64,000 nt of DNA from Halogeometricum rufum (GTDB lineage Archaea > Halobacteriota > Halobacteria > Halobacteriales > Haloferacaceae), in assembly GCF_900112175.1 (NCBI RefSeq), contig NZ_FOYT01000001.1, positions 992,001 to 1,056,000 of the forward strand, read 5' to 3'. The position numbers were made by a program, and so were the translations under genes. The notes beneath the pieces are model-generated. The model made no database searches. It worked only from the letters and a program-made list of their open reading frames with translations, and was not told the origin of the DNA. This document shows positions 1-64,000 of the stretch, piece after piece (position 1 is the stretch's first letter; the number at the start of each line of letters is the position of its first letter).

Positions 1-1456
1 GTTCGGCGGCCTCGGGGATGGAGACGTTCACCTTCACCTCCGTGGCGGTCATCGGCTTGACGGGCGTCTTCGGCCGCGCCTCCTCGATGGGTTCGCGTTG
101 CTCCTCTTTCAGTTCGGCCCCCTCTCTGACGGTCCCCTTGTCGCCGTCGATGGTGATGGGCTGACCCTCCTCTATCTCGCGGGTGGCCGACCCGGTGCCG
201 ACGACGGCGGGGACGCCGAGTTCGCGCGAGACGATGGCCGCGTGCGAGGTCATCCCGCCCTCGTCGGTGACGATGCCCGCCGCGCGCTTCATCGCGGGTA
301 CCATGTCCGGCATCGTCATCTCGGTGACGATGATGTCGCCGTCCGACACCTGGTCGAGGTGGTCGAGTTTGGTGACGATGCGGGCGTTGCCGGCGGCGAT
401 GCCGGGACTCGCGCCGAGGCCGCGGAGTATCATGTCTCCCGACGTCTCGCCGGCCTGTCCGTTCGCGGCCCCGCCGTCGCCGGCGGCCGCCTGCGCCGCC
501 TCCTCCTCGCCGTCGGAGATGGTCGTGATGGGCCGCGACTGGAGCATGTACACGTCGCCGTCGTAGATGGCCCACTCGACGTCCTGCGGTTCGCCGTAGT
601 GGTCCTCGACGCGTTCGCCGAGTTCGACCAGTCGGCCGATTTCGTCCTCGTCGAGGACGCGGGCGCTCCGCTTGTCGTCGGAGACCTCGCGTTCGACCGT
701 CTGCCCGGTCTCGACGTCCTTCTCCATCATCATCTTCTTGTCCGCGACGGTGGCCGTCTCGACCTCGCCAGACTCGCGGTCGACGACGTAGTTGTCGGGC
801 GAGACGGACCCCGAGACGACGGCCTCGCCGAGGCCCCAGGCGGCCTCGATGATGATGCGCGGTTCGCCCGTGGAGGGGTGCGAGGTGAACATCACGCCGG
901 ACTTCTCGGCGTCCACCATCTCCTGGACGACGACGGCGATGTCGACTTCGTGGTGGGGGAACCCCTTCCGATTCCGGTAGTATATCGCGCGCTGGGAGAA
1001 CAGCGACGCCCAGCACTCCTTGACTCGTTCGATGAGGGCGTCTCGCTGGACGTTCAGGAACGTCTCTTGCTGTCCGGCGAACGACGCGTCCGGGAGGTCT
1101 TCGGCCGTCGCCGACGACCTGACGGCGACGAACGCCTCGCCGTCCCCGACGTCCTCGTAGGCGGCGAGAATCTCCTCGCCGACGGCGTCGGGAACCGGCG
1201 TCTCCATGATGAGTTCGTGTGCCCGTTCGTGCGCTTGCTTCAACGCCGCGGAGTCCTCGTGGTCCACGTCGACGGCGTCGAAGAGTTCCTCGTCGATACC
1301 CGCGTCCTCGATGAACGAACGGTACGTCCCGGCGGTCACGACGAACCCCGGCGGGACGGGGAGACCCGCGGAGGTAAGTTCGCCGAGTGAGGCACCTTTT
1401 CCGCCGACTGTGCCCAAGTCGTCGGCGCGTACGTCGTCCAGCCAAACTACAGCCAT
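1..1456 (-). CDS. ppsA: Phosphoenolpyruvate synthase, 5' part (gene runs off the window start)
   Basis: Makes phosphoenolpyruvate from pyruvate, ATP and water for gluconeogenesis, in the cytoplasm. About 485 N-terminal residues are visible. The protein opens MAVVWLDDV followed by a GGKGASLGE motif, typical of the ATP-grasp pyruvate-binding domain, and has AVRSSATAEDLPDASFAGQQ-type signatures near residue 120. An acidic, Ala/Gly-rich linker (about residues 325-350) leads to the swivelling phosphohistidine domain with GGMTSHAA; the phosphorylated His is about residue 405. The C-terminal PEP-binding barrel lies outside the window. The ATG was chosen because the conserved N-terminus starts there and the upstream sequence is AT-rich and promoter-like. 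No intein is present in the visible part. Confidence 0.93.
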   Translation of the reverse strand, partial: MAVVWLDDVRADDLGTVGGKGASLGELTSAGLPVPPGFVVTAGTYRSFIEDAGIDEELFDAVDVDHEDSAALKQAHERAHELIMETPVPDAVGEEILAAYEDVGDGEAFVAVRSSATAEDLPDASFAGQQETFLNVQRDALIERVKECWASLFSQRAIYYRNRKGFPHHEVDIAVVVQEMVDAEKSGVMFTSHPSTGEPRIIIEAAWGLGEAVVSGSVSPDNYVVDRESGEVETATVADKKMMMEKDVETGQTVEREVSDDKRSARVLDEDEIGRLVELGERVEDHYGEPQDVEWAIYDGDVYMLQSRPITTISDGEEEAAQAAAGDGGAANGQAGETSGDMILRGLGASPGIAAGNARIVTKLDHLDQVSDGDIIVTEMTMPDMVPAMKRAAGIVTDEGGMTSHAAIVSRELGVPAVVGTGSATREIEEGQPITIDGDKGTVREGAELKEEQREPIEEARPKTPVKPMTATEVKVNVSIPEAAE

Positions 1457-1559
1457 TAGCGTTCGTCAATGATTGTAAGCCCTCATAAGTACTTTCCGAA
1501 CAACTCCAACGTGAATTATACTATACTCGGCTCCGAGTACGTAATTCTCGCCGGAATCG

Positions 1560-1811
1560 TCACTCGCCGGCACGCCGTTCGCTGCCGTGGGTTTCGCAGA
1601 GAATCTCGCCGGTTTCAGGGTCCAGATAAAACGGTTTGCCGGTGCGTACCGCGGCCCCGCAGACCGCACAGCCGTCGTCGTGTCGGAGGAAGTACTTCCC
1701 CGCCGCGCGGCCCGTCTCCAGTCGGTCCGCCTCGACGGCGACGCGCGTGAGTCCCTCGCCTATCTGCGTCCGGTCCGGTCCGTCGGCCTCCTCGAAGCGT
1801 ATCGGTCGCAC
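1560..1811 (-). CDS. Small haloarchaeal zinc-finger-like protein, 83 residues
   Basis: Function unknown. The acidic N-terminal half (RFEEADGPD, then a predicted helix TRVAVEADRLETG) is followed by a compact C-terminal module with C48-x2-C51 and C72-x2-H75, a likely C2CH zinc site around FYLDPETGE. The open frame continues further upstream, but only from the GTG at 1811 does the protein look haloarchaeal; the upstream part overlaps the divergent J-domain gene on the other strand and reads as antisense shadow. The gene stands alone between ppsA and the J-domain gene. Zinc binding is inferred from residue spacing only. Confidence 0.7.
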   Translation of the reverse strand: MRPIRFEEADGPDRTQIGEGLTRVAVEADRLETGRAAGKYFLRHDDGCAVCGAAVRTGKPFYLDPETGEILCETHGSERRAGE

Positions 1812-1889
1812 GGGTGAGACGACGGGCGGAAACCGCGTAAACCCCCCGTCGGCGAGAGCTTCTTTACCACGGGGGACCTCACTACTCGT

Positions 1890-2498
1890 GTGCTGCTCGA
1901 CTGGGTATCGCTGGTGCCGGGATGGCTCGTCTTCGGCGTCGTCGGCGGACTCGTCGCCTCCGTGTTCGTGGCCGGCGTGTTCGTCGTCGGCGGCCGTCTG
2001 TTCCCCGACGAGCCGATTTCGCGGGGGAGTATCGACGGTGCCGGCCGTCGCCGGATGGAGATACGCGACTACCTTCGAGAGATAGGCGAACCGTTCGCAG
2101 AGGACCACCCGATTCACGGCGAGACGGTCGAGTTCTACCTCCCGGGGCGCGACGTGGCCGTCACGTTCGACGCGCAGGCCTACTTCCGCCTCGAACGCGC
2201 CGGGACGTACACGGTGCTGTGCGAACACGAGATGCCCGCCCGCGGACTCGGCCGCCGCTTCCCGTTCGAGGTTCCGGAACTCGAACAGCGCCCGCCCGCC
2301 CCCGACGACCCCGTCGCGACGGCGTTCGACCACCTCGACCTCCCGCAGAGCGCCAGTCCGTCGGAGGTCAAGAGCGCCTACCGCGAGAAGGTGAAGACGG
2401 CTCACCCCGACCACGGCGGGTCGCAGTCGGAGTTCCAGCGACTGCAGGAGGCGTACGCGACGGCCAGAGAACACGCGGAGCGGGCGATAGCCTCCTGA
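1890..2498 (+). CDS. Membrane-anchored J-domain protein
   Basis: A 202-residue protein with one or two hydrophobic segments at residues 5-35, a middle domain of unknown fold (about 55-135), and a C-terminal J domain (about 144-197) that keeps the HPD tripeptide at 172-174. J domains stimulate the ATPase of Hsp70 (DnaK); here the co-chaperone would work at the membrane surface. There is no Gly/Phe region and no zinc domain, so this is not DnaJ itself. The GTG at 1890 is used because the hydrophobic anchor begins immediately after it. Divergent from the small zinc-finger gene. J-domain assignment is firm; the client is unknown. Confidence 0.85.
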   Translation: MLLDWVSLVPGWLVFGVVGGLVASVFVAGVFVVGGRLFPDEPISRGSIDGAGRRRMEIRDYLREIGEPFAEDHPIHGETVEFYLPGRDVAVTFDAQAYFRLERAGTYTVLCEHEMPARGLGRRFPFEVPELEQRPPAPDDPVATAFDHLDLPQSASPSEVKSAYREKVKTAHPDHGGSQSEFQRLQEAYATAREHAERAIAS

Positions 2499-2547
2499 CG
2501 ACTCCACGTCGCGGTCGTCGCTGCTCCGCCTCTCCCTGCGCCGCCGT

Positions 2548-3342
2548 TCACTCCGCCGCGCGCGCCGCCTCCGTCACCTCGTAGAGGACGTCACCGTCGC
2601 GGAGGGCGTCCGTCACGCGCCCAACGAGGTCCGTCGTCGCCACGACGACGCTCTCGAGGCCGCGCGCCGCCGCTTCGGCCGCCACGTCGCCCGCCGCCAG
2701 CGACGTCTCGACGTCGACGTCCGCCTTCCGCAGGGCGACGACGGCTTCGACGCCCGCGGCGACGACCACGTCCGCGTCGTCGCACGCCGCCGCCAGCGAC
2801 GCCCCGTCGAGGGCGCGACTGCCGCCCGAACGCGCGGGGGGCACCTGAACGACGGTGACGCCGCCGGGGTCCATCTCGATGACGCCCTCGAAGCCGGTGA
2901 TGCTCACGTCCTCGCCCGCCTCGGCGTCCGTCGTCGCCACGCCGGTGGCCGGGCCGCCCTCGCCGGGCGTCGCGTGCAGGAGTCCCCTGCGGAGCGTGAG
3001 CGTCACCGTCTCGCCGGCGGCCACGTCCTCGGTGGCGATGGCGGCGTCCTCCTGGACGCTCTCCAACACGTCGTCGGTGACGTGGTCGGCGAACCGCCGG
3101 AGGTCCTTGGCCTCCTGAAACAGCCAGTCGACCCCCTCCTTCGTGACGCGGTACCGCGACCGACCCTCCTTCTCGACGTACCCGTCCTCGACGAGTTGCC
3201 GCGTGTACTCGCTGACGGCCTGACTCGTCACGCCCACCGCCTCGGCGACTTCGCCCTGACTCACCGCTGGCTGTCGGTCGGCGATTTCGACGAGGATACG
3301 CAGACGCGTCGCCGTCCGTTTGTCTTCGAGGGCACCGCTCAT
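2548..3342 (-). CDS. Winged-helix transcriptional regulator with a C-terminal ligand-binding-like domain
   Basis: 264 residues. The first 70 residues form a MarR/Lrp-like winged helix (SQGEVAEAVGVTSQAVSEYTR recognition region, then a wing VEKEGRSRYRVTKEG). The rest is an alpha/beta domain of about 190 residues rich in Val, Ala and Asp, apparently a sensor domain restricted to haloarchaea (from memory, a DUF7839-like family; unverified). The ATG at 3342 directly precedes the HTH; upstream codons extend the frame but overlap the opposite-strand phosphoesterase leader. Target genes and ligand are unknown. It is divergent from the phosphoesterase gene and may share its promoter region. Confidence 0.85.
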   Translation of the reverse strand: MSGALEDKRTATRLRILVEIADRQPAVSQGEVAEAVGVTSQAVSEYTRQLVEDGYVEKEGRSRYRVTKEGVDWLFQEAKDLRRFADHVTDDVLESVQEDAAIATEDVAAGETVTLTLRRGLLHATPGEGGPATGVATTDAEAGEDVSITGFEGVIEMDPGGVTVVQVPPARSGGSRALDGASLAAACDDADVVVAAGVEAVVALRKADVDVETSLAAGDVAAEAAARGLESVVVATTDLVGRVTDALRDGDVLYEVTEAARAAE

Positions 3343-3502
3343 ACCCGTGGGGAGGGAGTGCGCGATGAAAAATCCCCCCGACCCGTCGCCGTCCGCCGTC
3401 AGTCGTCGCGGGGGCGTCGCCCGACGCCACCGCACCGCCCGACGCCACCGCCCGACGCCCGCGAACGCCACCGCTTTGCGCGTCCGGCGCCTTCCCTCCC
3501 GC

Positions 3503-4213
3503 GTGGACGACGTGACCTACCGCGACAGGGCGGTGTACCTCCCCGCGGCGGAGACGCTCGTCGTCGCGGACCTGCACGTCGGCCGCGCCGAAGCCTCCGA
3601 CGTGGCGTTCCCCCTCGGCGAGGGCACCGACCTCCGGGAGCGACTCGCCGCGCTGGTCGGTACGTTCGACCCCGGGGCAGTCGTGTTCGCGGGCGACGTG
3701 CTCCACCGGTTCGACACGGCCACCGCCGCCGCCGAGTCGGGACTGGCCGACCTCGTGCGCGTCTGCCGGGAGGCGGGCGCCGAACCGGTCCTCGTCCGCG
3801 GGAACCACGACACGGTGCTGGAGACGGTGTGGGACGGCGACGTGTTCGACGAGTACGTCGTCGGGTCGGCGGGCGACGCCGGCGACTCGGGCGTCGTCGT
3901 CTGCCACGGCCACGCCGACCCCGAGGCGGACGCCTCGCTGTACGTCGTCGGCCACCTCCACCCGGCGATAACCATCGAGGGCCGCCGCCGGCCGTGTTAT
4001 CTCTACGGCGACGCCGCCCACCGCGGCGCCGACGTGCTGGTCCTGCCGGCGTTCACCCGCCTCGCCGCGGGCGTGCCGGTCAACGGGATGCGCGGGGAGA
4101 CGCGCTCACCGCTGGTCGACGACGTGGACGCCTTCCGACCACTCGTCTACGACGAGGACGCCGAGGAGACGCTGTCGTTCCCGCCGCTGGGAGAGTTCCG
4201 CCGGATGCTGTGA
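3503..4213 (+). CDS. Metallophosphoesterase (ICC-like, COG1407 type)
   Basis: A 236-residue calcineurin-like phosphoesterase. Metal-binding motifs are in order: D23-L-H25 (DLHVGR), GDVLH at 64-68, GNHD at 100-103, CHGH at 134-137 and GHLHP at 150-154. The substrate is not evident; relatives act on cyclic nucleotides or nucleic acid ends. The GTG at 3503 was chosen because the residues upstream in the same frame are low-complexity Arg/Pro and overlap the divergent regulator. Ends 45 bases before the convergent FAD oxidoreductase gene. Confidence 0.85.
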   Translation: MDDVTYRDRAVYLPAAETLVVADLHVGRAEASDVAFPLGEGTDLRERLAALVGTFDPGAVVFAGDVLHRFDTATAAAESGLADLVRVCREAGAEPVLVRGNHDTVLETVWDGDVFDEYVVGSAGDAGDSGVVVCHGHADPEADASLYVVGHLHPAITIEGRRRPCYLYGDAAHRGADVLVLPAFTRLAAGVPVNGMRGETRSPLVDDVDAFRPLVYDEDAEETLSFPPLGEFRRML

Positions 4214-4258
4214 CTGTCCTCTGGGCCGTCGTTCGGCTCGGCCGACGGCTCTCTCACG

Positions 4259-5584
4259 TCACTCCGCGTCGGACAGAATCGCCGCCGCGGCCTCGCGTCC
4301 GCTCCGCATCGCCCCCTGAATCGACGACCACGCGGTGTAGTCGCCCGCGAGGTACGTCCGCCCGCCGGGTGCGCGGTAGTCCGGGAGGGCGTCGTGGACG
4401 CCCGGCGGTTGAGCGAACTGGGCGAACTCGATGCGGTCGGTGTGGAGCGGTTCCAGGTCGGCGAACGAGCGGTCGGGATACCACGAGGCAAGCGTCGCCT
4501 TCGTCCGCGTCGCCAGTTCCGAGGCGTCGCGGTCCAGCGCGGACGCGCCGAGGAACGTCGCGTTCAGGAGTTCGGCGTCGTCGGGGGCGTACTCCGGCGC
4601 TACCTCGCTCATCGGGACGACGGTGTTCGGCGCGTCGTCGCCGGCGTTGAGCAGAATCTTCCTCCGCGTCCCCAGTTTCGCGCCCTTCGGGAGGCGGTAG
4701 TACTGCGTGACGCTGCTGCGCGCCTCGGTCGGAATCAGGTCCACGCCGGTCAGCCGTCGGGCCTCCCTCGGGTCGGTGGCGACGAGGGCGGCGTCGGCGT
4801 CGACCGTCTCGCCGCCCGCGGTGACGGTGACGCCGCCGGTCGCTCGGCCGGTCGCGGCGCCCGCACCGTCGTCGGCGTCCGTTTCGGTCGCGTCCACGAC
4901 CTGCTCGACGCCGGTCTCGGTGGCTATCTCCGCGCCCGCCTCGCGGGCCGCCGCGGCCAACTGCTCGGGAATCGCGCCAATCCCCTCGGCGGGGACGCCT
5001 ATCTCGCCCTCGCTCAGCATCTTGAAGGTGTACTCGAAGACGCGCTTGGAGGTGGCGAGCGACCGGTCCAGCGTGATTCCGCCGTAGAACGGCGCGACGA
5101 AGTTCTCGACGTACCCATCGGAGAACCCCCACTCGCGCAGGTAGTCGCGGATACTGTCGTCCGCGCTGTCGAATATCTCCGCCTCGTCCATCGACCCGAC
5201 GTGCTGGCGGAGCGCCAGCGTGCGGAGTTTGTCGGTGGTCGTCACCTCGCGGTTCAACAGCGACGCGACGGCGGCGCGCGGGTCCCGTATCGGGTCCGAC
5301 AGCGTCGAGCGCTGGCCGGGGCGGGCGACGACCGCACCGGGCGAGAAGTAGCGCATGTCCAGCGCCGACAGGTCGAGTTCGCGGCGCACGGCGGGGTAGC
5401 CGGTGAACAGCACCTGGAATCCCCTGTCGAAGGTGAAGCCGTCCCGCTCCTGCGTCCGAACGCGGCCGCCGACGCCGGGTCGTCGCTCGAACACGGTCAC
5501 GTCCGCGCCTGCCTCGGCGAGGTGTCGCGCCGCGACGAGGCCCGCGAGGCCCGCGCCGGCGACGACGACGCTGTCTCCGTCCAT
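4259..5584 (-). CDS. FAD-dependent amine-oxidase/phytoene-desaturase-like oxidoreductase
   Basis: 441 residues. The N-terminus has a dinucleotide-binding GAGLAG motif (10-15), the following strand ends in VFER, and there is a GGRVRTQ motif, as in flavin-containing amine oxidases and protoporphyrinogen oxidase/desaturase relatives. The C-terminal FAD-contacting motif TYLAGDYTAW-SSIQGAMRSG is intact. Substrate unknown: carotenoid, porphyrin or amine chemistry are all possible. Haloarchaea make C50 carotenoids, but no carotenoid genes lie nearby. A second in-frame ATG eight codons upstream (5608) is possible; the downstream one is preferred because the family begins close to the FAD strand. Confidence 0.85.
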   Translation of the reverse strand: MDGDSVVVAGAGLAGLVAARHLAEAGADVTVFERRPGVGGRVRTQERDGFTFDRGFQVLFTGYPAVRRELDLSALDMRYFSPGAVVARPGQRSTLSDPIRDPRAAVASLLNREVTTTDKLRTLALRQHVGSMDEAEIFDSADDSIRDYLREWGFSDGYVENFVAPFYGGITLDRSLATSKRVFEYTFKMLSEGEIGVPAEGIGAIPEQLAAAAREAGAEIATETGVEQVVDATETDADDGAGAATGRATGGVTVTAGGETVDADAALVATDPREARRLTGVDLIPTEARSSVTQYYRLPKGAKLGTRRKILLNAGDDAPNTVVPMSEVAPEYAPDDAELLNATFLGASALDRDASELATRTKATLASWYPDRSFADLEPLHTDRIEFAQFAQPPGVHDALPDYRAPGGRTYLAGDYTAWSSIQGAMRSGREAAAAILSDAE

Positions 5585-5670
5585 ACGTCCGCGTCGTCCG
5601 GCGAACACAAAAGAGGGACGGGGTTCCGGAACGGCCGCGGGGGGCGATCACCGAACGTCGGAACTGGCGG

Positions 5671-6405
5671 TCAGTCGCTACTCTCCGCCGCTCCCTCGCC
5701 GTTCCCCTGTTGGAGGCGCTTCCACTCCTGGTGGCCCTGTTTGAGGATGTCGTAGGCGGCGTCGCGCGAGTCCCAGCCCTCGATCACGATCTCTGCGTCG
5801 CCGGGTTCCAGGTTCTTGTAGGTACGGAAGAACTCCTCGATGACGTTCTGCTGGTGTTCGGGGATGTCCTCACGCGCCTCGATGTGCCCGAACCGCGGGT
5901 CGTCGGCGGGCACGCCGATTATCTTGTCGTCTTTCTCGCCCGTATCGTTCATCCGGATGACCGCGACCGGGCGAAGGTCGAAGATGCAGCCCGTGAACAG
6001 TCCGTCCTCGGTCAGCGCCAGGAAGTCGAGCGGGTCGCCGTCGCCGCCGGCCGTCTGCGTGAAGAAGCCGTAGTCACCCGGGTAGACGACCGAACTGTAG
6101 AGCGCGCGGTCGAGTATGAAGCCCGGAATGTCCTTTCGGTACTCGTACTTGATCTGTCCGCCTTTCTCTATCGCGGCGACGGCCGTCGCCGTCTGCGGGA
6201 AGTTGTCGGTCTGTTCGACACCGTCGACCAGGTTCGTGGGTTCGTGAGAGCTCATCGAATCGGATCCGCCTTGCTTCGCGTGCGCGTTGCCGTCTTCAGA
6301 AGCTGCTGTGCGCCCAACTGCCGACATCCCTGCCAGGCTTCCCACGCCCGCGAGGAACGAGCGACGAGAGCCCGACGGTACCAGGCCGCTGTTGTCGTCC
6401 GCCAT
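5671..6405 (-). CDS. ppa: Inorganic pyrophosphatase with a Tat signal peptide (predicted exported)
   Basis: Hydrolyses pyrophosphate to two phosphates; soluble family I fold. All catalytic positions of the E. coli enzyme can be matched: K86/E88 (KYEY), R100, Y112, D122-x-D124-x2-D127 (DGDPLD), D154, D159, K161, and Y196-K197. The unusual part is the N-terminus: SRRSFL at 13-18 followed by a mild hydrophobic stretch and a polar linker to about residue 60, a twin-arginine export signal as on haloarchaeal secreted proteins. An internal ATG at codon 51 (MSSHEPTNL) could yield a cytoplasmic form, but no clear ribosome site precedes it. The gene is monocistronic with an AT-rich promoter. Confidence 0.9.
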   Translation of the reverse strand: MADDNSGLVPSGSRRSFLAGVGSLAGMSAVGRTAASEDGNAHAKQGGSDSMSSHEPTNLVDGVEQTDNFPQTATAVAAIEKGGQIKYEYRKDIPGFILDRALYSSVVYPGDYGFFTQTAGGDGDPLDFLALTEDGLFTGCIFDLRPVAVIRMNDTGEKDDKIIGVPADDPRFGHIEAREDIPEHQQNVIEEFFRTYKNLEPGDAEIVIEGWDSRDAAYDILKQGHQEWKRLQQGNGEGAAESSD

Positions 6406-6718
6406 GCGCCTACAGCTCCAGGCACGAAATTATTAGAATTTTATAATAGTCTAAAATAACACTAACACCAGAATGAATCAATGGGTAACGGTACATATTA
6501 ATCGAGGAGACGACTGTACGGAAATCGTACTAGTCTACCCCGTTCGTCGGTGAGAGCCGCTCTCTGTGGTATGCCCCCGTCGAAACACCGGCTCGGTTAT
6601 GTTTCCGAGTGCGGGGCTGACGGTACGCGCTGTACCGACCCCCGAGCAAAGCGTGGCCCGGGGTCAGCGGGAGGCGGGAAATGACCAGACGTTAGTCCGT
6701 CGGCCCGTAGCCTCCACC
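6406..6718. other. Intergenic region between divergent genes (313 bases)
   Basis: Unusually AT-rich for this genome on its left side (about 6420-6510), which carries the promoter of the pyrophosphatase on the minus strand. A perfect 6-5-6 inverted repeat (CGGTAC, GTACCG) lies at 6621-6637. A GTTAGTC element near 6690 sits about 30 bases before the threonine-synthase-like start and is a plausible weak TATA box for leaderless transcription. No convincing small gene was found; the open frame from 6566 is just the upstream extension of the next gene. Confidence 0.6.
6441..6450 (-). promoter_or_regulatory. TATA box of the exported pyrophosphatase
   Basis: Reads ACTATTATAA on the minus strand within a long A+T run, about 36 bases before the ATG, implying a very short leader. 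The strongest TATA-like element in this part of the window. Confidence 0.55.
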
Positions 6719-7894
6719 ATGGACACGAGCGAGGCGTTTCGCGGACTGGAGTGCGCCGAGACGGGCGAGCGATACGACGCGACGGCGACGGGCGAGAGCG
6801 ACGCCGGCGCGCACCTGACGCCGGTGTACGACTTCGACGCCGTCGACTGGGGCGACGGCGCTCTCTCGGACCGGCCGACGGACACGATGTGGCGCTACGC
6901 GGACCTCCTGCCGTTCGCGTCCCCGCTGACGGCCGACGAGGGGGCGACGCCGTTGGTGGAGTCGGCGGCACTCGCCGACGAACTCGGCGTCGGGACGCTC
7001 TCGGTGAAGGACGAGGGGCGCAACCCGACGGGCACCGTCCTCGACAGGGGACTGTCGCCCGCCGTCACCGACGCGCGCGAGGCGGACGCCGAACTGGTCG
7101 CCCTCGCCGCCGCGGGGAACGCGGGACAGTCCGCGGCGTCGTACGCCGGGATGGCCGGGCTTCGCTCCTACGCGTTCGTCCCCTCCCGCGCGCCGTTCTC
7201 GAACAAGGCGATGGTGAACGTCCACGGCGGGGAGATGCGCGTCGTCGGCGGGCGGTACCCCGACGCCGAGGACGGACTACACGAGCAACTGCAGTCCGAC
7301 TGGTTCACGCTGCAGGAGTTCGACAACCCGTACCGCCACGACGGTATCAAGACGCTGGCGTTCGAGGTGGCCGAGTCGCTGGACTGGACGGTGCCCGACG
7401 CCGTCGTCGTCCCGGCGAGTACGGGCGAAGTCGTCGTCGGCGTCGCGCAGGGCTTCCGCGAACTCCGTGAACTCGGCCTCGTCGACGCGGTGCCGCCGTT
7501 GTACGCCGCGCAGGCGTCCGGGTGTGCGCCCATCTACGCCGCCCACGAACGCGGCGAACGCGACGTCGAGGCGTGGGCGAACCCCGACACCATCGTCGGC
7601 GAGTTGGAGATTCCCGACCCGAAGGGCGGCGCCGCCGCCGTTCAGGCCGTCGAGGAGGCGGGCGGCGACGTCCTCGCCGTGGACGACGACGACATCCTCG
7701 AGAGCGCCGTCGTCGCCGCGCAGACGGCGGGCGTCGAAGTCGGCACCGCGGGCGGCGCGGCGATGGCCGCCGCGTGGCGACTCGCCGAGGAGGGCGTCGT
7801 GGACGAAACCGACCACGTGGTCGTCGTAAACACCGAGTCCGGGACGAAGACGGCAGATATCCTTCGAAGCCACCTGATGGGTCAAGGAATCTGA
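6719..7894 (+). CDS. Threonine-synthase-like fold type II PLP protein, catalytic lysine replaced
   Basis: 391 residues, full length for a threonine synthase and clearly related: VKDEGRNPTG at 96-105, the Asn-loop AAGNAGQSAASYAG (131-144), a glycine/serine-rich PASTGEVVVGVAQGF cofactor-phosphate loop, and a C-terminal NTESGTKT. The family consensus following NPTG is SFKDRG, whose Lys forms the Schiff base with pyridoxal phosphate. Here it is TVLDRG, with Leu108 in place of that Lys; the codons read ACC GTC CTC GAC AGG GGA. The protein may be a pseudoenzyme, a regulator or a non-PLP protein. The ATG at 6719 has a TATA-like element 30 bases upstream; the upstream in-frame extension looks non-coding. 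Confidence 0.8.
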   Translation: MDTSEAFRGLECAETGERYDATATGESDAGAHLTPVYDFDAVDWGDGALSDRPTDTMWRYADLLPFASPLTADEGATPLVESAALADELGVGTLSVKDEGRNPTGTVLDRGLSPAVTDAREADAELVALAAAGNAGQSAASYAGMAGLRSYAFVPSRAPFSNKAMVNVHGGEMRVVGGRYPDAEDGLHEQLQSDWFTLQEFDNPYRHDGIKTLAFEVAESLDWTVPDAVVVPASTGEVVVGVAQGFRELRELGLVDAVPPLYAAQASGCAPIYAAHERGERDVEAWANPDTIVGELEIPDPKGGAAAVQAVEEAGGDVLAVDDDDILESAVVAAQTAGVEVGTAGGAAMAAAWRLAEEGVVDETDHVVVVNTESGTKTADILRSHLMGQGI

Positions 7895-7952
7895 ACCTGC
7901 GACGGCGCTTCGTCACGTAATCGACCACTATTATTCCCAGCAGGTTTTTGTT

Positions 7953-7966
7953 TTAGACCCGTCTAA
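7953..7966. promoter_or_regulatory. Perfect inverted repeat, likely operator of the metal-responsive regulator
   Basis: TTAGAC-CC-GTCTAA, a 6-2-6 palindrome ending nine bases before the DtxR-family ATG and just after a TATA-like TTATTC stretch near 7931. Position over the transcription start suggests repression by steric block. DtxR/SirR/Idr-type regulators bind similar TTAG/CTAA dyads, so autoregulation of the regulator-transporter operon is likely. Confidence 0.7.
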
Positions 7967-7974
7967 TCCGCCGT

Positions 7975-8694
7975 ATGTTGAGCGACGTGATGGAGGACTA
8001 CCTCAAAGCCATCTACCAGATAGAGGCGACGTCCGGTCCCCCCGTCTCTACCTCGGCCATCGCGGAGTACCTCGGGAAGACGCCGCCCACGGTCACGAGC
8101 ATGCTCGGGAAACTCGAAGAACGAGGGCTCGTCGAACGCGAGAAGTACAAGGGCGTCGAGTTGACCGCGGAGGGGGAGACGGTCGCCCTCGAGGTGTTGC
8201 GGCACCACCGCCTGCTCGAGTCCTACCTCGCCGAACACCTCGATTACTCGTGGAGCGAGGTCCACGAGGAGGCAGACGCCCTCGAACACCACATCTCCGA
8301 GGAGTTCGAACGCCGCGTGGCGGACGCACTCGGCAACCCGACCGTCGACCCCCACGGCGACCCGATTCCCTCCGCGGACCTCGCGCCCATCGAACACGAC
8401 GAGACGGACGCCCTGACCGACCACCCCGTCGGTGACCGCGTGGTCGTCGCGCGGGTCAGCGACCGCGACGAGGAGGAGTTGGAGTACCTCGCGGCGGCCG
8501 GCATCACGCCCGGAACCGCGCTCGAAGTCGTGGACGTGGCCCCGTTCGGGATGGTCACCGTGCGGACCGAAGGCGGCGACGAACAGAGCCTCCCCGACTC
8601 GGTGGCCGCGTCCATCCGCGTGAAGTCGCTGGAGGACGCCGACGCCGCGAGTGACGACGGAAACGGCGGCAACGGGGAGGTGCAGACGACGTGA
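7975..8694 (+). CDS. DtxR/MntR-family metal-dependent transcriptional regulator
   Basis: 239 residues: N-terminal winged helix (1-62, opening MLSDVMEDYLKAIY), helical dimerization and metal domain (about 63-130), and a C-terminal FeoA/SH3-like domain (about 155-215). Metal-ligand positions expected for the family are present: D8, H77/H78, E82, E98-E99, E104 and H105. With Mn(II) or Fe(II) bound it should repress transcription; the palindrome just upstream is the likely target. Its stop overlaps the start of the GDT1-type transporter by four bases (GTGA), so the two are one operon, which points to manganese homeostasis. C-terminal tail is low-complexity Asp/Gly/Asn. Confidence 0.9.
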   Translation: MLSDVMEDYLKAIYQIEATSGPPVSTSAIAEYLGKTPPTVTSMLGKLEERGLVEREKYKGVELTAEGETVALEVLRHHRLLESYLAEHLDYSWSEVHEEADALEHHISEEFERRVADALGNPTVDPHGDPIPSADLAPIEHDETDALTDHPVGDRVVVARVSDRDEEELEYLAAAGITPGTALEVVDVAPFGMVTVRTEGGDEQSLPDSVAASIRVKSLEDADAASDDGNGGNGEVQTT

Positions 8695-9398
8695 GCGGCT
8701 ACTGGGAGATAGTCGCCATCGCCCTCGTCACCCAGTTGGCGGTGCTGCCGGGCGAGAAGGTCCAGTTCATCATCGCCGGCCTCTCGACGCGCTACAACCC
8801 GCTGGTGGTCGTCGCCGCCGCGGGGTCGGCGTTCGCGGGGTGGACCGCGCTCGAAATCCTGTTCGGACAGGCGCTCCGGTCGGCCCTCCCGCCCGTCGTC
8901 CTCGACGCCATCTCGGCGGCGTTGTTCCTCACGTTCGCGGTGCTGCTCTACCGGTCGGCGCCCGACCCGAACGAACCCCACCGGGACCTCGCGGCGGAGA
9001 CGGACGGCGGGGTCGCGAACCTGACCGACCGGGTCGACCTGCCCGCCCCGTTGGACCGCCTCTCGGGGTCGTTCGGCGGGTTCGTCCCCATCTTCGCCAT
9101 GATGGCCGTCGGCGAGTTCGGCGACAAGACCCAACTGGTCACCATCGGACTGGCCGTCGAGTACGGCGCAACCTCGGCCATCTGGCTCGGCGAGATGCTC
9201 GCCATCATCCCCGTGAGCCTCGCGAACGCGTACCTGTTCCACACGTTCTCGCACCGGTTCGACGTGCGGAAGGCGCACTTCCTCTCGGCGGCCCTGTTCC
9301 TCTTCTTCGGCCTCGACACGGTGCTGGCGATGCTGACGGGCTTCTCCCTCTGGGAGACGGCCGTCGGCGTCGTCACCGCGGCGCTCGGATTCGCCTGA
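8691..9398 (+). CDS. GDT1/UPF0016-family cation transporter (putative Mn2+ exporter)
   Basis: 235-residue membrane protein with about six hydrophobic segments in two halves joined by an acidic loop (90-125). The family carries one ExGD[KR][TS] motif in each half; the second is intact here (E142-F-G-D145-K-T), but the first is L19-P-G-E22-K-V. Family members (MneA, TMEM165, Gdt1) exchange Mn2+ or Ca2+ for protons. Translation is coupled to the upstream metal regulator by a GTGA overlap, which supports a metal-efflux role under its control. The altered first motif may change ion selectivity. Confidence 0.85.
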   Translation: MSGYWEIVAIALVTQLAVLPGEKVQFIIAGLSTRYNPLVVVAAAGSAFAGWTALEILFGQALRSALPPVVLDAISAALFLTFAVLLYRSAPDPNEPHRDLAAETDGGVANLTDRVDLPAPLDRLSGSFGGFVPIFAMMAVGEFGDKTQLVTIGLAVEYGATSAIWLGEMLAIIPVSLANAYLFHTFSHRFDVRKAHFLSAALFLFFGLDTVLAMLTGFSLWETAVGVVTAALGFA

Positions 9399-9533
9399 CG
9401 CGGCGAACGAGTCCGTCCCGGTCGTCCCCTCCCGCCGCGTCGCTCGTTCCGGCCCGCTTCGCTCGACGCCGTCGCCGCGTTCCCGGCGGGGGTGACCGTT
9501 TTCGGTTGATTTATCCACCGCTCGGTCCGGGAG

Positions 9534-10232
9534 GTGTACGTGGCAACCGTCGTCGTCACCCTCCTGGCGGGCGTCGTCTTCGGCCTCGCGCTGGCCGCCC
9601 CGCCCGGCCCGATGAACGCCATCATCGCCGAGGAGAGCGTGCTCCACGGCTGGCTGGCGGGGTTCAAGGCCGGTCTCGGGGCGATGACCGCCGACGCCAT
9701 CTTCTTCGTCCTCGCTGCGCTCGGCGTCGTCGCGTTCGTCGAGCGGTTCCCCACGCTCCGGGCCGTCATGGTCGGCATCGGCGGCGTGTTGATGCTCTAC
9801 TTCGCCTACGGCGCCGCCCGCGACGTGCAGTCGTCGTTCCACGCCGCCGCCGACGCCGAGGTCAGGAAGACGGGCACCGGCTTCACGAAGGCGTTCGTCC
9901 TCGCCCTCACGAACCCGTACCAGATCCTGTTCTGGCTCACCATCGGCGTCGGCCTGCTGGACCCGGGGACGCTGGACGTCCTCGCCGAGACGCCGTACGT
10001 CGGCGCGTCGCTGGCCGGCCTCCTCGTGGTCGAGACGGGGTCGCCCGCGCTCGTCGTCGGCTTCTTCGGCGGCATCGTCGTCTGGATAACGGGCTTCCCG
10101 GCGGCCCTCGTCGGCGCCGAACGGCGCGTGAACGCCCTCGCGCCCGTCGTCGCCGGCGCGAGCGCCGTCGTCCTCGCCGGCTTCGGCGTGCTGTTCCTCT
10201 CGCAGGCCGTCGGGACGTTCGTGCCGGCGTGA
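9534..10232 (+). CDS. LysE/RhtB-family amino-acid exporter
   Basis: 232 residues, about six transmembrane segments. The N-terminal LALAAPPGPMNAIIAEESVLHGWLAG matches the LysE family opening (PGP motif, then a charged turn and Gly), and LTNPYQILFW is the conserved NPK/NP-like motif of the family's central helix. Exports amino acids or related solutes; the particular substrate is unknown. Two GTG starts, 9534 and 9540, are possible; a TATA-like GATTTATC about 25-30 bases upstream fits either as a leaderless start, while GGGAGGT precedes the second. Confidence 0.85.
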   Translation: MYVATVVVTLLAGVVFGLALAAPPGPMNAIIAEESVLHGWLAGFKAGLGAMTADAIFFVLAALGVVAFVERFPTLRAVMVGIGGVLMLYFAYGAARDVQSSFHAAADAEVRKTGTGFTKAFVLALTNPYQILFWLTIGVGLLDPGTLDVLAETPYVGASLAGLLVVETGSPALVVGFFGGIVVWITGFPAALVGAERRVNALAPVVAGASAVVLAGFGVLFLSQAVGTFVPA

Positions 10233-10295
10233 CATTCCGGCCGTCGCCACCGCCGAAACACTAACACTTTCATCCGTGAGGGGGGAGGTTCCACC

Positions 10296-11342
10296 ATGTT
10301 CGACAAGTCTACGTGGATACAACTCCCGCGGAACGTCCTCGTGGGTCACGGCGTGCTCGACGAACTCGCCGACGCGGTGGACGAACTCTACCTCACCGGT
10401 CGGCCGTTCCTGGTCACGAGTCCGACGCCGAACGACATCGCGGGCGACGCCGTCCGCGCGCAGTTCGACGACCCGGCGTCGGTCACCATCGAGACGGCGA
10501 GTTTCGAGTCGGTCGAACGCGTCGTCGCCGCCGCGGAGGCGGCCGACGCGGGCTACCTCGTCGCCCTCGGCGGCGGCAAGGTCATCGACACGGCGAAGAT
10601 GGCCTCCGACAGCCTCGACTGCGGCTTCGTCTCCGTCCCGACGGCGGCGAGCCACGACGGCATCGTCTCCGGCCGGTCGTCCATCCCGGAGGGCGACACG
10701 CGCCACTCCGTCGCCGCCGACCCGCCGTTGGCCGTCGTCGCCGACACCGCCATCCTCGCGGAGGCGCCGTGGGAACTCACCACCGCGGGCTGTGCGGACA
10801 TCATCTCGAACTACACCGCGGTGAAGGACTGGCAGTTGGCCCACCGCCTGAAGAACGTCGAGTACTCCGAGTACGGCGGGGCGCTCTCGCAGATGACCGC
10901 GGAGATGCTCGTCGACAGCGCCGAGTCCATCAAACCCGGGCTGGAGGAGTCCGCGTGGGTCGTCGTGAAGGCGCTCGTCTCCTCCGGCGTGGCGATGTCC
11001 ATCGCCGGCACCTCCCGGCCCGCCTCGGGCGCGGAACACCTGTTCAGCCACCAACTCGACCGGCTCGTCCCCGGACGCGCCCTGCACGGCCACCAGGTCG
11101 GCGTCGGGGCCATCGTCACCGAGTACCTCCACAGCGGCGAGAAGGGCGAGTGGCGCGACATCCGCGACGCCCTCGGCGAGGTGGGCGCACCGACGACGGC
11201 CGGCGAACTCGGCATCGACGACGAGACGATTATCGAGGCGCTCACGACGGCGCACACCATCCGCGACCGGTACACCATCCTCGGCGACGGGCTGCGCGAG
11301 GACGCCGCCCGCGAGGCGGCCGGGTTCACGGGCGTCATCTAG
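10296..11342 (+). CDS. egsA: sn-glycerol-1-phosphate dehydrogenase
   Basis: Reduces dihydroxyacetone phosphate to sn-glycerol-1-phosphate with NAD(P)H, giving archaeal membrane lipids their glycerol stereochemistry. 348 residues, normal for the family. Seen: N-terminal Rossmann part with GGGKVIDTAK (92-101), the substrate loop PTAASHDGIVS (115-125), and zinc ligands expected in AGCADIISN, GAEHLFSHQLD and LHGHQVGVG. A purine-rich GGGGGGAGGT lies just upstream of the ATG, an unusually strong ribosome site for this window. Essential housekeeping gene and a clear archaeal marker. Confidence 0.96.
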   Translation: MFDKSTWIQLPRNVLVGHGVLDELADAVDELYLTGRPFLVTSPTPNDIAGDAVRAQFDDPASVTIETASFESVERVVAAAEAADAGYLVALGGGKVIDTAKMASDSLDCGFVSVPTAASHDGIVSGRSSIPEGDTRHSVAADPPLAVVADTAILAEAPWELTTAGCADIISNYTAVKDWQLAHRLKNVEYSEYGGALSQMTAEMLVDSAESIKPGLEESAWVVVKALVSSGVAMSIAGTSRPASGAEHLFSHQLDRLVPGRALHGHQVGVGAIVTEYLHSGEKGEWRDIRDALGEVGAPTTAGELGIDDETIIEALTTAHTIRDRYTILGDGLREDAAREAAGFTGVI

Positions 11343-11457
11343 CGCTCCCGCCACCGCACCGTCTCGCCCCTGCGACACCGCCTCTGTCCCCGCCACCGCG
11401 CCCCGAATCGCCGTCCCGAATCCGAAGAGGGAATACGGGCGCTTCCCAACGCCCGCT

Positions 11458-12084
11458 ATGGCAACTGCGAGCGCCGACAACGCGCTGAAAGAGCATCCGC
11501 TGGCCGTCACGGCCGTCCTCTCGGTCGTCGGCTACGGCCTCGTCGTCGGGACGTTCCTCGGCTTCGTCCCCGGGGGCGTCTACCCCGACCTCTCGCTGTC
11601 ACAGGTGAACCTGCTGTCGGACGCCATCGCCGCCGTCAACGCGGTGAACGTCCTCGTCATCGCCGCCGGGTGGCGGTGGATTCGCCGCGACGAGGTGAAG
11701 AAGCACGCCGCCGCGATGGTCACGTCGTTCGGCCTCATCCTCGTCTTCCTCGTGATGTACCTCACGAAAATCGGCGGCGGCGGCACGAAGGAGTTCGTCG
11801 GCCCGGCGTTCGTCTACTACCCGTATCTGGCGATGCTGGCGATACACATCGTCCTCTCCATCGTCGCCGTGCCGGTGGTGCTGTACGCCCTCGTCCTCGG
11901 CATCTCGCACTCGCCGGCGGAACTGCGCCGCGAGACGCCGCACCGACGCGTCGGCCGCATCGCCGCGGGGTCGTGGCTGCTCTCGCTGAGTCTCGGCGTC
12001 GTCACCTACTTCCTCCTCAACCACGCCTACGGGTGGGAGTACACCCAGTCCGCGGCGGCCGCACTCGTCTCCGCGCCGTTCTGA
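11458..12084 (+). CDS. DUF420 family membrane protein
   Basis: 208 residues with about five transmembrane helices. The signature around VKKHAAAMVTSFGLILVFLVMYL and the later AIHIVLSIVAVPVVLYAL match the DUF420 family, often encoded near haem-copper oxidase genes and proposed to take part in cytochrome oxidase assembly. Here it has no respiratory neighbour; it follows the G1P dehydrogenase gene with its own TATA-like GGAATACG element about 28 bases before the ATG. Conserved His in helices could bind haem or copper, but that is inference. Confidence 0.8.
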   Translation: MATASADNALKEHPLAVTAVLSVVGYGLVVGTFLGFVPGGVYPDLSLSQVNLLSDAIAAVNAVNVLVIAAGWRWIRRDEVKKHAAAMVTSFGLILVFLVMYLTKIGGGGTKEFVGPAFVYYPYLAMLAIHIVLSIVAVPVVLYALVLGISHSPAELRRETPHRRVGRIAAGSWLLSLSLGVVTYFLLNHAYGWEYTQSAAAALVSAPF

Positions 12085-12162
12085 GGCGGATTCGCTGCCG
12101 CTCGGACCCGCCGCGACCCGACGAGCGAATGTCGAGGATTTTTATCACGCGGCCGCAAGCCG

Positions 12163-13227
12163 ATGCGTATGCGAATCGCGTTCGTCTCGATGTTCACCGA
12201 ACAACTCCGAGCCGACGGTGCCACGAGACGGATGCGACGGGTCGCCGAACGCCTCGCCGCGCACGGCCACGACGTGTCGGTCCTCTGCGCGCAGTGGTGG
12301 GAGGGCGACGTCCCCGAGTTCGAACAGGAGGGGGTGAACTACGTCGCCGTCACGGAGACGCCGTCGGCGACGACGTTCGCCTCGAAGGTGCCGTTCGCCC
12401 TCCGGCGCGTCAAACCCGACGTGATTCACGCGACCAACAGTCCGCCGACGCAGGTGACCGGCGCGAAGACGGCCGCGCGCCTCCTCCGCGTCCCCGTCGT
12501 CGTGGACTGGTGGGCCGAACGCGAGGGCGACTCCCGCGGCGCGTCCAAGCGGGCGGCGCGCGGCGCCAAGCGCGTCGTCACCCCCTCGCAGATGGTCAAG
12601 ACCACGGTGCGGGAGTTCGGCGTGAGCGAGGACGCCGTCCGCGTCGTCCCCGAGTCCATCGACTTCGACCTGATACGCGAGGCGGAGACGGACGACCGGG
12701 CGGACATCCTCTACTCGCGGCACCTCGACCAGTACGCAAACGTCGAATCGTTCTTCCTCGCACTCGCCGAACTCCGCGACAAGGACTGGCGCGCCGCCGT
12801 CGTCGGCGACGGGCCGGAACGCGCGCAGGCCGAACAGACGGCCGCGGACCTCCGCATCGACGACCGGGTGGAGTTCCTCGGCGAACTCCCGCCCGAGGAG
12901 TTCGTCCCCATCATGAAGGGCGCGCACGTCTTCGCGCAGACGGCGGCCGTCGAACCGTTCGCCACTCCACTGCTGTGGGCGCTCGCGTCCGGATGCGTCG
13001 GCATCGTCGAGTACCAGGCGCGGTCGAGCGCGCACGAACTCGTCGTGAACTGCGACCGGGGCGCGCGCGTCACCAGCCCGCAGGAACTCGCCGACGAGAT
13101 TTCGGCGGCCGCGGGCCACTCGCAGGAGTCGCTCAACGAGGCGTTCGCCTCGTACGACCACGACGACGTGATTCGCCGCTACGAGACGATATACGAGGAC
13201 GCCGTCGACGACTACGGGTTCTTCTGA
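12163..13227 (+). CDS. GT4-family glycosyltransferase
   Basis: 354 residues, GT-B fold. The N-terminal domain begins RIAFVSMFTEQLRADG and RRVAERLAAHGHDVSVLC; the C-terminal domain has the family signature VEPFATPLLWALASG, with the glutamate that contacts the sugar nucleotide. It transfers a sugar from a nucleotide donor to an unknown acceptor, cytoplasmic or at the inner membrane face, for example in glycolipid, exopolysaccharide or S-layer glycan synthesis. A TATA-like TTTTTATC lies about 25-30 bases upstream; the ATG at 12169 is an alternative start two codons in. Single gene, not in an obvious glycan cluster. Confidence 0.85.
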   Translation: MRMRIAFVSMFTEQLRADGATRRMRRVAERLAAHGHDVSVLCAQWWEGDVPEFEQEGVNYVAVTETPSATTFASKVPFALRRVKPDVIHATNSPPTQVTGAKTAARLLRVPVVVDWWAEREGDSRGASKRAARGAKRVVTPSQMVKTTVREFGVSEDAVRVVPESIDFDLIREAETDDRADILYSRHLDQYANVESFFLALAELRDKDWRAAVVGDGPERAQAEQTAADLRIDDRVEFLGELPPEEFVPIMKGAHVFAQTAAVEPFATPLLWALASGCVGIVEYQARSSAHELVVNCDRGARVTSPQELADEISAAAGHSQESLNEAFASYDHDDVIRRYETIYEDAVDDYGFF

Positions 13228-13319
13228 CACCGCTCTCCCCCGCCCTTCTCACCGGCGTCGGAGCGCCCGTTCACCGCCGGAGATCGAGTGGCTTCGTTCC
13301 GCCGGCACGAACCGCGCCC

Positions 13320-13481
13320 TCACCAGCGGTGCCCGGCGATGTCGAGTATCGCGCCGCAGCGACGGCACTCCGTCACCTGCAACGGGTCCGAACGTGCGTG
13401 GTTGACGACGACGGCCGTCGGGCCGCTCGGTTCCCCGCACCGTCTACACCTGTCTCCCGCCGACGTTGTCTTCGCTCGCAT
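13320..13481 (-). CDS. CxxC mini-protein (53 residues), likely zinc-binding
   Basis: A tiny protein with C12-RRC15-G and C39-RRC42-G knuckles separated by a basic/neutral strand region, the arrangement of haloarchaeal zinc-finger micro-proteins. The longer open frame begins 12 codons earlier, but the ATG at 13481 gives the conserved-looking N-terminus MRAKTTSAGD. Role unknown; such proteins often have regulatory roles. Divergent from the CopD-like gene. Confidence 0.65.
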   Translation of the reverse strand: MRAKTTSAGDRCRRCGEPSGPTAVVVNHARSDPLQVTECRRCGAILDIAGHRW

Positions 13482-13654
13482 AGTACCTCGGGACGTGTAC
13501 ACGACCCGTGACAGCAACTACCTTCGTGTCGAATTCCGGAACGTCACCCCGTCTGTCGCGTGTTCTGTTGCCCGTCCGCGAACGGGGTCTCCCCCGTGCG
13601 CTCCGGGAATCCCATCCCCGAGTTACATTTCGCTCGCCCGCGTACCGCCGAGCG

Positions 13655-14080
13655 ATGTCCGCCGCCCTCCACCTCGCCGTTCGACTCGTCCACGTCCTCG
13701 GGATGGCAGCGCTCGTCGGCGGAAGCGCGGCCACGTGGTACGCGCTCCGCATCGACCTCCCGCGGTCGCTCCGCCTCGCGACCCGCTTCGAGTGGCTGTT
13801 CTGGGCGTCGCTGGGGCTCATGGTCGTCACCGGCGTCGGCAACCTCGGAACGCTCGGCCCGCCGGCGCCCGCGACTCGCTGGGGAACGGTGCTGACGGTC
13901 AAACTGGTCGTCGTCCTCGCCGTCGGACTCGGCTCCGCCGTCCGGTCGCTCGCAGTCGGTCGACTCCGTGGCCGCGGCGCGGACGCCGCGACGCGCGCGT
14001 CGCTCCGGCGACTGTACGCCGCGACGGCGTGGTCGCTCGTCCTCCTCGTCGCCCTCGCGGAGGTGCTCGCGCATGGCTGA
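13655..14080 (+). CDS. CopD-like membrane protein
   Basis: 141 residues, four transmembrane helices. The first helix carries HLAVRLVHVLG with H6 and H13, like CopD/DUF2269-type proteins, where histidines in the membrane are thought to handle copper or haem. The ATG at 13655 was chosen because the hydrophobic protein starts there and a TATA-like TTACATTT lies about 28 bases upstream. It overlaps the next membrane gene by eight bases, and a blue-copper protein lies just beyond, so a copper-related role is plausible but not proven. Confidence 0.7.
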   Translation: MSAALHLAVRLVHVLGMAALVGGSAATWYALRIDLPRSLRLATRFEWLFWASLGLMVVTGVGNLGTLGPPAPATRWGTVLTVKLVVVLAVGLGSAVRSLAVGRLRGRGADAATRASLRRLYAATAWSLVLLVALAEVLAHG

Positions 14081-14624
14081 CCGGGACGAAGCGGTCGCGC
14101 GCGACGGCGTCGGTCCCGGCGTGAGCGACCGCGACGGCTGGTTCGACGCGTGGGTCGTCGCGACGTTCGACCTCGTGGCGCTCTCGCTCCTCGTCCTCGT
14201 CGCGGCCCACGCCTCGGGCTTTCTGGCCGGGGCACTCTCCGGATTCGGGACGCTCCCCGGACTGCTCGTCTTCGGCTACCTCTGGACGCTCGTCGTCGTC
14301 GGCGTCCGCTGGGTCCTCTCGGCCGGCGGACTCGATACGTTCGCGTCGAGGCGGCGTCGGGCTCGACTCGTTCGGGGCGTCGCCGGCGGCGCGTTCGTCG
14401 GGAGCGCGTTCGTGCTCGGAACCGTCCTCGTCGGTGGCGGCGTCGCCGCCGTCGCGGACCCGGAGTTGGTCGCGACCGTCCTGTTCGTCGCGGGCGTCGG
14501 AACCGCCGTCGCCGCCGTCGTCGGCGCCGTCGTGGGACTGGTCTCGACCGGGGTCAACCTGCTGCTGTTCCGCGTCAGCGGCTGGGTCGTCCCGAGCGGC
14601 GGAGACGACGCGGAACGCGCGTGA
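14073..14624 (+). CDS. Haloarchaeal membrane protein, unknown function
   Basis: 183 residues with four to five predicted helices: residues 27-50, 55-75, an Arg-rich cytoplasmic loop (SRRRRARLVRG) at about 88-100, then two long Gly/Val/Ala helices and a last segment. No motif was recognised. Its ATG lies within the last codons of the CopD-like gene (eight-base overlap, different frame), so it is translationally coupled to it and probably works with it. Convergent with the halocyanin gene. Confidence 0.7.
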   Translation: MADRDEAVARDGVGPGVSDRDGWFDAWVVATFDLVALSLLVLVAAHASGFLAGALSGFGTLPGLLVFGYLWTLVVVGVRWVLSAGGLDTFASRRRRARLVRGVAGGAFVGSAFVLGTVLVGGGVAAVADPELVATVLFVAGVGTAVAAVVGAVVGLVSTGVNLLLFRVSGWVVPSGGDDAERA

Positions 14625-14687
14625 GGCGAGCGAACCGACGGCTCTCGCGGCGTCGAAGCGACCGAATCGGAAGCGGCGAGGCGCCGA

Positions 14688-15341
14688 CTACTCCTCGATG
14701 TCGTAGTCGCCGCCGTACTTCAGGAAGAAGAACGCGAGGCCGAGCGTCGCGACCATGGTGAACGTCGTGGCGATGCCGAGCGTCTTCGCGGAGTCCGGCA
14801 CCGACGGGACGTTCGACGGCGCGGGCGTCGAGATGGACTCGACGACTTCGATGGCGCCGAGCATCCCGGCGGACTTGTGGGGCGCGCAGTGGTACTCGTA
14901 CTCGCCGAGCGTCTCGAACGTGTGCTCGTAGGTGAAGCCCGTGTTCTCGATGGGTTCGTGGCCGGACCAGCCGGCGCCCTCGGGTTGGCTGTCGACGACG
15001 ATGTTGTGGTTGTCGGACTCCCAGTTGAACGTCACCGTCGTGCCGGGCGTAATCTGGAGCGGTTCCTCCGTCCCCGGCGTGAAGACGAGGCTGCCGTCCG
15101 GGCCGACGGCGACGGTCTCGCTCCCGCCGCCACCGCCGCCACCGCCGCCACCACTGCTGGTGCCGGTGCCCGTCCCCGCGGACGTGCCCGTGCTGGTTCC
15201 CGTCCCGGAACTGGTTGCGGTGCCCGTCGACGTCCCCGTCTCTTGCGCCGCGGCCGCACCGGACGCGCCGGCCGCCGCCGCCGTCCCGGCCGCAGTCGTG
15301 AGGAAGGCACGGCGGGACATCTCCGCGTTGCCGTCAGTCAT
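14688..15341 (-). CDS. Halocyanin (blue copper protein), Tat-exported and C-terminally membrane-anchored
   Basis: Small electron carrier outside the membrane. Order: Tat signal with SRRAFL (9-14); a low-complexity Thr/Gly/Ser linker (about 35-73) ending in a run of glycines; a plastocyanin-like domain (75-168) with type 1 copper ligands H112, C152, H155 and M160 (DNHN and HCAPHKSAGM); then a transmembrane helix near 187-209 and a short acidic tail. Architecture matches the halocyanin of the cytochrome b cluster at 30.8-31.4 kb, a paralogue. Adjacent to the CopD-like operon, so it may receive copper from there. Confidence 0.92.
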   Translation of the reverse strand: MTDGNAEMSRRAFLTTAAGTAAAAGASGAAAAQETGTSTGTATSSGTGTSTGTSAGTGTGTSSGGGGGGGGGGSETVAVGPDGSLVFTPGTEEPLQITPGTTVTFNWESDNHNIVVDSQPEGAGWSGHEPIENTGFTYEHTFETLGEYEYHCAPHKSAGMLGAIEVVESISTPAPSNVPSVPDSAKTLGIATTFTMVATLGLAFFFLKYGGDYDIEE

Positions 15342-15426
15342 GGTCGGCGCTTAGGGGTCCGCTGTAGTGAATACTTTGGTTTCGACTCGTCGCCCGCTCG
15401 CCGGAAATCGCCCGACAGGACGGGGT

Positions 15427-16482
15427 TCAGAGCGTGTAGTCGTGTTCGCCGGTCTCCGTGTCGAGGAAGGCGGTCAGCAGGTCGATGGTCGCGTCCACGT
15501 CTTCGACGTGCGCGCTCTCGGTGACGGTGTGGAGGTACCGGGTGGGGACGGAGATGGCGCCGACGGGTTTCGCGCCGTGGGTGTTCTGAAAGCCCGCGGT
15601 GTCGGTCCCGCCGGCGGGGAGAATCTCGTACTGGTAGGACACGTCCTCGGCGTCGGCCACGTCGCGGAGGCGACGGTGTACCTTCGGATTCGTGATGACG
15701 CTGCCGTCCTTGAGTTTGATGGCGGTCCCCGCGCCGAGTTCGGTGACGTGGTCGCCCGCCTCGAACCCGGGCACGTCGTTCGCGACGGTCACGTCGAGGG
15801 CGACGGCGAGGTCCGGGTCGAGGTCGACGCCGAGGGCCGCCGCGCCGCGCAGACCGACCTCCTCCTGCACCGTCGCGGCGAAGTGAACCGTCACCGCGGG
15901 GTCGTCGAGACGCTTCGCTGCCTCCAGCATGGCGAACAGGCAGACCCGGTCGTCGAGCGCCTTCCCGGTGACGTGGTCGCCCATCTCGACGGTCGTCTGC
16001 TCCATCGTCACGAGGTCGCCCACGTCGACCGTCTCCGCGGCCGCGTCGCCGTCGAGGCCGAGGTCCACGTACACGTCCTTCACCTCGTCGTCCTTCTCCT
16101 TCTGCTCCTCGGTGAGCGTGTGCGGCGGCGGCGACCCGATGACGCCCGTCACGTCGCCATCCTCGGTGTGTACCTGCACACGCTGAGCTTTCAGGATGCG
16201 CGGGTCCCAGCCACCGAGGGCGTCCAGTTGGACGAACCCCTCGTCGGTGACGTGGCGGACCATGAAGCCAATCTCGTCCATGTGGGCGGCAATCGCCACG
16301 GAGTAGTCGGAGTCGCCCTCGACGGTCCCGACGACGTTGCCCATCGCGTCCGTCCGCACCTCGTCCGCGTGCGCTTCGAGTTCCCGGCGAACCACGTCGC
16401 GGATGCGGTCCTCGTACCCCGGAACGCCACTCGTCTCGGTCAACTCCCGCAGCAACTCGAAGTCGAAGTCGTAGTCTGCCAT
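15427..16482 (-). CDS. M42-family aminopeptidase (TET-like)
   Basis: Removes N-terminal amino acids from peptides, likely downstream of the proteasome, as a large cytoplasmic oligomer. 351 residues. Di-metal and catalytic residues visible: H67 in AAHMDEIG, D178 in KALDDRV, E207/E208 in VQEEVGLRG, D230 in VALDVT, and a late His in YLHTVTES. An insertion-like apical part lies between 95 and 165. The ATG begins the conserved MADYDFDFELL stretch and has a TATA-like CTTTAGTC about 28 bases upstream on the minus strand. Confidence 0.9.
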   Translation of the reverse strand: MADYDFDFELLRELTETSGVPGYEDRIRDVVRRELEAHADEVRTDAMGNVVGTVEGDSDYSVAIAAHMDEIGFMVRHVTDEGFVQLDALGGWDPRILKAQRVQVHTEDGDVTGVIGSPPPHTLTEEQKEKDDEVKDVYVDLGLDGDAAAETVDVGDLVTMEQTTVEMGDHVTGKALDDRVCLFAMLEAAKRLDDPAVTVHFAATVQEEVGLRGAAALGVDLDPDLAVALDVTVANDVPGFEAGDHVTELGAGTAIKLKDGSVITNPKVHRRLRDVADAEDVSYQYEILPAGGTDTAGFQNTHGAKPVGAISVPTRYLHTVTESAHVEDVDATIDLLTAFLDTETGEHDYTL

Positions 16483-16559
16483 GGTGGCATCTTTTGCCAG
16501 TCGAGACTAAAGGACTCGTGTCTCGGAACGTGTCGTAAACTGACAATCTGTTTGGAGTT

Positions 16560-16569
16560 GTTCCGGAAC
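16560..16569. promoter_or_regulatory. 10-bp palindrome in a divergent promoter region
   Basis: GTTCCGGAAC, directly followed by GTTTTTGCC, the likely TATA box of the MTH865-like gene. A dyad touching a TATA box is a typical archaeal repressor position. The binding protein is unknown. Confidence 0.35.
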
Positions 16570-16600
16570 GTTTTTGCCGTGTATCTGTGCATTAGGTGGC

Positions 16601-16864
16601 ATGGCAGACGTAGAGGCGGAACTCCGCGAGCAGTTCACCGAGGCGTTCAGTGACGCAGACTTCCCCGTCAAGAACCAGATGGACCTCGTCCCCGCACTCC
16701 CCAACGGCCCGGGGACGCGGTTCGAGGCGGGCGACGGCGAAGTGAGCTTCACGGCGATGGAGATGGCGGCCAAACTCGGCTCCCACCAGGAGTTCCCCTA
16801 CGACGACGTCGAGACGCTCGTCGACGACGTCATCGCGGGGCTGAAGGCCGAGGACATGATCTGA
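16601..16864 (+). CDS. MTH865-like family protein
   Basis: 87 residues, acidic. Sequence pattern AELREQFTEAF-DADFPV and SFTAMEMAAKLG followed by DVETLVDDVIAGL matches the small EF-hand-like MTH865 family of methanogens and haloarchaea, whose function is not known. The ATG at 16601 gives the family N-terminus, and a GTTTTTGCC element about 30 bases upstream fits a leaderless transcript; an upstream in-frame ATG would overlap that promoter. Divergent from the M42 peptidase. Confidence 0.8.
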   Translation: MADVEAELREQFTEAFSDADFPVKNQMDLVPALPNGPGTRFEAGDGEVSFTAMEMAAKLGSHQEFPYDDVETLVDDVIAGLKAEDMI

Positions 16865-16896
16865 GTTCCGGCGACCGAACCAGATTCTTTTTCGAT

Positions 16897-17646
16897 ATGC
16901 GAGAGACGAAGCGAACCCTGTGGGAGTCGTGGCTGGACCGGAACGTCGACGCCGACGACCCCGTCCCGCTGTTCAACACGGAAGACGACCTGACCGTCTC
17001 TCTCGTCGACCACGGCCGGGCGAAACGCCGCCCGGTTCTCGAACGGAGTCGTGAGATGGAGGCGTCAGTTCGTTCCGCCGTCGCGAAGGTCGCCGACGAC
17101 CACGAGACGCGCCGCGGGCGATACGACGGCGTCGTCTACATGATGTACACGCTGGACCGCAGCGAGCTCGTACCGCTCTACATCGGCAAGTCGGGCAAGT
17201 TCAAGAAGGAGAGCGACGGGCTGAGCGCGAACTTAGAACACGTCGAGAGCAACGACAACAAGTTCGCTCGGTGGGGGTACGGAAACGCGTACCACATGGG
17301 CGACCTGAGCGCGGCGGCGCTCGACGCGTGCGACGACGTCGACACCTCGAATCACGGTTCCCCGAAGGCGAAGTACCGGACGTGGGCTCGGCGGATGTTC
17401 GAGACAGGGACGCGTCGCCTCCAACGGCCGGTGTACTTCTGGATTCGGGCATGGGACCGGAGCGAAGGACCATACCCCGACACGTATCCGTATCTCGCGG
17501 AACTGGAGTACCAGCTCATCGGCATCGCATACGAACTGTACCCGGAGACGCTACTGAACACCGAGGGCGTCCCGAACAACCCGGACGCCTACGCGAAGAT
17601 GCGCGAGTGGATTCACCGCGACCAGACCGGTCTCGACGACTTCTGA
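16897..17646 (+). CDS. Hypothetical protein with a GIY-YIG-nuclease-like core
   Basis: 249 residues, not confidently assigned. A central stretch resembles a GIY-YIG catalytic core: VVY at 79-81 (GIY position), YIGK at 95-98, an Arg in a following helix (KFARWGYG, R125), and a Glu-containing helix (AELEYQLIGIAYEL, E202/E204) leading to LLNTEG with N221. N-terminal 70 residues and the segment 140-190 (rich in Arg/Trp/Tyr) are unassigned. It follows the MTH865-like gene by 32 bases and may be co-transcribed. If a nuclease, it could act in defence or repair; no methylase or other defence gene is adjacent. Confidence 0.65.
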   Translation: MRETKRTLWESWLDRNVDADDPVPLFNTEDDLTVSLVDHGRAKRRPVLERSREMEASVRSAVAKVADDHETRRGRYDGVVYMMYTLDRSELVPLYIGKSGKFKKESDGLSANLEHVESNDNKFARWGYGNAYHMGDLSAAALDACDDVDTSNHGSPKAKYRTWARRMFETGTRRLQRPVYFWIRAWDRSEGPYPDTYPYLAELEYQLIGIAYELYPETLLNTEGVPNNPDAYAKMREWIHRDQTGLDDF

Positions 17647-17696
17647 CCCCTTCCGCCACACGAAGCATTACGGTTCCGCCGGCGGAACTGACTCCC

Positions 17697-19496
17697 ATGA
17701 CGCACGACATCGAGCGGTACCTGAACGTCCGCAGCGCGTACGGCGCGTCGTTCGGTCCCGGCGGCGAACGACTCTCCTTCCTCATGGACACGACGGGCGT
17801 CCCGCAGGTCTGGACGGTGGACGGACCGGGGGCGTGGCCGGAGCAGCGGACGTTCTACGACGAACGCGTCACGTTCGCCTCGTGGTCGCCCGAGAACCCC
17901 GAACTCGTCTTCGGCATGGACGAGGGCGGCAACGAACGCCAGCAACTCCTCCGCTACGACCCCACCGCCGGCGAAGTGACGAACCTCACCGCGACGCCGG
18001 ACGCGAAACACCGCTGGGGCGGGTGGAGTCACGACGGCGAGCGGTTCGCGTTCACCTCGAACCGCCGCGACGAGTCCGTCTTCGACGTGTACGTGCAGGG
18101 CCGCGAGGAGACGGGCGAGGACGCCGAGTTCGTCCACGAGGGAGACGGCTGGCTGACGCTCGGCGGGTGGTCGCCGGACGACTCCAAACTGCTGGTCGAG
18201 GAGGCGTACTCGAACTTCGACCAGGACGTGTCCGTCCTCGACCTGGAGACGGGCGAACTGAGGCACCTCACGCCGCACGAGGGGACGGTCCGGTTCCAGA
18301 GCGCCGAGTGGGGGCCGGACGGCGAGAACGTCTACCTCGTCTCCGACCGCGAGAGCGACACGACGGACCTCTGGCGCGTGAACGTCGAGTCCGGCGAGTT
18401 CTCGCTCGTCGCCGCGGACGACGAGTGGGAGATAGACGGCGTCGCCGTGGACCACGACTCCCGTCGCGTCGTCTACTCGACGAACGTGGACGGCTACACC
18501 GAACTCGTCGTCGGCGAACTCACCGCTCCGGACCGAATCGACGAGTACGCCGTCCCGGACCTGCCGCGGGGCGTCGCCGGCGGCGTCGCCTTCGCGCCCG
18601 ACGGCGACCGGTTCGCCATCACGGTCACGCGGAGTTCCGACACGGCGAACGTCTACGTCGTCGACGCGAAGACGGGCGAGGCCGAACAGTGGACGCACGC
18701 GGCCACCGCGGGCATCCCGCGCGACACGTTCGTCGAACCCGAACTCGTCCACTACCCGACGTTCGACGGGCGCGAGATACCGGCGTTCTTCTCGGTCCCT
18801 GACGACACCGCCGACGGGGAGACGCCGGTCATCGTGGACATCCACGGCGGTCCGGAGTCCCAGCGCCGGCCGTCGTTCAACGCGGTCAAGCAGTACTTCC
18901 TCGCGAACGGCTACGCCGTCTTCGAACCGAACGTCCGCGGGTCGGCGGGCTACGGGAAGGCGTACGGTCACCTCGACGACGTGGAGAAGCGGATGGACTC
19001 GGTGGCCGACGTCCGGGCGGCCGTCGAGTGGTTGCACGACCACCCGTCGGTCGACCCCGACCGAGTCGTCGCGATGGGCGGGTCCTACGGCGGGTTCATG
19101 GTGTTGGCGTCGATGACGGAGTACCCCGACCTGTGGGCCGCCGGCATCGACATCGTCGGCATCGCCAACTTCGTCACGTTCCTCGAGAACACCGGCGACT
19201 GGCGGCGCGAACTCCGCGAGGCCGAGTACGGGTCGCTCGAGGAGGACCGCGAGTTCCTCGAATCCATCTCGCCCATCAACAACATCGAGAAGATTCGCGC
19301 GCCCCTGTTCGTCCTCCACGGCGAGAACGACCCGCGCGTCCCCGTCGGGGAGGCGCACCAGATAGTCGAGGAGGCGGGCGAACACGTTCCCGTCCGCGAA
19401 CTCATCTTCGAGGACGAGGGTCACGGGTTCACCAAACTGGAGAATCGCATCGAGGCGTACGCGGCAATCGTCGAATTCCTCGACGAACACGTCTGA
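17697..19496 (+). CDS. S9-family serine peptidase (prolyl oligopeptidase/acylaminoacyl peptidase type)
   Basis: 599 residues. An N-terminal beta-propeller (about 10-340) with repeated blades such as WSPDDSKLLVEE and WGPDGENVYLVS precedes an alpha/beta hydrolase domain. The catalytic triad is S463 in GGSYGG, D545 in ENDPR and H576 in EGHGF; an oxyanion HGGP motif lies in VDIHGGPES. Cleaves short peptides, probably in the cytoplasm because there is no signal peptide. The ATG at 17697 starts the family N-terminus (MTHDIERYLNVRSAYG); the long upstream extension in frame overlaps the GIY-YIG-like gene and is shadow. Confidence 0.93.
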   Translation: MTHDIERYLNVRSAYGASFGPGGERLSFLMDTTGVPQVWTVDGPGAWPEQRTFYDERVTFASWSPENPELVFGMDEGGNERQQLLRYDPTAGEVTNLTATPDAKHRWGGWSHDGERFAFTSNRRDESVFDVYVQGREETGEDAEFVHEGDGWLTLGGWSPDDSKLLVEEAYSNFDQDVSVLDLETGELRHLTPHEGTVRFQSAEWGPDGENVYLVSDRESDTTDLWRVNVESGEFSLVAADDEWEIDGVAVDHDSRRVVYSTNVDGYTELVVGELTAPDRIDEYAVPDLPRGVAGGVAFAPDGDRFAITVTRSSDTANVYVVDAKTGEAEQWTHAATAGIPRDTFVEPELVHYPTFDGREIPAFFSVPDDTADGETPVIVDIHGGPESQRRPSFNAVKQYFLANGYAVFEPNVRGSAGYGKAYGHLDDVEKRMDSVADVRAAVEWLHDHPSVDPDRVVAMGGSYGGFMVLASMTEYPDLWAAGIDIVGIANFVTFLENTGDWRRELREAEYGSLEEDREFLESISPINNIEKIRAPLFVLHGENDPRVPVGEAHQIVEEAGEHVPVRELIFEDEGHGFTKLENRIEAYAAIVEFLDEHV

Positions 19497-19552
19497 GACC
19501 GCCAGTCTCAGATTCATACGCCGGTTTTCTCCTTCTGTCGTATGAGAATAGG

Positions 19553-19560
19553 TATAAGTA
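19553..19560 (+). promoter_or_regulatory. TATA box (TATAAGTA) of the GAF/PAS sensor gene
   Basis: Centre lies 31 bases before the ATG at 19587, which argues for a leaderless transcript and for that start rather than the in-frame ATG at 19542, which would sit upstream of the promoter. Confidence 0.65.
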
Positions 19561-19586
19561 GGTGCGACAAGGAAGGTTCGTCAGAT

Positions 19587-20801
19587 ATGTCACGGGGGGA
19601 AGAAGACCGCGGACGCGTCTTGATCGTCGTTTCGGACCGCGACCCGGTTGGAAACGCCGACGACCGCGTCGCGTCCCTCCAGGCGCGGTTGGGGTCCGAA
19701 ACGGTCGTTCGCCGGGGGGCGACCGCCGTGGAGTACGTCCGCGAACTCGGCCCGACAATCGACTGCGTCGCGGTGTTGGACGACGACCCGTCGCTGGTCG
19801 AACTGCTCGCGGGCGTCGAAACCGGCGTCCCGATGCTGGTCTACGGCGAGACGGACGCCGACGTGGACGACGTCGTTCCGCCGTCCGCGGGCGTCGACAC
19901 CCTCGCCGACTGCATCTCGCGGGAGGTGTCGTCGGACCGCGAACGCAGCGAACTCGTCGAGGCCAACGCGAAGTTGACCGCGCTGAGCCGACACGCGAAC
20001 GCGATTACGGGGTGTCAGACCGTCGAGGAGGTGTGCGAGCAGACGCTCGACGCCGCGGTGGACGCCCTCGCCTTCACGTTCTGCGTCGTCGCCCTCGTGG
20101 AGGGCGACTACATCGTCCCTCGCACGTCGACGCTCCGGGAGGAGAATCAGACCAGTTGCCGACTGGACGAGGGCGTCGCCGGACGCACGCTCCAGACGGG
20201 GGAGACACAGCGCGTCGACGACCTGCACGCGGACGAGGACGCGCGGTTCCGCGACACGTTCCGGTCGGTCGTGAGCGTCCCCCTCGGTCAGTACGGCGTG
20301 ATACAGGTCGTCTCCGACGACGTCGGCCACTTCGGCGAACGGGACGCGGAGTTTCTGGAGATTCTGGCGGGGTACACCACCGAGACGCTCTCCCGTCTCG
20401 ACAGGGAGTCCGCGCTCAGACAGGAACGCGACAGGCTCCACGCGTTCTTCGAGAGCCTCCCCGTCCCCGCACTCTACGTCGAGGAGGACCCGGTCGTCTC
20501 CGACTACGTCCGCTGCGAGACGAACGCCGCCTACGACCGGACGTTCGGGGTCAGTCGGGGGTACGAGCGAGGGACGCTCGATTCGATACTGCCGACGGAG
20601 ACCGAACGACGACTGTTCGCCGACCACCTCCAGTCCGACGAACCGGTCGTCGGCACCGTCGAGCGCGCGGTTCAGACCGGCGAGACGGAGTCGCTGGACC
20701 TCACCATCGTCCCCGTCCCCTCCTCGGGTCCGGTCGGTGCGGTCTACGGCGTCTACAACTGCGAGGAGACGCGCCTCCTGACCTCCTTCGATTCCTCCTG
20801 A
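19587..20801 (+). CDS. Receiver-like/GAF/PAS sensor protein without a kinase domain
   Basis: 404 residues. An N-terminal alpha/beta domain (8-115) resembles a response-regulator receiver (RVLIVVSDRD; VAVLDDDPSLVELL; later VPMLVYG), then a GAF domain (about 135-270), a short coiled region with QERDRL, and a PAS domain (about 285-395). No histidine kinase, HTH or cyclase output is present, so it must act by protein interaction or be a decayed kinase. Haloarchaea have many such sensors; the signal is unknown. Monocistronic. Confidence 0.75.
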   Translation: MSRGEEDRGRVLIVVSDRDPVGNADDRVASLQARLGSETVVRRGATAVEYVRELGPTIDCVAVLDDDPSLVELLAGVETGVPMLVYGETDADVDDVVPPSAGVDTLADCISREVSSDRERSELVEANAKLTALSRHANAITGCQTVEEVCEQTLDAAVDALAFTFCVVALVEGDYIVPRTSTLREENQTSCRLDEGVAGRTLQTGETQRVDDLHADEDARFRDTFRSVVSVPLGQYGVIQVVSDDVGHFGERDAEFLEILAGYTTETLSRLDRESALRQERDRLHAFFESLPVPALYVEEDPVVSDYVRCETNAAYDRTFGVSRGYERGTLDSILPTETERRLFADHLQSDEPVVGTVERAVQTGETESLDLTIVPVPSSGPVGAVYGVYNCEETRLLTSFDSS

Positions 20802-20843
20802 ATTTCCGTTAGAGTCAAAGCGCACGGCGGCGAACGAACGTGC

Positions 20844-21275
20844 ATGAGCGCCGACACGGAACGCGGACAGCAACAGCGGAACATCCGTTGTCTCATCGCC
20901 AAGGTCGGACTGGACGGTCACGACAGGGGCGCACACGTCATCGCGCGCGCCTTCCGGGACGCCGGGTTCGAAGTCGTCTACTCCGGACTCCACCGCGCGC
21001 CCGACGAAATCGTCCAGGCGGCCGTGCAAGAGGACGTCGACGTGTTGGGCATCTCCATCCTCTCGGGGGCGCACAACACGCTCGTTCCGAAGATAATCGA
21101 CGGCCTGAAAGAGTACGACGCGTTCGAGGACACGCTCATCCTCGTCGGCGGCATCATCCCCGACGAGGACCGGTCGCAACTGAAGGAGATGGGCGTCTCG
21201 GAGGTGTTCGGCCCCGGCACGCCGATGCAGGAGACCATCGAGTTCGTCCGCGAGAACGCCCCGCACCGCGACTGA
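20844..21275 (+). CDS. Methylmalonyl-CoA mutase, cobalamin-binding small subunit
   Basis: 143 residues, a free-standing B12-binding domain. The cobalamin motif DxHxxG is D24-G-H26-D-R-G29, with the later SILSGAH and VGGIIP motifs of the nucleotide-tail pocket. With a large catalytic subunit encoded elsewhere it converts methylmalonyl-CoA to succinyl-CoA in propionate and branched-chain amino acid use. Stop and start of the next gene share one base (TGATG), so it is co-translated with MeaB, its G-protein chaperone. A TATA-like GTTAGAGT lies 30 bases before the ATG. Confidence 0.93.
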   Translation: MSADTERGQQQRNIRCLIAKVGLDGHDRGAHVIARAFRDAGFEVVYSGLHRAPDEIVQAAVQEDVDVLGISILSGAHNTLVPKIIDGLKEYDAFEDTLILVGGIIPDEDRSQLKEMGVSEVFGPGTPMQETIEFVRENAPHRD

Positions 21276-22423
21276 TGGGTCACGCTGAAGACCAGACGGG
21301 CGAGACGCGCACCGACGAACTCGTCTCGGACCTCCTGGCCGGGAAGCACCGCGCTCTGGCGCGAGCCATCACGAAGATAGAGAACCGGAGTCCGGGCTAC
21401 CGCGACCTGGTCTCCCGCCTGCACGCCCACACCGGGGACGCCGACGTCATCGGCATCACGGGCAGTCCCGGCGCGGGCAAGTCGACGCTCGTGGACAAAC
21501 TGGCGAAGGCGTACCGCGACGCGGGCCTCACGGTGGGCGTCATCGCCGTCGACCCGTCCTCGCCGTACACCGGCGGAGCCGTCCTCGGCGACCGCATCCG
21601 CATGGCGTCGAACGTCGGCGACATGGACGTGTTCTTCCGCTCGATGAGCGCGCGGGGCCAACTCGGCGGCCTCTCGACGGCGACGTCGGACGCGGTGAAA
21701 GCGCTCGACGCGTTCGGGAAGGACAAGGTAATCGTCGAGACGGTGGGCGCGGGGCAGAACGAGGTGGACATCGTCCGCACCGCCGACACCGTCACCGTCC
21801 TCGTCCAACCGGGCAGCGGCGACGACGTGCAGATGCTCAAGGCGGGCATCCTCGAAATCGGCGACGTGTTCGTCGTCAACAAGGCCGACATGGACGGCGT
21901 CAACCGCACCGTCGCGGAACTGGAGGAGATGATACACCTCCGCGACAACCCCGGCGCGAAACTCGACGTTGGCCACCACGGCGTCGAGACGGGTCTCCCC
22001 GAGGGCGTCTCGGGCGCGAACGGGCGGGACCACGCGGACGGCGACAACGCGGGCGACGGCCACGGGTCGGACGGCGAGGACGACGAGAGCGACGCGGCGA
22101 CCGAGTGGAAACCGGCCATCGTGGAGACGGTGGCGACCACCGGCGACGGCGTCGAGGAACTCGTCGAGACGCTGGCCGCCCACGCCGACTTCCTCGACCA
22201 GTCGGGCATGCGCGCGCAGAAGGCCCGCACGCGCTACGCCGAGGAGATTCGGCAACTCCTCCGCAACGACGCCAACGCGTTGCTGCAGGAGGAACTCGCT
22301 CGCCGCGGCGGTGTCGAGTCGCTGGCCGAGGACGTGGCGAACCGGGAGACCGACCCCTACGCCGTCGCGACCGAGGTTTTCGAACCGCTGCGCGACTGCG
22401 TCGAGTCGAAGCGAGACGACTGA
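21275..22423 (+). CDS. meaB: MeaB/ArgK G-protein chaperone of methylmalonyl-CoA mutase
   Basis: 382 residues, SIMIBI-class GTPase that loads and protects the adenosylcobalamin of the mutase. Walker A GSPGAGKS at 63-70, VIAVDPSSPYTGGAVLGDR switch I region, and NKAD as the guanine-specificity motif. A haloarchaeal insertion of about 45 residues (Asp, Gly, Asn and His rich, around 230-275) separates the G domain from the C-terminal dimerization part, longer than in bacterial MeaB (about 330 residues). Overlaps the preceding mutase subunit by one base. Confidence 0.93.
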   Translation: MGHAEDQTGETRTDELVSDLLAGKHRALARAITKIENRSPGYRDLVSRLHAHTGDADVIGITGSPGAGKSTLVDKLAKAYRDAGLTVGVIAVDPSSPYTGGAVLGDRIRMASNVGDMDVFFRSMSARGQLGGLSTATSDAVKALDAFGKDKVIVETVGAGQNEVDIVRTADTVTVLVQPGSGDDVQMLKAGILEIGDVFVVNKADMDGVNRTVAELEEMIHLRDNPGAKLDVGHHGVETGLPEGVSGANGRDHADGDNAGDGHGSDGEDDESDAATEWKPAIVETVATTGDGVEELVETLAAHADFLDQSGMRAQKARTRYAEEIRQLLRNDANALLQEELARRGGVESLAEDVANRETDPYAVATEVFEPLRDCVESKRDD

Positions 22424-22520
22424 CGCCCGCGGTCGGACGGCGGCGACGAACCGGCATCCCTCGCCGGAACCGCGGCGGTCCCCCGCAGGCTATACTATCG
22501 TCGCGTCCGTGTCTCCCGGT

Positions 22521-23444
22521 ATGAAGTTGCGAAACGTCGTCGGTGGCGTCGTCGCCGGTGCCGGTCTGCTCGCCGCGACCAACGCCGCCCTGTCGCGTCG
22601 GGCACCGCCACTCGAACCGGCCCTGTCGGGCGACCAGCGGACGTATCGGTGGCGCGGAATCGACGTGCGATACGCCGAGGCGGGCGACGAGGACGACCCG
22701 GACCTGCTCCTCCTGCACGGCATCAACGCCGCCGGGTCGAACGGCGAGTTCCGCGAGGTGTTCGACGAACTCGCCGAGGACTACCACGTCGTCGCCCCGG
22801 ACCTGCCCGGGTTCGGCACGTCCGACCGACCGCAACTCCGCTACTCGGCCGCCCTCTACGAGGACTTCGTCGGCGACTTCGTCTCGGAGTTCGACGACCC
22901 CGCCGTCGTCGCCTCCTCGCTGACGGCCGCCTACCTCGTCGGCGCAGACCCGGACGTGTCGCGGATGATCCTGGTCTGCCCCACCGAACGCGGCGGACCG
23001 GAACCGAAGCAGTGGCTCCGCGAACTGATTCGCGCGCCCCTCGTCGGCGAGGCGGTGTTCAACCTCCTCGGGTCGAAGCCGTCGATTCGGTACTTCAACG
23101 CCGACCACGGCTACGCCGACCCGACCCGAGTGTCCGAGGAGTGGACCGACTACGAGTGGCTGACCGCCCACCAGCAGAACGCCCGCTTCGCACCGGCGTC
23201 GTTCATCAGCGGCTACCTCAACTCCGAGGTGGACCTCGAAACCGCACTCGCCGACGTGGACGTGCCGGTGACGCTGGTGTGGGGTCGCGACTCGGACCTC
23301 GTTCCGCTGAAGCGCGGGCGCGAACTCGCCGAGGCGGCCGACTGCAGACTCGTCGTCTTCGACGACGCCAAACTCCTGCCGCACGTGGAGTTCCCCGAAC
23401 AGTTCCTCGAGACGGTCAGAGAGGACGTGGGCGTCCCGGCCTGA
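22521..23444 (+). CDS. Alpha/beta-hydrolase with an N-terminal hydrophobic segment
   Basis: 307 residues. The first 25 residues are hydrophobic (membrane anchor or leader). Then the alpha/beta hydrolase fold: HG oxyanion region LLLLHGINAAG, DLPGFGTSDRP, the nucleophile elbow VVASSLTAAY with S133 (normally GxSxG, here A-S-S-L-T), a cap region, the acid in WGRDSDLVP, and the His in LLPHVEFPE. Likely an esterase or C-C hydrolase; substrate unknown. Follows MeaB by about 100 bases, probably with its own promoter. Confidence 0.82.
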   Translation: MKLRNVVGGVVAGAGLLAATNAALSRRAPPLEPALSGDQRTYRWRGIDVRYAEAGDEDDPDLLLLHGINAAGSNGEFREVFDELAEDYHVVAPDLPGFGTSDRPQLRYSAALYEDFVGDFVSEFDDPAVVASSLTAAYLVGADPDVSRMILVCPTERGGPEPKQWLRELIRAPLVGEAVFNLLGSKPSIRYFNADHGYADPTRVSEEWTDYEWLTAHQQNARFAPASFISGYLNSEVDLETALADVDVPVTLVWGRDSDLVPLKRGRELAEAADCRLVVFDDAKLLPHVEFPEQFLETVREDVGVPA

Positions 23445-23515
23445 CGCCGCCGCGTCCCGTCCCGCCCCGTTCCACCCCGTCCCGTTCTCCTCCCCGCTCC
23501 TCGCGTTCGCGTTCG

Positions 23516-23899
23516 TCAGCGCGGTCGGAACACGAGCATCGTGTCGCCCGTGTCCGGGTTCTCAGCGGTGTCGACTCCGACCGACGTGCCCACCGACGGG
23601 TCCGGTTCGTCGTCGTCCAGTACGCCGCGCAGGACGCCCGTGAGGCGGACGGCGTCGAACGACGCGACGGCCGTGACGTACGGCGTCTGACTCTCGAAGT
23701 CCGGACCGGCGACGTGAATCTCCGAGAACGTCTCGACGGTGCCCGATTCGGGGAGGGGCGTCTCCGTCAACTCGGTCGCCCCGCACTGCGGACACGTCCG
23801 CCGCGGCGGCAGCGACCCGTGGCCCTCCGGGCAGGCGAGGTAGTAGCCCTCGCCCGCGCCGACGGCCGCCAGCCACTCGTCGTAGCCGCTGTCGGTCAT
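23516..23899 (-). CDS. DUF35 OB-fold zinc-ribbon protein, partner of the adjacent thiolase
   Basis: 127 residues. Zinc ribbon in the first 45 residues (C23-PEGH27 and C36-PQC39-G), followed by an OB fold (VETFSEIHVAG, TPYVTAVASFDAVRLTGVL). Proteins of this family (ChsH2, acetoacetyl-CoA thiolase-associated DUF35) bind the thiolase and act as a CoA-binding or scaffold partner. Its ATG overlaps the thiolase stop (ATGA), the usual archaeal thiolase/DUF35 pair. No enzyme activity of its own is expected. Confidence 0.9.
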   Translation of the reverse strand: MTDSGYDEWLAAVGAGEGYYLACPEGHGSLPPRRTCPQCGATELTETPLPESGTVETFSEIHVAGPDFESQTPYVTAVASFDAVRLTGVLRGVLDDDEPDPSVGTSVGVDTAENPDTGDTMLVFRPR

Positions 23900-25062
23900 T
23901 CGACCACCTCCAGCACGTGGACGACGGCGCTGGCGACGGTGCCGCCCGCGTTGTGGGTGACGCCGACGCGCGGGTCCGACAGCGCGTCGCTGTTGGCGTG
24001 GTCGCCGCGGAGCAGTTTCGTCATCTCGACGATCTGCGCGCCGCCGGTGGCGCCGACCGGGTGGCCCTTCGCCTTCAGACCGCCCGAGAGGTTGACCGGC
24101 AGGTCGCCGTCCCGAGTCGTCTCCCCTTCGCGGGCCGCAGAGATGGCCTCGCCCTCCTCGAACAGGCCGAGCGACTCCAGCGCCATCACCTCGGCGATGG
24201 TGAAGCAGTCGTGCACTTCGGCGACGTCCACGTCGTCGGGGGCGACGCCGGCGTCCGCGTAGGCCGCCTCGGCCGCCGCGTCCGCGGCGGGCGTCCGCGC
24301 GAGGGCGTCGCGGTCCTGCAGGGCGAGGTTGTCGCCGCCCTGTCCGCTGCCGGTGACGGCGACGGGCGCGTCCAGTCCGTGCTCCTCGGCGTAGTCGTCG
24401 CTGACGAGGACGACGGCGCTCGCGCCGTCGGTGATGGGGCAGGCGTCGAACAGGTGGAGAGGCGTCGCGACGGGTTGGCTCTCCATCGCCTCCGCGACGG
24501 TTATCTCGCGGCGGTACTGCGCGTACTCGTTCGGGACGGCGTTCGCGTGGTTCTTCACCGCGACGTGCGCCAAGTCCTCGCGGGAGCCGCCGTACTCCTC
24601 GAAGTACGCCCGAGCCATCAGGGCGTACGCCCCGGGGAACGTCATCCCCGCCCGCACCTCGAACAGTTCGTCGGCGGCGATGGCCAGCGACTCGGTGACT
24701 TCGGTCGTCGGGAGGTTCGTCATGCGCTCCATCCCGCCGGCGAGGACCACGTCGTGTTCGCCCGCGCGGATGGCGTGGACGGCCTGTCTGACCGCCACGC
24801 CGGCCGAGGCGCACGCCGACTCGTGTCGGGTCGCGGGACAGTCCAGACCGGCAGCCTCCGCCATCAGCGGTCCCTGATGGCCCTGTCGCTCCGCGAGCGA
24901 CCCCATGAAGTTGCCGTAGTGGAGGGCCTCGTACGCGTCGCGCGCGACACCGGCCTCCTCGCGCGCCGCGAGAGCGGCCTCTGCGAACAGGTCGCGGCCC
25001 GTTCGCTCGGGCTGTCGCCCGAACGGGGTGAGGCCGACGCCGGCGATTCGTACGTCGTTCAT
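23896..25062 (-). CDS. Thiolase (acetyl-CoA acetyltransferase, SCP2/archaeal type)
   Basis: 388 residues. Acyl-accepting Cys84 lies in HESACASAG, with the later VHDCFTIAE motif and the GGLKAKGHPVGATG loop holding the catalytic His. This is the archaeal class that forms a complex with a DUF35 protein and, in many archaea, HMG-CoA synthase; it condenses acetyl-CoA for mevalonate synthesis or takes part in fatty-acid-like degradation. The ATG at 25062 begins the family N-terminus MNDVRIAGVGLTPFG; a much longer upstream open frame is antisense to the M28 peptidase. No HMG-CoA synthase gene is in the window, so degradation is also possible. Confidence 0.92.
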   Translation of the reverse strand: MNDVRIAGVGLTPFGRQPERTGRDLFAEAALAAREEAGVARDAYEALHYGNFMGSLAERQGHQGPLMAEAAGLDCPATRHESACASAGVAVRQAVHAIRAGEHDVVLAGGMERMTNLPTTEVTESLAIAADELFEVRAGMTFPGAYALMARAYFEEYGGSREDLAHVAVKNHANAVPNEYAQYRREITVAEAMESQPVATPLHLFDACPITDGASAVVLVSDDYAEEHGLDAPVAVTGSGQGGDNLALQDRDALARTPAADAAAEAAYADAGVAPDDVDVAEVHDCFTIAEVMALESLGLFEEGEAISAAREGETTRDGDLPVNLSGGLKAKGHPVGATGGAQIVEMTKLLRGDHANSDALSDPRVGVTHNAGGTVASAVVHVLEVVE

Positions 25063-25209
25063 GGATAATTGTACGGGTAAAGAGGCGTATGAAGGTGCCG
25101 GAATCGGTGGGTTTCGACGCCCGACCGGGACGCCGGGTCGCGAGCGACGAATCCGGCGGCCCGCGGGGGGCACCGTAACGTTCAGTGAGCGGACGCGAGA
25201 GATGGGGGT

Positions 25210-26517
25210 ATGACAGACTGGATCGGCGAGACGTTCACCAGCGACTTCGGATGGAACCACCTCGAGTCCCTCGTGGACGTCGGCGACCGGATGGCCGGGT
25301 CGCCGGGCGAACGCGAGGCGATGGAACTGACCCGCGACGCACTCGAACGGGCGGGCGCGCGCGACGCCCGCATCGACCCCTTCGAGATTCAGGGGTGGGA
25401 ACGCGGCGACAGTCGCCTGTACGCGGGCGAGACGACGCAGGACTGCATCGCTCTCCCGCGCAGTCCGTCCGACGCTGCCACCGGGGAGTTCGTGGACCTC
25501 GGCTACGGTCTCCCGGAGGACTTCGAGGACGACCTGTCGGGGAAGGTGGTGATGGTGTCCTCGACCGTCCCCGACCACTACGAGCGGTTCATCCACCGCC
25601 GAGAGAAGTACTACCACGCCGTCGAGGCCGGCGCCGAGGCGTTCGTCTTCGCCAACCACGTCGAGGGATGTCTGCCACCGACGGGGAGCGTCGGCACCGA
25701 GGACGCCCCCGTCGGCGACATCCCCGCCGTCGGCGTCAGCAAGGAGGTCGGCGCCCGTCTCGTCCGCCGCTTCGAGGGCGATGAGGTGACCGTCGAGGTC
25801 GACTGCGAGACGCCGGACGCCGACAGCGGCAACGTCCACGCCGAACTCGGCCCCGACACCGAGGAGGAACTCCTCGTCACCAGCCACCTCGACGCGCACG
25901 ACATCGCCGAGGGCGCGTGGGACAACGGGTCGGGCACCGCGATGGTGGTCGAACTCGCGCGCGTCCTCGCCGAACGCGAGGACGAACTCGACACGCGCGT
26001 CCGCTTCGTCGCCTTCGGCGCGGAGGAGGTCGGCCTCGTCGGCTCTGAGCACGAGGTGGACCGCCTCGGCGACGACAGGGAGCAGATCAAGGCCGTCGTC
26101 AACGGCGACGGCGTCGTCTTCGGTCGGACGCTGAAGTTCAACACCCACGGCTTCGACGAACTCGAAGCGGCGGCCGAGTCGGTCGCTGACCGGTTCGACC
26201 ACCCCGTCTCCGTCGTCCCCGACCTGGTCCCGCACAGCGACCACTGGCCGTTCGTCCAGTGGGGCGTGCCGGGCTACATGGTCTCCTGCGAGACGGAGGG
26301 GCGCGGCCGCGGGTGGGGGCACACGTTCGCCGACACGTTCGACAAACTGGAGGTGCGGAACCTCCGCGAACAGGCGATTCTGCTCGCCGAACTCGTCGTG
26401 ACGCTCGCCGACGCGGACACGGAGACCCACCACAAGGCGGAGGCGGATATCATCGAAGCGCTGGAGGACGAGGACCTCGCGGCGGGGATGAAGATAACGG
26501 GCGACTGGCCCTACTGA
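25210..26517 (+). CDS. M28-family zinc aminopeptidase
   Basis: 435 residues. A PA-like insertion (about 85-215, SGKVVMVSS, AFVFANHVEG) precedes the metal core: H226 and nearby Asp in SHLDAHD, D238 in AWDNGSG, catalytic E272-E273 in FGAEEVG, a later Asp in VNGDGV, and the final His in PHSDHWPF. Two zinc ions are expected. No signal peptide, so likely cytoplasmic. Cleaves N-terminal residues from peptides. Divergent from the thiolase gene. Confidence 0.9.
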   Translation: MTDWIGETFTSDFGWNHLESLVDVGDRMAGSPGEREAMELTRDALERAGARDARIDPFEIQGWERGDSRLYAGETTQDCIALPRSPSDAATGEFVDLGYGLPEDFEDDLSGKVVMVSSTVPDHYERFIHRREKYYHAVEAGAEAFVFANHVEGCLPPTGSVGTEDAPVGDIPAVGVSKEVGARLVRRFEGDEVTVEVDCETPDADSGNVHAELGPDTEEELLVTSHLDAHDIAEGAWDNGSGTAMVVELARVLAEREDELDTRVRFVAFGAEEVGLVGSEHEVDRLGDDREQIKAVVNGDGVVFGRTLKFNTHGFDELEAAAESVADRFDHPVSVVPDLVPHSDHWPFVQWGVPGYMVSCETEGRGRGWGHTFADTFDKLEVRNLREQAILLAELVVTLADADTETHHKAEADIIEALEDEDLAAGMKITGDWPY

Positions 26518-26582
26518 CGGCGGAATCGGCCGGCGGCGGTGAACCGCCGGGTCTTTTACCGCCCCGAGCGTACCCCCGCCCC

Positions 26583-26618
26583 ATGTGTGAGCGCGGGAAC
26601 CGGGGGCCCGGAGTGTGA
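26583..26618 (+). CDS. Possible 11-codon leader ORF ahead of the NAD-kinase-like gene
   Basis: ATG to TGA encodes MCERGNRGPGV. It starts about 28 bases after a TATA-like TCTTTTACC (near 26555), exactly where a leaderless transcript should begin, and its last codons overlap the GTG start of the next gene. Might couple or attenuate translation, or the ATG may be chance. Confidence 0.3.
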   Translation: MCERGNRGPGV

Positions 26619-27364
26619 GCGGCGACGCACCCGTCGTCGTCGTTCGCGGCGACGACGCGGACGCGAGCGCAGTCGCCGAGTCCGTGACGGCGGCCGGCGG
26701 CGTCGTGGTCGACGGGAGCGACGGCGGGACGCCCGCCGCGGACGCGTCCGACGCCGACGCCGTCCTCGCGGTGGGCGAACCGTCGCTGTTCGCGTTCGCC
26801 GACGAGGTCCCTCCCGCGCCGATTCTCCCCGTCGCCTGCGGCGTCGGCCGGTCGCTCTCCCGCGCGGACGTCGCCGCGGCGGTCAGAGCGCTCCGGACGG
26901 GAGCGACGCGAACGGTCGAACACCCGCTCCTCACGGTCACCGTCGACGGTGCCCCCGTCGGGTCCGCGCTCGCGGACGTGACGCTGATGACGGACGAACC
27001 GGCGCGCATCTCCGAGTACGCCGTCTCGACGCCCGCGGAACACGTCGGGACGTTCCGCGCCGACGGCGTCGTCGTCGCGACGCCCCTCGGCAGTACCGGC
27101 TACGCGCACGCCGCCGGCGGGCCGATTCTCGCGCCCGGGACGGGCGTCGTCGCCGTCCCCATCGCGCCGTACACGACCCTGACGGAGTCGTGGGTGCGGC
27201 AACTCCCCGTCACGCTCTCCGTCGAACGGGACGAGACGGACGTCTCGCTCATCCTCGACGACGAAGCCGTCGCCGACGTGCCCCCGCACGCGGCCGTCGA
27301 ACTCGCGGCCGACGGCACGCGGCCGTTCCTGCGACTGACCGAGGGAGCGAGCGACGCCGCGTAG
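26615..27364 (+). CDS. NAD-kinase-like protein lacking the GGDG motif
   Basis: 249 residues, about the size of an NAD kinase core. The C-terminal half is convincing: TLMTDEPARISEY in the region of the NAD-binding NE motif, then DGVVVATPLGSTGYAHAAGG (150-169), the family signature, and a beta-rich end. In true NAD kinases the N-terminal domain carries GGDGT for ATP/polyphosphate binding; here the same place reads VGEPS (53-57). The protein may bind NAD without phosphorylating it. The GTG start is internal to a short leader ORF. No close functional neighbours. Confidence 0.75.
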   Translation: MSGDAPVVVVRGDDADASAVAESVTAAGGVVVDGSDGGTPAADASDADAVLAVGEPSLFAFADEVPPAPILPVACGVGRSLSRADVAAAVRALRTGATRTVEHPLLTVTVDGAPVGSALADVTLMTDEPARISEYAVSTPAEHVGTFRADGVVVATPLGSTGYAHAAGGPILAPGTGVVAVPIAPYTTLTESWVRQLPVTLSVERDETDVSLILDDEAVADVPPHAAVELAADGTRPFLRLTEGASDAA

Positions 27365-27514
27365 CCGTCGCTCACAACCGAGTCGTCACGATTGCGTCGT
27401 CTGGCGAGCCTCGCGACGCGAGTTCGGACGGGGCGACGACGCCGGACTCGTTCGAGGCGGCGTCGGACGCGCTGAGACGTTCGAAGCGAGAGAGCGAGAA
27501 GAGGGGGCGGCCGT

Positions 27515-27961
27515 TCAGACGACGAGGTTCCAGTAGTCCGCGACGAGGAAGAACAGGCTCTGGTACGCGGCGTACATGAGGACGAGGACGGACGCGCCCA
27601 GCGCCGCCTTGGGTCGTTCGAGGTCGAGCGACTTCGAGCGCGCCTCGACCTGACGCGACTCGAACTCGAAGACGTCGGCGAGGAACAGACCCAGCACGAG
27701 GACGGACAGCACCGTCCCCGCGTGGGGTTCGAGGAGCAACAGCGCGAACGACGCGAACACGAGCAGCAGCGTCGAGGCCGTGTGCGGGAGGTACCGTGAG
27801 AGCGTCTCGTCGTCGTCGTCTCTGACCTGCTTGACGTGCGAGCGGTGCGCGAGCAGACGCGTCACGATGTTGACGAGGACGAGGCCCAAGATGACGTACT
27901 TGAGCACCGGTTCGACGGCCTCCAGCGCGTCGAGCGGAACGAGGAACTGTAACGGTTGCAT
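27515..27961 (-). CDS. Small membrane protein at the end of the cytochrome b cluster (DUF7313-like)
   Basis: 148 residues, four predicted helices: 19-37, 61-82, 83-98 and 122-143, with an acidic loop (VRDDDDETLSRYLPHTAS) between the first two. It opens MQPLQFLVPLDALEAVEPVLKY. No catalytic motif. It lies downstream of, and on the same strand as, the cytochrome b operon after a 128-base gap with its own A+T-rich start region, so it is probably an accessory subunit or assembly factor. Family number is from memory. Confidence 0.75.
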   Translation of the reverse strand: MQPLQFLVPLDALEAVEPVLKYVILGLVLVNIVTRLLAHRSHVKQVRDDDDETLSRYLPHTASTLLLVFASFALLLLEPHAGTVLSVLVLGLFLADVFEFESRQVEARSKSLDLERPKAALGASVLVLMYAAYQSLFFLVADYWNLVV

Positions 27962-28089
27962 ACTTCACCCTCGGTGTAGGACTCATTAGAGTTTTTCCAA
28001 TCCGACGCGCCGTCTGGGGGCGGCGGCGGGGCTGTCGGTCGGCGAGAGAACCCGGCCGGCGAGCGACCGGCGAAGAAGTCGCGGTCCGT

Positions 28090-28359
28090 CTACGCGCGCC
28101 GCTCTCTGAGCGCTTCGCGGGTCTGTCGGAAGACGGGGATGAGAACCCAAAACGTGAGCGCGCCGAGGAGGGCGAACCAGAACAGCCCGTCCATCAGGAG
28201 GACGCCGATAGAGTCGAACAGGGTACCGCCCGAGGTGACCGGCTCGATGAGCTGTCTGCTCGTCTCGAAACTGCTCGTTCGGTACCAGCCCGCGAGCACC
28301 ATCCAGCCGAGTCCGGCGGCGGTGAAGATACCGAGTCCCTTGATGAACTCGTCAGCCAT
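28090..28359 (-). CDS. Small two-helix membrane protein of the cytochrome b cluster (DUF7314-like)
   Basis: 89 residues with two transmembrane helices (about 8-26 and 55-77) and a basic C-terminus (RQTREALRERRA), predicted inside. Starts two bases after the stop of the preceding gene, so part of the same operon. Function unknown; likely an accessory subunit of the quinol-oxidising complex. Family number from memory. Confidence 0.75.
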   Translation of the reverse strand: MADEFIKGLGIFTAAGLGWMVLAGWYRTSSFETSRQLIEPVTSGGTLFDSIGVLLMDGLFWFALLGALTFWVLIPVFRQTREALRERRA

Positions 28360-28361
28360 TG

Positions 28362-28742
28362 TTATTCTGAGTCTTCGTCGGAGTCCTCTTGAGACTTTCC
28401 CATTCCGCGAGCGCGGAACCGCGTTCCGAGCGTGTACACGCCCGCGCCGAATCCGATGACGGCGAGGCCGACGATAGCGAGGGCGGTACTCACGACGCCG
28501 TCCGCGACGGAGACGCCGAGCACGGAGAGGCCACCGGTGACGATGGACCCGAGGAAGCTCACGTTCAGCGTCGCCGCGTCGAGGAGCATGAACCCGAAGA
28601 CGACGCTGACGACGGCGATGAGCGTCGAGAACACCGTCACGGTCTTGTAGAGTCGCATCGGGACGACGACGTCGCGCCGGCCGCGCTCCGTGCCGTCTCG
28701 CTGTGTAGATTCGGCGCCCGTCGTCCCGTCTCCGTCGGTCAT
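28362..28742 (-). CDS. Membrane protein of the cytochrome b cluster (DUF7315-like)
   Basis: 126 residues: a polar, charged N-terminus (1-28), helices at about 33-57, 63-82 and 84-105, and a strongly acidic tail SQEDSDEDSE. No metal or haem motif is evident. Located 72 bases after the cytochrome b C-terminal subunit gene and two bases before the next small membrane gene, so it belongs to the same transcription unit. Function unknown. Family number from memory. Confidence 0.75.
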   Translation of the reverse strand: MTDGDGTTGAESTQRDGTERGRRDVVVPMRLYKTVTVFSTLIAVVSVVFGFMLLDAATLNVSFLGSIVTGGLSVLGVSVADGVVSTALAIVGLAVIGFGAGVYTLGTRFRARGMGKSQEDSDEDSE

Positions 28743-28814
28743 CGGCGAGAGTTAGGGTGGGAAGGAAAAGGGCTTTTCCGTGTGCCGGCGTCGCGTCCGC
28801 GACCGGTCAGCGGC

Positions 28815-29579
28815 TCACTTCGGCGGGCGGAGGCGGTAGTACCGGCGGTTCAGGTCGTACATGTACCCCTCGCGCATCGTCTTCAGCACCGCGTAGGTGA
28901 CGACGCCGCCGACGATGGGCGCGAGGAACGTCAGGTCGAACAGCGTGTCGACGTTCCCGGGGTAGAGGTTCTTGACCGCGAGGATGCTGATGGTGAACGC
29001 GAACAGGACGCCGCCGACGCCGACGGCGGCCCAGAACGGTTCCTCGACCGGTCGTCGCGCGCTCCCCTTGTTGAGGAACGGCACCATCGCGATGACGCCG
29101 ACGACGATGATGTTCGCCACGACGCCGTACGTACGGTCGGCCAGCAGTTTGGTCCCGCCGAGGATGCTCAGGTCGGGGTTCAGCGGACCCAGCTTGAGCA
29201 GTCCGAACGACCAGTAGAGATACCAGTCGGGCAGGATGATGGCCGGCGTCGAACTCGGGTTCGCGGGCGGGCCGATGTGCGGCGGGAGCGTCGCCGAGAG
29301 GAACAGAATCATCCCCACGAAGAAGCTCGTGATGGCGAGGTTGCGGATTATCTCGTGCGGCCACGTCGGGAACGCGAGCACGTCGCGCTCGACGTAGTCG
29401 GACTCCTGCCGCAGGTCCTGGTCTTCGCGCCGGGAGCGCTCGAAGTACTCGTAGGTGAGGCGGGAGAGGCCGACGGAGCGCTCCTTGCGCTCGCGCCACG
29501 TCGGCGTCTCGTCGTCCGGCGCGACGATGCCACTGCCGTCGGTCTGAATCTCGTCGTCGGTTGGGTCTGTTTCCGTCAT
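28815..29579 (-). CDS. petD: Cytochrome b C-terminal subunit (subunit IV/PetD-like)
   Basis: 254 residues. After a long charged N-terminal extension (1-70) come three to four transmembrane helices. The quinol-site motif PEWY of bc complexes appears as PDWY at 117-120, followed by YWSFGLLKLGP. Forms the Qo side of the quinol-oxidising complex with the preceding gene product. Its start lies seven bases after the stop of the N-terminal cytochrome b gene, so the cytochrome is split as in b6f complexes. Confidence 0.92.
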   Translation of the reverse strand: MTETDPTDDEIQTDGSGIVAPDDETPTWRERKERSVGLSRLTYEYFERSRREDQDLRQESDYVERDVLAFPTWPHEIIRNLAITSFFVGMILFLSATLPPHIGPPANPSSTPAIILPDWYLYWSFGLLKLGPLNPDLSILGGTKLLADRTYGVVANIIVVGVIAMVPFLNKGSARRPVEEPFWAAVGVGGVLFAFTISILAVKNLYPGNVDTLFDLTFLAPIVGGVVTYAVLKTMREGYMYDLNRRYYRLRPPK

Positions 29580-29586
29580 TGTTCTA

Positions 29587-30381
29587 TCAGTGTGGTTCCG
29601 CGATGCCCTGCACCCACACGATGCCGATGTGGATGGCGATGAGCGTGGTCACGACGAACGGCAGCAGGAAGACGTGGATGATGTACATCCGCTGCAACGT
29701 CGCCTGGCTCAACGAGAACCCGCCGAACAGGAGCTGTGCCGCCCACTCGCCGATGAGGGGGATGGACAGCGCCATCTCGACGCCGATCTGGCCCGCCCAG
29801 TAGGCAAGCTGGTCCCACGGCAGGAGGTAGCCGGTGTACCCGAACACCATCGTCAGGCTGATGAGGATGATGCCGAGCAGCCAGTTGAGTTCGCGCGGTT
29901 CCTTGTACGCCCCGGTGAAGTACACCCGGAGCATGTGGAGGAACACGGCGGCGACCATCACCTGCGCGGACCACCGGTGGATGGACCGGAGCATGAACCC
30001 GAACTGGAGTTCGGTCATGATGAACTCGATGGAGTTGTACGCCGTCGAGGGGTCACCGGTGGTCGCCGGGGAGTAGTAGAACCCCAGTAATGCGCCGCTG
30101 ATGGCGGCGACGACGTACGCGAGCGTCGAGAACAGTCCCAGCGTGTACAGCGGGTACCAGTACCAGAACTTGTTGTCGAGGTTGTACTGTTCGGTGTGAC
30201 TCTTCGGCATCTGGAGGTTGACCCGGTAGTAGAGGGTCTCCATCAGTTCCAGATAGTCGACGATGCGAAGCCGCTTGTCGAGCCAGATGAGCGTCGTGAG
30301 GAACGTGGACTCCACCGGCGTGAGGTCCTTCTCCTTCATCCAGCCCTTGTGGTCGTGTTCGTCTTTTCGTTCTAGACTCAT
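29587..30381 (-). CDS. petB: Cytochrome b N-terminal subunit (b6-like)
   Basis: 264 residues, four core transmembrane helices. Four haem-ligating histidines are present: H135 and H149 in the second core helix (13 residues apart) and H236 and H251 in the fourth (14 residues apart, the b6f spacing rather than 13). Binds two b haems and passes electrons across the membrane from quinol. The ATG at 30381 is used, two bases after the stop of the preceding gene; an upstream in-frame extension overlaps that gene. About 70 charged residues precede the first helix. Confidence 0.95.
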   Translation of the reverse strand: MSLERKDEHDHKGWMKEKDLTPVESTFLTTLIWLDKRLRIVDYLELMETLYYRVNLQMPKSHTEQYNLDNKFWYWYPLYTLGLFSTLAYVVAAISGALLGFYYSPATTGDPSTAYNSIEFIMTELQFGFMLRSIHRWSAQVMVAAVFLHMLRVYFTGAYKEPRELNWLLGIILISLTMVFGYTGYLLPWDQLAYWAGQIGVEMALSIPLIGEWAAQLLFGGFSLSQATLQRMYIIHVFLLPFVVTTLIAIHIGIVWVQGIAEPH

Positions 30382-30383
30382 TG

Positions 30384-30770
30384 TTATCTCTTGTAGTACG
30401 GGTAGACGGCGCGTTTGACCTGGTCCCACGCACCGGTCCCGAGTTCGGTGCCGTCGACGTCCTCCTCACGGACGTAGAGGTCTTCCCACTTCCGACGGCG
30501 CTTCTTCACGATGACCACGTCCGGGAGGAACTCCTTGCGGTACAGCGCGAGGATGAACGCGAGGTCCACGAAGATGACCGCGAGGATGGCGCCGAGGAAC
30601 ATGTTCCCGGTGTCGGACAGGCCCCATCCGGAGACCAGCCCGTAACTGAACAGGAACACGAAGACGACTTCGATGATGGTCAGGAGCACGATGGCGATGG
30701 CTGCCGCCGTGCTCTCCCGCGCCGGTTCGTACCGGTGGATGTCACCGTACGTGCTGCCACTCGACGACAT
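30384..30770 (-). CDS. Membrane protein of the cytochrome b cluster (DUF7318-like)
   Basis: 128 residues, two transmembrane helices (about 23-46 and 55-77), then a basic patch KKRRRKWEDLYVREED and a C-terminal tail. Lies between the halocyanin and cytochrome b genes, overlapping the halocyanin stop by one base and followed by cytochrome b after two, so it is most likely a subunit linking the copper protein and the cytochrome. No cofactor motif visible. Family number from memory. Confidence 0.8.
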   Translation of the reverse strand: MSSSGSTYGDIHRYEPARESTAAAIAIVLLTIIEVVFVFLFSYGLVSGWGLSDTGNMFLGAILAVIFVDLAFILALYRKEFLPDVVIVKKRRRKWEDLYVREEDVDGTELGTGAWDQVKRAVYPYYKR

Positions 30771-31438
30771 TATCCGTTCCTCCCCGTACCAGTGTGTGGG
30801 GACTCACCATACTTCAAGATGTAGAACGTGAAGATGGCGGTGACGATGATGCCGAGGATTGTCGCGGCGCCGACCCAGTGTGCCTGAATCGGGACGCCGA
30901 GTTCCTCGAGTTCCTTCTCGCCGCCGCCCTCTCCGCCGCCGGGGTTCTCGGTGACGACGATGGTGCCGACCATGCCCGCCGACTGGTGCGGCTGACAGTA
31001 GTAGGCGTACTCACCGAGGGTGCTGAACGTGTGGCTGTAGGTGAACCCCGTGTTCTCGATAGGCTCGTGGCCTTCCCAGTTCGCGCCGTCCGGTTGGCTC
31101 TCGACGACGATGTTGTGGTTGTCGGACTCCCAGACGAACTCCACCGTCGTCCCTGGGGCGATCTCCAACGGTTCGTCGGTGCCCGGTTCGAACACCAGCG
31201 ACCCGCCCGGGCCGACGACGACGGTCTCGGTGACGCCGCTGCCACCGCCGCCGCCGCCGCCCGTCCCAGTGCCAGTACCCGTACCGGTTCCTGTTCCTGT
31301 GCCCGTTCCGGTGGCGGTGCCAGTCCCGTCCGACGTCGAGGTGCCCGTCTCTTGGGCGACCCCGACTCCGGCGGCGGCAGATGCCGTCGCGGTGGCGGCA
31401 GGGACGCTTGCCGCTCTCAGAAAGTCCCGCCTTTTCAT
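30770..31438 (-). CDS. Halocyanin of the cytochrome b cluster, Tat-exported and anchored
   Basis: 222 residues. RR at 3-4 (KRRDFLRAA) starts a Tat signal; a long Thr-Gly repeat linker (about 31-68) follows; then the cupredoxin domain with H108, C148, H151 and M156 (DNHN, YCQPHQSAGM); then a Gly/Glu-rich spacer and a transmembrane helix near 188-208. First gene of the cytochrome b operon, in the position where an electron acceptor for the complex would be expected. Very similar in layout and sequence to the halocyanin at 14.7-15.3 kb. TATA box about 30 bases upstream. Confidence 0.93.
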   Translation of the reverse strand: MKRRDFLRAASVPAATATASAAAGVGVAQETGTSTSDGTGTATGTGTGTGTGTGTGTGTGGGGGGGSGVTETVVVGPGGSLVFEPGTDEPLEIAPGTTVEFVWESDNHNIVVESQPDGANWEGHEPIENTGFTYSHTFSTLGEYAYYCQPHQSAGMVGTIVVTENPGGGEGGGEKELEELGVPIQAHWVGAATILGIIVTAIFTFYILKYGESPHTGTGRNG

Positions 31439-31463
31439 ACAGAATTTTCTCAGGATGGAACGC

Positions 31464-31471
31464 GCTTAAAC
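31464..31471 (-). promoter_or_regulatory. TATA box of the halocyanin-cytochrome b operon
   Basis: GTTTAAGC on the minus strand, 26-33 bases before the halocyanin ATG, consistent with a leaderless operon transcript. Confidence 0.6.
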
Positions 31472-31531
31472 CCACCGACTTCCCCCCTCATCGCCCGATG
31501 ACGCCGTCTCGGGGGACGGCGGCCCGCGGCG

Positions 31532-32371
31532 TCAGGTGCCGCCGAGACGCCCGTCGCTCGGGGCGTCGCCGTCACCCTCGCTGGATTCGAGCGGCGTACC
31601 AGACGCGTCGTCTATCGGAACGAAGTCGGGGCGTCCGCCCTCCCGGAGCGCGCGGAGTCGATTTCGGTACTCCTCCGAGCGGAACCGGTCGGAGAGGCGG
31701 GCGTTGGCGACGACGAGGAACAGGAAGAAGCCGATGAGGAGGAAGAACGCCGCCGCGACGGGCGGGACGATGTTCAACTCCCCGTTGGAGGCGAACGGGA
31801 TGAGGCCGGTGAACAGCCACAGACCCAGCAGCACCAGACCGCCGATGATCTGTCCGGCGGCGATTATCTGCAGCATCGTGTTGCCGAGTTCGCTCGACCC
31901 CTCGGACACGGCGTCGGGGTCCGGGAGCGCGAAGTTCTCGGGCGGGTCGGCCACCTCGAAGTCGTCCATCGAGCAGAGGACGAGCGTCGGTTGCACGTCG
32001 CGGTAGACGGTGCCCTCGCCCTCGATGTCGCCGTCCGCCGAGACCAGCGCGTACCCTTCGTCGGAGTAGACGAGGACGTGCGGTTCGCCCTCGACGCTGA
32101 CGCGTTCGACCACGCCGAATATCTCCCGGCGGGCGACGCGGTTCTTCAGTTCCTTCTCCACGCGCGCGAGGAGTTCTTCGCCGACGACCCACGAGTCGGG
32201 GTCGAACGCCGCCTCCCACTCTTCGGCGGTCATCTCCGCCATCTCCGCCGGTCCGAAGTCGTCGAAGTCGTACTTCTCTTCGACTTCCCGGCGCAGTGCG
32301 TCGAGTTCGGCGTCCTCGGGGTCTTCGGGTTCCGTCCGGCGTTCGGCGCGTCCGTCCGAGGCGTCGGCCAT
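31532..32371 (-). CDS. Acidic membrane protein next to the cytochrome b operon (DUF7319-like)
   Basis: 279 residues. A charged soluble part (1-165) has a coiled stretch (LDALRREVEEKYDFDD) and a beta-rich domain (about 85-150, REIFGVVERVSVEGEPHVLVYSD). Two transmembrane helices (about 170-192 and 200-222) and a polar tail follow. No Rieske cysteine/histidine motif. It has its own TATA-like GCTTAAC about 28 bases upstream and lies 93 bases before the halocyanin gene. Probably an assembly or regulatory factor of the complex; function unproven. Family number from memory. Confidence 0.78.
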   Translation of the reverse strand: MADASDGRAERRTEPEDPEDAELDALRREVEEKYDFDDFGPAEMAEMTAEEWEAAFDPDSWVVGEELLARVEKELKNRVARREIFGVVERVSVEGEPHVLVYSDEGYALVSADGDIEGEGTVYRDVQPTLVLCSMDDFEVADPPENFALPDPDAVSEGSSELGNTMLQIIAAGQIIGGLVLLGLWLFTGLIPFASNGELNIVPPVAAAFFLLIGFFLFLVVANARLSDRFRSEEYRNRLRALREGGRPDFVPIDDASGTPLESSEGDGDAPSDGRLGGT

Positions 32372-32462
32372 CAGGGGAAATTCGCCCCCGACGCTGTTAA
32401 GCCCTCCGACGTGCGCGCTTCGGTCCTGCTATCGACCCTCGTTCGCCGCGCCGGAGTCGGGC

Positions 32463-32470
32463 CATTTAGG
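32463..32470 (+). promoter_or_regulatory. TATA box of the four-helix membrane gene at 32.5 kb
   Basis: CATTTAGG, 25-32 bases before the ATG at 32495; fits a leaderless transcript, divergent from the DUF7319-like gene. Confidence 0.5.
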
Positions 32471-32494
32471 CCGCTCGACTCCTAACTCTCACCG

Positions 32495-32974
32495 ATGGTA
32501 TCCGAGTCGGCCATCGCGACGGGTGCGGCGTTGATGGTCACGGCCAGTTTCCCCTTCTACATCTACGGTGCGTGGATAATGATAGACGCCGAGACGGTGA
32601 CGTGGGACGTCCTCGTCTACCACCTCAAGTTCATCGTCCCCGGCCTCGTCCTCAACACCGTCCCCGTCGTCTTCTGGATGGCGCCGCGCCTCCTCTCGCA
32701 ACTCGGCGGGCTCTCCGCGCTCCACGCGGTCCTCGGTCTTCAGGCGTACGCGATGCTCGTGTTCGCACTCACGGGCATCGTCCGCATCTTCCAGGCCAAG
32801 CGCAACGCCGACCTCTACCACGACCCCGACAAGGACGTGGACCTGGACGACCTGCACGAGAACATGGGCGCGTGGCGCGGCCGCCTCCGCATCGGCGTGT
32901 TCGGCTACGTGCTGTTCTGGATTCTCGCCTGGTTCCTCGGCATCTACCAGTACGCGTCGGCGTACGTGTTCTGA
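32495..32974 (+). CDS. Four-helix membrane protein near the cytochrome b cluster (DUF7321-like)
   Basis: 159 residues, predicted helices at about 7-30, 40-62, 73-93 and 128-155, with a charged loop NADLYHDPDKDVDLDDLHENMG between the last two. His residues in the helices (YHLKF, SALHAV) could bind haem, but no classical motif exists. Divergent from the cytochrome b cluster and convergent with endonuclease III; a TATA-like CATTTAGG lies about 28 bases upstream. Function unknown, likely respiratory. Family number from memory. Confidence 0.75.
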   Translation: MVSESAIATGAALMVTASFPFYIYGAWIMIDAETVTWDVLVYHLKFIVPGLVLNTVPVVFWMAPRLLSQLGGLSALHAVLGLQAYAMLVFALTGIVRIFQAKRNADLYHDPDKDVDLDDLHENMGAWRGRLRIGVFGYVLFWILAWFLGIYQYASAYVF

Positions 32975-33024
32975 CGCGTCGTCGCCGCCGCGTCACCGAC
33001 CCTCACGACGACACCACAGTCCCT

Positions 33025-33128
33025 CACCGCGCCGTCGTCCCGCACCGCGTCGTCGTCCCGCACCGCGCCGTCGTCCCGCACCGCGCCGTCGTCCCGCACC
33101 GCGTCGTCGTCCCGCACCGCGTCGTCAC
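33025..33128. repeat. Tandem repeat, 18-bp unit, about six copies
   Basis: Unit CACCGCGYCGTCGTCCCG, starting at 33025, 33043, 33061, 33079, 33097 and 33115; copies differ only at the Y position, and the last is truncated. It lies in the gap between two convergent genes and runs into the endonuclease III stop codon. No spacers, so not CRISPR. The in-frame 6-residue repeats it would encode (AVRDDD/G) look accidental. Confidence 0.9.
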
Positions 33129-33808
33129 CACGCTTCGCCACTGGCAAGGTCGACGTCGTGGTCCAGTTTGGAAGACGGACAGACGTCCTCCAGCACGCAG
33201 TCCCCGCAGTCGGGGTTGCGCGCGTCGCAGACGGCCCGGCCGTGGCTGATGAGCAGGTGCGTGAACTGCTGCCAGTCGTCTTCGGGGACGACGGGCATCA
33301 GGTCCGTCTCTATCTTCTCGGGGGCCTCCTCCTCGGTGATGCCGAGGCGACGCGAGAGGCGTCGGACGTGCGTGTCGACGACGATGCCCTCGACCACGTC
33401 GTGGCCGTGTTGGAGGACGACGTTCGCCGTCTTCCGCCCGACGCCCGAGAGGGCGGTGAGTTCGCTCATCGTGTCCGGCACCTCGCCGTCGTGTTCCTCG
33501 ACTAGCGTCCGCCCGGTGGACTGCAGGTAGCCGGCCTTGTTGTTGTGGAAGGTGATGCCGTAGATGTCCTCGGCCAGTTCGTCGACGTCCGCCTCGGCGT
33601 AGTCCTCGGGCGTCCGGTACTTCTCGAACAGGTCCGCCGTGACCTCGTTCACTCGCTCGTCGGTACACTGCGCCGACAGGACGACGGCGACGAGCAGTTC
33701 CAGTCGGGTCGAGAAGTCGAGCGAGATGGTCGTGTCGGGGTACTCCTCGTACAGTCGGTCGAGTATCTCCCGCACCTGCGCCTCTCTGGAGTCCAGTGGC
33801 GTTCCCAT
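33125..33808 (-). CDS. nth: Endonuclease III (DNA glycosylase/AP lyase)
   Basis: Removes oxidised pyrimidines from DNA and cuts the strand at the resulting site. 227 residues, normal length. The helix-hairpin-helix LSGVGRKTANVVL holds catalytic K126; D145 lies in VVDTHVRRLSRRLG; the 4Fe-4S cluster cysteines have C-x6-C-x2-C-x5-C spacing at the C-terminus. The ATG at 33808 starts the family N-terminus; an in-frame extension upstream is divergent from the histidine kinase promoter and not protein-like. The stop codon abuts an 18-bp tandem repeat. Confidence 0.96.
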   Translation of the reverse strand: MGTPLDSREAQVREILDRLYEEYPDTTISLDFSTRLELLVAVVLSAQCTDERVNEVTADLFEKYRTPEDYAEADVDELAEDIYGITFHNNKAGYLQSTGRTLVEEHDGEVPDTMSELTALSGVGRKTANVVLQHGHDVVEGIVVDTHVRRLSRRLGITEEEAPEKIETDLMPVVPEDDWQQFTHLLISHGRAVCDARNPDCGDCVLEDVCPSSKLDHDVDLASGEAW

Positions 33809-33975
33809 ACACGGTCGTTCGCGCGTCTCGTGTTGAGTGGTTCGGGTTCGGTGCGGTCCGCACGAACTCGTCCGTCTGTCCGTCCCTCGCCCCCGAACGG
33901 GGCCGCGACCCGTCGCCGGTCCGACCCTCGGCCACGGGTGGCACAAACTTACGTCTCCGCTACGTACGCGTCCAC

Positions 33976-36831
33976 ATGGAATCCGGTTCATCCGGAGAAG
34001 AGGACCTCCCCGTCGGCGAGGGCGAGAGAATCGTCTCCGAACCGGCGGAGATTCTCGAACGCGTCTCCGACGGCTTCTACGCGCTCGACGACGAGTGGCG
34101 CATCAGGTACGTGAACGAACGGGCCGAGGAGTTCCTCCGGCGGTCGGAGGACGAACTGCTCGGCCAGTCGGTCTGGGAGGCGTTCCCCGGGGCGAGGGAG
34201 AGTCCGCTGTGGGAGCAGTACCACGAGGCGATGGAGACGCAGGAGTCGGTCACCTGCGACTTCTACTACGAACCGCTGGAGAGTTGGTTCGAGGTCAACG
34301 CCTACCCCTCGGAGACCGGCCTCTCGGTGTACTTTCGCGACGTGACCGAGGCGAAAGAGCGCGAACGGGAACTGCTGGAGACGCAACGGCGGCACCGGAC
34401 GCTCGTTGAGAACGTCCCGAACGGAGCCGTCGCACTGTTCGACGAGGACCTGCGATTCCTCGTCGTGGGCGGCGACGCCGACGACCTGGACTCCATCGAG
34501 GCCGACCGACTGGAGGGGATGACCCTGTTCGAGGGAGTGGACCCGGAGGTGGCCGAACGGGTGGAACCGCACTATCGCGCCGCCCTCGACGGCGAGCGAC
34601 GAACGTTCGTCCACACGCTCGACGGACAGGTCCGGACCGTCAGAACCGTGCCCGTCCGGGGAGAGGACGGCGACGTCATCGCCGGACTCGCCATCTCGCA
34701 GAACGTCACCGGCCAGGTCGAGCGTCGGCGCGAACTGGAGAAGCGGTCGCGTCAGCAGGACGTCGTCGCGAACCTCGGGCGCATGGCGCTGGAGAACCCG
34801 CCGCTGGACGACCTGTTCGACAGGGCGACCGAAGCCGTCGCCGAGACGCTCGGCAACGAGTACTGCAAGGTGTTGGACCTCGACCCGAACGGCGAGGAAC
34901 TGCTCCTGCGCTCGGGCGTCGGGTGGAAACCGGGGTACGCGGGCGAAGCCACGGTGCCGAACGACGCGGGGTCGCAGGCGGGGTACACGCTCCGGTCGGC
35001 TGAACCCGTGGTCGTCGAGGACCTCCCCGCGGAGGACCGATTCTCCGGGCCGGACCTGCTCGTCGAACACGACGTGCGGAGCGGCATCAGCACCATCATC
35101 GGCCCCGCGGCGAACCCGTGGGGTATCCTCGGGACCCACGACACCGAGCGACGGTCGTTCGACGAGTACGACGTGGACTTCGTCCAGAGCGTCGCCAACA
35201 TCCTCGCCAGCGCCATCGAACGCCGGGAGACCGAACGCGAACTGCACGCACAGCGGAACCGACTGGCGGCGCTCAACGACCTGAACTCGCTCGCCCAGCA
35301 GATTTCGGAGTCGGTGGTCAAAGAGTCCAGCCGCGAGGAGATAGAGCGCCTCGTCTGCGAGGAACTGGCCGCTTCGGATTCCTACGTGTTCGCGTGGATC
35401 GGCGAGGCGGACGAGTCGGGTGGCGAAGTCCTCTCGCGCGCGGAGGCGGGCGTGGAGAACTACGCGTCGAAGCTCTCGCTCCGCCTCGACGAGGAACCGG
35501 GGCGGTCCGGCCCGACGGCGCAAGCGCTACTCACGGGCGAGACGCAGGTGGTCCAGGACGTGCGGGAGAACGCGAACTACGCGGGGTGGCGGGAACACGC
35601 CCGCGACCACCGCTACCGTTCCTCGGCGGCCATCCCCATCGCGTTCCAGGGCACGCAGTACGGCGTCCTGAACGTCTACTCCGAGCGACCCGCCGCGTTC
35701 GGCGAGGAGGAACGGACGACGCTCTCCCGACTCGGGACTATCGTCGGCCACGCGCTCCGGTCCGTCGAGCGCGACAGGCGACTGCGCGAGAGCGAACGCC
35801 GCTATCGCACCCTCGCGGAGAACGTCCCGAACGGGTCGGTGACGCTCGTCGACAGGGACCTGCGCTACGTCCTCGCGGCGGGGTCGAACTTCGACGACCT
35901 CGGCGTCGACGCCGAGGCGATAGAGGGTTCACACGTCAGCGAACTGTCCTACCTCTCGGCTGACGTCCGCGAACGGATGCGCGAGGCGCTCGAAGCGGCG
36001 CTCGACGGCGAGACGACGACGGTCACGCTGGCGTACGACGGCAAGGTGTACGAGTACCGGGCGGTTCCGGTCCGCGACGGCGAGGAGATTCGCGCGGCGA
36101 TGTCGCTCTCGCAGGACGTCACCGAACGCGTCCGGCACGAGGAGGAGCTCGAACGCGAACGCGAGCGGCTGGAACTGATGAACCGCCTCATCCGTCACAA
36201 CCTCCTCAACAGCCTCAACGTCGTCGAAGCGCGTCTGGCGTTCCTCGAAGGAGAGGTCGAGGGCGACGCCGCCGAGCACTTGCGGACGGCGCGCAACCGA
36301 ACGGAGTCGATGGTCCAACTCGTCGAGACGATTCGGTCGCTGATGACGGCCATCGCCGACCGAGGCGAACTGGACCTCGAACCCGTCTCGCTGAACGACG
36401 TCGTCGAGCGCGAACTGACGGCCGCCCGCGAGATGTTCCCCGACGCCGAGTTCGACGCCGAGATGCCGCCGGACGTCTCCGTCGCGGCGAACGAACTGCT
36501 CGAGGAGGTGGTCGAGAACCTGCTGGTCAACGCCGTCCAGCACAACGACAAACCGACGCCGGAGGTGACCGTCGCCGTCGCCGCCGACGAGGAGACGGCG
36601 ACGCTGACCGTCGCCGACAACGGGCCGGGCGTCGCGCCCGACATGGAGGCGAAACTGTTCGACAAGGGGGCAAAGGGGTTCGACAGCCCGGGCACCGGGT
36701 TCGGGCTCCACCTCGTCCGCGAGATAGTCGAAGCGTACGGCGGCGACGTGAGCGCCGAGAACCTGACGCCGACGGGGACGAAGTTCGTCGTCACGCTCCC
36801 CCGCGCGGACGGCGACGCGTCGGCGTCGTAG
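33976..36831 (+). CDS. Multi-sensor histidine kinase (PAS-PAS-GAF-GAF-PAS-HisKA-HATPase)
   Basis: 951 residues, no membrane segment, so a soluble sensor. Approximate order: PAS 25-140, PAS 140-255, GAF 265-420, GAF 440-595, PAS 605-720, dimerization helix with phospho-accepting H741 in IRHNLLNSLNVV, and an HATPase domain with the N box (ENLLVNAVQHN), DNGPGVAP and GTGFGLHLV. The second and third PAS domains begin with nearly identical stretches (RTL-ENVPNG), a recent internal duplication. ATG at 33976 preferred; the upstream extension is not protein-like. Partner receiver not in the window. Confidence 0.92.
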   Translation: MESGSSGEEDLPVGEGERIVSEPAEILERVSDGFYALDDEWRIRYVNERAEEFLRRSEDELLGQSVWEAFPGARESPLWEQYHEAMETQESVTCDFYYEPLESWFEVNAYPSETGLSVYFRDVTEAKERERELLETQRRHRTLVENVPNGAVALFDEDLRFLVVGGDADDLDSIEADRLEGMTLFEGVDPEVAERVEPHYRAALDGERRTFVHTLDGQVRTVRTVPVRGEDGDVIAGLAISQNVTGQVERRRELEKRSRQQDVVANLGRMALENPPLDDLFDRATEAVAETLGNEYCKVLDLDPNGEELLLRSGVGWKPGYAGEATVPNDAGSQAGYTLRSAEPVVVEDLPAEDRFSGPDLLVEHDVRSGISTIIGPAANPWGILGTHDTERRSFDEYDVDFVQSVANILASAIERRETERELHAQRNRLAALNDLNSLAQQISESVVKESSREEIERLVCEELAASDSYVFAWIGEADESGGEVLSRAEAGVENYASKLSLRLDEEPGRSGPTAQALLTGETQVVQDVRENANYAGWREHARDHRYRSSAAIPIAFQGTQYGVLNVYSERPAAFGEEERTTLSRLGTIVGHALRSVERDRRLRESERRYRTLAENVPNGSVTLVDRDLRYVLAAGSNFDDLGVDAEAIEGSHVSELSYLSADVRERMREALEAALDGETTTVTLAYDGKVYEYRAVPVRDGEEIRAAMSLSQDVTERVRHEEELERERERLELMNRLIRHNLLNSLNVVEARLAFLEGEVEGDAAEHLRTARNRTESMVQLVETIRSLMTAIADRGELDLEPVSLNDVVERELTAAREMFPDAEFDAEMPPDVSVAANELLEEVVENLLVNAVQHNDKPTPEVTVAVAADEETATLTVADNGPGVAPDMEAKLFDKGAKGFDSPGTGFGLHLVREIVEAYGGDVSAENLTPTGTKFVVTLPRADGDASAS

Positions 36832-36860
36832 GGCGTAGCCGACGCCCGCCGAGGCGTGTG

Positions 36861-36868
36861 GATTAAGT
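36861..36868 (+). promoter_or_regulatory. TATA box of the 41-residue membrane protein
   Basis: GATTAAGT, 25-32 bases before the ATG at 36893. Its presence in a 61-base gap supports the small gene being real and leaderless. Confidence 0.5.
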
Positions 36869-36892
36869 CGCCGGCCCCGAAACCGAGGCGGC

Positions 36893-37018
36893 ATGATAGA
36901 CATCGACGCGGCCCCGTGGCGCACCGGCCTCGCCACCGCCGCCGGCTACGGCGTCCTCCTCGTCGTCCTGTTCGTGGCGCTGTTCGTGGTTCCGTACCTC
37001 GTCGCCGTCGCCCTGTAG
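36893..37018 (+). CDS. 41-residue single-helix membrane protein
   Basis: Reads MIDIDAAPWRTGLATAAGYG, then a hydrophobic helix rich in Val/Leu and ending LVAVAL before TAG. The frame is open and preceded by a well-placed TATA box, but there is no known family. Too short for routine gene finding. Lies between the histidine kinase and PAN, convergent with PAN. Role unknown; may be a small regulatory or subunit-type protein. Confidence 0.6.
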   Translation: MIDIDAAPWRTGLATAAGYGVLLVVLFVALFVVPYLVAVAL

Positions 37019-37119
37019 CGGGCGGTCACGGGGCCGCGACTCGTGGCCGGTTACACTCGGACGGCCGCGTCGCTTCGGGGACATCGAGCGCGTGAAAATC
37101 GAACCGTCCGAACTGGTGG

Positions 37120-38337
37120 TTACGCGAAGGCGCGAGAGACGTCGCCGTCCTCGTCCGCCTCGGCCTGAATCTTCTCCCACGCGGAGACGAAGTCGGTCAT
37201 GTATATCTCCGTGCGGTCGTCGCGGATGGCGAACATGCCGGCCTCCGTGCAGATGGCCTTCACGTCGGCACCGGAGGCTTCGTCGGCCATCTCGGCGAGT
37301 TGCGCGAAGTCCACGTCGTCGTCGACGTTCATGTTGCGCGTGTGAATCTGGAAGATTATCTCGCGACCCTCGGAATCGGGCTTGGGCACCTCGATGAGGC
37401 GGTCGAACCGGCCCGGCCGGAGGATGGCGGGGTCGAGCATGTCGAAGCGGTTCGTCGCCGCGATGATGCGGATGTCGCCGCGTTCCTCGAAGCCGTCCAT
37501 CTCGCTGAGCAGTTGCATCATCGTCCGCTGGACCTCGGCGTCGCCGGACGTCTTCGAGTCCGTGCGCTTGGAGGCGATGGCGTCTATCTCGTCGATGAAG
37601 ATGACGGCGGGTTCGTTCTCGCGCGCCACCTCGAACAGGTCGCGGACGAGTTTCGCCCCCTCGCCGATGAACTTGTGCACGAGTTCGGAGCCGGCCATCT
37701 TGATGAACGTCGCGTTCGTCTGGTTCGCGACGGCCTTCGCGAGCATCGTCTTCCCGGTGCCCGGCGGTCCGTAGAGGAGGACGCCGGACGGGGGCTGGAT
37801 GCCCACCTGCTCGAACATCTCGGGCGATTCGAGCGGCATCTCGACCGTCTCGCGGACCTCCTGCATCTGCTGTTCCAGTCCGCCGATGTCGGCGTAGCTC
37901 ACCTCGGGGCTGTGCTCGACCTGCATGACGCGCGCCCGCACGTCAGTCTCGTTGTCGAGTCGCTTGACGATAGACAGAGAGTTGTTGACGGCGACTCGGG
38001 AGTCGGGTTCGAGGTCGTCGCGCAGTTCGTCGGTGACCTCGGTGAGCGCCTCCTGGTTGTTTCCGTGCTGCTTGATGATGACGCCCTCGTCCGTTATCTC
38101 TTGGACGGTGGCGACGAACAGCGGCGACTGCTTGAGCTTCTTGTTCTCGTGGGTCAGTCGCTCCAGTTTCTGCTGGTACTTGTTGTTCTCAGCGTTCGCG
38201 TCCAGCAACTTGTCCCGCATCTCCTCGTTCTGAGATTCGAGAACGTCGAGGCGCTCTTGGAGCGCCTGAATTTTCTCCTGCTGCGACGCCGCGTCCTCGT
38301 CGTACGGGAGGTCGACGTCGTCCACAGTGTCGGTCAT
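37120..38337 (-). CDS. pan: Proteasome-activating nucleotidase (AAA+ ATPase)
   Basis: Hexameric unfoldase that feeds proteins into the archaeal 20S proteasome. 405 residues: N-terminal coiled coil (about 18-70), OB fold (72-140), and AAA+ domain with Walker A GPPGTGKT, Walker B IFIDEIDAI, sensor AATNRFD and arginine fingers LRPGRFDR. The C-terminus is RAFA, where a hydrophobic-Tyr-any (HbYX) tail would normally dock into the 20S pocket; Phe replaces Tyr. ATG at 38337 is preferred to the GTG one codon earlier. Divergent from a small winged-helix regulator. Confidence 0.96.
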   Translation of the reverse strand: MTDTVDDVDLPYDEDAASQQEKIQALQERLDVLESQNEEMRDKLLDANAENNKYQQKLERLTHENKKLKQSPLFVATVQEITDEGVIIKQHGNNQEALTEVTDELRDDLEPDSRVAVNNSLSIVKRLDNETDVRARVMQVEHSPEVSYADIGGLEQQMQEVRETVEMPLESPEMFEQVGIQPPSGVLLYGPPGTGKTMLAKAVANQTNATFIKMAGSELVHKFIGEGAKLVRDLFEVARENEPAVIFIDEIDAIASKRTDSKTSGDAEVQRTMMQLLSEMDGFEERGDIRIIAATNRFDMLDPAILRPGRFDRLIEVPKPDSEGREIIFQIHTRNMNVDDDVDFAQLAEMADEASGADVKAICTEAGMFAIRDDRTEIYMTDFVSAWEKIQAEADEDGDVSRAFA

Positions 38338-38452
38338 CACCCGTCGTAGGGTAGCGCTTCATAAGAGCCTTCGGGTAGATGCGACAGCCGCCCGTCTGAC
38401 GCCGCCTACTCGCGGTCTCTCGATTCGCGCCGCCCGTGAAGAATTCTTGATA

Positions 38453-38482
38453 GTAATATTTCTATACAGCAAATATTATTAC
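38453..38482. promoter_or_regulatory. AT-rich inverted repeat in front of the small winged-helix gene
   Basis: GTAATATTT and AAATATTATTAC separated by nine bases, arms complementary except for a two-base insertion, in the most AT-rich stretch of this region. Overlaps the likely TATA element (AAATATTATT), so it may be an autoregulatory operator of the HTH gene. Confidence 0.45.
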
Positions 38483-38493
38483 TCTACATGCAC

Positions 38494-38500
38494 GAGGAGG
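38494..38500 (+). promoter_or_regulatory. Shine-Dalgarno site deciding the start of the small regulator
   Basis: GAGGAGG, eight bases before the ATG at 38509; favours that start over the in-frame ATG at 38488, which lies before the site. Confidence 0.6.
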
Positions 38501-38508
38501 AAGTACGA

Positions 38509-38772
38509 ATGAGCACCACCGAAGTAGTCGGCGCGGACGAGGGGACGACCGACCGCTGGGAGTCGATTCGAGAGATGCCGCCGAGCGCCAAACTCGTCGC
38601 GAAGGTTCTCGACTACAACGAGACGCTGACCCAGAGCCAACTCGCCGAGGAGACGCTCCTGCCGCCGCGCACGGTCCGGTACGCGCTCTCCCGCCTCGAA
38701 GAGGCCGACGCCGTCGACTCGCGGTTCTCCTTCTCCGACGCCCGCAAGCGGCTCTACACGCTGAACATTTAA
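38509..38772 (+). CDS. Small winged-helix DNA-binding protein
   Basis: 87 residues: a short polar N-terminus, then a winged helix (about 25-87) with SAKLVAKVLDYNETLTQSQL, the recognition helix LPPRTVRYALSRLEE and a wing RFSFSDARKRLYTL. Resembles MarR/TrmB-like regulators stripped of a sensor domain. Start at the ATG with a clear ribosome site. An AT-rich inverted repeat in its promoter may be its own operator. It lies 25 bases before the Mre11 operon's first gene and may be co-transcribed with it. Confidence 0.85.
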   Translation: MSTTEVVGADEGTTDRWESIREMPPSAKLVAKVLDYNETLTQSQLAEETLLPPRTVRYALSRLEEADAVDSRFSFSDARKRLYTLNI

Positions 38773-38797
38773 CTACGGGGACGGGACCAGACGTCCC

Positions 38798-39235
38798 GTG
38801 CCCGACGCTTCCCCGCCCGCAGACGATTCATCGCTCACGGACGCTTCGCCCCCGGACACTTCACCGCCGAGTCCCGACGCCGTCCGCGACGCCTTGCGTG
38901 CGTTGGCGACCGGTACGGCCCCGGCGCGGCGGCCCGCGTTTCGCGAGACCATCTCCGAGGCGGAGGCGGCGACGGACTGCGCTCTCGAGGCGACGGCGTT
39001 CCTCGCCGCCGGGCGACTCCCGGAACTCGCGCGGGCCGTCGCCGACGCCGAACACGCCGACGAGACGGGGACGGCCGAACGCGGCGCGGAGGCACTCGCG
39101 GCCCTCCGCCGACTCGACGCCGCGGCCGCGGCGCACGGGGACGACCCGCGGGACGCCGAGTCCGCGGACGGCGACCACTTCCACCGCGCTCGCGGAATTG
39201 TTTTACCACCGACCGGCCAAGCCACGGACAGATGA
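38798..39235 (+). CDS. Hypothetical protein coupled to mre11
   Basis: 145 residues, starting at a GTG. A disordered Pro/Ser/Asp-rich N-terminus (1-27) is followed by a helical Ala-rich body (AVRDALRALATG, ETISEAEAATDCALEATAFL, ALAALRRLDAAAA). No catalytic motif. Its stop overlaps the mre11 ATG (ATGA), indicating translational coupling and a possible role in DNA end processing or control of the nuclease, but the function is unknown. Confidence 0.7.
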   Translation: MPDASPPADDSSLTDASPPDTSPPSPDAVRDALRALATGTAPARRPAFRETISEAEAATDCALEATAFLAAGRLPELARAVADAEHADETGTAERGAEALAALRRLDAAAAAHGDDPRDAESADGDHFHRARGIVLPPTGQATDR

Positions 39236-40698
39236 CACGGGTGATACACACCGGCGACACCCACGTCGGGTACCAGCAGTACCACTCGCCGGACCGGCGT
39301 CGCGACTTCCTCGACGCGTTCGAACAGGTGGTCGAAGACGCCGTCGCGGACGACGTGGACGCCGTCGTCCACGCGGGGGACCTGTTCCACGACCGACGGC
39401 CGGAACTCCGGGACCTCATGGGGACCATCGACGTCCTCCGGCAGTTGGCCGACGCGGAGATTCCGTTCCTCGCCGTCGTCGGCAACCACGAGTCCACGCG
39501 CGGCGGGCAGTGGTTGGACCTGTTCGAACGCCTCGGACTGGCCGAACGACTGGGCGACGAACCGCGCGTCGTCGGCGACACGGCGTTCTACGGACTCGAC
39601 CACGTGCCGAAGGCCCGGCGGGACGACCTGACGTACGACTTCGAACCGCACGACTGCGACCACGCCGCCCTCGTCGGCCACGGCCTGTTCACGCCGTTCG
39701 CCCACGCCGACTGGGAGACGGAGACGGTCCTCGGCGAGTCGAACGTCGCGTTCGACGCGTTCCTCGTCGGCGACAACCACGCGCCCGGCACCGAACGGGT
39801 CGACGGCACGTGGGTGACGTACTGCGGGTCGACCGAACGCGCGAGTGCCGCCGAGGAGGACGCGCGCGGGTACAACCTCGTCACGTTCGACGGCGAGGTG
39901 GACGTCCGCCGCCGGTCGCTGGACACGCGCCCGTTCGCGTTCGTCTCGGTCGAACTGGCCGCGGGCGAGGGCGCCGAACGCGTCCGCGAACAGGTCCGCC
40001 AGCACGACGTAGAGGACGCCGTCGCAATCGTGGAGATAACGGGCGACGGCGAACCGGTGACGCCCGCCTCGATAGAGGAGTTCCTCGCCGAACGGGGGGC
40101 GCTGGTCGGCCGCGTCACCGACCGCCGGACGACGGAGACGGAGACGGAGGTGAACGTCTCGTTCGCCGACCCGGACGACGCGGTCCGCGAACGCGTCTCC
40201 GACCTCGGCCTGTCGGCGGCCGCCCTCGACGTGGACGAGACGGTCCGCGCGAGCAAGACGGCGGACGCGAACGTCCGCGAGGAGGTGAAGACGCGCGTCG
40301 ATTCGCTCGTGGAGGCGGGTGACCTCGACGCCTTCGCGCCCGCCGAGGACGCGGCGGACGACGCGGCGGAGTCCGTGACCGCCGTGACAGATGCGACCGA
40401 CGGAACAGAGACGACCGATGCGACGGATACCACCGAGGCGACCGACGACGGCATCGCGAACGACGTGGCCGACCCGACGACCGAGGCCGACGCGACTGCG
40501 GCGGCCGGGGAGACGGCTGGAACGAACGCGACGGACGAAGCGGACGTGACGGACGAAGCAGACGTGACGGACGAGTCGAGTGCGACTGCGGCGGCCGACG
40601 GGACCGACGAAACCGCTGAGAGCGACGCGAGCAGCGAAACCGCCGAGACCACCGAGAACGACGACGGAGACGGCCAGTTCACCATGGAGGACTTCTAG
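39232..40698 (+). CDS. mre11: Mre11 nuclease of the Mre11-Rad50 complex
   Basis: Double-strand break end-processing nuclease. 488 residues. Phosphodiesterase motifs: TGDTHVG with D9/H11, AGDLFHDRR, VGNHES, and later GHGLFT and VGDNHAPG for the second metal. After the capping domain (about 245-375) the C-terminus is a long low-complexity tail rich in Asp, Thr, Ala and Glu (about 375-480), ending GQFTMEDF. ATGA overlap with the preceding gene, and its stop is immediately followed by the rad50 ATG. Confidence 0.95.
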   Translation: MTRVIHTGDTHVGYQQYHSPDRRRDFLDAFEQVVEDAVADDVDAVVHAGDLFHDRRPELRDLMGTIDVLRQLADAEIPFLAVVGNHESTRGGQWLDLFERLGLAERLGDEPRVVGDTAFYGLDHVPKARRDDLTYDFEPHDCDHAALVGHGLFTPFAHADWETETVLGESNVAFDAFLVGDNHAPGTERVDGTWVTYCGSTERASAAEEDARGYNLVTFDGEVDVRRRSLDTRPFAFVSVELAAGEGAERVREQVRQHDVEDAVAIVEITGDGEPVTPASIEEFLAERGALVGRVTDRRTTETETEVNVSFADPDDAVRERVSDLGLSAAALDVDETVRASKTADANVREEVKTRVDSLVEAGDLDAFAPAEDAADDAAESVTAVTDATDGTETTDATDTTEATDDGIANDVADPTTEADATAAAGETAGTNATDEADVTDEADVTDESSATAAADGTDETAESDASSETAETTENDDGDGQFTMEDF

Positions 40699-43383
40699 AT
40701 GCGCTTCGACCGGATTCGAATCCAGAACTTCAAGCCCTACGCGGAGACGGACCTCGACCTGACCGACGGCGTGACCGTCATCCACGGCCTGAACGGGAGC
40801 GGCAAGTCGTCCCTCTTGGAGGCCTGCTTCTTCGCGCTCTACGGCGCGCGCGCCCTCGACGAGAACCTGGAGGACGTGATGACGACGGGGACGGAGGAGT
40901 CCGAGATAGAACTGTGGTTCACGCACGACGGCGCGTCGTACCGCGTCCACCGTCGCCTCCGCAAGTCCGGCGACCGGGTCCAGACGGCCACGTGCGTCCT
41001 CGAAGGCCCGGACACGGCCATCGACGGCGCGCGCGACGTTCGCGCCTTCGTCGCGGACCTCCTGCGGATGGACGCCGAGGCGTTCGTCAACTGCGCGTAC
41101 GTCCGGCAGGGCGAGGTGAACAAACTCATCAACGCGACGCCGAGCGAGCGTCAGGACACGATAGACGACCTGCTCCAACTCGGCAAACTGGAGGAGTACC
41201 GCGTCCGCGCGGGCAAGGCGCGACTCGGCGTCGAAGACGTGCTGACGCAACGCCGCGGCGCCCTCTCGAAGGTCGAGTCGCAGATAGCGGCCAAGGAGGA
41301 CGCCGGCCTGCACGAACGGCTGAACGCCCTCGAGACCGAACTCGGCGAGGTGGACGACGGAATCGCGCGGTACGAACAGCAACGCGAGAAGGCCGCCGAG
41401 ACGCTGTCGGACGCCGAGTCGGTCCTCGAGACGTACCGCGAGAAGCGCGCGGAACTCGACGAACTCGACGCGGAGATAGCCGACCTGCGCGAGACGGTCG
41501 AGTCCGACGAACGGAAGCGAGAGACGCTGCGAAGCGAGGCCGGCGAGGCGAGAGACCGGGTGGACGACCTCCGAAGCCGAATCGAGTCGGTCAGAGCCGA
41601 GACGACGCTGGACGAGGCGACGGCCGACGCCATCTCGGCCCGCCGCGACGAACTGGACGAACGCGAGGACGAGATTCGGACGGACCTCACCGAGGCGCGG
41701 GAGCGACGCACGATGCTCTCGAATCAGGCCGAGAAACTGCGCGAACGCGCCGAGGAGTTCGAGTCGCGGGCGGCCGAGAAGCGGTCCCGCGCCGCGGAAC
41801 TGGACGACGGCGCCGAGGAGGCCGCCGAGGAACTCGAACGGCGCAGCGACCGACTCGACGAACTCGAAGCCGAACTGGAGACGCTGACGGCGGAGTTCGA
41901 GGACGCGCCCGTCGAACTCGGCGCGGCGGCGTCGCACCGCGACGAGATTCGGGAGACGCTGACCGACGTGCGCGCCGACCTCACCGAGACGAACGCGGAG
42001 GTGGAGAACGTCCGCGACCGACTCGCGGAGGCCGAGGAACTGCGCGCGGAGGGGAAGTGCCCCGAGTGCGGGCAACCCGTCGAGGACTCGCCGCACGTCG
42101 ACGCCATCGGCGAGTACGAGGCGCGCAGCGAGGCGTTGGAGTCGACGCTGTCGGACCTCCGGGAGCGACGCGAGACGCTGGAGTCGCGCCTCGACCGGGC
42201 GAAGTCGCTGGTCGAGACGGAGAACCGCGTCGGGGAACTCCGCAACAGCAGGGACCTGTTCGCGGAGCGAATCGAGGACGCCCGGGAGACGGTCGAGGAA
42301 CGGCGGACGGAGGCAGAGACGCTCCGCGAGGAGGCCGACGAACTGGCGGCGGAGGCCGAGGAGAAGCGGACGGCGGCGACGACGCAGTCCGAAGCGGCCG
42401 CGGAGGCGGCCGAGACGGTCCGAGAACTCGAAGCCGACCTCGAATCCGTCGCCGACGCCGAGGAGCGACTCGACACGCTGTCGGACCTCCGTTCGACGCT
42501 GTCGGAGACCGAGTCCGAAATCGAGCGCCTCGAAGAGCGTCGCGAGAACCTCGCGGAGTTGAACGACGAACGCCGGGAGCGACTGGCGGACAAGCGCGAC
42601 AGACGCTCCGAACTCGCCGACGACGTGGACGAGTCGACCGTCGAGGAGGCGACGGAGCAGCGAGAACGGGCGGAGACCTACCTCGAACAGGTGGACGACG
42701 AACTCGAATCGCTGCGCGAGAAACGAGACGAACTCCAGAACGAAATCGGCGGCGTCAAGGGCGAACTCGCGCAGTTGTCCGAACTCCGCGAGGACCGGGA
42801 CGAACTCGCCGCCCGCGTCGACGCGCTCGAATCGCTTCACGCCGAGACCGAGGAACTGGAGGCGATGTACGGCGACCTGCGCGCGGAACTCCGCCAGCGC
42901 AACGTCGAGACGCTCGAACGGATGCTGAACGAGACGTTCGAACTCGTCTACGGCAACGACGCCTACTCCCGCATCCGCCTCGACGGCGAGTACGAACTGA
43001 CGGTGTTCCAGAAGGACGGGACGGCGCTCGACCCCGAGCAGTTGTCCGGCGGGGAGCGAGCGCTGTTCAACCTCTCGCTGCGTACCGCCATCTACCGCCT
43101 CCTCGCGGAGGGAATCGAGGGGGCGGCGCCGATGCCGCCGCTCATCCTCGACGAACCGACGGTGTTCCTCGACTCGGGCCACGTCTCGCGCCTCGTGGAC
43201 CTCGTCGACGAGATGCGTGACCTCGGCGTCCGACAGATAATCATCGTGAGCCACGACGACGAACTCGTCGGCGCGGCGGACGAACTCGTGACCGTGGAGA
43301 AGGACCCGACGAGCAACCGGTCGTCCGTACGGCAGGAGGACCCCGACGCGCTCGTCGCGGCGGAGTCGCTCGCGGACGACTGA
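40699..43383 (+). CDS. rad50: Rad50 SMC-like ATPase
   Basis: 894 residues. Walker [10 protein letters not shown] (about 33-41), two long coiled-coil arms rich in Glu/Arg/Leu, a zinc hook C454-PEC457 in [10 protein letters not shown], a signature motif LSGGERALF, and Walker [11 protein letters not shown]. Dimerises through the hook and works with Mre11 to tether and process broken DNA ends. Begins directly after the mre11 stop codon. Standard length for archaeal Rad50. Confidence 0.97.
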
Positions 43384-43464
43384 GCGCCCGGGCCGAGGTT
43401 CGAGGCGTTCGCGTGCGGCCGAGGCGGCGGGCGGTGACGTCGTCGACCGGCCGCGCCGCCGGAG

Positions 43465-43893
43465 TTACTCCGATCCGCCCCGGAGGGCGGCGACTGCCTC
43501 TCTCGCCGCCTCGGTGGCGGCGTAACCGCGTTCGCCGTGGACGGTCGTCTCCGTGAGGAGTCCGGCCGCGCGGAACTCGCCGAGCAGGCCGTGGAGGTCG
43601 GACTCACAGAGGTCGTAAGCGTCCAGCAACGCCACCACCGACACCGCGTCGCGGTCCACCAGTTCCACGAGGAGGCCGAGCGAGCGTTCGTCGTGGACGG
43701 CGGTGACGGCTCGTCGGACGGGGTCGGCGACGCCGGACGCGGCGGCGACCAGCGGTGAGACGCCCTCGAACGTCAGGTCGTCGTTCGGGAGGTATCGCTC
43801 CTCGCCCGTCGCCGGGTCGCGGACGCGACTGGAGTCGCCGGAGCGTTTGACGAGGACGTAGCGCTTGCCGTCGTCGTCGCGGACCGTCTGCAT
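43465..43893 (-). CDS. Haloarchaeal winged-helix-like protein next to rad50 (DUF7346-like)
   Basis: 142 residues. An N-terminal strand-rich part (MQTVRDDDGKRYVLVKRSGDSSRVRDPATGEERYLP) is followed by helices with a possible winged-helix fold (LLDAYDLCESDLHGLLGEFRAAGLLTETTVHGERGYAAT). Family number from memory. The ATG at 43893 is used; upstream codons in frame overlap the next gene. Convergent with rad50, so not in its operon. Probably DNA-binding. Confidence 0.72.
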   Translation of the reverse strand: MQTVRDDDGKRYVLVKRSGDSSRVRDPATGEERYLPNDDLTFEGVSPLVAAASGVADPVRRAVTAVHDERSLGLLVELVDRDAVSVVALLDAYDLCESDLHGLLGEFRAAGLLTETTVHGERGYAATEAAREAVAALRGGSE

Positions 43894-43939
43894 GGTCGTC
43901 CCGAGGGCCGAGCGCGGAATAGGCGTTCCGCTCCGGGGG

Positions 43940-44353
43940 TCAGCCGTCGCCGTCCGTCTCGTCTGCGCCGGCCGCGTCGTCTGCGTCGGCCGTGTCGTCT
44001 GCTCCGGCCGCGTCACCTGCTTTGTAGCCTCGGTAGGAGTAGTACGCGCGGACGAGGGCGAGTGCACCGACGACGGCCGCACCCCCGCCGAGGAGGAAGT
44101 TCCCGCGGAAGTACGCGAACATCGCGCCGAGACTGACGCCCGCGACGCCGACGTTCACGAGGACGACGACGGCCCAGAACGTCGAGGCGAGTTCGCTGTC
44201 GATTTCGACCGGTTGCTCGTCGCCGTCGTCGCCCTCGTCGCCCTCGCCTCCGACCGAGGGGACGTTCACCAGGTCGTTCTCGGGGTCGCCCCATCGGTCC
44301 TCGGGGTCGGATTCGTCGGGTTCGTCGGGCCAGGCGTCGGAATCGCGCGGCAC
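43940..44353 (-). CDS. Acidic two-helix membrane protein (DUF7322-like)
   Basis: 137 residues from a GTG at 44353. A very acidic N-terminus (WPDEPDESDPEDRWGDPEND) precedes two transmembrane helices (about 56-78 and 85-105), a YYSYRGYK basic-aromatic link, and an Ala/Asp-rich tail. Family number from memory; no function known. Forty-six bases upstream of the DUF7346-like gene on the same strand, so the two may form an operon. The longer open frame upstream overlaps the next gene and looks non-coding. Confidence 0.65.
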   Translation of the reverse strand: MPRDSDAWPDEPDESDPEDRWGDPENDLVNVPSVGGEGDEGDDGDEQPVEIDSELASTFWAVVVLVNVGVAGVSLGAMFAYFRGNFLLGGGAAVVGALALVRAYYSYRGYKAGDAAGADDTADADDAAGADETDGDG

Positions 44354-44403
44354 GTCCGCGGGGACGGGCGGGCCGACGAAAAGCAGTTCGTTTCGAGCGC
44401 TTC

Positions 44404-44592
44404 TCAGAGGTACTCTTTCAGCGTGATGGTTCGAGTCGTCTCGACCCACGCGAGCGGGTTCTGCGGGTCGTAGAATACGACCCCACCCTCGACCTCGTAG
44501 GACTCGACGTCGTCGAGTCCGTTCGCCTCGCCTGCCGGCGACTGCGTGGCAGGCGACCGATCCGGCCGCTTCGAATTCGCGTGGTCGGTCAT
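44404..44592 (-). CDS. Short haloarchaeal protein, 62 residues (DUF7331-like)
   Basis: Polar N-terminus MTDHANSKRPDRSP, then an ordered C-terminal part ESYEVEGGVVFYDPQNPLAW followed by VETTRTITLKEYL, which looks conserved and strand-rich. The ATG at 44592 was chosen over an in-frame ATG 17 codons earlier because a TATA-like CATTTAGTG lies about 30 bases upstream of it. Divergent from the DNA polymerase gene. Function unknown; family number from memory. Confidence 0.7.
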   Translation of the reverse strand: MTDHANSKRPDRSPATQSPAGEANGLDDVESYEVEGGVVFYDPQNPLAWVETTRTITLKEYL

Positions 44593-44715
44593 GTTGCAAC
44601 CCGTGGTACGAGTTGGCACACTAAATGTGTTGCGTATGCGCACCTTCTTTTTCTGACAGATATTGCCGCCCTAACGATAGTGGTTCGGCCCGTGGTGGAA
44701 GGGCGAAAGGCCGAA

Positions 44716-44724
44716 GCTTTTACC
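44716..44724 (+). promoter_or_regulatory. TATA box of the DNA polymerase B gene
   Basis: GCTTTTACC, 23-31 bases before the polB ATG; the same TTTTA-type box is seen before other genes here. Confidence 0.5.
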
Positions 44725-44746
44725 GCGGAGTGCCGAACGCAACCGC

Positions 44747-47700
44747 ATGAAGCAGGCAGGGCTCACGGACGGCAACTGGGGCGGGGGCGACGACGCCGAC
44801 GGCGCGCGGCCGGACGCGGAGGCCGAACACGTCGCCGGCAACGGGAGCCAACACGTCTCGGACGTCGTCGACGCCGAGGACATCAAGTTCCCCGACGCCG
44901 ACGGCACCGTCGAACTCGCGGTCACGCAGGTCGATTACACCATCGAGGGGAGCGGTCGCCGCGAGTACCCGGTCGTCCACGTCTTCGGACGCACCCGCGA
45001 CGACGAGACGGAACACGTGCGCGTCCTCGGCTTCGAGCCCTACTTCTACGCGCCGACGGACACGTTGGACGACGAACTCCTCGACGAGGCGGTCATCACC
45101 CGGACCGAAGAGGGGTACGAGAGCATCCGGGGCGAGGAACTGACGAAGATCTGCACGCAGACGCCGCGGGACGTGGGGCAGATTCGCGACCAGTTCGAAC
45201 ACTACGAGGCGGACATCCTCTTCCCGAACCGCCTGCTCATCGACAAGGACATCGAGAGCGGCATCTGCGTCCCCGCGCGCCGACTCGACGACGGGTCGAT
45301 TCAGGTGCCGCACGACGAAGTCGTCCCCATCGACGTGGACGCGGACCTCCGCGTGAACACGTTCGACATCGAGGTGGACGACCGGTCGGGCTTCCCCGAG
45401 GAGGGCGAGGAGCCAATCGTCTGTCTCACCTCCCACGACTCCTACCGCGACGAGTACGTCGCGTGGCTCTACAACGCGCCCGAGGCGGGCGACGGCGTCG
45501 AGTCGCCGACGGACCTCGGCGACTACGAACCGCTGGACGACGACACCGACGTGGAGATACGCGCGTTCGACCGCGAGGACGCGATGCTCGACGCGTTCGT
45601 CGGCTACATCGAGGAGACGGACCCCGACGTGCTCACCGGGTGGAACTTCGAGGACTTCGACATGCCGTACTTCCTCGACAGACTGGACGTGGTGGACCCG
45701 TCCTCGGACTACGACCTGGACCCGGACCGCCTCTCCCGCGTCGGCGAGGTGTGGCGAAGCGGGTGGGGCGGCCCCGACGTGAAGGGCCGCGTCGTGTTCG
45801 ACCTGCTGTACGCCTACAAGCGCACGCAGTTCACCGAGTTGGAGTCGTACCGACTGGACGCCGTCGGCGAACTCGAACTCGACGTGGGGAAGGAGCGCTA
45901 CTCCGGCAGCATCGGCGACCTGTGGGAACAGGACCCCCGGCGACTGCTGGAGTACAACGTCCGCGACGTGGAACTCTGCGTCGAAATCGACAGGAAGCAG
46001 GACGTCATCGCGTTCTGGGACGAGGTGCGGACGTTCGTCGGGTGTAAACTGGAGGACGCGCCGACGCCCGGCGACACCGTCGACATCTACGTCCTGCACA
46101 AGGTCCACGGCGAGTTCGCCCTCCCCTCGAAGGGCCAACAGGAGTCCGAAGACTACGAGGGTGGGGCCGTCTTCGACCCCATCACGGGCGTCAAGGAGAA
46201 CGTCACCGTCCTCGACCTGAAGTCGCTGTACCCGATGTGCATGGTGACCATCAACGCGTCGCCGGAGACGAAGGTGGACCCCGAGTCCTACGACGGCGAC
46301 ACGTTCCGCGCGCCCAACGGGACGCACTTCCGGAAGGAACCGGACGGCATCATCCGGGAGATGGTGGACGAACTCCTCGCGGAACGCGAGGAGAAGAAGC
46401 GCCTCCGCAACGACCACGACCCCGGCACCTCGGCGTACGAACAGTTCGACCGCCAGCAGGGGGCCGTGAAAGTCATCATGAACTCGCTGTACGGCGTGCT
46501 GGGCTGGGACCGCTTCCGCCTGTACGACAAGGAGATGGGCGCGGCCGTCACCGCCACCGGTCGGGAGGTCATCGACTACACCGACGAGACGGCCAGCGAG
46601 ATGGGGTATTCTGTCGCGTACGGTGACAGCGTGACCGGCGACCGGCCCGTCGTCGTTCGAGACCCGAACGGCCGCGTTCGGGTCCTCCCGATCGAGACGC
46701 TGTTCGAGACGGGCACGGCGAGCGCGGACGGTGAACTGCTCATCACGGCCGACGGCGGCCCCGTCGCGACGGCCTCCGTCGGGAAGGACCGGCGAGAACT
46801 CGACGGGTGGGAGGCGCTCTCGGTGAACGACGAGGGCGTGTCCGAGTGGAAGCCCATCGAACAGGCGATCAGGCACGAGACGGACAAACCGGTCGTCAAA
46901 CTCCAGCACAAGTTCGGTGAATCGACGACCACTCACGATCACTCGTACGTCGTCGACGGCGGTGATGGACTCGTCGAGGCGCCCCCCGAAGACGTGAGCC
47001 AACCGCTCCGAGTCGACGGGCTCCCGAGCGTCGACACCGTGGAGACTATCGACGTCTACGACGTTCTCGACGGATACGAACGGGAGTACGAGGACGGCCG
47101 AAGCGTCGGACGCGAGCACGCGCAGACGAAGGTCAAACGCGTCCACGCCGACGACGAGTACGTCTGGTTCGGCCACGAACACCAGCGAGACCAGTCGAAG
47201 ACGGTCAAAGTCGAGCGGTACGTCGACCTGTCGAGCGAAGACGGGCGCGCACTGGTTCGACTCCTCGCGGCGTACGTCACCGAGGGAAGCGCGTCGACCG
47301 CCGAGACGACCGACAGTTGGTACGGGGCGAGTATCGCCGAATCGAGGCGAGAGTGGTTGGAGCAGTTGCAGGCGGATTACCTCCGTCTGTTCGACAACGT
47401 CGATGCCGGCATCGTCGAGAGCGACGTCAGACCGGAGCGAACCACGTCGTACGAGACGACCGCGGGCGAGGAATCGACGTCGTACGACGACCGAACGCTC
47501 AAACTACAGATGATGAACGAACTCGCGGCCGTCTTCTTCCGCGAGTTCGCCGGACAGACCTCTCGCGGCAAGCGCGTTCCGTCGTTCGTCTTCCACCTTC
47601 CGGACGACCTGCAAACACTGTTCATCGACGTGATGGTCGAGGGCGACGGTTCGCGCGAGTTCCCTCGCTACTCCGAGGAGTACGCGGCTCGGAACTTCGA

Positions 47701-48784
47701 CTTCGAGACGACGAGTCGAGAACTCGCCGCCGGCCTGTCGATGCTCCTCACTCAGCGTGAACGGAAACACTCGCTGAAGTACCGGGACTCGAAAGGTTCC
47801 TACACGGTTCGGACCTGTGATTACTACCGGACGGGACGCGACACCGTCCTCACCGACGTCGAACACGACGGCTACGTCTACGACCTCAGCGTCGCCGACA
47901 ACGAGAACTTCGTGGACGGGGTCGGGGGCATCGTCCTGCACAATACGGATTCCGTCATGCTCGAACTCGGCCCCGACGTGTCGAAGGAGGAGGCCATCGA
48001 GCAGTCGTTCGAGATAGAGGAGTACATCAACGCCGCCTACGACGACTTCGCGCGCGACGAACTCGGCGTCGACCTGGAGGCGGGCGAGGAACACCGCTTC
48101 CAGATCGAGTTCGAGAAGCTCTACCGCCGCTTCTTCCAGGCGGGCAAGAAGAAGCGCTACGCGGGCCACATCGTCTGGAAGGAGGGCAACGACGTCGACG
48201 ACATCGACATCACGGGCTTCGAGTACAAGCGCTCCGACATCGCCCAGATAACGAAGGAAGTCCAGAAGAACGTCATCGAGATGATCGTCTACGGCGAGGA
48301 CCACGAGGAGATCAAAGACTACGTCCATCAGGTCATCGCCGACTTCCAGGAGGGGAACCTCCCCTTGGACGAAGTGGGCATCCCCGGCGGCATCGGCAAG
48401 CGCCTCGACGCGTACGACACCGCGACGGCGCAGGTCCGCGGGGCGATGTACGCGAACGCGTTCCTCGGGACGAACTTCGGGCGGGGGTCGAAGCCGAAGC
48501 GACTCTATCTGGCGAAGGTGCACCCCTCGTGGTTCCGCCGGATGGAGAGCGAGGAGGGGTTCGACCCGCAACGAGACGACCTGTACGGCGAGTTCAAACG
48601 CGACCCGGACGTCATCTGCTTCGAGTACGCCGACCAGGTCCCCGATGCGTTCGAGGTGGACTGGGAGACGATGCTCGACAAGACGCTGAAGGGTCCCATC
48701 GCGCGCATCATCGAAGCGCTCGGGATGTCGTGGGACGAGGTGAAGTCGGGGCAACAGCAGACCGGGCTCGGAAGCTTCATGTGA
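44747..48784 (+). CDS. polB: Family B DNA polymerase with one intein
   Basis: Replicative polymerase. 1345 residues as translated; about 906 after removal of a 439-residue intein. The proofreading exonuclease is intact: Exo I in FDIEVDD, Exo II in GWNFEDFDMPYF, Exo III in YNVRDVEL. Polymerase motifs: A as SLYPMCMV, B as KVIMNSLYG, and C as YGD-TDS, which the intein splits after YGD. The C-terminus QQQTGLGSFM is a PCNA-binding (PIP) box. N-terminal acidic extension precedes the core. Monocistronic, divergent from a short DUF gene. Activity depends on splicing because the intein cuts between catalytic aspartates. Confidence 0.97.
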   Translation: MKQAGLTDGNWGGGDDADGARPDAEAEHVAGNGSQHVSDVVDAEDIKFPDADGTVELAVTQVDYTIEGSGRREYPVVHVFGRTRDDETEHVRVLGFEPYFYAPTDTLDDELLDEAVITRTEEGYESIRGEELTKICTQTPRDVGQIRDQFEHYEADILFPNRLLIDKDIESGICVPARRLDDGSIQVPHDEVVPIDVDADLRVNTFDIEVDDRSGFPEEGEEPIVCLTSHDSYRDEYVAWLYNAPEAGDGVESPTDLGDYEPLDDDTDVEIRAFDREDAMLDAFVGYIEETDPDVLTGWNFEDFDMPYFLDRLDVVDPSSDYDLDPDRLSRVGEVWRSGWGGPDVKGRVVFDLLYAYKRTQFTELESYRLDAVGELELDVGKERYSGSIGDLWEQDPRRLLEYNVRDVELCVEIDRKQDVIAFWDEVRTFVGCKLEDAPTPGDTVDIYVLHKVHGEFALPSKGQQESEDYEGGAVFDPITGVKENVTVLDLKSLYPMCMVTINASPETKVDPESYDGDTFRAPNGTHFRKEPDGIIREMVDELLAEREEKKRLRNDHDPGTSAYEQFDRQQGAVKVIMNSLYGVLGWDRFRLYDKEMGAAVTATGREVIDYTDETASEMGYSVAYGDSVTGDRPVVVRDPNGRVRVLPIETLFETGTASADGELLITADGGPVATASVGKDRRELDGWEALSVNDEGVSEWKPIEQAIRHETDKPVVKLQHKFGESTTTHDHSYVVDGGDGLVEAPPEDVSQPLRVDGLPSVDTVETIDVYDVLDGYEREYEDGRSVGREHAQTKVKRVHADDEYVWFGHEHQRDQSKTVKVERYVDLSSEDGRALVRLLAAYVTEGSASTAETTDSWYGASIAESRREWLEQLQADYLRLFDNVDAGIVESDVRPERTTSYETTAGEESTSYDDRTLKLQMMNELAAVFFREFAGQTSRGKRVPSFVFHLPDDLQTLFIDVMVEGDGSREFPRYSEEYAARNFDFETTSRELAAGLSMLLTQRERKHSLKYRDSKGSYTVRTCDYYRTGRDTVLTDVEHDGYVYDLSVADNENFVDGVGGIVLHNTDSVMLELGPDVSKEEAIEQSFEIEEYINAAYDDFARDELGVDLEAGEEHRFQIEFEKLYRRFFQAGKKKRYAGHIVWKEGNDVDDIDITGFEYKRSDIAQITKEVQKNVIEMIVYGEDHEEIKDYVHQVIADFQEGNLPLDEVGIPGGIGKRLDAYDTATAQVRGAMYANAFLGTNFGRGSKPKRLYLAKVHPSWFRRMESEEGFDPQRDDLYGEFKRDPDVICFEYADQVPDAFEVDWETMLDKTLKGPIARIIEALGMSWDEVKSGQQQTGLGSFM
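46628..47944 (+). mobile_element. Intein with LAGLIDADG homing endonuclease in polB (pol-c site)
   Basis: 439 residues, starting with Ser1 (after YGD) and ending VLHN before Thr of TDS. Splicing block A is SVTGDRPVVV; block B has the TxxH pattern in TTTHDHSYVV; blocks F and G are VYDLSVADNENFVDGVGG and LHN, with terminal Asn and the following Thr as +1 nucleophile. Two LAGLIDADG helices are visible: LLAAYVTEG and FIDVMVEGDG, so the homing endonuclease is probably active. Insertion at the conserved YGDTD motif gives a guaranteed target in other polB genes. Codons in the insert are slightly less GC-biased than the flanks. Confidence 0.92.
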
Positions 48785-48883
48785 GCGCGAGATATCGCTC
48801 GAACCGGTTGTTCACGCCGCGATTCGCCGGCTGAACGCGTCGACGGCACGTCGGGTGAGCCGACAGTCGCCTTTCTGAAACCC

Positions 48884-48894
48884 AAATATATTTT
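48884..48894 (+). promoter_or_regulatory. Likely TATA box of the sufCBD operon
   Basis: AAATATATTTT, about 90 bases before the sufC ATG, implying a 5' leader of some 60 bases, unlike the leaderless neighbours. The leader contains an imperfect dyad TGGTT...AACCA (48912-48931) at the expected transcription start, a candidate operator for Fe-S or iron control. No Shine-Dalgarno site is evident. Confidence 0.5.
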
Positions 48895-48979
48895 CTCTGC
48901 AGTAAAGCGAGTGGTTGTGAATGCGTAACCATTATGGGTGGGAGACCCCTCGATTCCTGTACGAGGCAACGAGACAACA

Positions 48980-49900
48980 ATGGCTACACTCGAAATCAAG
49001 AACCTCCACGCGGAAGTCGCGGAGGAAGACGGTGAACAGATTCTTCGTGGCGTCGACCTGGAAGTCAACTCTGGCGATATTCACGCGTTGATGGGCCCGA
49101 ACGGATCCGGGAAGTCGACGATGGCGAAGATCATCGCCGGCCACCCCGTGTACGAAGTGACCGACGGGGCGATTCTCCTCCACCTCGAAGACGACGAGTT
49201 CGGCGAGGAGTTCGACATTCCGGAGGACAAACGCACGTGGAACCTCCTCGACCTGGAGCCGAACGAGCGCGCCGCGCTCGGTATCTTCCTCGGCTTCCAG
49301 TACCCCGCCGAAATCGAGGGCGTGACGATGACGAACTTCCTCCGCACGGCGCTCAACGCCAAGATCGAAGAGCGCGAGGAGCTCTTCGAGGAGGACGACG
49401 AGGCCGAGGAAGCCGACGCCGACGACGAGGACTCGGGCTACGACACCTCGCCGATGGAAGGCCCCGCCGACGAGGGCGAAGTCGGCGTCGCCGAGTTCCA
49501 GCAGCTCCTGAAGGAGAAGATGGAGCAGCTCGACATGGACGAGAAGTTCATGCAGCGGTACCTCAACGCCGGGTTCTCCGGCGGCGAGAAGAAGCAGAAC
49601 GAAGTGCTGCAGGCCGCCATCCTCGAACCGTCCATCGCGGTGCTCGACGAGATCGACTCCGGGCTGGACATCGACCGCCTACAGGACGTCTCGAAGGGTA
49701 TCAACGCCCTCCGCGACGAACAGGGCACGGGCATTCTCCAGATTACTCACTACCAGCGCATCCTCGAGTACGTCGAACCCGACCACGTCCACATCATGCT
49801 CGACGGGAAAGTCGTCAAGAGCGGCGACGCCTCCCTCGCAGAGCAGTTGGAGGACGAGGGGTACGACTGGGTCCGCGAGGAAGTGTACGAGGCCGCGTAA
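48980..49900 (+). CDS. sufC: SufC ATPase of the Fe-S cluster assembly complex
   Basis: ABC-type ATPase that powers the SufBCD scaffold. 306 residues, longer than the usual 250 because of an acidic insertion (about 125-175, EEDDEAEEADADDED) typical of haloarchaea. Walker A GPNGSGKST, signature FSGGEKKQNE, Walker B IAVLDEIDSGLD, and a His switch ITHY. ATG at 48980 begins MATLEIKNLH; a GTG 14 codons upstream is in frame but not protein-like. First gene of the operon. Confidence 0.97.
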   Translation: MATLEIKNLHAEVAEEDGEQILRGVDLEVNSGDIHALMGPNGSGKSTMAKIIAGHPVYEVTDGAILLHLEDDEFGEEFDIPEDKRTWNLLDLEPNERAALGIFLGFQYPAEIEGVTMTNFLRTALNAKIEEREELFEEDDEAEEADADDEDSGYDTSPMEGPADEGEVGVAEFQQLLKEKMEQLDMDEKFMQRYLNAGFSGGEKKQNEVLQAAILEPSIAVLDEIDSGLDIDRLQDVSKGINALRDEQGTGILQITHYQRILEYVEPDHVHIMLDGKVVKSGDASLAEQLEDEGYDWVREEVYEAA

Positions 49901-49958
49901 CTGGAACCAGTTACGCACAGGCTCATAAGAAACGAACCGCAAACACACACTACACACA

Positions 49959-51389
49959 ATGAGTTCAGATCAAGACCACCTCAAAGAGACGGACACTGAA
50001 GCTCGCTTCGAGTTCAAGAAGGAGCAGAAGTCGTCGTTCCAGGCCGACAAGGGCCTCACCGAGGAGACGATTCGCGTCATCTCCGAGGACAAAGACGAAC
50101 CCGAGTGGATGCTCCAGCGCCGTCTGCGCGCACTGAAGCACTTCCAGGAGATGCCGATGCCGACCGACTGGCCCGGCCAGCCGGACCTCTCGGAAGTCGA
50201 CGTCAACGAAATCGTCCCGTACATCCGCCCCGACGTGGAGACGCGCGGCGGCGTCGACGACTGGACGGACCTGCCGGACGAGATCAAGGACACGTTCGAC
50301 AAACTGGGCATCCCGGAGGCCGAGAAGAACGCGCTCTCGGGCGTCGGTGCGCAGTACGAGTCCGAAGTCGTCTACCAGAACATGCAGGAGCGCTGGGAGG
50401 AGAAGGGCGTCGTCTTCATGAACATGGACCAGGCGGTCCAGGAGCACGAGGACCTCGTCAAGGAGTACTTCATGACGAAGTGCGTCCCCCCGAGCGACAA
50501 CAAGTTCGCCGCGCTTCACGGCGCCATCTGGTCCGGCGGCTCGTTCGTCTACGTCCCCGAGGACACGACGGTCGACATGCCGGTGCAGGCGTACTTCCGG
50601 ATGAACAGCGAAGGGATGGGCCAGTTCGAGCACACGCTCATCATCGCCGAGGAGGGCTCCGAGGTCCACTACATCGAGGGCTGCTCGGCACCCAAGTACT
50701 CCGCGTTCAACCTGCACTCCGGCGGCGTCGAAGTGTTCGTCGGCGAGGACGCCCACGTGCAGTACTCGACCGTGCAGAACTGGTCGAAGAACACGTACAA
50801 CCTCAACACCAAGCGCGCCATCGTCGAGAAGAACGGCCGCATGGAGTGGATTTCGGGCTCCATGGGCTCGAAGGCGACGATGCTGTACCCCGCCTCGATC
50901 CTCAAGGGTCGCGGCGCGTCGGACAACCACATCACCATCGCGTTCGCGGGCGAGGGACAGAACATCGACACCGGCGCGAAGGTGTACCACAACGCCCCGA
51001 ACACGAAGTCCACCATCGAGTCGAAGTCCATCTCGAAGGACGGCGGCCGCACGAACTACCGCGGCCTCGTCCACATCTCCGAGGGCGCGCGCAACTCCTC
51101 GACGGCCGTCGAGTGTGACGCGCTGATGTTCGACAACGAGTCGACCTCGGACACGATGCCGTACATGGAGATCAACGAGTCCACCGTCGACGTCGCCCAC
51201 GAGGCCACTGTGGGTAAGATCGGCGACGAGGACATCTTCTACCTCCAGTCGCGCGGTCTGGACGACGACGACGCCAAGCAGATGATCGTCTCGGGCTTCA
51301 TCGAGCCGATCACGGAGGAACTGCCCATCGAGTACGCGGTCGAACTCAACCGCCTGGTCGAACTGGAGATGGAGGGTAGTCTCGGATAA
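49959..51389 (+). CDS. sufB: SufB scaffold protein
   Basis: 476 residues, the Fe-S scaffold subunit. Opens with a charged stretch, then the parallel beta-helix core with CSAPKYSAFNLHSGGVE and the conserved late part ARNSSTAVECDALMFDN and EATVGKIGDEDIFYLQSRG. Works with SufC and SufD; haloarchaea usually lack SufA. Starts 58 bases after sufC and is followed by sufD after one base. Ends ELEMEGSLG, the family C-terminus. Confidence 0.97.
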   Translation: MSSDQDHLKETDTEARFEFKKEQKSSFQADKGLTEETIRVISEDKDEPEWMLQRRLRALKHFQEMPMPTDWPGQPDLSEVDVNEIVPYIRPDVETRGGVDDWTDLPDEIKDTFDKLGIPEAEKNALSGVGAQYESEVVYQNMQERWEEKGVVFMNMDQAVQEHEDLVKEYFMTKCVPPSDNKFAALHGAIWSGGSFVYVPEDTTVDMPVQAYFRMNSEGMGQFEHTLIIAEEGSEVHYIEGCSAPKYSAFNLHSGGVEVFVGEDAHVQYSTVQNWSKNTYNLNTKRAIVEKNGRMEWISGSMGSKATMLYPASILKGRGASDNHITIAFAGEGQNIDTGAKVYHNAPNTKSTIESKSISKDGGRTNYRGLVHISEGARNSSTAVECDALMFDNESTSDTMPYMEINESTVDVAHEATVGKIGDEDIFYLQSRGLDDDDAKQMIVSGFIEPITEELPIEYAVELNRLVELEMEGSLG

Positions 51390-51390
51390 C

Positions 51391-52599
51391 ATGAGTGCGC
51401 AGCTACCAGCGAACCTGTCCGAAGAGACGGTACGAGAGATATCCGAACAGCGCGACGAACCGGAGTGGCTCCTCGAGCGCCGTCTGAGCGCCCTCGCGGC
51501 GCTGGACGACGCGGACCTGCCCGACGTCATCCAGACGCCCGGCCGCCGTTGGACGAACCTCGAGGCGCTCGACTTCGAGGACCTCGTCGACCCGCTGAAC
51601 CAGTCCGACGAGACCGAACGCGTCACCGACGAGGGCGTCCACGTCCTCCCGTTCACGGAGGCCGTCGAGGAGTTCGGCGACCTCGTCGAGGCGAACTTCG
51701 GTCGGACGGTCGACCCCGAGTCGAACTACCTGACCGCCCTCTCGGCGGCGCTGTTCACCACGGGAACGTTCATCTACGTGCCCGAGGGCGTCGACGCCGA
51801 GGACGTGAAGGTCCGCGCCGAGATGAACTCGAAGTCGCTGTTCAGCCACACGCTCGTCGTCACCGAGGACTCCTCCTCCGTGACGATTCTGGAGCGAATC
51901 GACAGCGGCGACTCGGTCGAGGGCGCGCGGTACTTCTCGAACATCGTGGAGGTCGCGACCGGCGAGAACTCGTACGTCCAGTACGGGTCGCTGCAGAACC
52001 TCGACGAGGACACGTACCACTACACGCTCAAGCGCGGTGACGCCGGCGTCTACGGCACGATCAACTGGATCGAGGGCAACATCGGCTCTCGACTCACCCG
52101 CTCTGACGTGGAGACCGAACTGAACGGCGACTCCTCGGAGACGAAGATCGTCGGCGCGTTCTTCGGCCACGAGGACCAGCACCTCGACCTCAACGCGCGT
52201 GTCTGGCACAAGGCCGAGAACACGACGGCCGACCTCGTGACGCGCGGCGTCCTCGACGACGAGGCGCGTTCCGTCTACGAGGGCGTGCAGGACGTGGGCC
52301 GCGACGCGTGGAACACCTCCTCGTACCAGCGTGAGAACACGCTGATGCTGTCGGACGAGTCCGAGGCCGACGCGTCGCCGAAGCTCATCATCCACAACCA
52401 CGACACCGAGGCGTCGCACTCCGCGACGGTCGGACAGGTCGACAAGGAGGACCTGTTCTACATGACCTCTCGGTCCGTCCCGCCGCTGCAGGCGCGCAAC
52501 ATGCTCGTCGAGGGCTTCTTCGTTCCCGTCCTCGAGGAGATAGCGGTCGACGAGTTCCGCGAGGACCTCCAGGAACTCATCTCCGCGCGCCTTCGGTAG
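51391..52599 (+). CDS. sufD: SufD scaffold partner
   Basis: 402 residues, homologous to SufB in its C-terminal half (HNHDTEASHSATVGQVDKEDLFYMTSR) and forming a heterodimer with it. The N-terminal 90 residues are helical and acidic. The second base after the sufB stop begins the ATG, so the three genes are one transcription unit. SufS cysteine desulfurase is not in the window. Ends in a short basic helix LQELISARLR. Confidence 0.95.
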   Translation: MSAQLPANLSEETVREISEQRDEPEWLLERRLSALAALDDADLPDVIQTPGRRWTNLEALDFEDLVDPLNQSDETERVTDEGVHVLPFTEAVEEFGDLVEANFGRTVDPESNYLTALSAALFTTGTFIYVPEGVDAEDVKVRAEMNSKSLFSHTLVVTEDSSSVTILERIDSGDSVEGARYFSNIVEVATGENSYVQYGSLQNLDEDTYHYTLKRGDAGVYGTINWIEGNIGSRLTRSDVETELNGDSSETKIVGAFFGHEDQHLDLNARVWHKAENTTADLVTRGVLDDEARSVYEGVQDVGRDAWNTSSYQRENTLMLSDESEADASPKLIIHNHDTEASHSATVGQVDKEDLFYMTSRSVPPLQARNMLVEGFFVPVLEEIAVDEFREDLQELISARLR

Positions 52600-52751
52600 G
52601 CGTCCGCGGTCCGCCGCGGTTCCGCGACACCTGCGGTCTTTCTCTCTCTCGCTCTCGATTTTAGTCACCACGAGCGCCGGCGCCGGCGTCGGTCGGCATC
52701 GGTCCCGCGGACCGCTGACCGCGGACAGCGGACGACCGCACGGGGCCAGTC

Positions 52752-54410
52752 TCAGGGCCGGCCGAGCGGCACCCGCTGGCCCCGCCTGTCGCCGCGAATC
52801 CACGCGTACTCGCAGGCGTCGAGCGTGAACGTGCACCGTCCGTCTTCGACCGAGTACTCGCCCGGGCCGACGATGCGCGTGGCGGCCGCGGCCGGCGGTT
52901 CGAAGTCGACGGTGACCTCGCGGCGTTCGTCGGCGGTGTTGTGCGCAGTCAGGAGGACCGTACTCCCCTTCGTGAGGCGGTGGACCCACACCTCCTTCGG
53001 CGGCACGTCTCTCACCTCGATGTCGCCGGTGCCGATCTCCGAACAGAGCCGACGAGCGTCCACGAGGCGTTCAATGCGCCGCAGGAGGGAAGTCGGGTCG
53101 ACGATCTGGTCGGCGACGTTGACCGACCGGTATCCGAACTCGCCGTCGGCGGTGACGGGGTTGACGAGTTCGTCCGCGTCGGCCGTCGAGAAGCCGCCGT
53201 TGCGGTTGTTCGACCACTGCATCGGCGTCCGGACGGCTTCGCGTTCCGGCAGGTCGAGGTTCGCCCCCATCCCTATCTCGTCGCCGGCGAGGAGGACGGA
53301 CGTGCCGGGCATCGCGAGCATGAGGCTGTGGGCGAGGGCGATTCGGTCGTGGTCGCCGGCGTAGAGGTCCGCCAGACGGAGGCGGTGGCCGCGGCCGAAT
53401 ATCCACGAACTGCCGTCCTCGGGGCCGAAGAACTCCCGGCCGTGGTCCATCGCCTCCCACGGGAGTTTCAGGAGGTTCCACTCGTCGTGGTTGCGGAGGA
53501 AGTTCGCCCAGTGGCCCACGTCGGAGACGTCGGGCAGGACCTCCATCGCGCGGTGAAGCGGCCACGTGTCCTTCACGCCTACGCCGTAGACGAGGTGGGA
53601 GTTGAGGACGAAGTTGAACATCAGGTCGAAGGAGTCGCCGCCGCCGAAGTAGTACGCCAGTTCGTCCGGTTGGTCGTCCGCCTCGGCGAGGAGGATGGCC
53701 TCCTCGTTCTTCTCGTGCACGCGCGCTTTCATCTCCTCGAACAGACCGATGGGGTCGTCGAGTTTGGTGCCGTCGTGGCCCTTGGGCATCGTCATCGGGT
53801 GCGCGGCGTCGATGCGGAAACCGTCCACCCCGAGGTCGAGCCAGAACTCCAGCACGTCGAATATCTCCTCCTGCACGTCGGGGTTCGCCACGTTGAGGTC
53901 GGGCTGGAAGCTGTAGAACTGGTGGAAGTAGTGCTTCTCCGCCACCTCGTCGTACGACCAGACGCCGTCCTCGTAGTCGGGGAAGATGTTCCCCCGCTTC
54001 TGGGCGTTCTCGACGTCGCTGGTCCAGAGGTAGTAGTCGTGGTAGTCCGAGTAGGGGTCCTCGCGCGCCCGCTTGAACCACGGATGCTGGTCGGAGGTGT
54101 GGTTGAACACGGTGTCGATGATGACGCGGATGCCGCGTTCGTGCGCCCGTTCGACCAGGTCGGTGACGTCGCCGAGGGTCCCCAGTTTCGGGTCCACGGC
54201 GTAGTAGTCCGAGACGTCGTAGCCGTTGTCTTGGATGGGGCTCGGGTAGAACGGGCGGAGCCACAGGCAGTCGACGCCGAGTTGCTCGATGTAGCCCAGT
54301 CGGTCGATGAGGCCGCGGAAGTCCCCCCAGCCGTCGCCGTCGGAGTCGTTGAACGTCTTCACGTCGATGGAGTAGATTATCGCGTCACGGTACCAGTCCG
54401 GGTTCGCCAT
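52752..54410 (-). CDS. GH13 alpha-glucosyl enzyme, trehalose-synthase-like
   Basis: 552 residues. Opening PDWYRDAIIYSIDVKTF, then GDFRGLIDRLGYIEQLGVDC and PFYPSPIQDNGYDVSDY, as in maltose alpha-glucosyltransferases (TreS). Catalytic residues: nucleophile Asp in GFRIDAAHP, acid Glu in LLAEADDQ, third Asp in FLRNHDEWNL. A beta-domain follows. May interconvert maltose and trehalose, a compatible solute, or act as an alpha-glucosidase. No signal peptide, so cytoplasmic. Internal ATG at 54410 preferred because the upstream frame is Arg-rich and unconserved in look. Confidence 0.88.
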   Translation of the reverse strand: MANPDWYRDAIIYSIDVKTFNDSDGDGWGDFRGLIDRLGYIEQLGVDCLWLRPFYPSPIQDNGYDVSDYYAVDPKLGTLGDVTDLVERAHERGIRVIIDTVFNHTSDQHPWFKRAREDPYSDYHDYYLWTSDVENAQKRGNIFPDYEDGVWSYDEVAEKHYFHQFYSFQPDLNVANPDVQEEIFDVLEFWLDLGVDGFRIDAAHPMTMPKGHDGTKLDDPIGLFEEMKARVHEKNEEAILLAEADDQPDELAYYFGGGDSFDLMFNFVLNSHLVYGVGVKDTWPLHRAMEVLPDVSDVGHWANFLRNHDEWNLLKLPWEAMDHGREFFGPEDGSSWIFGRGHRLRLADLYAGDHDRIALAHSLMLAMPGTSVLLAGDEIGMGANLDLPEREAVRTPMQWSNNRNGGFSTADADELVNPVTADGEFGYRSVNVADQIVDPTSLLRRIERLVDARRLCSEIGTGDIEVRDVPPKEVWVHRLTKGSTVLLTAHNTADERREVTVDFEPPAAAATRIVGPGEYSVEDGRCTFTLDACEYAWIRGDRRGQRVPLGRP

Positions 54411-54566
54411 GGGGGCCGTACTCGCGGAGGGGTTGTGGTTCTTGTCGCCGTCTCGTCGCGGTCGTCCGGCGGTCGCCCGTCGCTCGAACCGCCGCGAGAG
54501 CCGTCGCCGTCGGTGCGACGGACGGCGAGGGAACCGCTTAAGTCGGTCACAACCCTGCGAACGTGT

Positions 54567-54608
54567 ATGAACGTCAGGGTATCGCACGCGGCCCGGGTGA
54601 CGCCATGA
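54567..54608 (+). CDS. Possible 13-codon leader ORF ahead of the ferritin-like gene
   Basis: ATG to TGA encodes MNVRVSHAARVTP. It begins 27 bases after a TATA-like CTTAAGT (54537-54543), the expected leaderless start, and its TGA overlaps the ATG of the next gene (ATGA). Alternatively the main gene starts at the in-frame GTG at 54563, four bases before this ATG. Confidence 0.3.
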   Translation: MNVRVSHAARVTP

Positions 54609-55102
54609 GCGTCGGCCACCGCGTGTCCTCGGACCACCAACTCGCCCGCCTGCTCCAGATAGGCGTCGTCTTGGAGGAGGTGGTCGAGGCGCGGGCGTAC
54701 CACCACTACCAGTCGCTCGCCGACGAGGACCGCGAACTGGACGAGGAGATCGAAGAACTCCTCGAACACGCCGCCGAGGAGTCCGCAGAGCACCGCGAAC
54801 GACTCGAGTCGGTCATCGGCGAACTCGACGCCGAGAGCATCCCGTTCGAGGACATCGAGACGCTGGTCGAAGCGCAGTACGGCAAGACGAAGCCGGACGA
54901 CTTCGACGGCGTCCTCTACGACCAACTCTGCAACGAAGAGACGGCGTACAAGTTCTACGACGACCTCATCGAAGCCATCGAGGCCAGCGACGCGCAGTTC
55001 AGCGTGGACCGCGAGCGTCTGGTCGGCCTCCTCTCGGAGATTCGAGAGGAGGAGGCCGAGGGCGTCGAGGCTGTGACGAAAATCATGGAGACGCGCGAAT
55101 GA
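54605..55102 (+). CDS. Four-helix, ferritin-like protein
   Basis: 165 residues, predicted to be almost all helical. Acidic and His residues lie at the expected places of a di-iron four-helix bundle: E24-E25 with E28 in helix 1, E58-E59 and H63 in helix 2, E111-E112 in helix 3 and E148-E150 in helix 4, but the textbook ExxH pairs are not clean (ExxxH in helix 2). Could be a rubrerythrin/DPS relative that stores or detoxifies iron. Start shares ATGA with a short leader ORF. Next gene is a DtxR-type metal sensor, supporting a metal role. Confidence 0.65.
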   Translation: MSVGHRVSSDHQLARLLQIGVVLEEVVEARAYHHYQSLADEDRELDEEIEELLEHAAEESAEHRERLESVIGELDAESIPFEDIETLVEAQYGKTKPDDFDGVLYDQLCNEETAYKFYDDLIEAIEASDAQFSVDRERLVGLLSEIREEEAEGVEAVTKIMETRE

Positions 55103-55118
55103 CGCGAGCCGAGTCACC

Positions 55119-55124
55119 GGGAGG
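55119..55124 (+). promoter_or_regulatory. Shine-Dalgarno site of the second DtxR-type gene
   Basis: GGGAGG six bases before the ATG, in the 28-base gap after the ferritin-like gene; supports this start and co-transcription of the two genes. Confidence 0.6.
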
Positions 55125-55130
55125 ACATCG

Positions 55131-55574
55131 ATGAACACCGCAGACCAGTACGTGAAGGCAATCTACCTCTTACAGGAGATGGAAGACGGCCCGGCAGCGA
55201 CCGGCGCACTGGCGGACATGCTCGACGTGAGTCCCGCGAGTGCGAACGAGATGATCGGAAAACTCGAAGGGCGCGGGCTCGCCGAACACGAGAAGTACAA
55301 GGGCGTTCGCCTCACCGACGAGGGAATCGTCCGCGCCCGCGAGGCCCTCCAGACGTACTGTATCATCGAACGCTTCCTCGCGAACGTCCTCGACGTCGAG
55401 GAGTTCCGGGCGGAGGCGCGGGAACTCGAACCCGTCATCGACGACACCGTCGCGGAGCGACTCGACACCATCATCGACCGGAACAGCGAGTGTCCGGACT
55501 GTTTCGACCCCGAGACGGACGCCTGCTGTTACCTCGAACTGGCGAGCGAACCCGAGGAGACGCCCGCGGACTGA
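55131..55574 (+). CDS. DtxR-family regulator with altered metal ligands and a Cys cluster
   Basis: 147 residues: N-terminal winged helix (1-62, NTADQYVKAIYLL, KYKGVRLTDEG) closely similar to the regulator at 8 kb, then a helical domain without the C-terminal SH3 domain. Positions that bind metal in DtxR/MntR are changed: the helix His pair is T-Y-C, and LEH becomes E100-P101. A cluster of cysteines C121-x2-C124-x7-C132-C133 is added near the end. It may sense another metal, an Fe-S cluster or redox state. Probably regulates itself and the ferritin-like gene upstream. Confidence 0.85.
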   Translation: MNTADQYVKAIYLLQEMEDGPAATGALADMLDVSPASANEMIGKLEGRGLAEHEKYKGVRLTDEGIVRAREALQTYCIIERFLANVLDVEEFRAEARELEPVIDDTVAERLDTIIDRNSECPDCFDPETDACCYLELASEPEETPAD

Positions 55575-55601
55575 GTTCCGGCGTCGAAACGATGACGAAG
55601 C

Positions 55602-55609
55602 GTTAAGTT
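55602..55609 (+). promoter_or_regulatory. TATA box of the zinc-ribbon protein gene
   Basis: GTTAAGTT, 23-30 bases before the ATG at 55632, consistent with a leaderless transcript and with rejecting the in-frame start at 55608. Confidence 0.5.
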
Positions 55610-55631
55610 GGCGCACCGTGACTCCCCGTCT

Positions 55632-55835
55632 ATGGTAGGAACTGAGGCTATCGGTCGTCTCCTCCGTCTCGCGGGCGTGGGACCTCGCGAACAGGCGGAG
55701 ACACGGGGGGAGCCGGAGTTCCCCTACGTCTGTCGCGGATGCGGGACAGCGTACGACGTCCAGTATCACGTCTGCCCCGAGTGCGGTGGGTTCTCCGTCG
55801 AACGACGCGTCGACGACGGGCTGAGTCCCGGCTGA
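55632..55835 (+). CDS. Zinc-ribbon protein, 67 residues
   Basis: Short helical N-terminus (MVGTEAIGRLLRLAGVG), then C-x2-C ... C-x2-C as YVCRGCGTAYDV and HVCPECGGFSV, a rubredoxin-like or zinc-ribbon knuckle pair. Found as a free-standing small protein. May bind zinc and nucleic acid or protein; role unknown. Located just upstream of the tRNA-Gln gene. Confidence 0.75.
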   Translation: MVGTEAIGRLLRLAGVGPREQAETRGEPEFPYVCRGCGTAYDVQYHVCPECGGFSVERRVDDGLSPG

Positions 55836-55944
55836 GGCGACTCCGACACCGACTGACGACGGCGGGTCGAACCCGATGCATTTTCAAAGGCTCACCGACG
55901 AGTGGAAACTGCAGTCCCGCGATGCGCGGTTAGATGTGACTCGG

Positions 55945-56017
55945 AGTCCCGTGGTGTAGTGGCCAATCATAATGGCCTTTGGAGCCATTGACGGCGGTTC
56001 GAATCCGCCCGGGACTA
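55945..56017 (+). tRNA. tRNA-Gln (anticodon UUG)
   Basis: Seven-base acceptor stem AGTCCCG pairs with CGGGACT, discriminator A. Anticodon arm ATGGC-CTTTGGA-GCCAT gives anticodon TTG at positions 34-36 (CAA glutamine). T arm GGCGG-TTCGAAT-CCGCC is perfect, and the variable loop is short (TGAC). No CCA encoded and no intron seen. Confidence 0.93.
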
Positions 56018-56092
56018 TTCTGTCTGAACGGAGTGAGGACGAATAGCGGACGGTGGATTCGACACCCAGAGGACGAGCGGATTCGCGTCTTC

Positions 56093-56119
56093 GCGGTTCG
56101 ACCCCGCCCGAGACTACTC
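56093..56119 (+). repeat. Degenerate copy of the tRNA-Gln 3' end, about 99 bases downstream
   Basis: The T arm and 3' acceptor strand of the tRNA (55994-56020) recur here with 23 of 27 bases matching, and similarity continues in the flank (CCGAACG versus CTGAACG after a two-base offset). The 5' half of the tRNA is absent, so this is not a tRNA gene. Such 3'-end copies are left by site-specific integration into tRNAs; no integrase is seen nearby, so any element is gone. Confidence 0.6.
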
Positions 56120-56201
56120 TCCGTCCGAACGAACCCTCTCGCCGTCTCTGTTCCCGGATACGCACGGAGCGTCTCGAACGCGGACGCCGCCGGGGGCCGC
56201 C

Positions 56202-57548
56202 TCAGTCTCCGCTCACGGCCGACTCGCCGTCGCCGCCCGAGAACAGACTCGTCTCGAAGTAGACCAGTTCGAGCACGACGACGACCACGCTGATGGCGGC
56301 GACGGTGTAGAAGACGGCGCGCTGAGAGGTGAACAGGTGCCACACCATCATCGGGAGGAACAGGACCGTGCCGACCAGCCCGACGGCGGGCGGAATCGCC
56401 GACACGTCCTCGTGGTCACGCTGTTGCAGTGCGAGGAAGCTCATCGCGCCGAAGACGACGATGAACGTCAGCGACGCGAACGACGTGATGCCCTCCAGAC
56501 TGCCGACGACGGTGAACGCGGCGGTCAGCACGCCGAGGAGGAGGATGATGCGCTTGGGGAGTTCCTCGCCCTCTTCGAACTCGTCGGGGGAACTCGTGTC
56601 GAGTCGGTCCGGCAAGAGGTCGTTCGCGATGAGTCGGTCGGAGAACTGCGCGCTGGTGAACAGCGTCGCGTTGATGGCGCTGGCCGTCGAGAACAGCGCC
56701 GACAGCGCGATGATGAAGTGCCCCGTCCCGCCGCCGAACTCCGAGGCGGCCGTCGCCAGCGCCACCTCGGGGTGCTGGGAGACGAGGTCGACGCCGACGA
56801 TGCTCGTCGTGACGATGGCGACGCCGATGTAGATGAGGACGGCCGTCGGGATGGAGAGGTAGATGGCCGTCGGGTTGGTGTCGCTGTGGTCCTTAATGGT
56901 GCTCTGGGAGTACATCAGCAACTGCCAGCCCTGGAACGCCACGAACGACATCGCGGCGGCCATGATGGGTTCGAAGCCGAGCGAATCGATGCCGGTGTCG
57001 ATGCCGCCGTTCGACGACCCGAACCAGAGTCCGAAGCCGACGAAGCCGACGAGGACCGCTATCTTGAGGACGACGAGGACGACTTCGACCCAGCCGGACT
57101 CCTCGACGCCGACGAGGTTGAGCCCGACGAACAGGCCCACGATAGCCAGAGAGAGGAGTACGCGAAGCGGGAGGCCGAACACCTGCTCGACGCCGAGCAT
57201 GTCGACGGAGTAGCTTCCGAACGCGTAGGCGTACATCGCCATCGACCCGACGTAGCCGAACAGCAGCGTCCACCCCGCCATCCCGGCGAGCGTCGAACTG
57301 TCCGCGAACCACTCCAGATACGTCGGCGACGCGCCTTCGGGGTTGCTCAGTTGGTTCAGCTTGATGTACGAGTAGCCCGCACAGAGGGCGACGAGACCGG
57401 CGAGGACGAACGCTACCCACGCCGTCGCCCCGGAGATGTTGACGACGACGCCGAGAACCGCGTAGATGCCGCCGCCGATCATCCCTCCGAGAGCCATCGA
57501 CACCGCACCGGTCAATCCGAGGTCGCCGCCTGCAGAATCATCGACCAT
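56202..57548 (-). CDS. APC-family amino-acid permease
   Basis: 448 residues, about 12 transmembrane helices. The first helix has ALGGMIGGGIYAVLGVVV, the unwound helix-1 substrate motif of APC transporters. A hydrophilic loop SSPDEFEEGEELPKR separates later helices. Probably imports amino acids with Na+ or H+ and has no fused regulatory domain. Stands alone; convergent with the tRNA-Gln region. Confidence 0.87.
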   Translation of the reverse strand: MVDDSAGGDLGLTGAVSMALGGMIGGGIYAVLGVVVNISGATAWVAFVLAGLVALCAGYSYIKLNQLSNPEGASPTYLEWFADSSTLAGMAGWTLLFGYVGSMAMYAYAFGSYSVDMLGVEQVFGLPLRVLLSLAIVGLFVGLNLVGVEESGWVEVVLVVLKIAVLVGFVGFGLWFGSSNGGIDTGIDSLGFEPIMAAAMSFVAFQGWQLLMYSQSTIKDHSDTNPTAIYLSIPTAVLIYIGVAIVTTSIVGVDLVSQHPEVALATAASEFGGGTGHFIIALSALFSTASAINATLFTSAQFSDRLIANDLLPDRLDTSSPDEFEEGEELPKRIILLLGVLTAAFTVVGSLEGITSFASLTFIVVFGAMSFLALQQRDHEDVSAIPPAVGLVGTVLFLPMMVWHLFTSQRAVFYTVAAISVVVVVLELVYFETSLFSGGDGESAVSGD

Positions 57549-57704
57549 TGGGGCGGTGTAGTCGAGGCATCCCTTTCAGTCTTTTAGCCGAGAACTAGAT
57601 GGATTGAATTTACTATCGGAATCTGTGGTATAGAGTTGCGACCGCCGAACCGCCCGGCGAACCACTGCAAACAGATTGTTAGGCGACGGGCTCGACGTAC
57701 GGAT

Positions 57705-58670
57705 ATGAGACAGGCTGGGGAGACGTTGGTCGACGAACCGATCGCCGGTGCGATGCCCCAGACGGACCACGGGCGGTGGCTCGTACTCAACCCCGTGAGC
57801 GGCACCGCCGACCACGCCGACCGGGTCCGCGAACTCGCCGAAGAACGGGGATTCCGGGTCGAGGAGACCGAGCGCGCGGGTCACGCCACCGAACTCGCCC
57901 GGGCCGCCGCGGCCGACGGCGCCACCCTGATAGCCGTCGCGGGTGGGGACGGAACCGTCCACGAGGTCATCGACGGCCTCGACCGGGCCGACGCGTTCGA
58001 CCGGACGACGCTCGTACCCGTGCCCGTCGGGACGGCGAACATCGTGGCGACCAACCTCGGTATCGGGAGCGTCGAACAGGCGTTCGAGGTGGTCGAGACG
58101 GGGGCACGCAGGCGAATCGACGTCGGCGTCGCCGACGGCAAACCGTTCGCGATGTCCTGCATCGCCGGCCTCATCGCGGACGCGAGCATCAACACCTCGG
58201 ACGACTCGAAAGAGCGGTTCGGGTCGTTCGCGTTCGTCGTCGAGGGCCTGCGGGAGATGGCCGACTTCGACGGCCTCCACGTCGACCTCACGGCCGTCTC
58301 GAACGGCGAGGAGCGCCGGTGGTCCGGCGAGGCCGTCTGCGTCCTAGTCGGGAACCTCCGGCGGTTCGCGAAGGAGGGCGGGCAGGCGGACGTCGAGGAC
58401 GGCCACTTCGAGGTGGTCGTCATCGAACAGATGCCGACCGTCGAGATGGTCGCCGAGGCCATCGCCCAGCGAGTGCTCGGCGAGAGCACGGAGAACGTGT
58501 TCCACGTCCGCGCCAGTCAACTCGAGATTCGCGCCGGCGACGACGAGAGCATCGACTTCAGCCTCGACGGCGAACCCTACGCGACCAGTCGCCTCTCCCT
58601 GCACACGCGTCCGCTGGCGCTCCGCGTCTGCGTCGGGCCCGACTACGACCCGTCGCCGTTCGACGCCTGA
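57705..58670 (+). CDS. Diacylglycerol/lipid kinase-family protein
   Basis: 321 residues. NPVSG at 29-33 and the nucleotide motif GGDGT at 80-84 (VAGGDGTVHEVI) identify the DAGK/YegS family; the lipid-binding domain follows, with LVGNLRRFAKEGGQ. Phosphorylates a lipid alcohol using ATP, possibly to recycle archaeal lipid precursors; substrate unproven. The ATG at 57705 has a TATA-like GATTGTTAGG about 28 bases upstream; the in-frame extension upstream is not protein-like. Confidence 0.85.
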   Translation: MRQAGETLVDEPIAGAMPQTDHGRWLVLNPVSGTADHADRVRELAEERGFRVEETERAGHATELARAAAADGATLIAVAGGDGTVHEVIDGLDRADAFDRTTLVPVPVGTANIVATNLGIGSVEQAFEVVETGARRRIDVGVADGKPFAMSCIAGLIADASINTSDDSKERFGSFAFVVEGLREMADFDGLHVDLTAVSNGEERRWSGEAVCVLVGNLRRFAKEGGQADVEDGHFEVVVIEQMPTVEMVAEAIAQRVLGESTENVFHVRASQLEIRAGDDESIDFSLDGEPYATSRLSLHTRPLALRVCVGPDYDPSPFDA

Positions 58671-58744
58671 CGCCGCGCCGCCGACCGTCCCGTCGGCACC
58701 CCCGACCGAAAGGGGCATACTCCGCCCGCGAGTCTCCCCGTGCG

Positions 58745-59524
58745 ATGGACTTCGACGTCCCGTCGCTCGGCCGCGCGGACGGCCCGTCGCTCGCGTCGCG
58801 ACTGCGGTGGCGTCTCCGCCGGCCGTTCTACGGCGCGTACTACGCGGTGACGCGCGCGAACCACGAGCGCGAACTGGTCGCCACGCGAAAGCGCGTCGGC
58901 GACGCGACGTTCCGGAGCTACGAACCCCTCCTCCGGCACGGCGACGACGTGCTGCTCGAACGCCTCCTCGACGCGGTGGCCCCCGGCGACGTGGTGTACG
59001 ACGTGGGCGCGAACACCGGCGTGTACTCGCTTGCCGTCGCCGCGAGCCACCCCGACGCGCGCGTCGTCGCCTTCGAACCGGACCCGGCGGTTCGGTCGCA
59101 CCTCGCGGCGAACGTCCGCGTCAACGACTTCGCCAACGTCGCGGTGCGGGGCGAGGGGGTCGGCGACGAGACGGGGACCCGCCGGTTCTTCCGGTCGACG
59201 TACGACGAACTCGGCTCGTTCGACGAGGCGCGAGCGAGCGCGTGGGAGGCGCGCGTCCGCGGCACCGTCGAGGTGCCGGTAGTGACGCTGGACGGCCTCG
59301 TCGCCGCCGGAACCCCGCCCCCGGACCACCTGAAGGTCGACGTGGAGGGCGGCGCGGCGGCGGTCCTCGCAGGCGCGCGGGCCGTCCTCGAATCGGCGCG
59401 GCCGACCGTCTACTTCGAACCGCACGACGAGAGCGAACGCCGCGCCGTCGCCGACGCTCTCGCTCCGCTCGGATACGAGATTCGCACCCGGCCCGATGGG
59501 TGGGTCTGTACGCCCGACGGCTAG
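58745..59524 (+). CDS. FkbM-family SAM-dependent methyltransferase
   Basis: 259 residues. A helical N-terminus (about 1-75) is followed by the Rossmann methyltransferase core: motif I VVYDVGANTGVYSLAVA, acidic end of strand 2 in VVAFEPDP, and LKVDVEGGAAAVLAGA near the end, typical of FkbM proteins that methylate sugars or other small groups. Follows the lipid kinase by about 75 bases and may act in glycan or lipid modification. Substrate unknown. Confidence 0.85.
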   Translation: MDFDVPSLGRADGPSLASRLRWRLRRPFYGAYYAVTRANHERELVATRKRVGDATFRSYEPLLRHGDDVLLERLLDAVAPGDVVYDVGANTGVYSLAVAASHPDARVVAFEPDPAVRSHLAANVRVNDFANVAVRGEGVGDETGTRRFFRSTYDELGSFDEARASAWEARVRGTVEVPVVTLDGLVAAGTPPPDHLKVDVEGGAAAVLAGARAVLESARPTVYFEPHDESERRAVADALAPLGYEIRTRPDGWVCTPDG

Positions 59525-59540
59525 TCGCTCGCGACGGTGG

Positions 59541-60275
59541 TCACTCGTCGAGGACGAACTCCACGCGCTCCTCGGTCGCCCCCTGCGTCCGGCGGCCCGT
59601 CACCTCGACCGCTCCTATCTCCGCCGTGTCGGCGACGTGCGTCCCCGCGCAGGCCGTGCGGTCGAACGGCGGGTCGTCGTCGCTCGCGCCGGCGACTTCG
59701 ACGATGCGGACCTCGGTGATGGAGTCCGGCAGCAGGTGGATGCGCGTCCGCGCCGTGTCCAGCGACTCCTCGGCCGCCTCACGGTCCATCACGTGCCAGC
59801 GAACGGGCCGCGCGTCGGCGACGAGTTCGTTCAGTCGCGACTCGACGGCATCGAGGTCGCTCCGCTCGAACCGATCGTACGCGCAGTCGAGGTGCGCGTG
59901 GTCGTCGTACAGTTGGTTGCCCGTCGTCTCGGCGTCGTACTCGTCCAAGAGGACGGCCGACAGCAGGTGCTGGGCGGTGTGGTAGCGCATGTGGGCGCGT
60001 CGGCGGTCCCAGTCGAGTTCGCCCGTCACGGCCGTCCCCGGGTCCGGCGGGTCGCCGTCGAGCGTGTGGAGAATCTCGCCTCGCTTCGTCACGTCCGTGA
60101 CGCGCCACTCGCGGCCCTCGTCGTCGCGGAGGGTGCCGGTGTCGTTCGGTTGCCCGCCGCCGGTCGGGTAGAAACAGGTCCGGTCGAGGACGACCCGGTC
60201 GCCGGCGACGGACGCGACGGTCGCCTCGAACGACCGTCGGGCGGTGTCTTCGAAGTAGAGGGGTTCGCTCGGCAT
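59541..60275 (-). CDS. alaX: Alanyl-tRNA editing protein AlaX
   Basis: Free-standing editing enzyme that removes serine or glycine wrongly attached to tRNA-Ala. 244 residues. Zinc site H99-x3-H103 in HTAQHLL plus the later C-x3-H in CAGTH; the GGGQPNDTG loop (39-47) is the family motif. Length fits the AlaX-M class with an N-terminal extension. Convergent with the FkbM gene. Confidence 0.93.
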   Translation of the reverse strand: MPSEPLYFEDTARRSFEATVASVAGDRVVLDRTCFYPTGGGQPNDTGTLRDDEGREWRVTDVTKRGEILHTLDGDPPDPGTAVTGELDWDRRRAHMRYHTAQHLLSAVLLDEYDAETTGNQLYDDHAHLDCAYDRFERSDLDAVESRLNELVADARPVRWHVMDREAAEESLDTARTRIHLLPDSITEVRIVEVAGASDDDPPFDRTACAGTHVADTAEIGAVEVTGRRTQGATEERVEFVLDE

Positions 60276-60454
60276 CTGATGGCCTCAGTACGACCGCAGG
60301 GAGTAAGGTCCTTCGGTCGCCGTACGGGCGTCGGGCGGTCCGCGCGCCGCCGAGCAATGGTTTCGCTCGTCGTAACGCCTAAGAGCGGAACAACCATTAA
60401 TTCGGGTAATGAATACGAACGCGAACGTTCGAACTTCCCTCCAACGTGTCGATC

Positions 60455-60460
60455 GGAGGT
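60455..60460 (+). promoter_or_regulatory. Shine-Dalgarno site selecting the HD-protein start
   Basis: GGAGGT six bases before the GTG at 60467; preferred over the in-frame GTG at 60446, which would lie upstream of it. A 10-bp palindrome CGAACGTTCG at 60422-60431 lies in the leader and may be an operator. Confidence 0.5.
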
Positions 60461-60466
60461 GGCACT

Positions 60467-61156
60467 GTGGGCGTTGAAATAAAGGAATCTCCCGTGTCCG
60501 CCGAGGAGTTCGAGACGATGCAGCGATTCGTCGAGGACTACCTCGCCGCCAGCGTGGAGAACGAAGACGACGGCGGCCGCATGCGGTGGTATCCGTGGCA
60601 CAGCGCGGAGTACCGGTTCAACCACATCCTCAACGTCGTCGACCTCGCCTCGAAGATAGCCGAACGCGAGGGGGGAGACGTGGACGTCGTCCGCGTCGCC
60701 GCCCTGTTCCACGACATCGCCAAACTGGAGGCCGACCAGGAGGTCCACGCCGAGGAGGGCGCGCGCGTCGCCCGCGAGTACCTCACGTCGCACGGCGACT
60801 TCCCGCAGTCGTTCGTCGAACAGGTGTGTCAGGTCGTCGCCGACCACTCCTATCAGGGGTCGCTGGAGGACGTGACGCTGGAGACGCGGTGTCTCATCGA
60901 GGCGGACATCCTCGACAAAGTCGGCGCGAACGGCACCGTCCTGATGCTCCTCCGCATGGGCTACGAGGCGCGCACCCACATGGACGCCTCCGAGATGGTC
61001 GAACGCGTCCTCGAACGCGGGCACGCCGCGACGGACCGCATCGAGAGCGACAGCGCGGAGAGCATCGCCCACCAGCGACTCAAGCGGGTCAAGTGGTTCC
61101 GCGAGTGGTTGGAGGAGGAGGTCCCCGGCATGGACCACGACGAGTTCGGGGACTGA
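60467..61156 (+). CDS. HD-domain metal-dependent phosphohydrolase
   Basis: 229 residues. The HD motifs run H in FNHILNVV, HD in ALFHDIAKLE, a later DHS in VADHSYQ, and D in EADILDKVG. Resembles the archaeal HD hydrolases that act on nucleotides. No second domain. The start is set by a ribosome site; the upstream region is AT-rich with TAATTC near 60399, likely the promoter. Substrate not known. Confidence 0.85.
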   Translation: MGVEIKESPVSAEEFETMQRFVEDYLAASVENEDDGGRMRWYPWHSAEYRFNHILNVVDLASKIAEREGGDVDVVRVAALFHDIAKLEADQEVHAEEGARVAREYLTSHGDFPQSFVEQVCQVVADHSYQGSLEDVTLETRCLIEADILDKVGANGTVLMLLRMGYEARTHMDASEMVERVLERGHAATDRIESDSAESIAHQRLKRVKWFREWLEEEVPGMDHDEFGD

Positions 61157-61254
61157 GGCGACGGGCGCGTGCGGCGGTCGACCGAGACGCGGGCGACAGT
61201 GATGCCCGCGACCGAGACGGCCGCGAACGGCATGCGGCCGAGTGACGCCGACAT

Positions 61255-62247
61255 CTACAGCGTGTCCAGAATCTCCAGCACCGACTCCTCGGCGTCGCGG
61301 CCGGGGTCCCACTCGGAGCCGTCGCGGTCGGAGTCGCGGTGGTCGTCCACCGACGCCGCCATCGCCTCGTCGAGGGGGGTGGAATCCCAGCCCAGGTCGG
61401 CCAGTTTGTTCGTGTCGAGGACGTGCGGGTAGTCCCGGTAGAGGACGAAGTCGTCCGCGGAGAGGTCGGCGGCGGCGAGTTCTCGTTCGCCCGCGTGGAC
61501 GACTTCGACGGTTGTGTCGGCCGCCTCGGCTATCAGGTCCACCATCTCCTCCAGCGTGACGAGTCGCCGGTCGCCGACGTTGTACGCCTCGCCGGGCGTC
61601 CCGCGTTCGGCGACGACGCGGAGCGCACTCGCCACGTCCTTCACGTACGCGCGGTGCCAGACGTTCATCCCGTCGCCGGGGACGACGACGCGGTCGGACG
61701 TCTCGACCCGGTCTATCCAGTAGTCCAGTCGCTCCGTGTAGTCGTCGGGGCCGTAGACGATGCACGGGCGGACCGACATCGCGTTCACGCCGTCCATCGC
61801 GGCGTCGAAGACGATGCGGTCGCCCTCGGCCTTCCGCGGCCCGTAGGACTCCGAGGAGTCTGACTCGGCCTGTTCGGGCGTGCAGTCGCACAGCGGTGTC
61901 TCGCCCTCACGCTTCGGAATCTCCTCGCGGCTGTACGCCGCACCGCTGGAGATGTAGACGTAGGCGTCCACGTCGGCGAATATCTCGACGGCCGCCTCCA
62001 CGTCCGCGGGGTGGTACGCCACGCAGTCGACCACGACGTCCGGTTCGACGGAGAGTTTCGCGGCCTTCAGCGCCGTGTCGTCCGTCCGGTCGCCCTCGAC
62101 GTGGGTGACCCGGTCGTCCTCGGCGAACGGGTTCTCGTGGTTGCCGCGGTTGAAGATGGCGACGTCGTAGCCGTGGTCCAACAGGTCGTCGACGGCGTGC
62201 CGGCCGATGAAGCGCGTCCCGCCGACGACGAGTGCGGTGTCGGTCAT
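61255..62247 (-). CDS. NAD-dependent epimerase/dehydratase (extended SDR)
   Basis: 330 residues. Nucleotide-binding GGTRFIG near the N-terminus, then the active-site serine region YISSGAAYS and Tyr-x3-Lys in SYGPRKAEGD, followed by RPCIVYGPDDY. The C-terminal half binds a sugar nucleotide in relatives. Could make a UDP-sugar for surface glycans, but the partner enzymes are not next to it. ATG at 62247 begins the family's first strand. Tail is acidic. Confidence 0.88.
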   Translation of the reverse strand: MTDTALVVGGTRFIGRHAVDDLLDHGYDVAIFNRGNHENPFAEDDRVTHVEGDRTDDTALKAAKLSVEPDVVVDCVAYHPADVEAAVEIFADVDAYVYISSGAAYSREEIPKREGETPLCDCTPEQAESDSSESYGPRKAEGDRIVFDAAMDGVNAMSVRPCIVYGPDDYTERLDYWIDRVETSDRVVVPGDGMNVWHRAYVKDVASALRVVAERGTPGEAYNVGDRRLVTLEEMVDLIAEAADTTVEVVHAGERELAAADLSADDFVLYRDYPHVLDTNKLADLGWDSTPLDEAMAASVDDHRDSDRDGSEWDPGRDAEESVLEILDTL

Positions 62248-62364
62248 ACGACCCACTCTGCGGGCCGCGGTGAAAAGTGTGGAAGTACCGGAGTCGGCTA
62301 CCGGGAGTGGGCGGCGTCCCGGGCGGCCTCTCCCCGTGCAAGTCCGGTCAGCGCCGCAGTCCGC

Positions 62365-64000
62365 TCAGTCGTCGCTGGTCTGCGCCAGCGTCCCGGACTC
62401 GCCGTCGGGCGAGACGGCCGACGCCGACTCGGGGAGTTCGCGCCGCACGTCCGCCTCGGCGCGTTCCGCGACGATGTCGGCGTAGGCGTCGGGCATCACC
62501 TTCACGAAGTCGTCCACGACGCTCGCCCAGTCGTCGAGCATCCACGACGCGCGCTCGGAGTCGGTGTACGCCGCGTGGTTCTCAACGAGACGGTGCAGCA
62601 TCGCCTCGTCGGAGTCGTCGAGTGCGTCCGAGAGCGACACCATGCCGGTGTTCGCCTTCGCCTCGAACTCGTCGTCGGGGTCGTACACGTACGCGACGCC
62701 GCCGGACATCCCCGCGGCGAAGTTGCGGCCGGTGTCGCCGAGGACGGCGACGACGCCGCCGGTCATGTACTCGCAGCCGTGGTCGCCGACGCCCTCGACG
62801 ACCGCTTTCACGCCGGAGTTGCGGACGCAGAAGCGCTCGCCCGCGACGCCGTTGACGTACGCCTCGCCCTGCGTCGCCCCGTAGAAGGCGACGTTGCCGA
62901 CGAGGACGTTCTCGTCGGCCTCGTAGGCGGCCGTTTCGGGCGTCGTGACGACGACTTTCCCGCCGGAGAGTCCCTTGCCGACGTAGTCGTTCGACGCGCC
63001 CGAGAGGCGCATCGTCACGCCGCTGGCGAGGAACGCGCCGAACGACTGGCCGGCGACGCCGGAGAACTCACAGCGGATGGTGTCGTCAGCGAGTCCCTCG
63101 CCGCCGTATCGGTTCGATATCTCGTTCGACAGCATCGCGCCGATGGCGCGGTCCACGTTCGACACCTCGCGGCGAATCTCGACCGGTTCGCCGCGTTCGA
63201 GCGCCGGTTCGGCCGCCTCGACGAGTTCGTGGTCGAGGCTCTCGGCCACGTCGCTGTGCGCCTGTTCTTCGGTCTTGTAGCGCGCGCCCGAGGCGGGCTC
63301 GGCGATGACCGACGAGAGGTCGAGATGCTTGGCCTTCTCGTGGTCCGTCTCGCGCTGGGAGAGCAGCGAGGGGCGGCCGATCATCTCCTCGACCGACCGG
63401 AAGCCGAGTTCGGCCAGTATCTCGCGGAGTTCCTCCGCGATGAACGTCATGTAGTTGATGACGTGGTCGGGCTGGCCGGGGAAGCGCTTGCGCAGGTCCT
63501 CCCGCTGGGTGGCGACGCCGACCGGACAGGTGTTCTCGTGGCACTGTCGGGCCATCACGCAGCCCGAGGTGACGAGCGATGCCGTCCCGAAGACGTACTC
63601 CTCGGCGCCGAGGAGGGCGGCGACGGCCACGTCGCGACCCGTCTTCATGCCGCCGTCGGCGGTGACGCGGATGCGCGAGCGCAGGTTCGTCGCGCGGAGC
63701 ATCTGGTTGGCCTCCGCGAGTCCGAGTTCCCACGGCAGGCCGGCGTTCTTGATGGACGTCTTCGGCGACGCGCCGGTGCCGCCGTCGTGGCCCGAGATGT
63801 GGACCACGTCGGCGTTCGCCTTCGCGACGCCGGCGGCGATGGTGCCGATGCCGGCTTCGGAGACGAGTTTCACGTTGACGTCCGCGTCGGGGTTGGCAGA
63901 CTTCAGGTCGTGGATGAGCTGCTTGAGGTCCTCGATGGAGTAGATGTCGTGCAGCGGCGGCGGCGAGATGAGACCGACGCCCGGCGTCGCGAAGCGGACG
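62365..64000 (-). CDS. gltB: Glutamate synthase large subunit, 3' part (gene continues past the window end)
   Basis: Converts 2-oxoglutarate and glutamine to glutamate. About 545 C-terminal residues are visible, enough to include part of the FMN barrel (SPPPLHDIYSIEDLKQLI, HISGHDGGTGASP), the 3Fe-4S cysteines in CVMARQCHENTCPVG, and the C-terminal GXGXG beta-helix domain (GVAGQSFGAF, GGKVVV, GGVVAVLGDTG). The N-terminal amidotransferase domain is outside. Ends in an acidic tail. The long open frame starting at 63873 is internal, not the true start. Confidence 0.95.
   Translation of the reverse strand, partial: VRFATPGVGLISPPPLHDIYSIEDLKQLIHDLKSANPDADVNVKLVSEAGIGTIAAGVAKANADVVHISGHDGGTGASPKTSIKNAGLPWELGLAEANQMLRATNLRSRIRVTADGGMKTGRDVAVAALLGAEEYVFGTASLVTSGCVMARQCHENTCPVGVATQREDLRKRFPGQPDHVINYMTFIAEELREILAELGFRSVEEMIGRPSLLSQRETDHEKAKHLDLSSVIAEPASGARYKTEEQAHSDVAESLDHELVEAAEPALERGEPVEIRREVSNVDRAIGAMLSNEISNRYGGEGLADDTIRCEFSGVAGQSFGAFLASGVTMRLSGASNDYVGKGLSGGKVVVTTPETAAYEADENVLVGNVAFYGATQGEAYVNGVAGERFCVRNSGVKAVVEGVGDHGCEYMTGGVVAVLGDTGRNFAAGMSGGVAYVYDPDDEFEAKANTGMVSLSDALDDSDEAMLHRLVENHAAYTDSERASWMLDDWASVVDDFVKVMPDAYADIVAERAEADVRRELPESASAVSPDGESGTLAQTSDD

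Follow-up and report, generated by a model that had tools for sequence, protein, structure and literature searches.

Why should a haloarchaeon encode a second pyrophosphatase that looks built for export? Soluble pyrophosphatases (PPases) are treated as cytoplasmic housekeeping enzymes. In the 64,000-nucleotide stretch of Halogeometricum rufum DNA analysed here (the window), a gene on the minus strand encodes a family I inorganic PPase with a predicted twin-arginine (Tat) signal at its N-terminus; a first-pass annotation had placed it at exactly 5671..6405, and our reading of the open reading frame agrees (ATG start, 244 aa). The protein matches PF00719 with an E-value of 3e-45 and 154 bits (cut-off 23.5) over residues 76-229 (5719..6180, minus strand). 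An AlphaFold model (35 sequences; mean pLDDT 79) predicts the OB-like beta-barrel fold of PPases, with pLDDT exceeding 90 across most of the domain (130 residues reach 90 or more); the model is confident after about residue 60, and residues 4-51 are disordered. Among solved structures, those of bacterial and archaeal PPases are nearest to the protein. All of the top 50 PDB matches to the model are inorganic PPases, and the best matches are of family I, with 3sw5 at E 5e-18. E. coli Ppa (NP_418647) and the archaeal enzymes 1qez and 1twl are alike in fold (TMt 0.85-0.89) and share the set of metal-binding Asp residues, but these three lack an export signal, whereas the window PPase has a predicted one.

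The predicted signal covers roughly codons 1-35 (6301..6405, minus strand) and includes a twin-arginine motif, SRRSFL, at codons 13-18 (6352..6369, minus strand). We scored it with our own rule set in the style of TATFIND: a twin arginine close to the N-terminus with a hydrophobic residue at position +4, and, after it, an uncharged and moderately hydrophobic stretch of at least 13 residues. The window PPase shows both features, with SRRSFLAG followed by 16 uncharged residues (SFLAGVGSLAGMSAVG), and when residues 2-50 were shuffled a Tat-like pattern arose in only 53 of 20,000 trials. Both features recur in the five relatives described below, whose uncharged stretches are 15-22 residues long and whose aligned motifs are PRRSFL, SRRSFL, SRRSFL, HRRTFL and GRRSLL; read two residues further, the six proteins have SRRSFLAG (window), PRRSFLAG, SRRSFLAG, SRRSFLLG, HRRTFLTG and GRRSLLQG. 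Both arginines, L18, G20 and G22 are unchanged across the six, and the remainder of the signal region is divergent. The claim of an N-terminal Tat signal made in the first-pass annotation therefore holds at the level of motif, rarity by shuffling and conservation. None of the six has a Cys among its first 50 residues, hence no lipobox, and in this, as in its twin-arginine motif and short uncharged h-region, the window PPase resembles the haloarchaeal Tat substrates that lack a lipobox (released proteins), among which no PPase was found described in the papers searched. The source genome has four TatC matches above the cut-off. Family I PPases with an N-terminal targeting extension have a precedent in eukaryotic organelles (plastid, mitochondrial and acidocalcisomal enzymes), although that extension serves organelle import rather than Tat export and is of independent origin.

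PF00719 matches two genes in the source genome (4.19 Mb, 99.8% complete), the window copy and an ordinary copy, L001 (C1:905233); no membrane PPase was found there. The ordinary copy starts MTNLWEDLETG, has no signal from that start, and scores 185 bits against PF00719 compared with about 155 for the window copy. A second, cytoplasmic copy, for which the first-pass annotation had advised a search, is thus present; with the cytoplasm served by L001, the window PPase is an extra. Tat-type proteins are 45-52% identical to the ordinary copy of their own genome. The two types (the ordinary one being L001 here and Ppa in Haloferax volcanii) belong to the same family and share 13 of 14 active-site residues, but the ordinary haloarchaeal enzymes carry no signal, always have the Glu equivalent to E. 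coli Glu20 and read DDEDP where the Tat type reads GDGDP, whereas the Tat type has a signal and has often lost that Glu. Tat-type domains are also less acidic in all six genomes (net acidity per residue 0.10-0.16, versus 0.185-0.198 in the ordinary paralogues).

Whether the N-terminal extension is general among haloarchaeal PPases, as the first-pass annotation had asked, was answered by searching 511 Halobacteria genomes (G000-G510) with PF00719, the window protein or a Tat-type profile. It is not: the Tat type occurs in 6 of the 511, each of which also has an ordinary PPase, and the search scores clearly separate the two, Tat-type proteins reaching 303-432 bits and ordinary copies no more than 234. 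The carriers are the source genome (G000), Halorubrum aidingense (G210), two members of one genus (G281 and G407), G395, and a member of another family (G037); within the source organism's own genus one genome in five has the gene. No Tat-type PPase was found in 204 non-haloarchaeal genomes of a phylum sample. The six Tat-type PPases, whose domains are 53-86% identical, group as a single clade (100/100) in a maximum-likelihood tree of 50 sequences; the clade has a long stem and sits among the other haloarchaeal PPases, with a point of attachment made unsure by long branches.

The same survey turned up other variations in PPase content. One apparent two-copy genome, G186, was set aside on finding that its copies are a single gene broken by stops or a frameshift (G186:C23:13203-14011); this is the only family I PPase found there, and its two frames with stops reflect either sequencing error or a broken gene. 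Neither a family I PPase nor a membrane PPase was found in three genomes of genus g11 (G066, G232, G401) and four of genus g53 (G150, G293, G330, G503). Each of the seven encodes a protein of ~311 aa with a DHHA2 domain, the kind present in family II PPases (loci L142-L144), and this protein apparently replaces the housekeeping family I enzyme cleanly in two lineages.

How the Tat-type gene came to be scattered in this way is suggested by its match in H. aidingense. A blastn comparison of the gene and its flanks with locus L064 gave a block with 83% DNA identity at 5692..6448 on the minus strand; the similarity starts at the TATA box and stops just before the stop codon, and the flanks are unrelated. 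The GC3 of the window gene is 0.83, against 0.90-0.95 for its neighbours. Domain identity between the window organism and H. aidingense is 82.7% for the Tat copies and 81.4% for the ordinary copies, whereas the Tat copies diverge more than the ordinary ones in all 14 remaining genome pairs; for the congeneric G281 and G407 the values are 85.9% and 93.0%, the Tat copies being about twice as divergent. Because the shared block, the unrelated flanks, the low GC3 and the unusually high Tat-copy identity occur together, the sequences point to horizontal transfer of a promoter-plus-gene unit. Between these two proteins dN/dS is 0.25 for residues 1-35, 0.48 for the linker and 0.18 for the domain (rough values, the regions being short), and both the signal region and the domain are under purifying selection.

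A plasmid or phage origin was considered and dropped, as matches there were to ordinary PPases only, at less than 60% identity; one Rhizobium plasmid match with a seeming N-terminal extension proved to be annotated with a later start and has none. Nor is there a conserved operon or phosphate-regulon neighbourhood: the window gene lies beside genes for an FAD oxidoreductase and a PLP enzyme, neighbours differ from relative to relative, G281 and G407 alone having the same ones, and among the six carriers no conserved neighbour links the Tat-type PPase to phosphate uptake. Elsewhere in the window, at 7975-9398 (plus strand), a cation antiporter gene of the GDT1 type is overlapped at its start by the gene for a DtxR/MntR-type metal regulator with a FeoA domain, likely a manganese homeostasis pair. 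At 14688-15341 on the minus strand, a further protein is encoded that starts in a Tat-like manner (MSRRAFLTTAAGTAAAAG) and continues with a long stretch rich in Thr, Gly and Ser.

The promoter region bears on which start codon is used. A TATA box, TATTATAAA, lies at 6440..6448 (minus strand), at -43 relative to the signal's ATG; the exact 9-mer recurs at -42 or -43 in 4 of the 6 Tat-type genes, and TATTATAAA-N31-36-ATG occurs once in the 4.19-Mb source genome. Since the remaining two genes (G407 and G395) have an ordinary TATA-like sequence near the same place, we dropped the idea that the 9-mer is a special regulatory motif. The internal ATG at codon 51 (6253..6255, minus strand), which the first-pass annotation had pointed out as a possible second start, is real, and a Met stands at the junction of signal and domain in all six proteins (position 51 in the window PPase; 51, 54, 54, 52 and 57 in the other five). 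One explanation for this conservation is dual targeting, in which the protein made from the first ATG is exported while a shorter one begun at Met51 remains cytoplasmic; a weak GGCGG precedes codon 51 in the window gene and would fit such a start. However, the sequence upstream of the internal Met, read in four of the six genes, is GC-rich with no conserved TATA box and no shared Shine-Dalgarno, the TATA-like element is positioned for the first ATG, and each of the six genomes has a separate cytoplasmic PPase. Ordinary PPases begin at about this place (e.g. MTNLWEDLETG), so the junction Met is probably the ancestral start codon, retained when the signal was added, which accounts for Met51 by inheritance. 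Given the cytoplasmic paralogue and the lack of conserved internal elements, we regard dual targeting as highly improbable, and beyond the conserved Met that proposal finds no support. The first-pass annotation had also held that a start at codon 51 in all homologues would refute the signal. Such a start is what the ordinary cytoplasmic orthologues have, but it does not extend to the Tat type; the latter forms a clade apart, in which a signal and a promoter of its own are conserved, so the start of the orthologues does not refute the signal.

It could also be argued that the signal is non-functional and that the protein is a redundant PPase that stays in the cytoplasm or is tethered to the membrane, given that the h-region is weakly hydrophobic (mean Kyte-Doolittle 1.4). 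Low hydrophobicity is, however, usual for Tat signals, and the twin arginine, the Leu that follows and the uncharged stretch have been kept even though the domains are only 53-86% identical; we therefore think a dead signal improbable. A further possibility is that the protein is exported but is not a plain PPase. We tabulated the 14 conserved polar active-site residues of the E. coli enzyme by mapping onto its Ppa sequence from NC_000913. Thirteen, including all the metal-binding Asp residues, are identical in every sequence compared. The exception is Glu20, which is Glu in E. coli, in 82 of 82 ordinary haloarchaeal PPases and in 10 of 10 other archaeal PPases but is Ala78 in the window PPase (codon 78, 6172..6174, minus strand), so that the earlier statement that every catalytic residue is kept has to be corrected to 13 of 14. 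Across the six Tat-type proteins the position reads A (window), E, V, V, E and T, and its loss, in four of six, is specific to this clade. The E. coli E20D variant that Volk et al. are said to have described in 1996 reportedly has weaker hexamers and reduced activity, and for this reason the change may alter assembly; that this could matter when a folded protein has to cross the membrane by Tat is a guess. Together with the faster evolution of the Tat-type domains, the loss of an otherwise invariant residue would fit another substrate (short polyphosphates or organic pyrophosphates) or an altered assembly, e.g. trimers rather than hexamers. Against this stand the strict retention of the other 13 residues, the presence of Glu20 in two of the six members and, in the window PPase, a Glu80 two residues further on that might partly substitute. 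We consider this departure from a plain PPase unlikely, though less so than either a dead signal or dual targeting.

The reading that we prefer, drawn from a Tat-type sample of six genomes, is that of an accessory Tat-exported family I PPase that hydrolyses pyrophosphate outside the cell for phosphate and has spread sideways; taken whole, we find it somewhat probable. Its parts differ in strength. Predicted export is very likely, and is well supported because the twin-arginine signal is kept in six divergent relatives, the TATA box is so placed in four of the six, a cytoplasmic paralogue is present in all six genomes and TatC is encoded in the source genome. That the enzyme hydrolyses pyrophosphate despite the Glu20 to Ala change is likely, and that phosphate scavenging is its main role has a little less than an even chance. 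Under this preferred reading, the second PPase would be transcribed from its own promoter, fold in the cytoplasm and then pass the Tat translocon, and cleavage by signal peptidase would leave a soluble enzyme of ~200 residues. Outside the cell it would hydrolyse pyrophosphate, and perhaps short polyphosphates too, to yield phosphate for uptake. A haloarchaeal PPase would have gained the Tat signal in a single event, upstream of its start codon, and the unit of promoter plus gene would then have spread, rarely and sideways, among haloarchaea. The earlier suggestion that the signal may have been acquired would thus be right insofar as the signal was joined once to an ancestral start and the whole gene then moved horizontally.

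No report of an exported, secreted or Tat-dependent archaeal PPase was found in open full-text papers, the scope of our search, and a term search found no exported form from prokaryotes in a 2024 review of microbial PPases (PMC11210485). A bolder and rather doubtful version of our proposal is that the Tat type is a rare, distinct class of exported soluble archaeal PPases, mobile as promoter plus gene, in which loss of Glu20 would be an adaptation to life outside the cell, through a smaller oligomer for Tat or a wider substrate range towards polyphosphate, giving its hosts pyrophosphate or polyphosphate as a source of phosphorus. Haloferax volcanii grows on exogenous polyphosphate (PMC13318637), and if the PPase described here is indeed exported, pyrophosphate would join exogenous polyphosphate among the phosphorus sources of haloarchaea. 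With both paralogues in one genome, moreover, the changes that accompany an enzyme's move out of the haloarchaeal cytoplasm could be tested cleanly.
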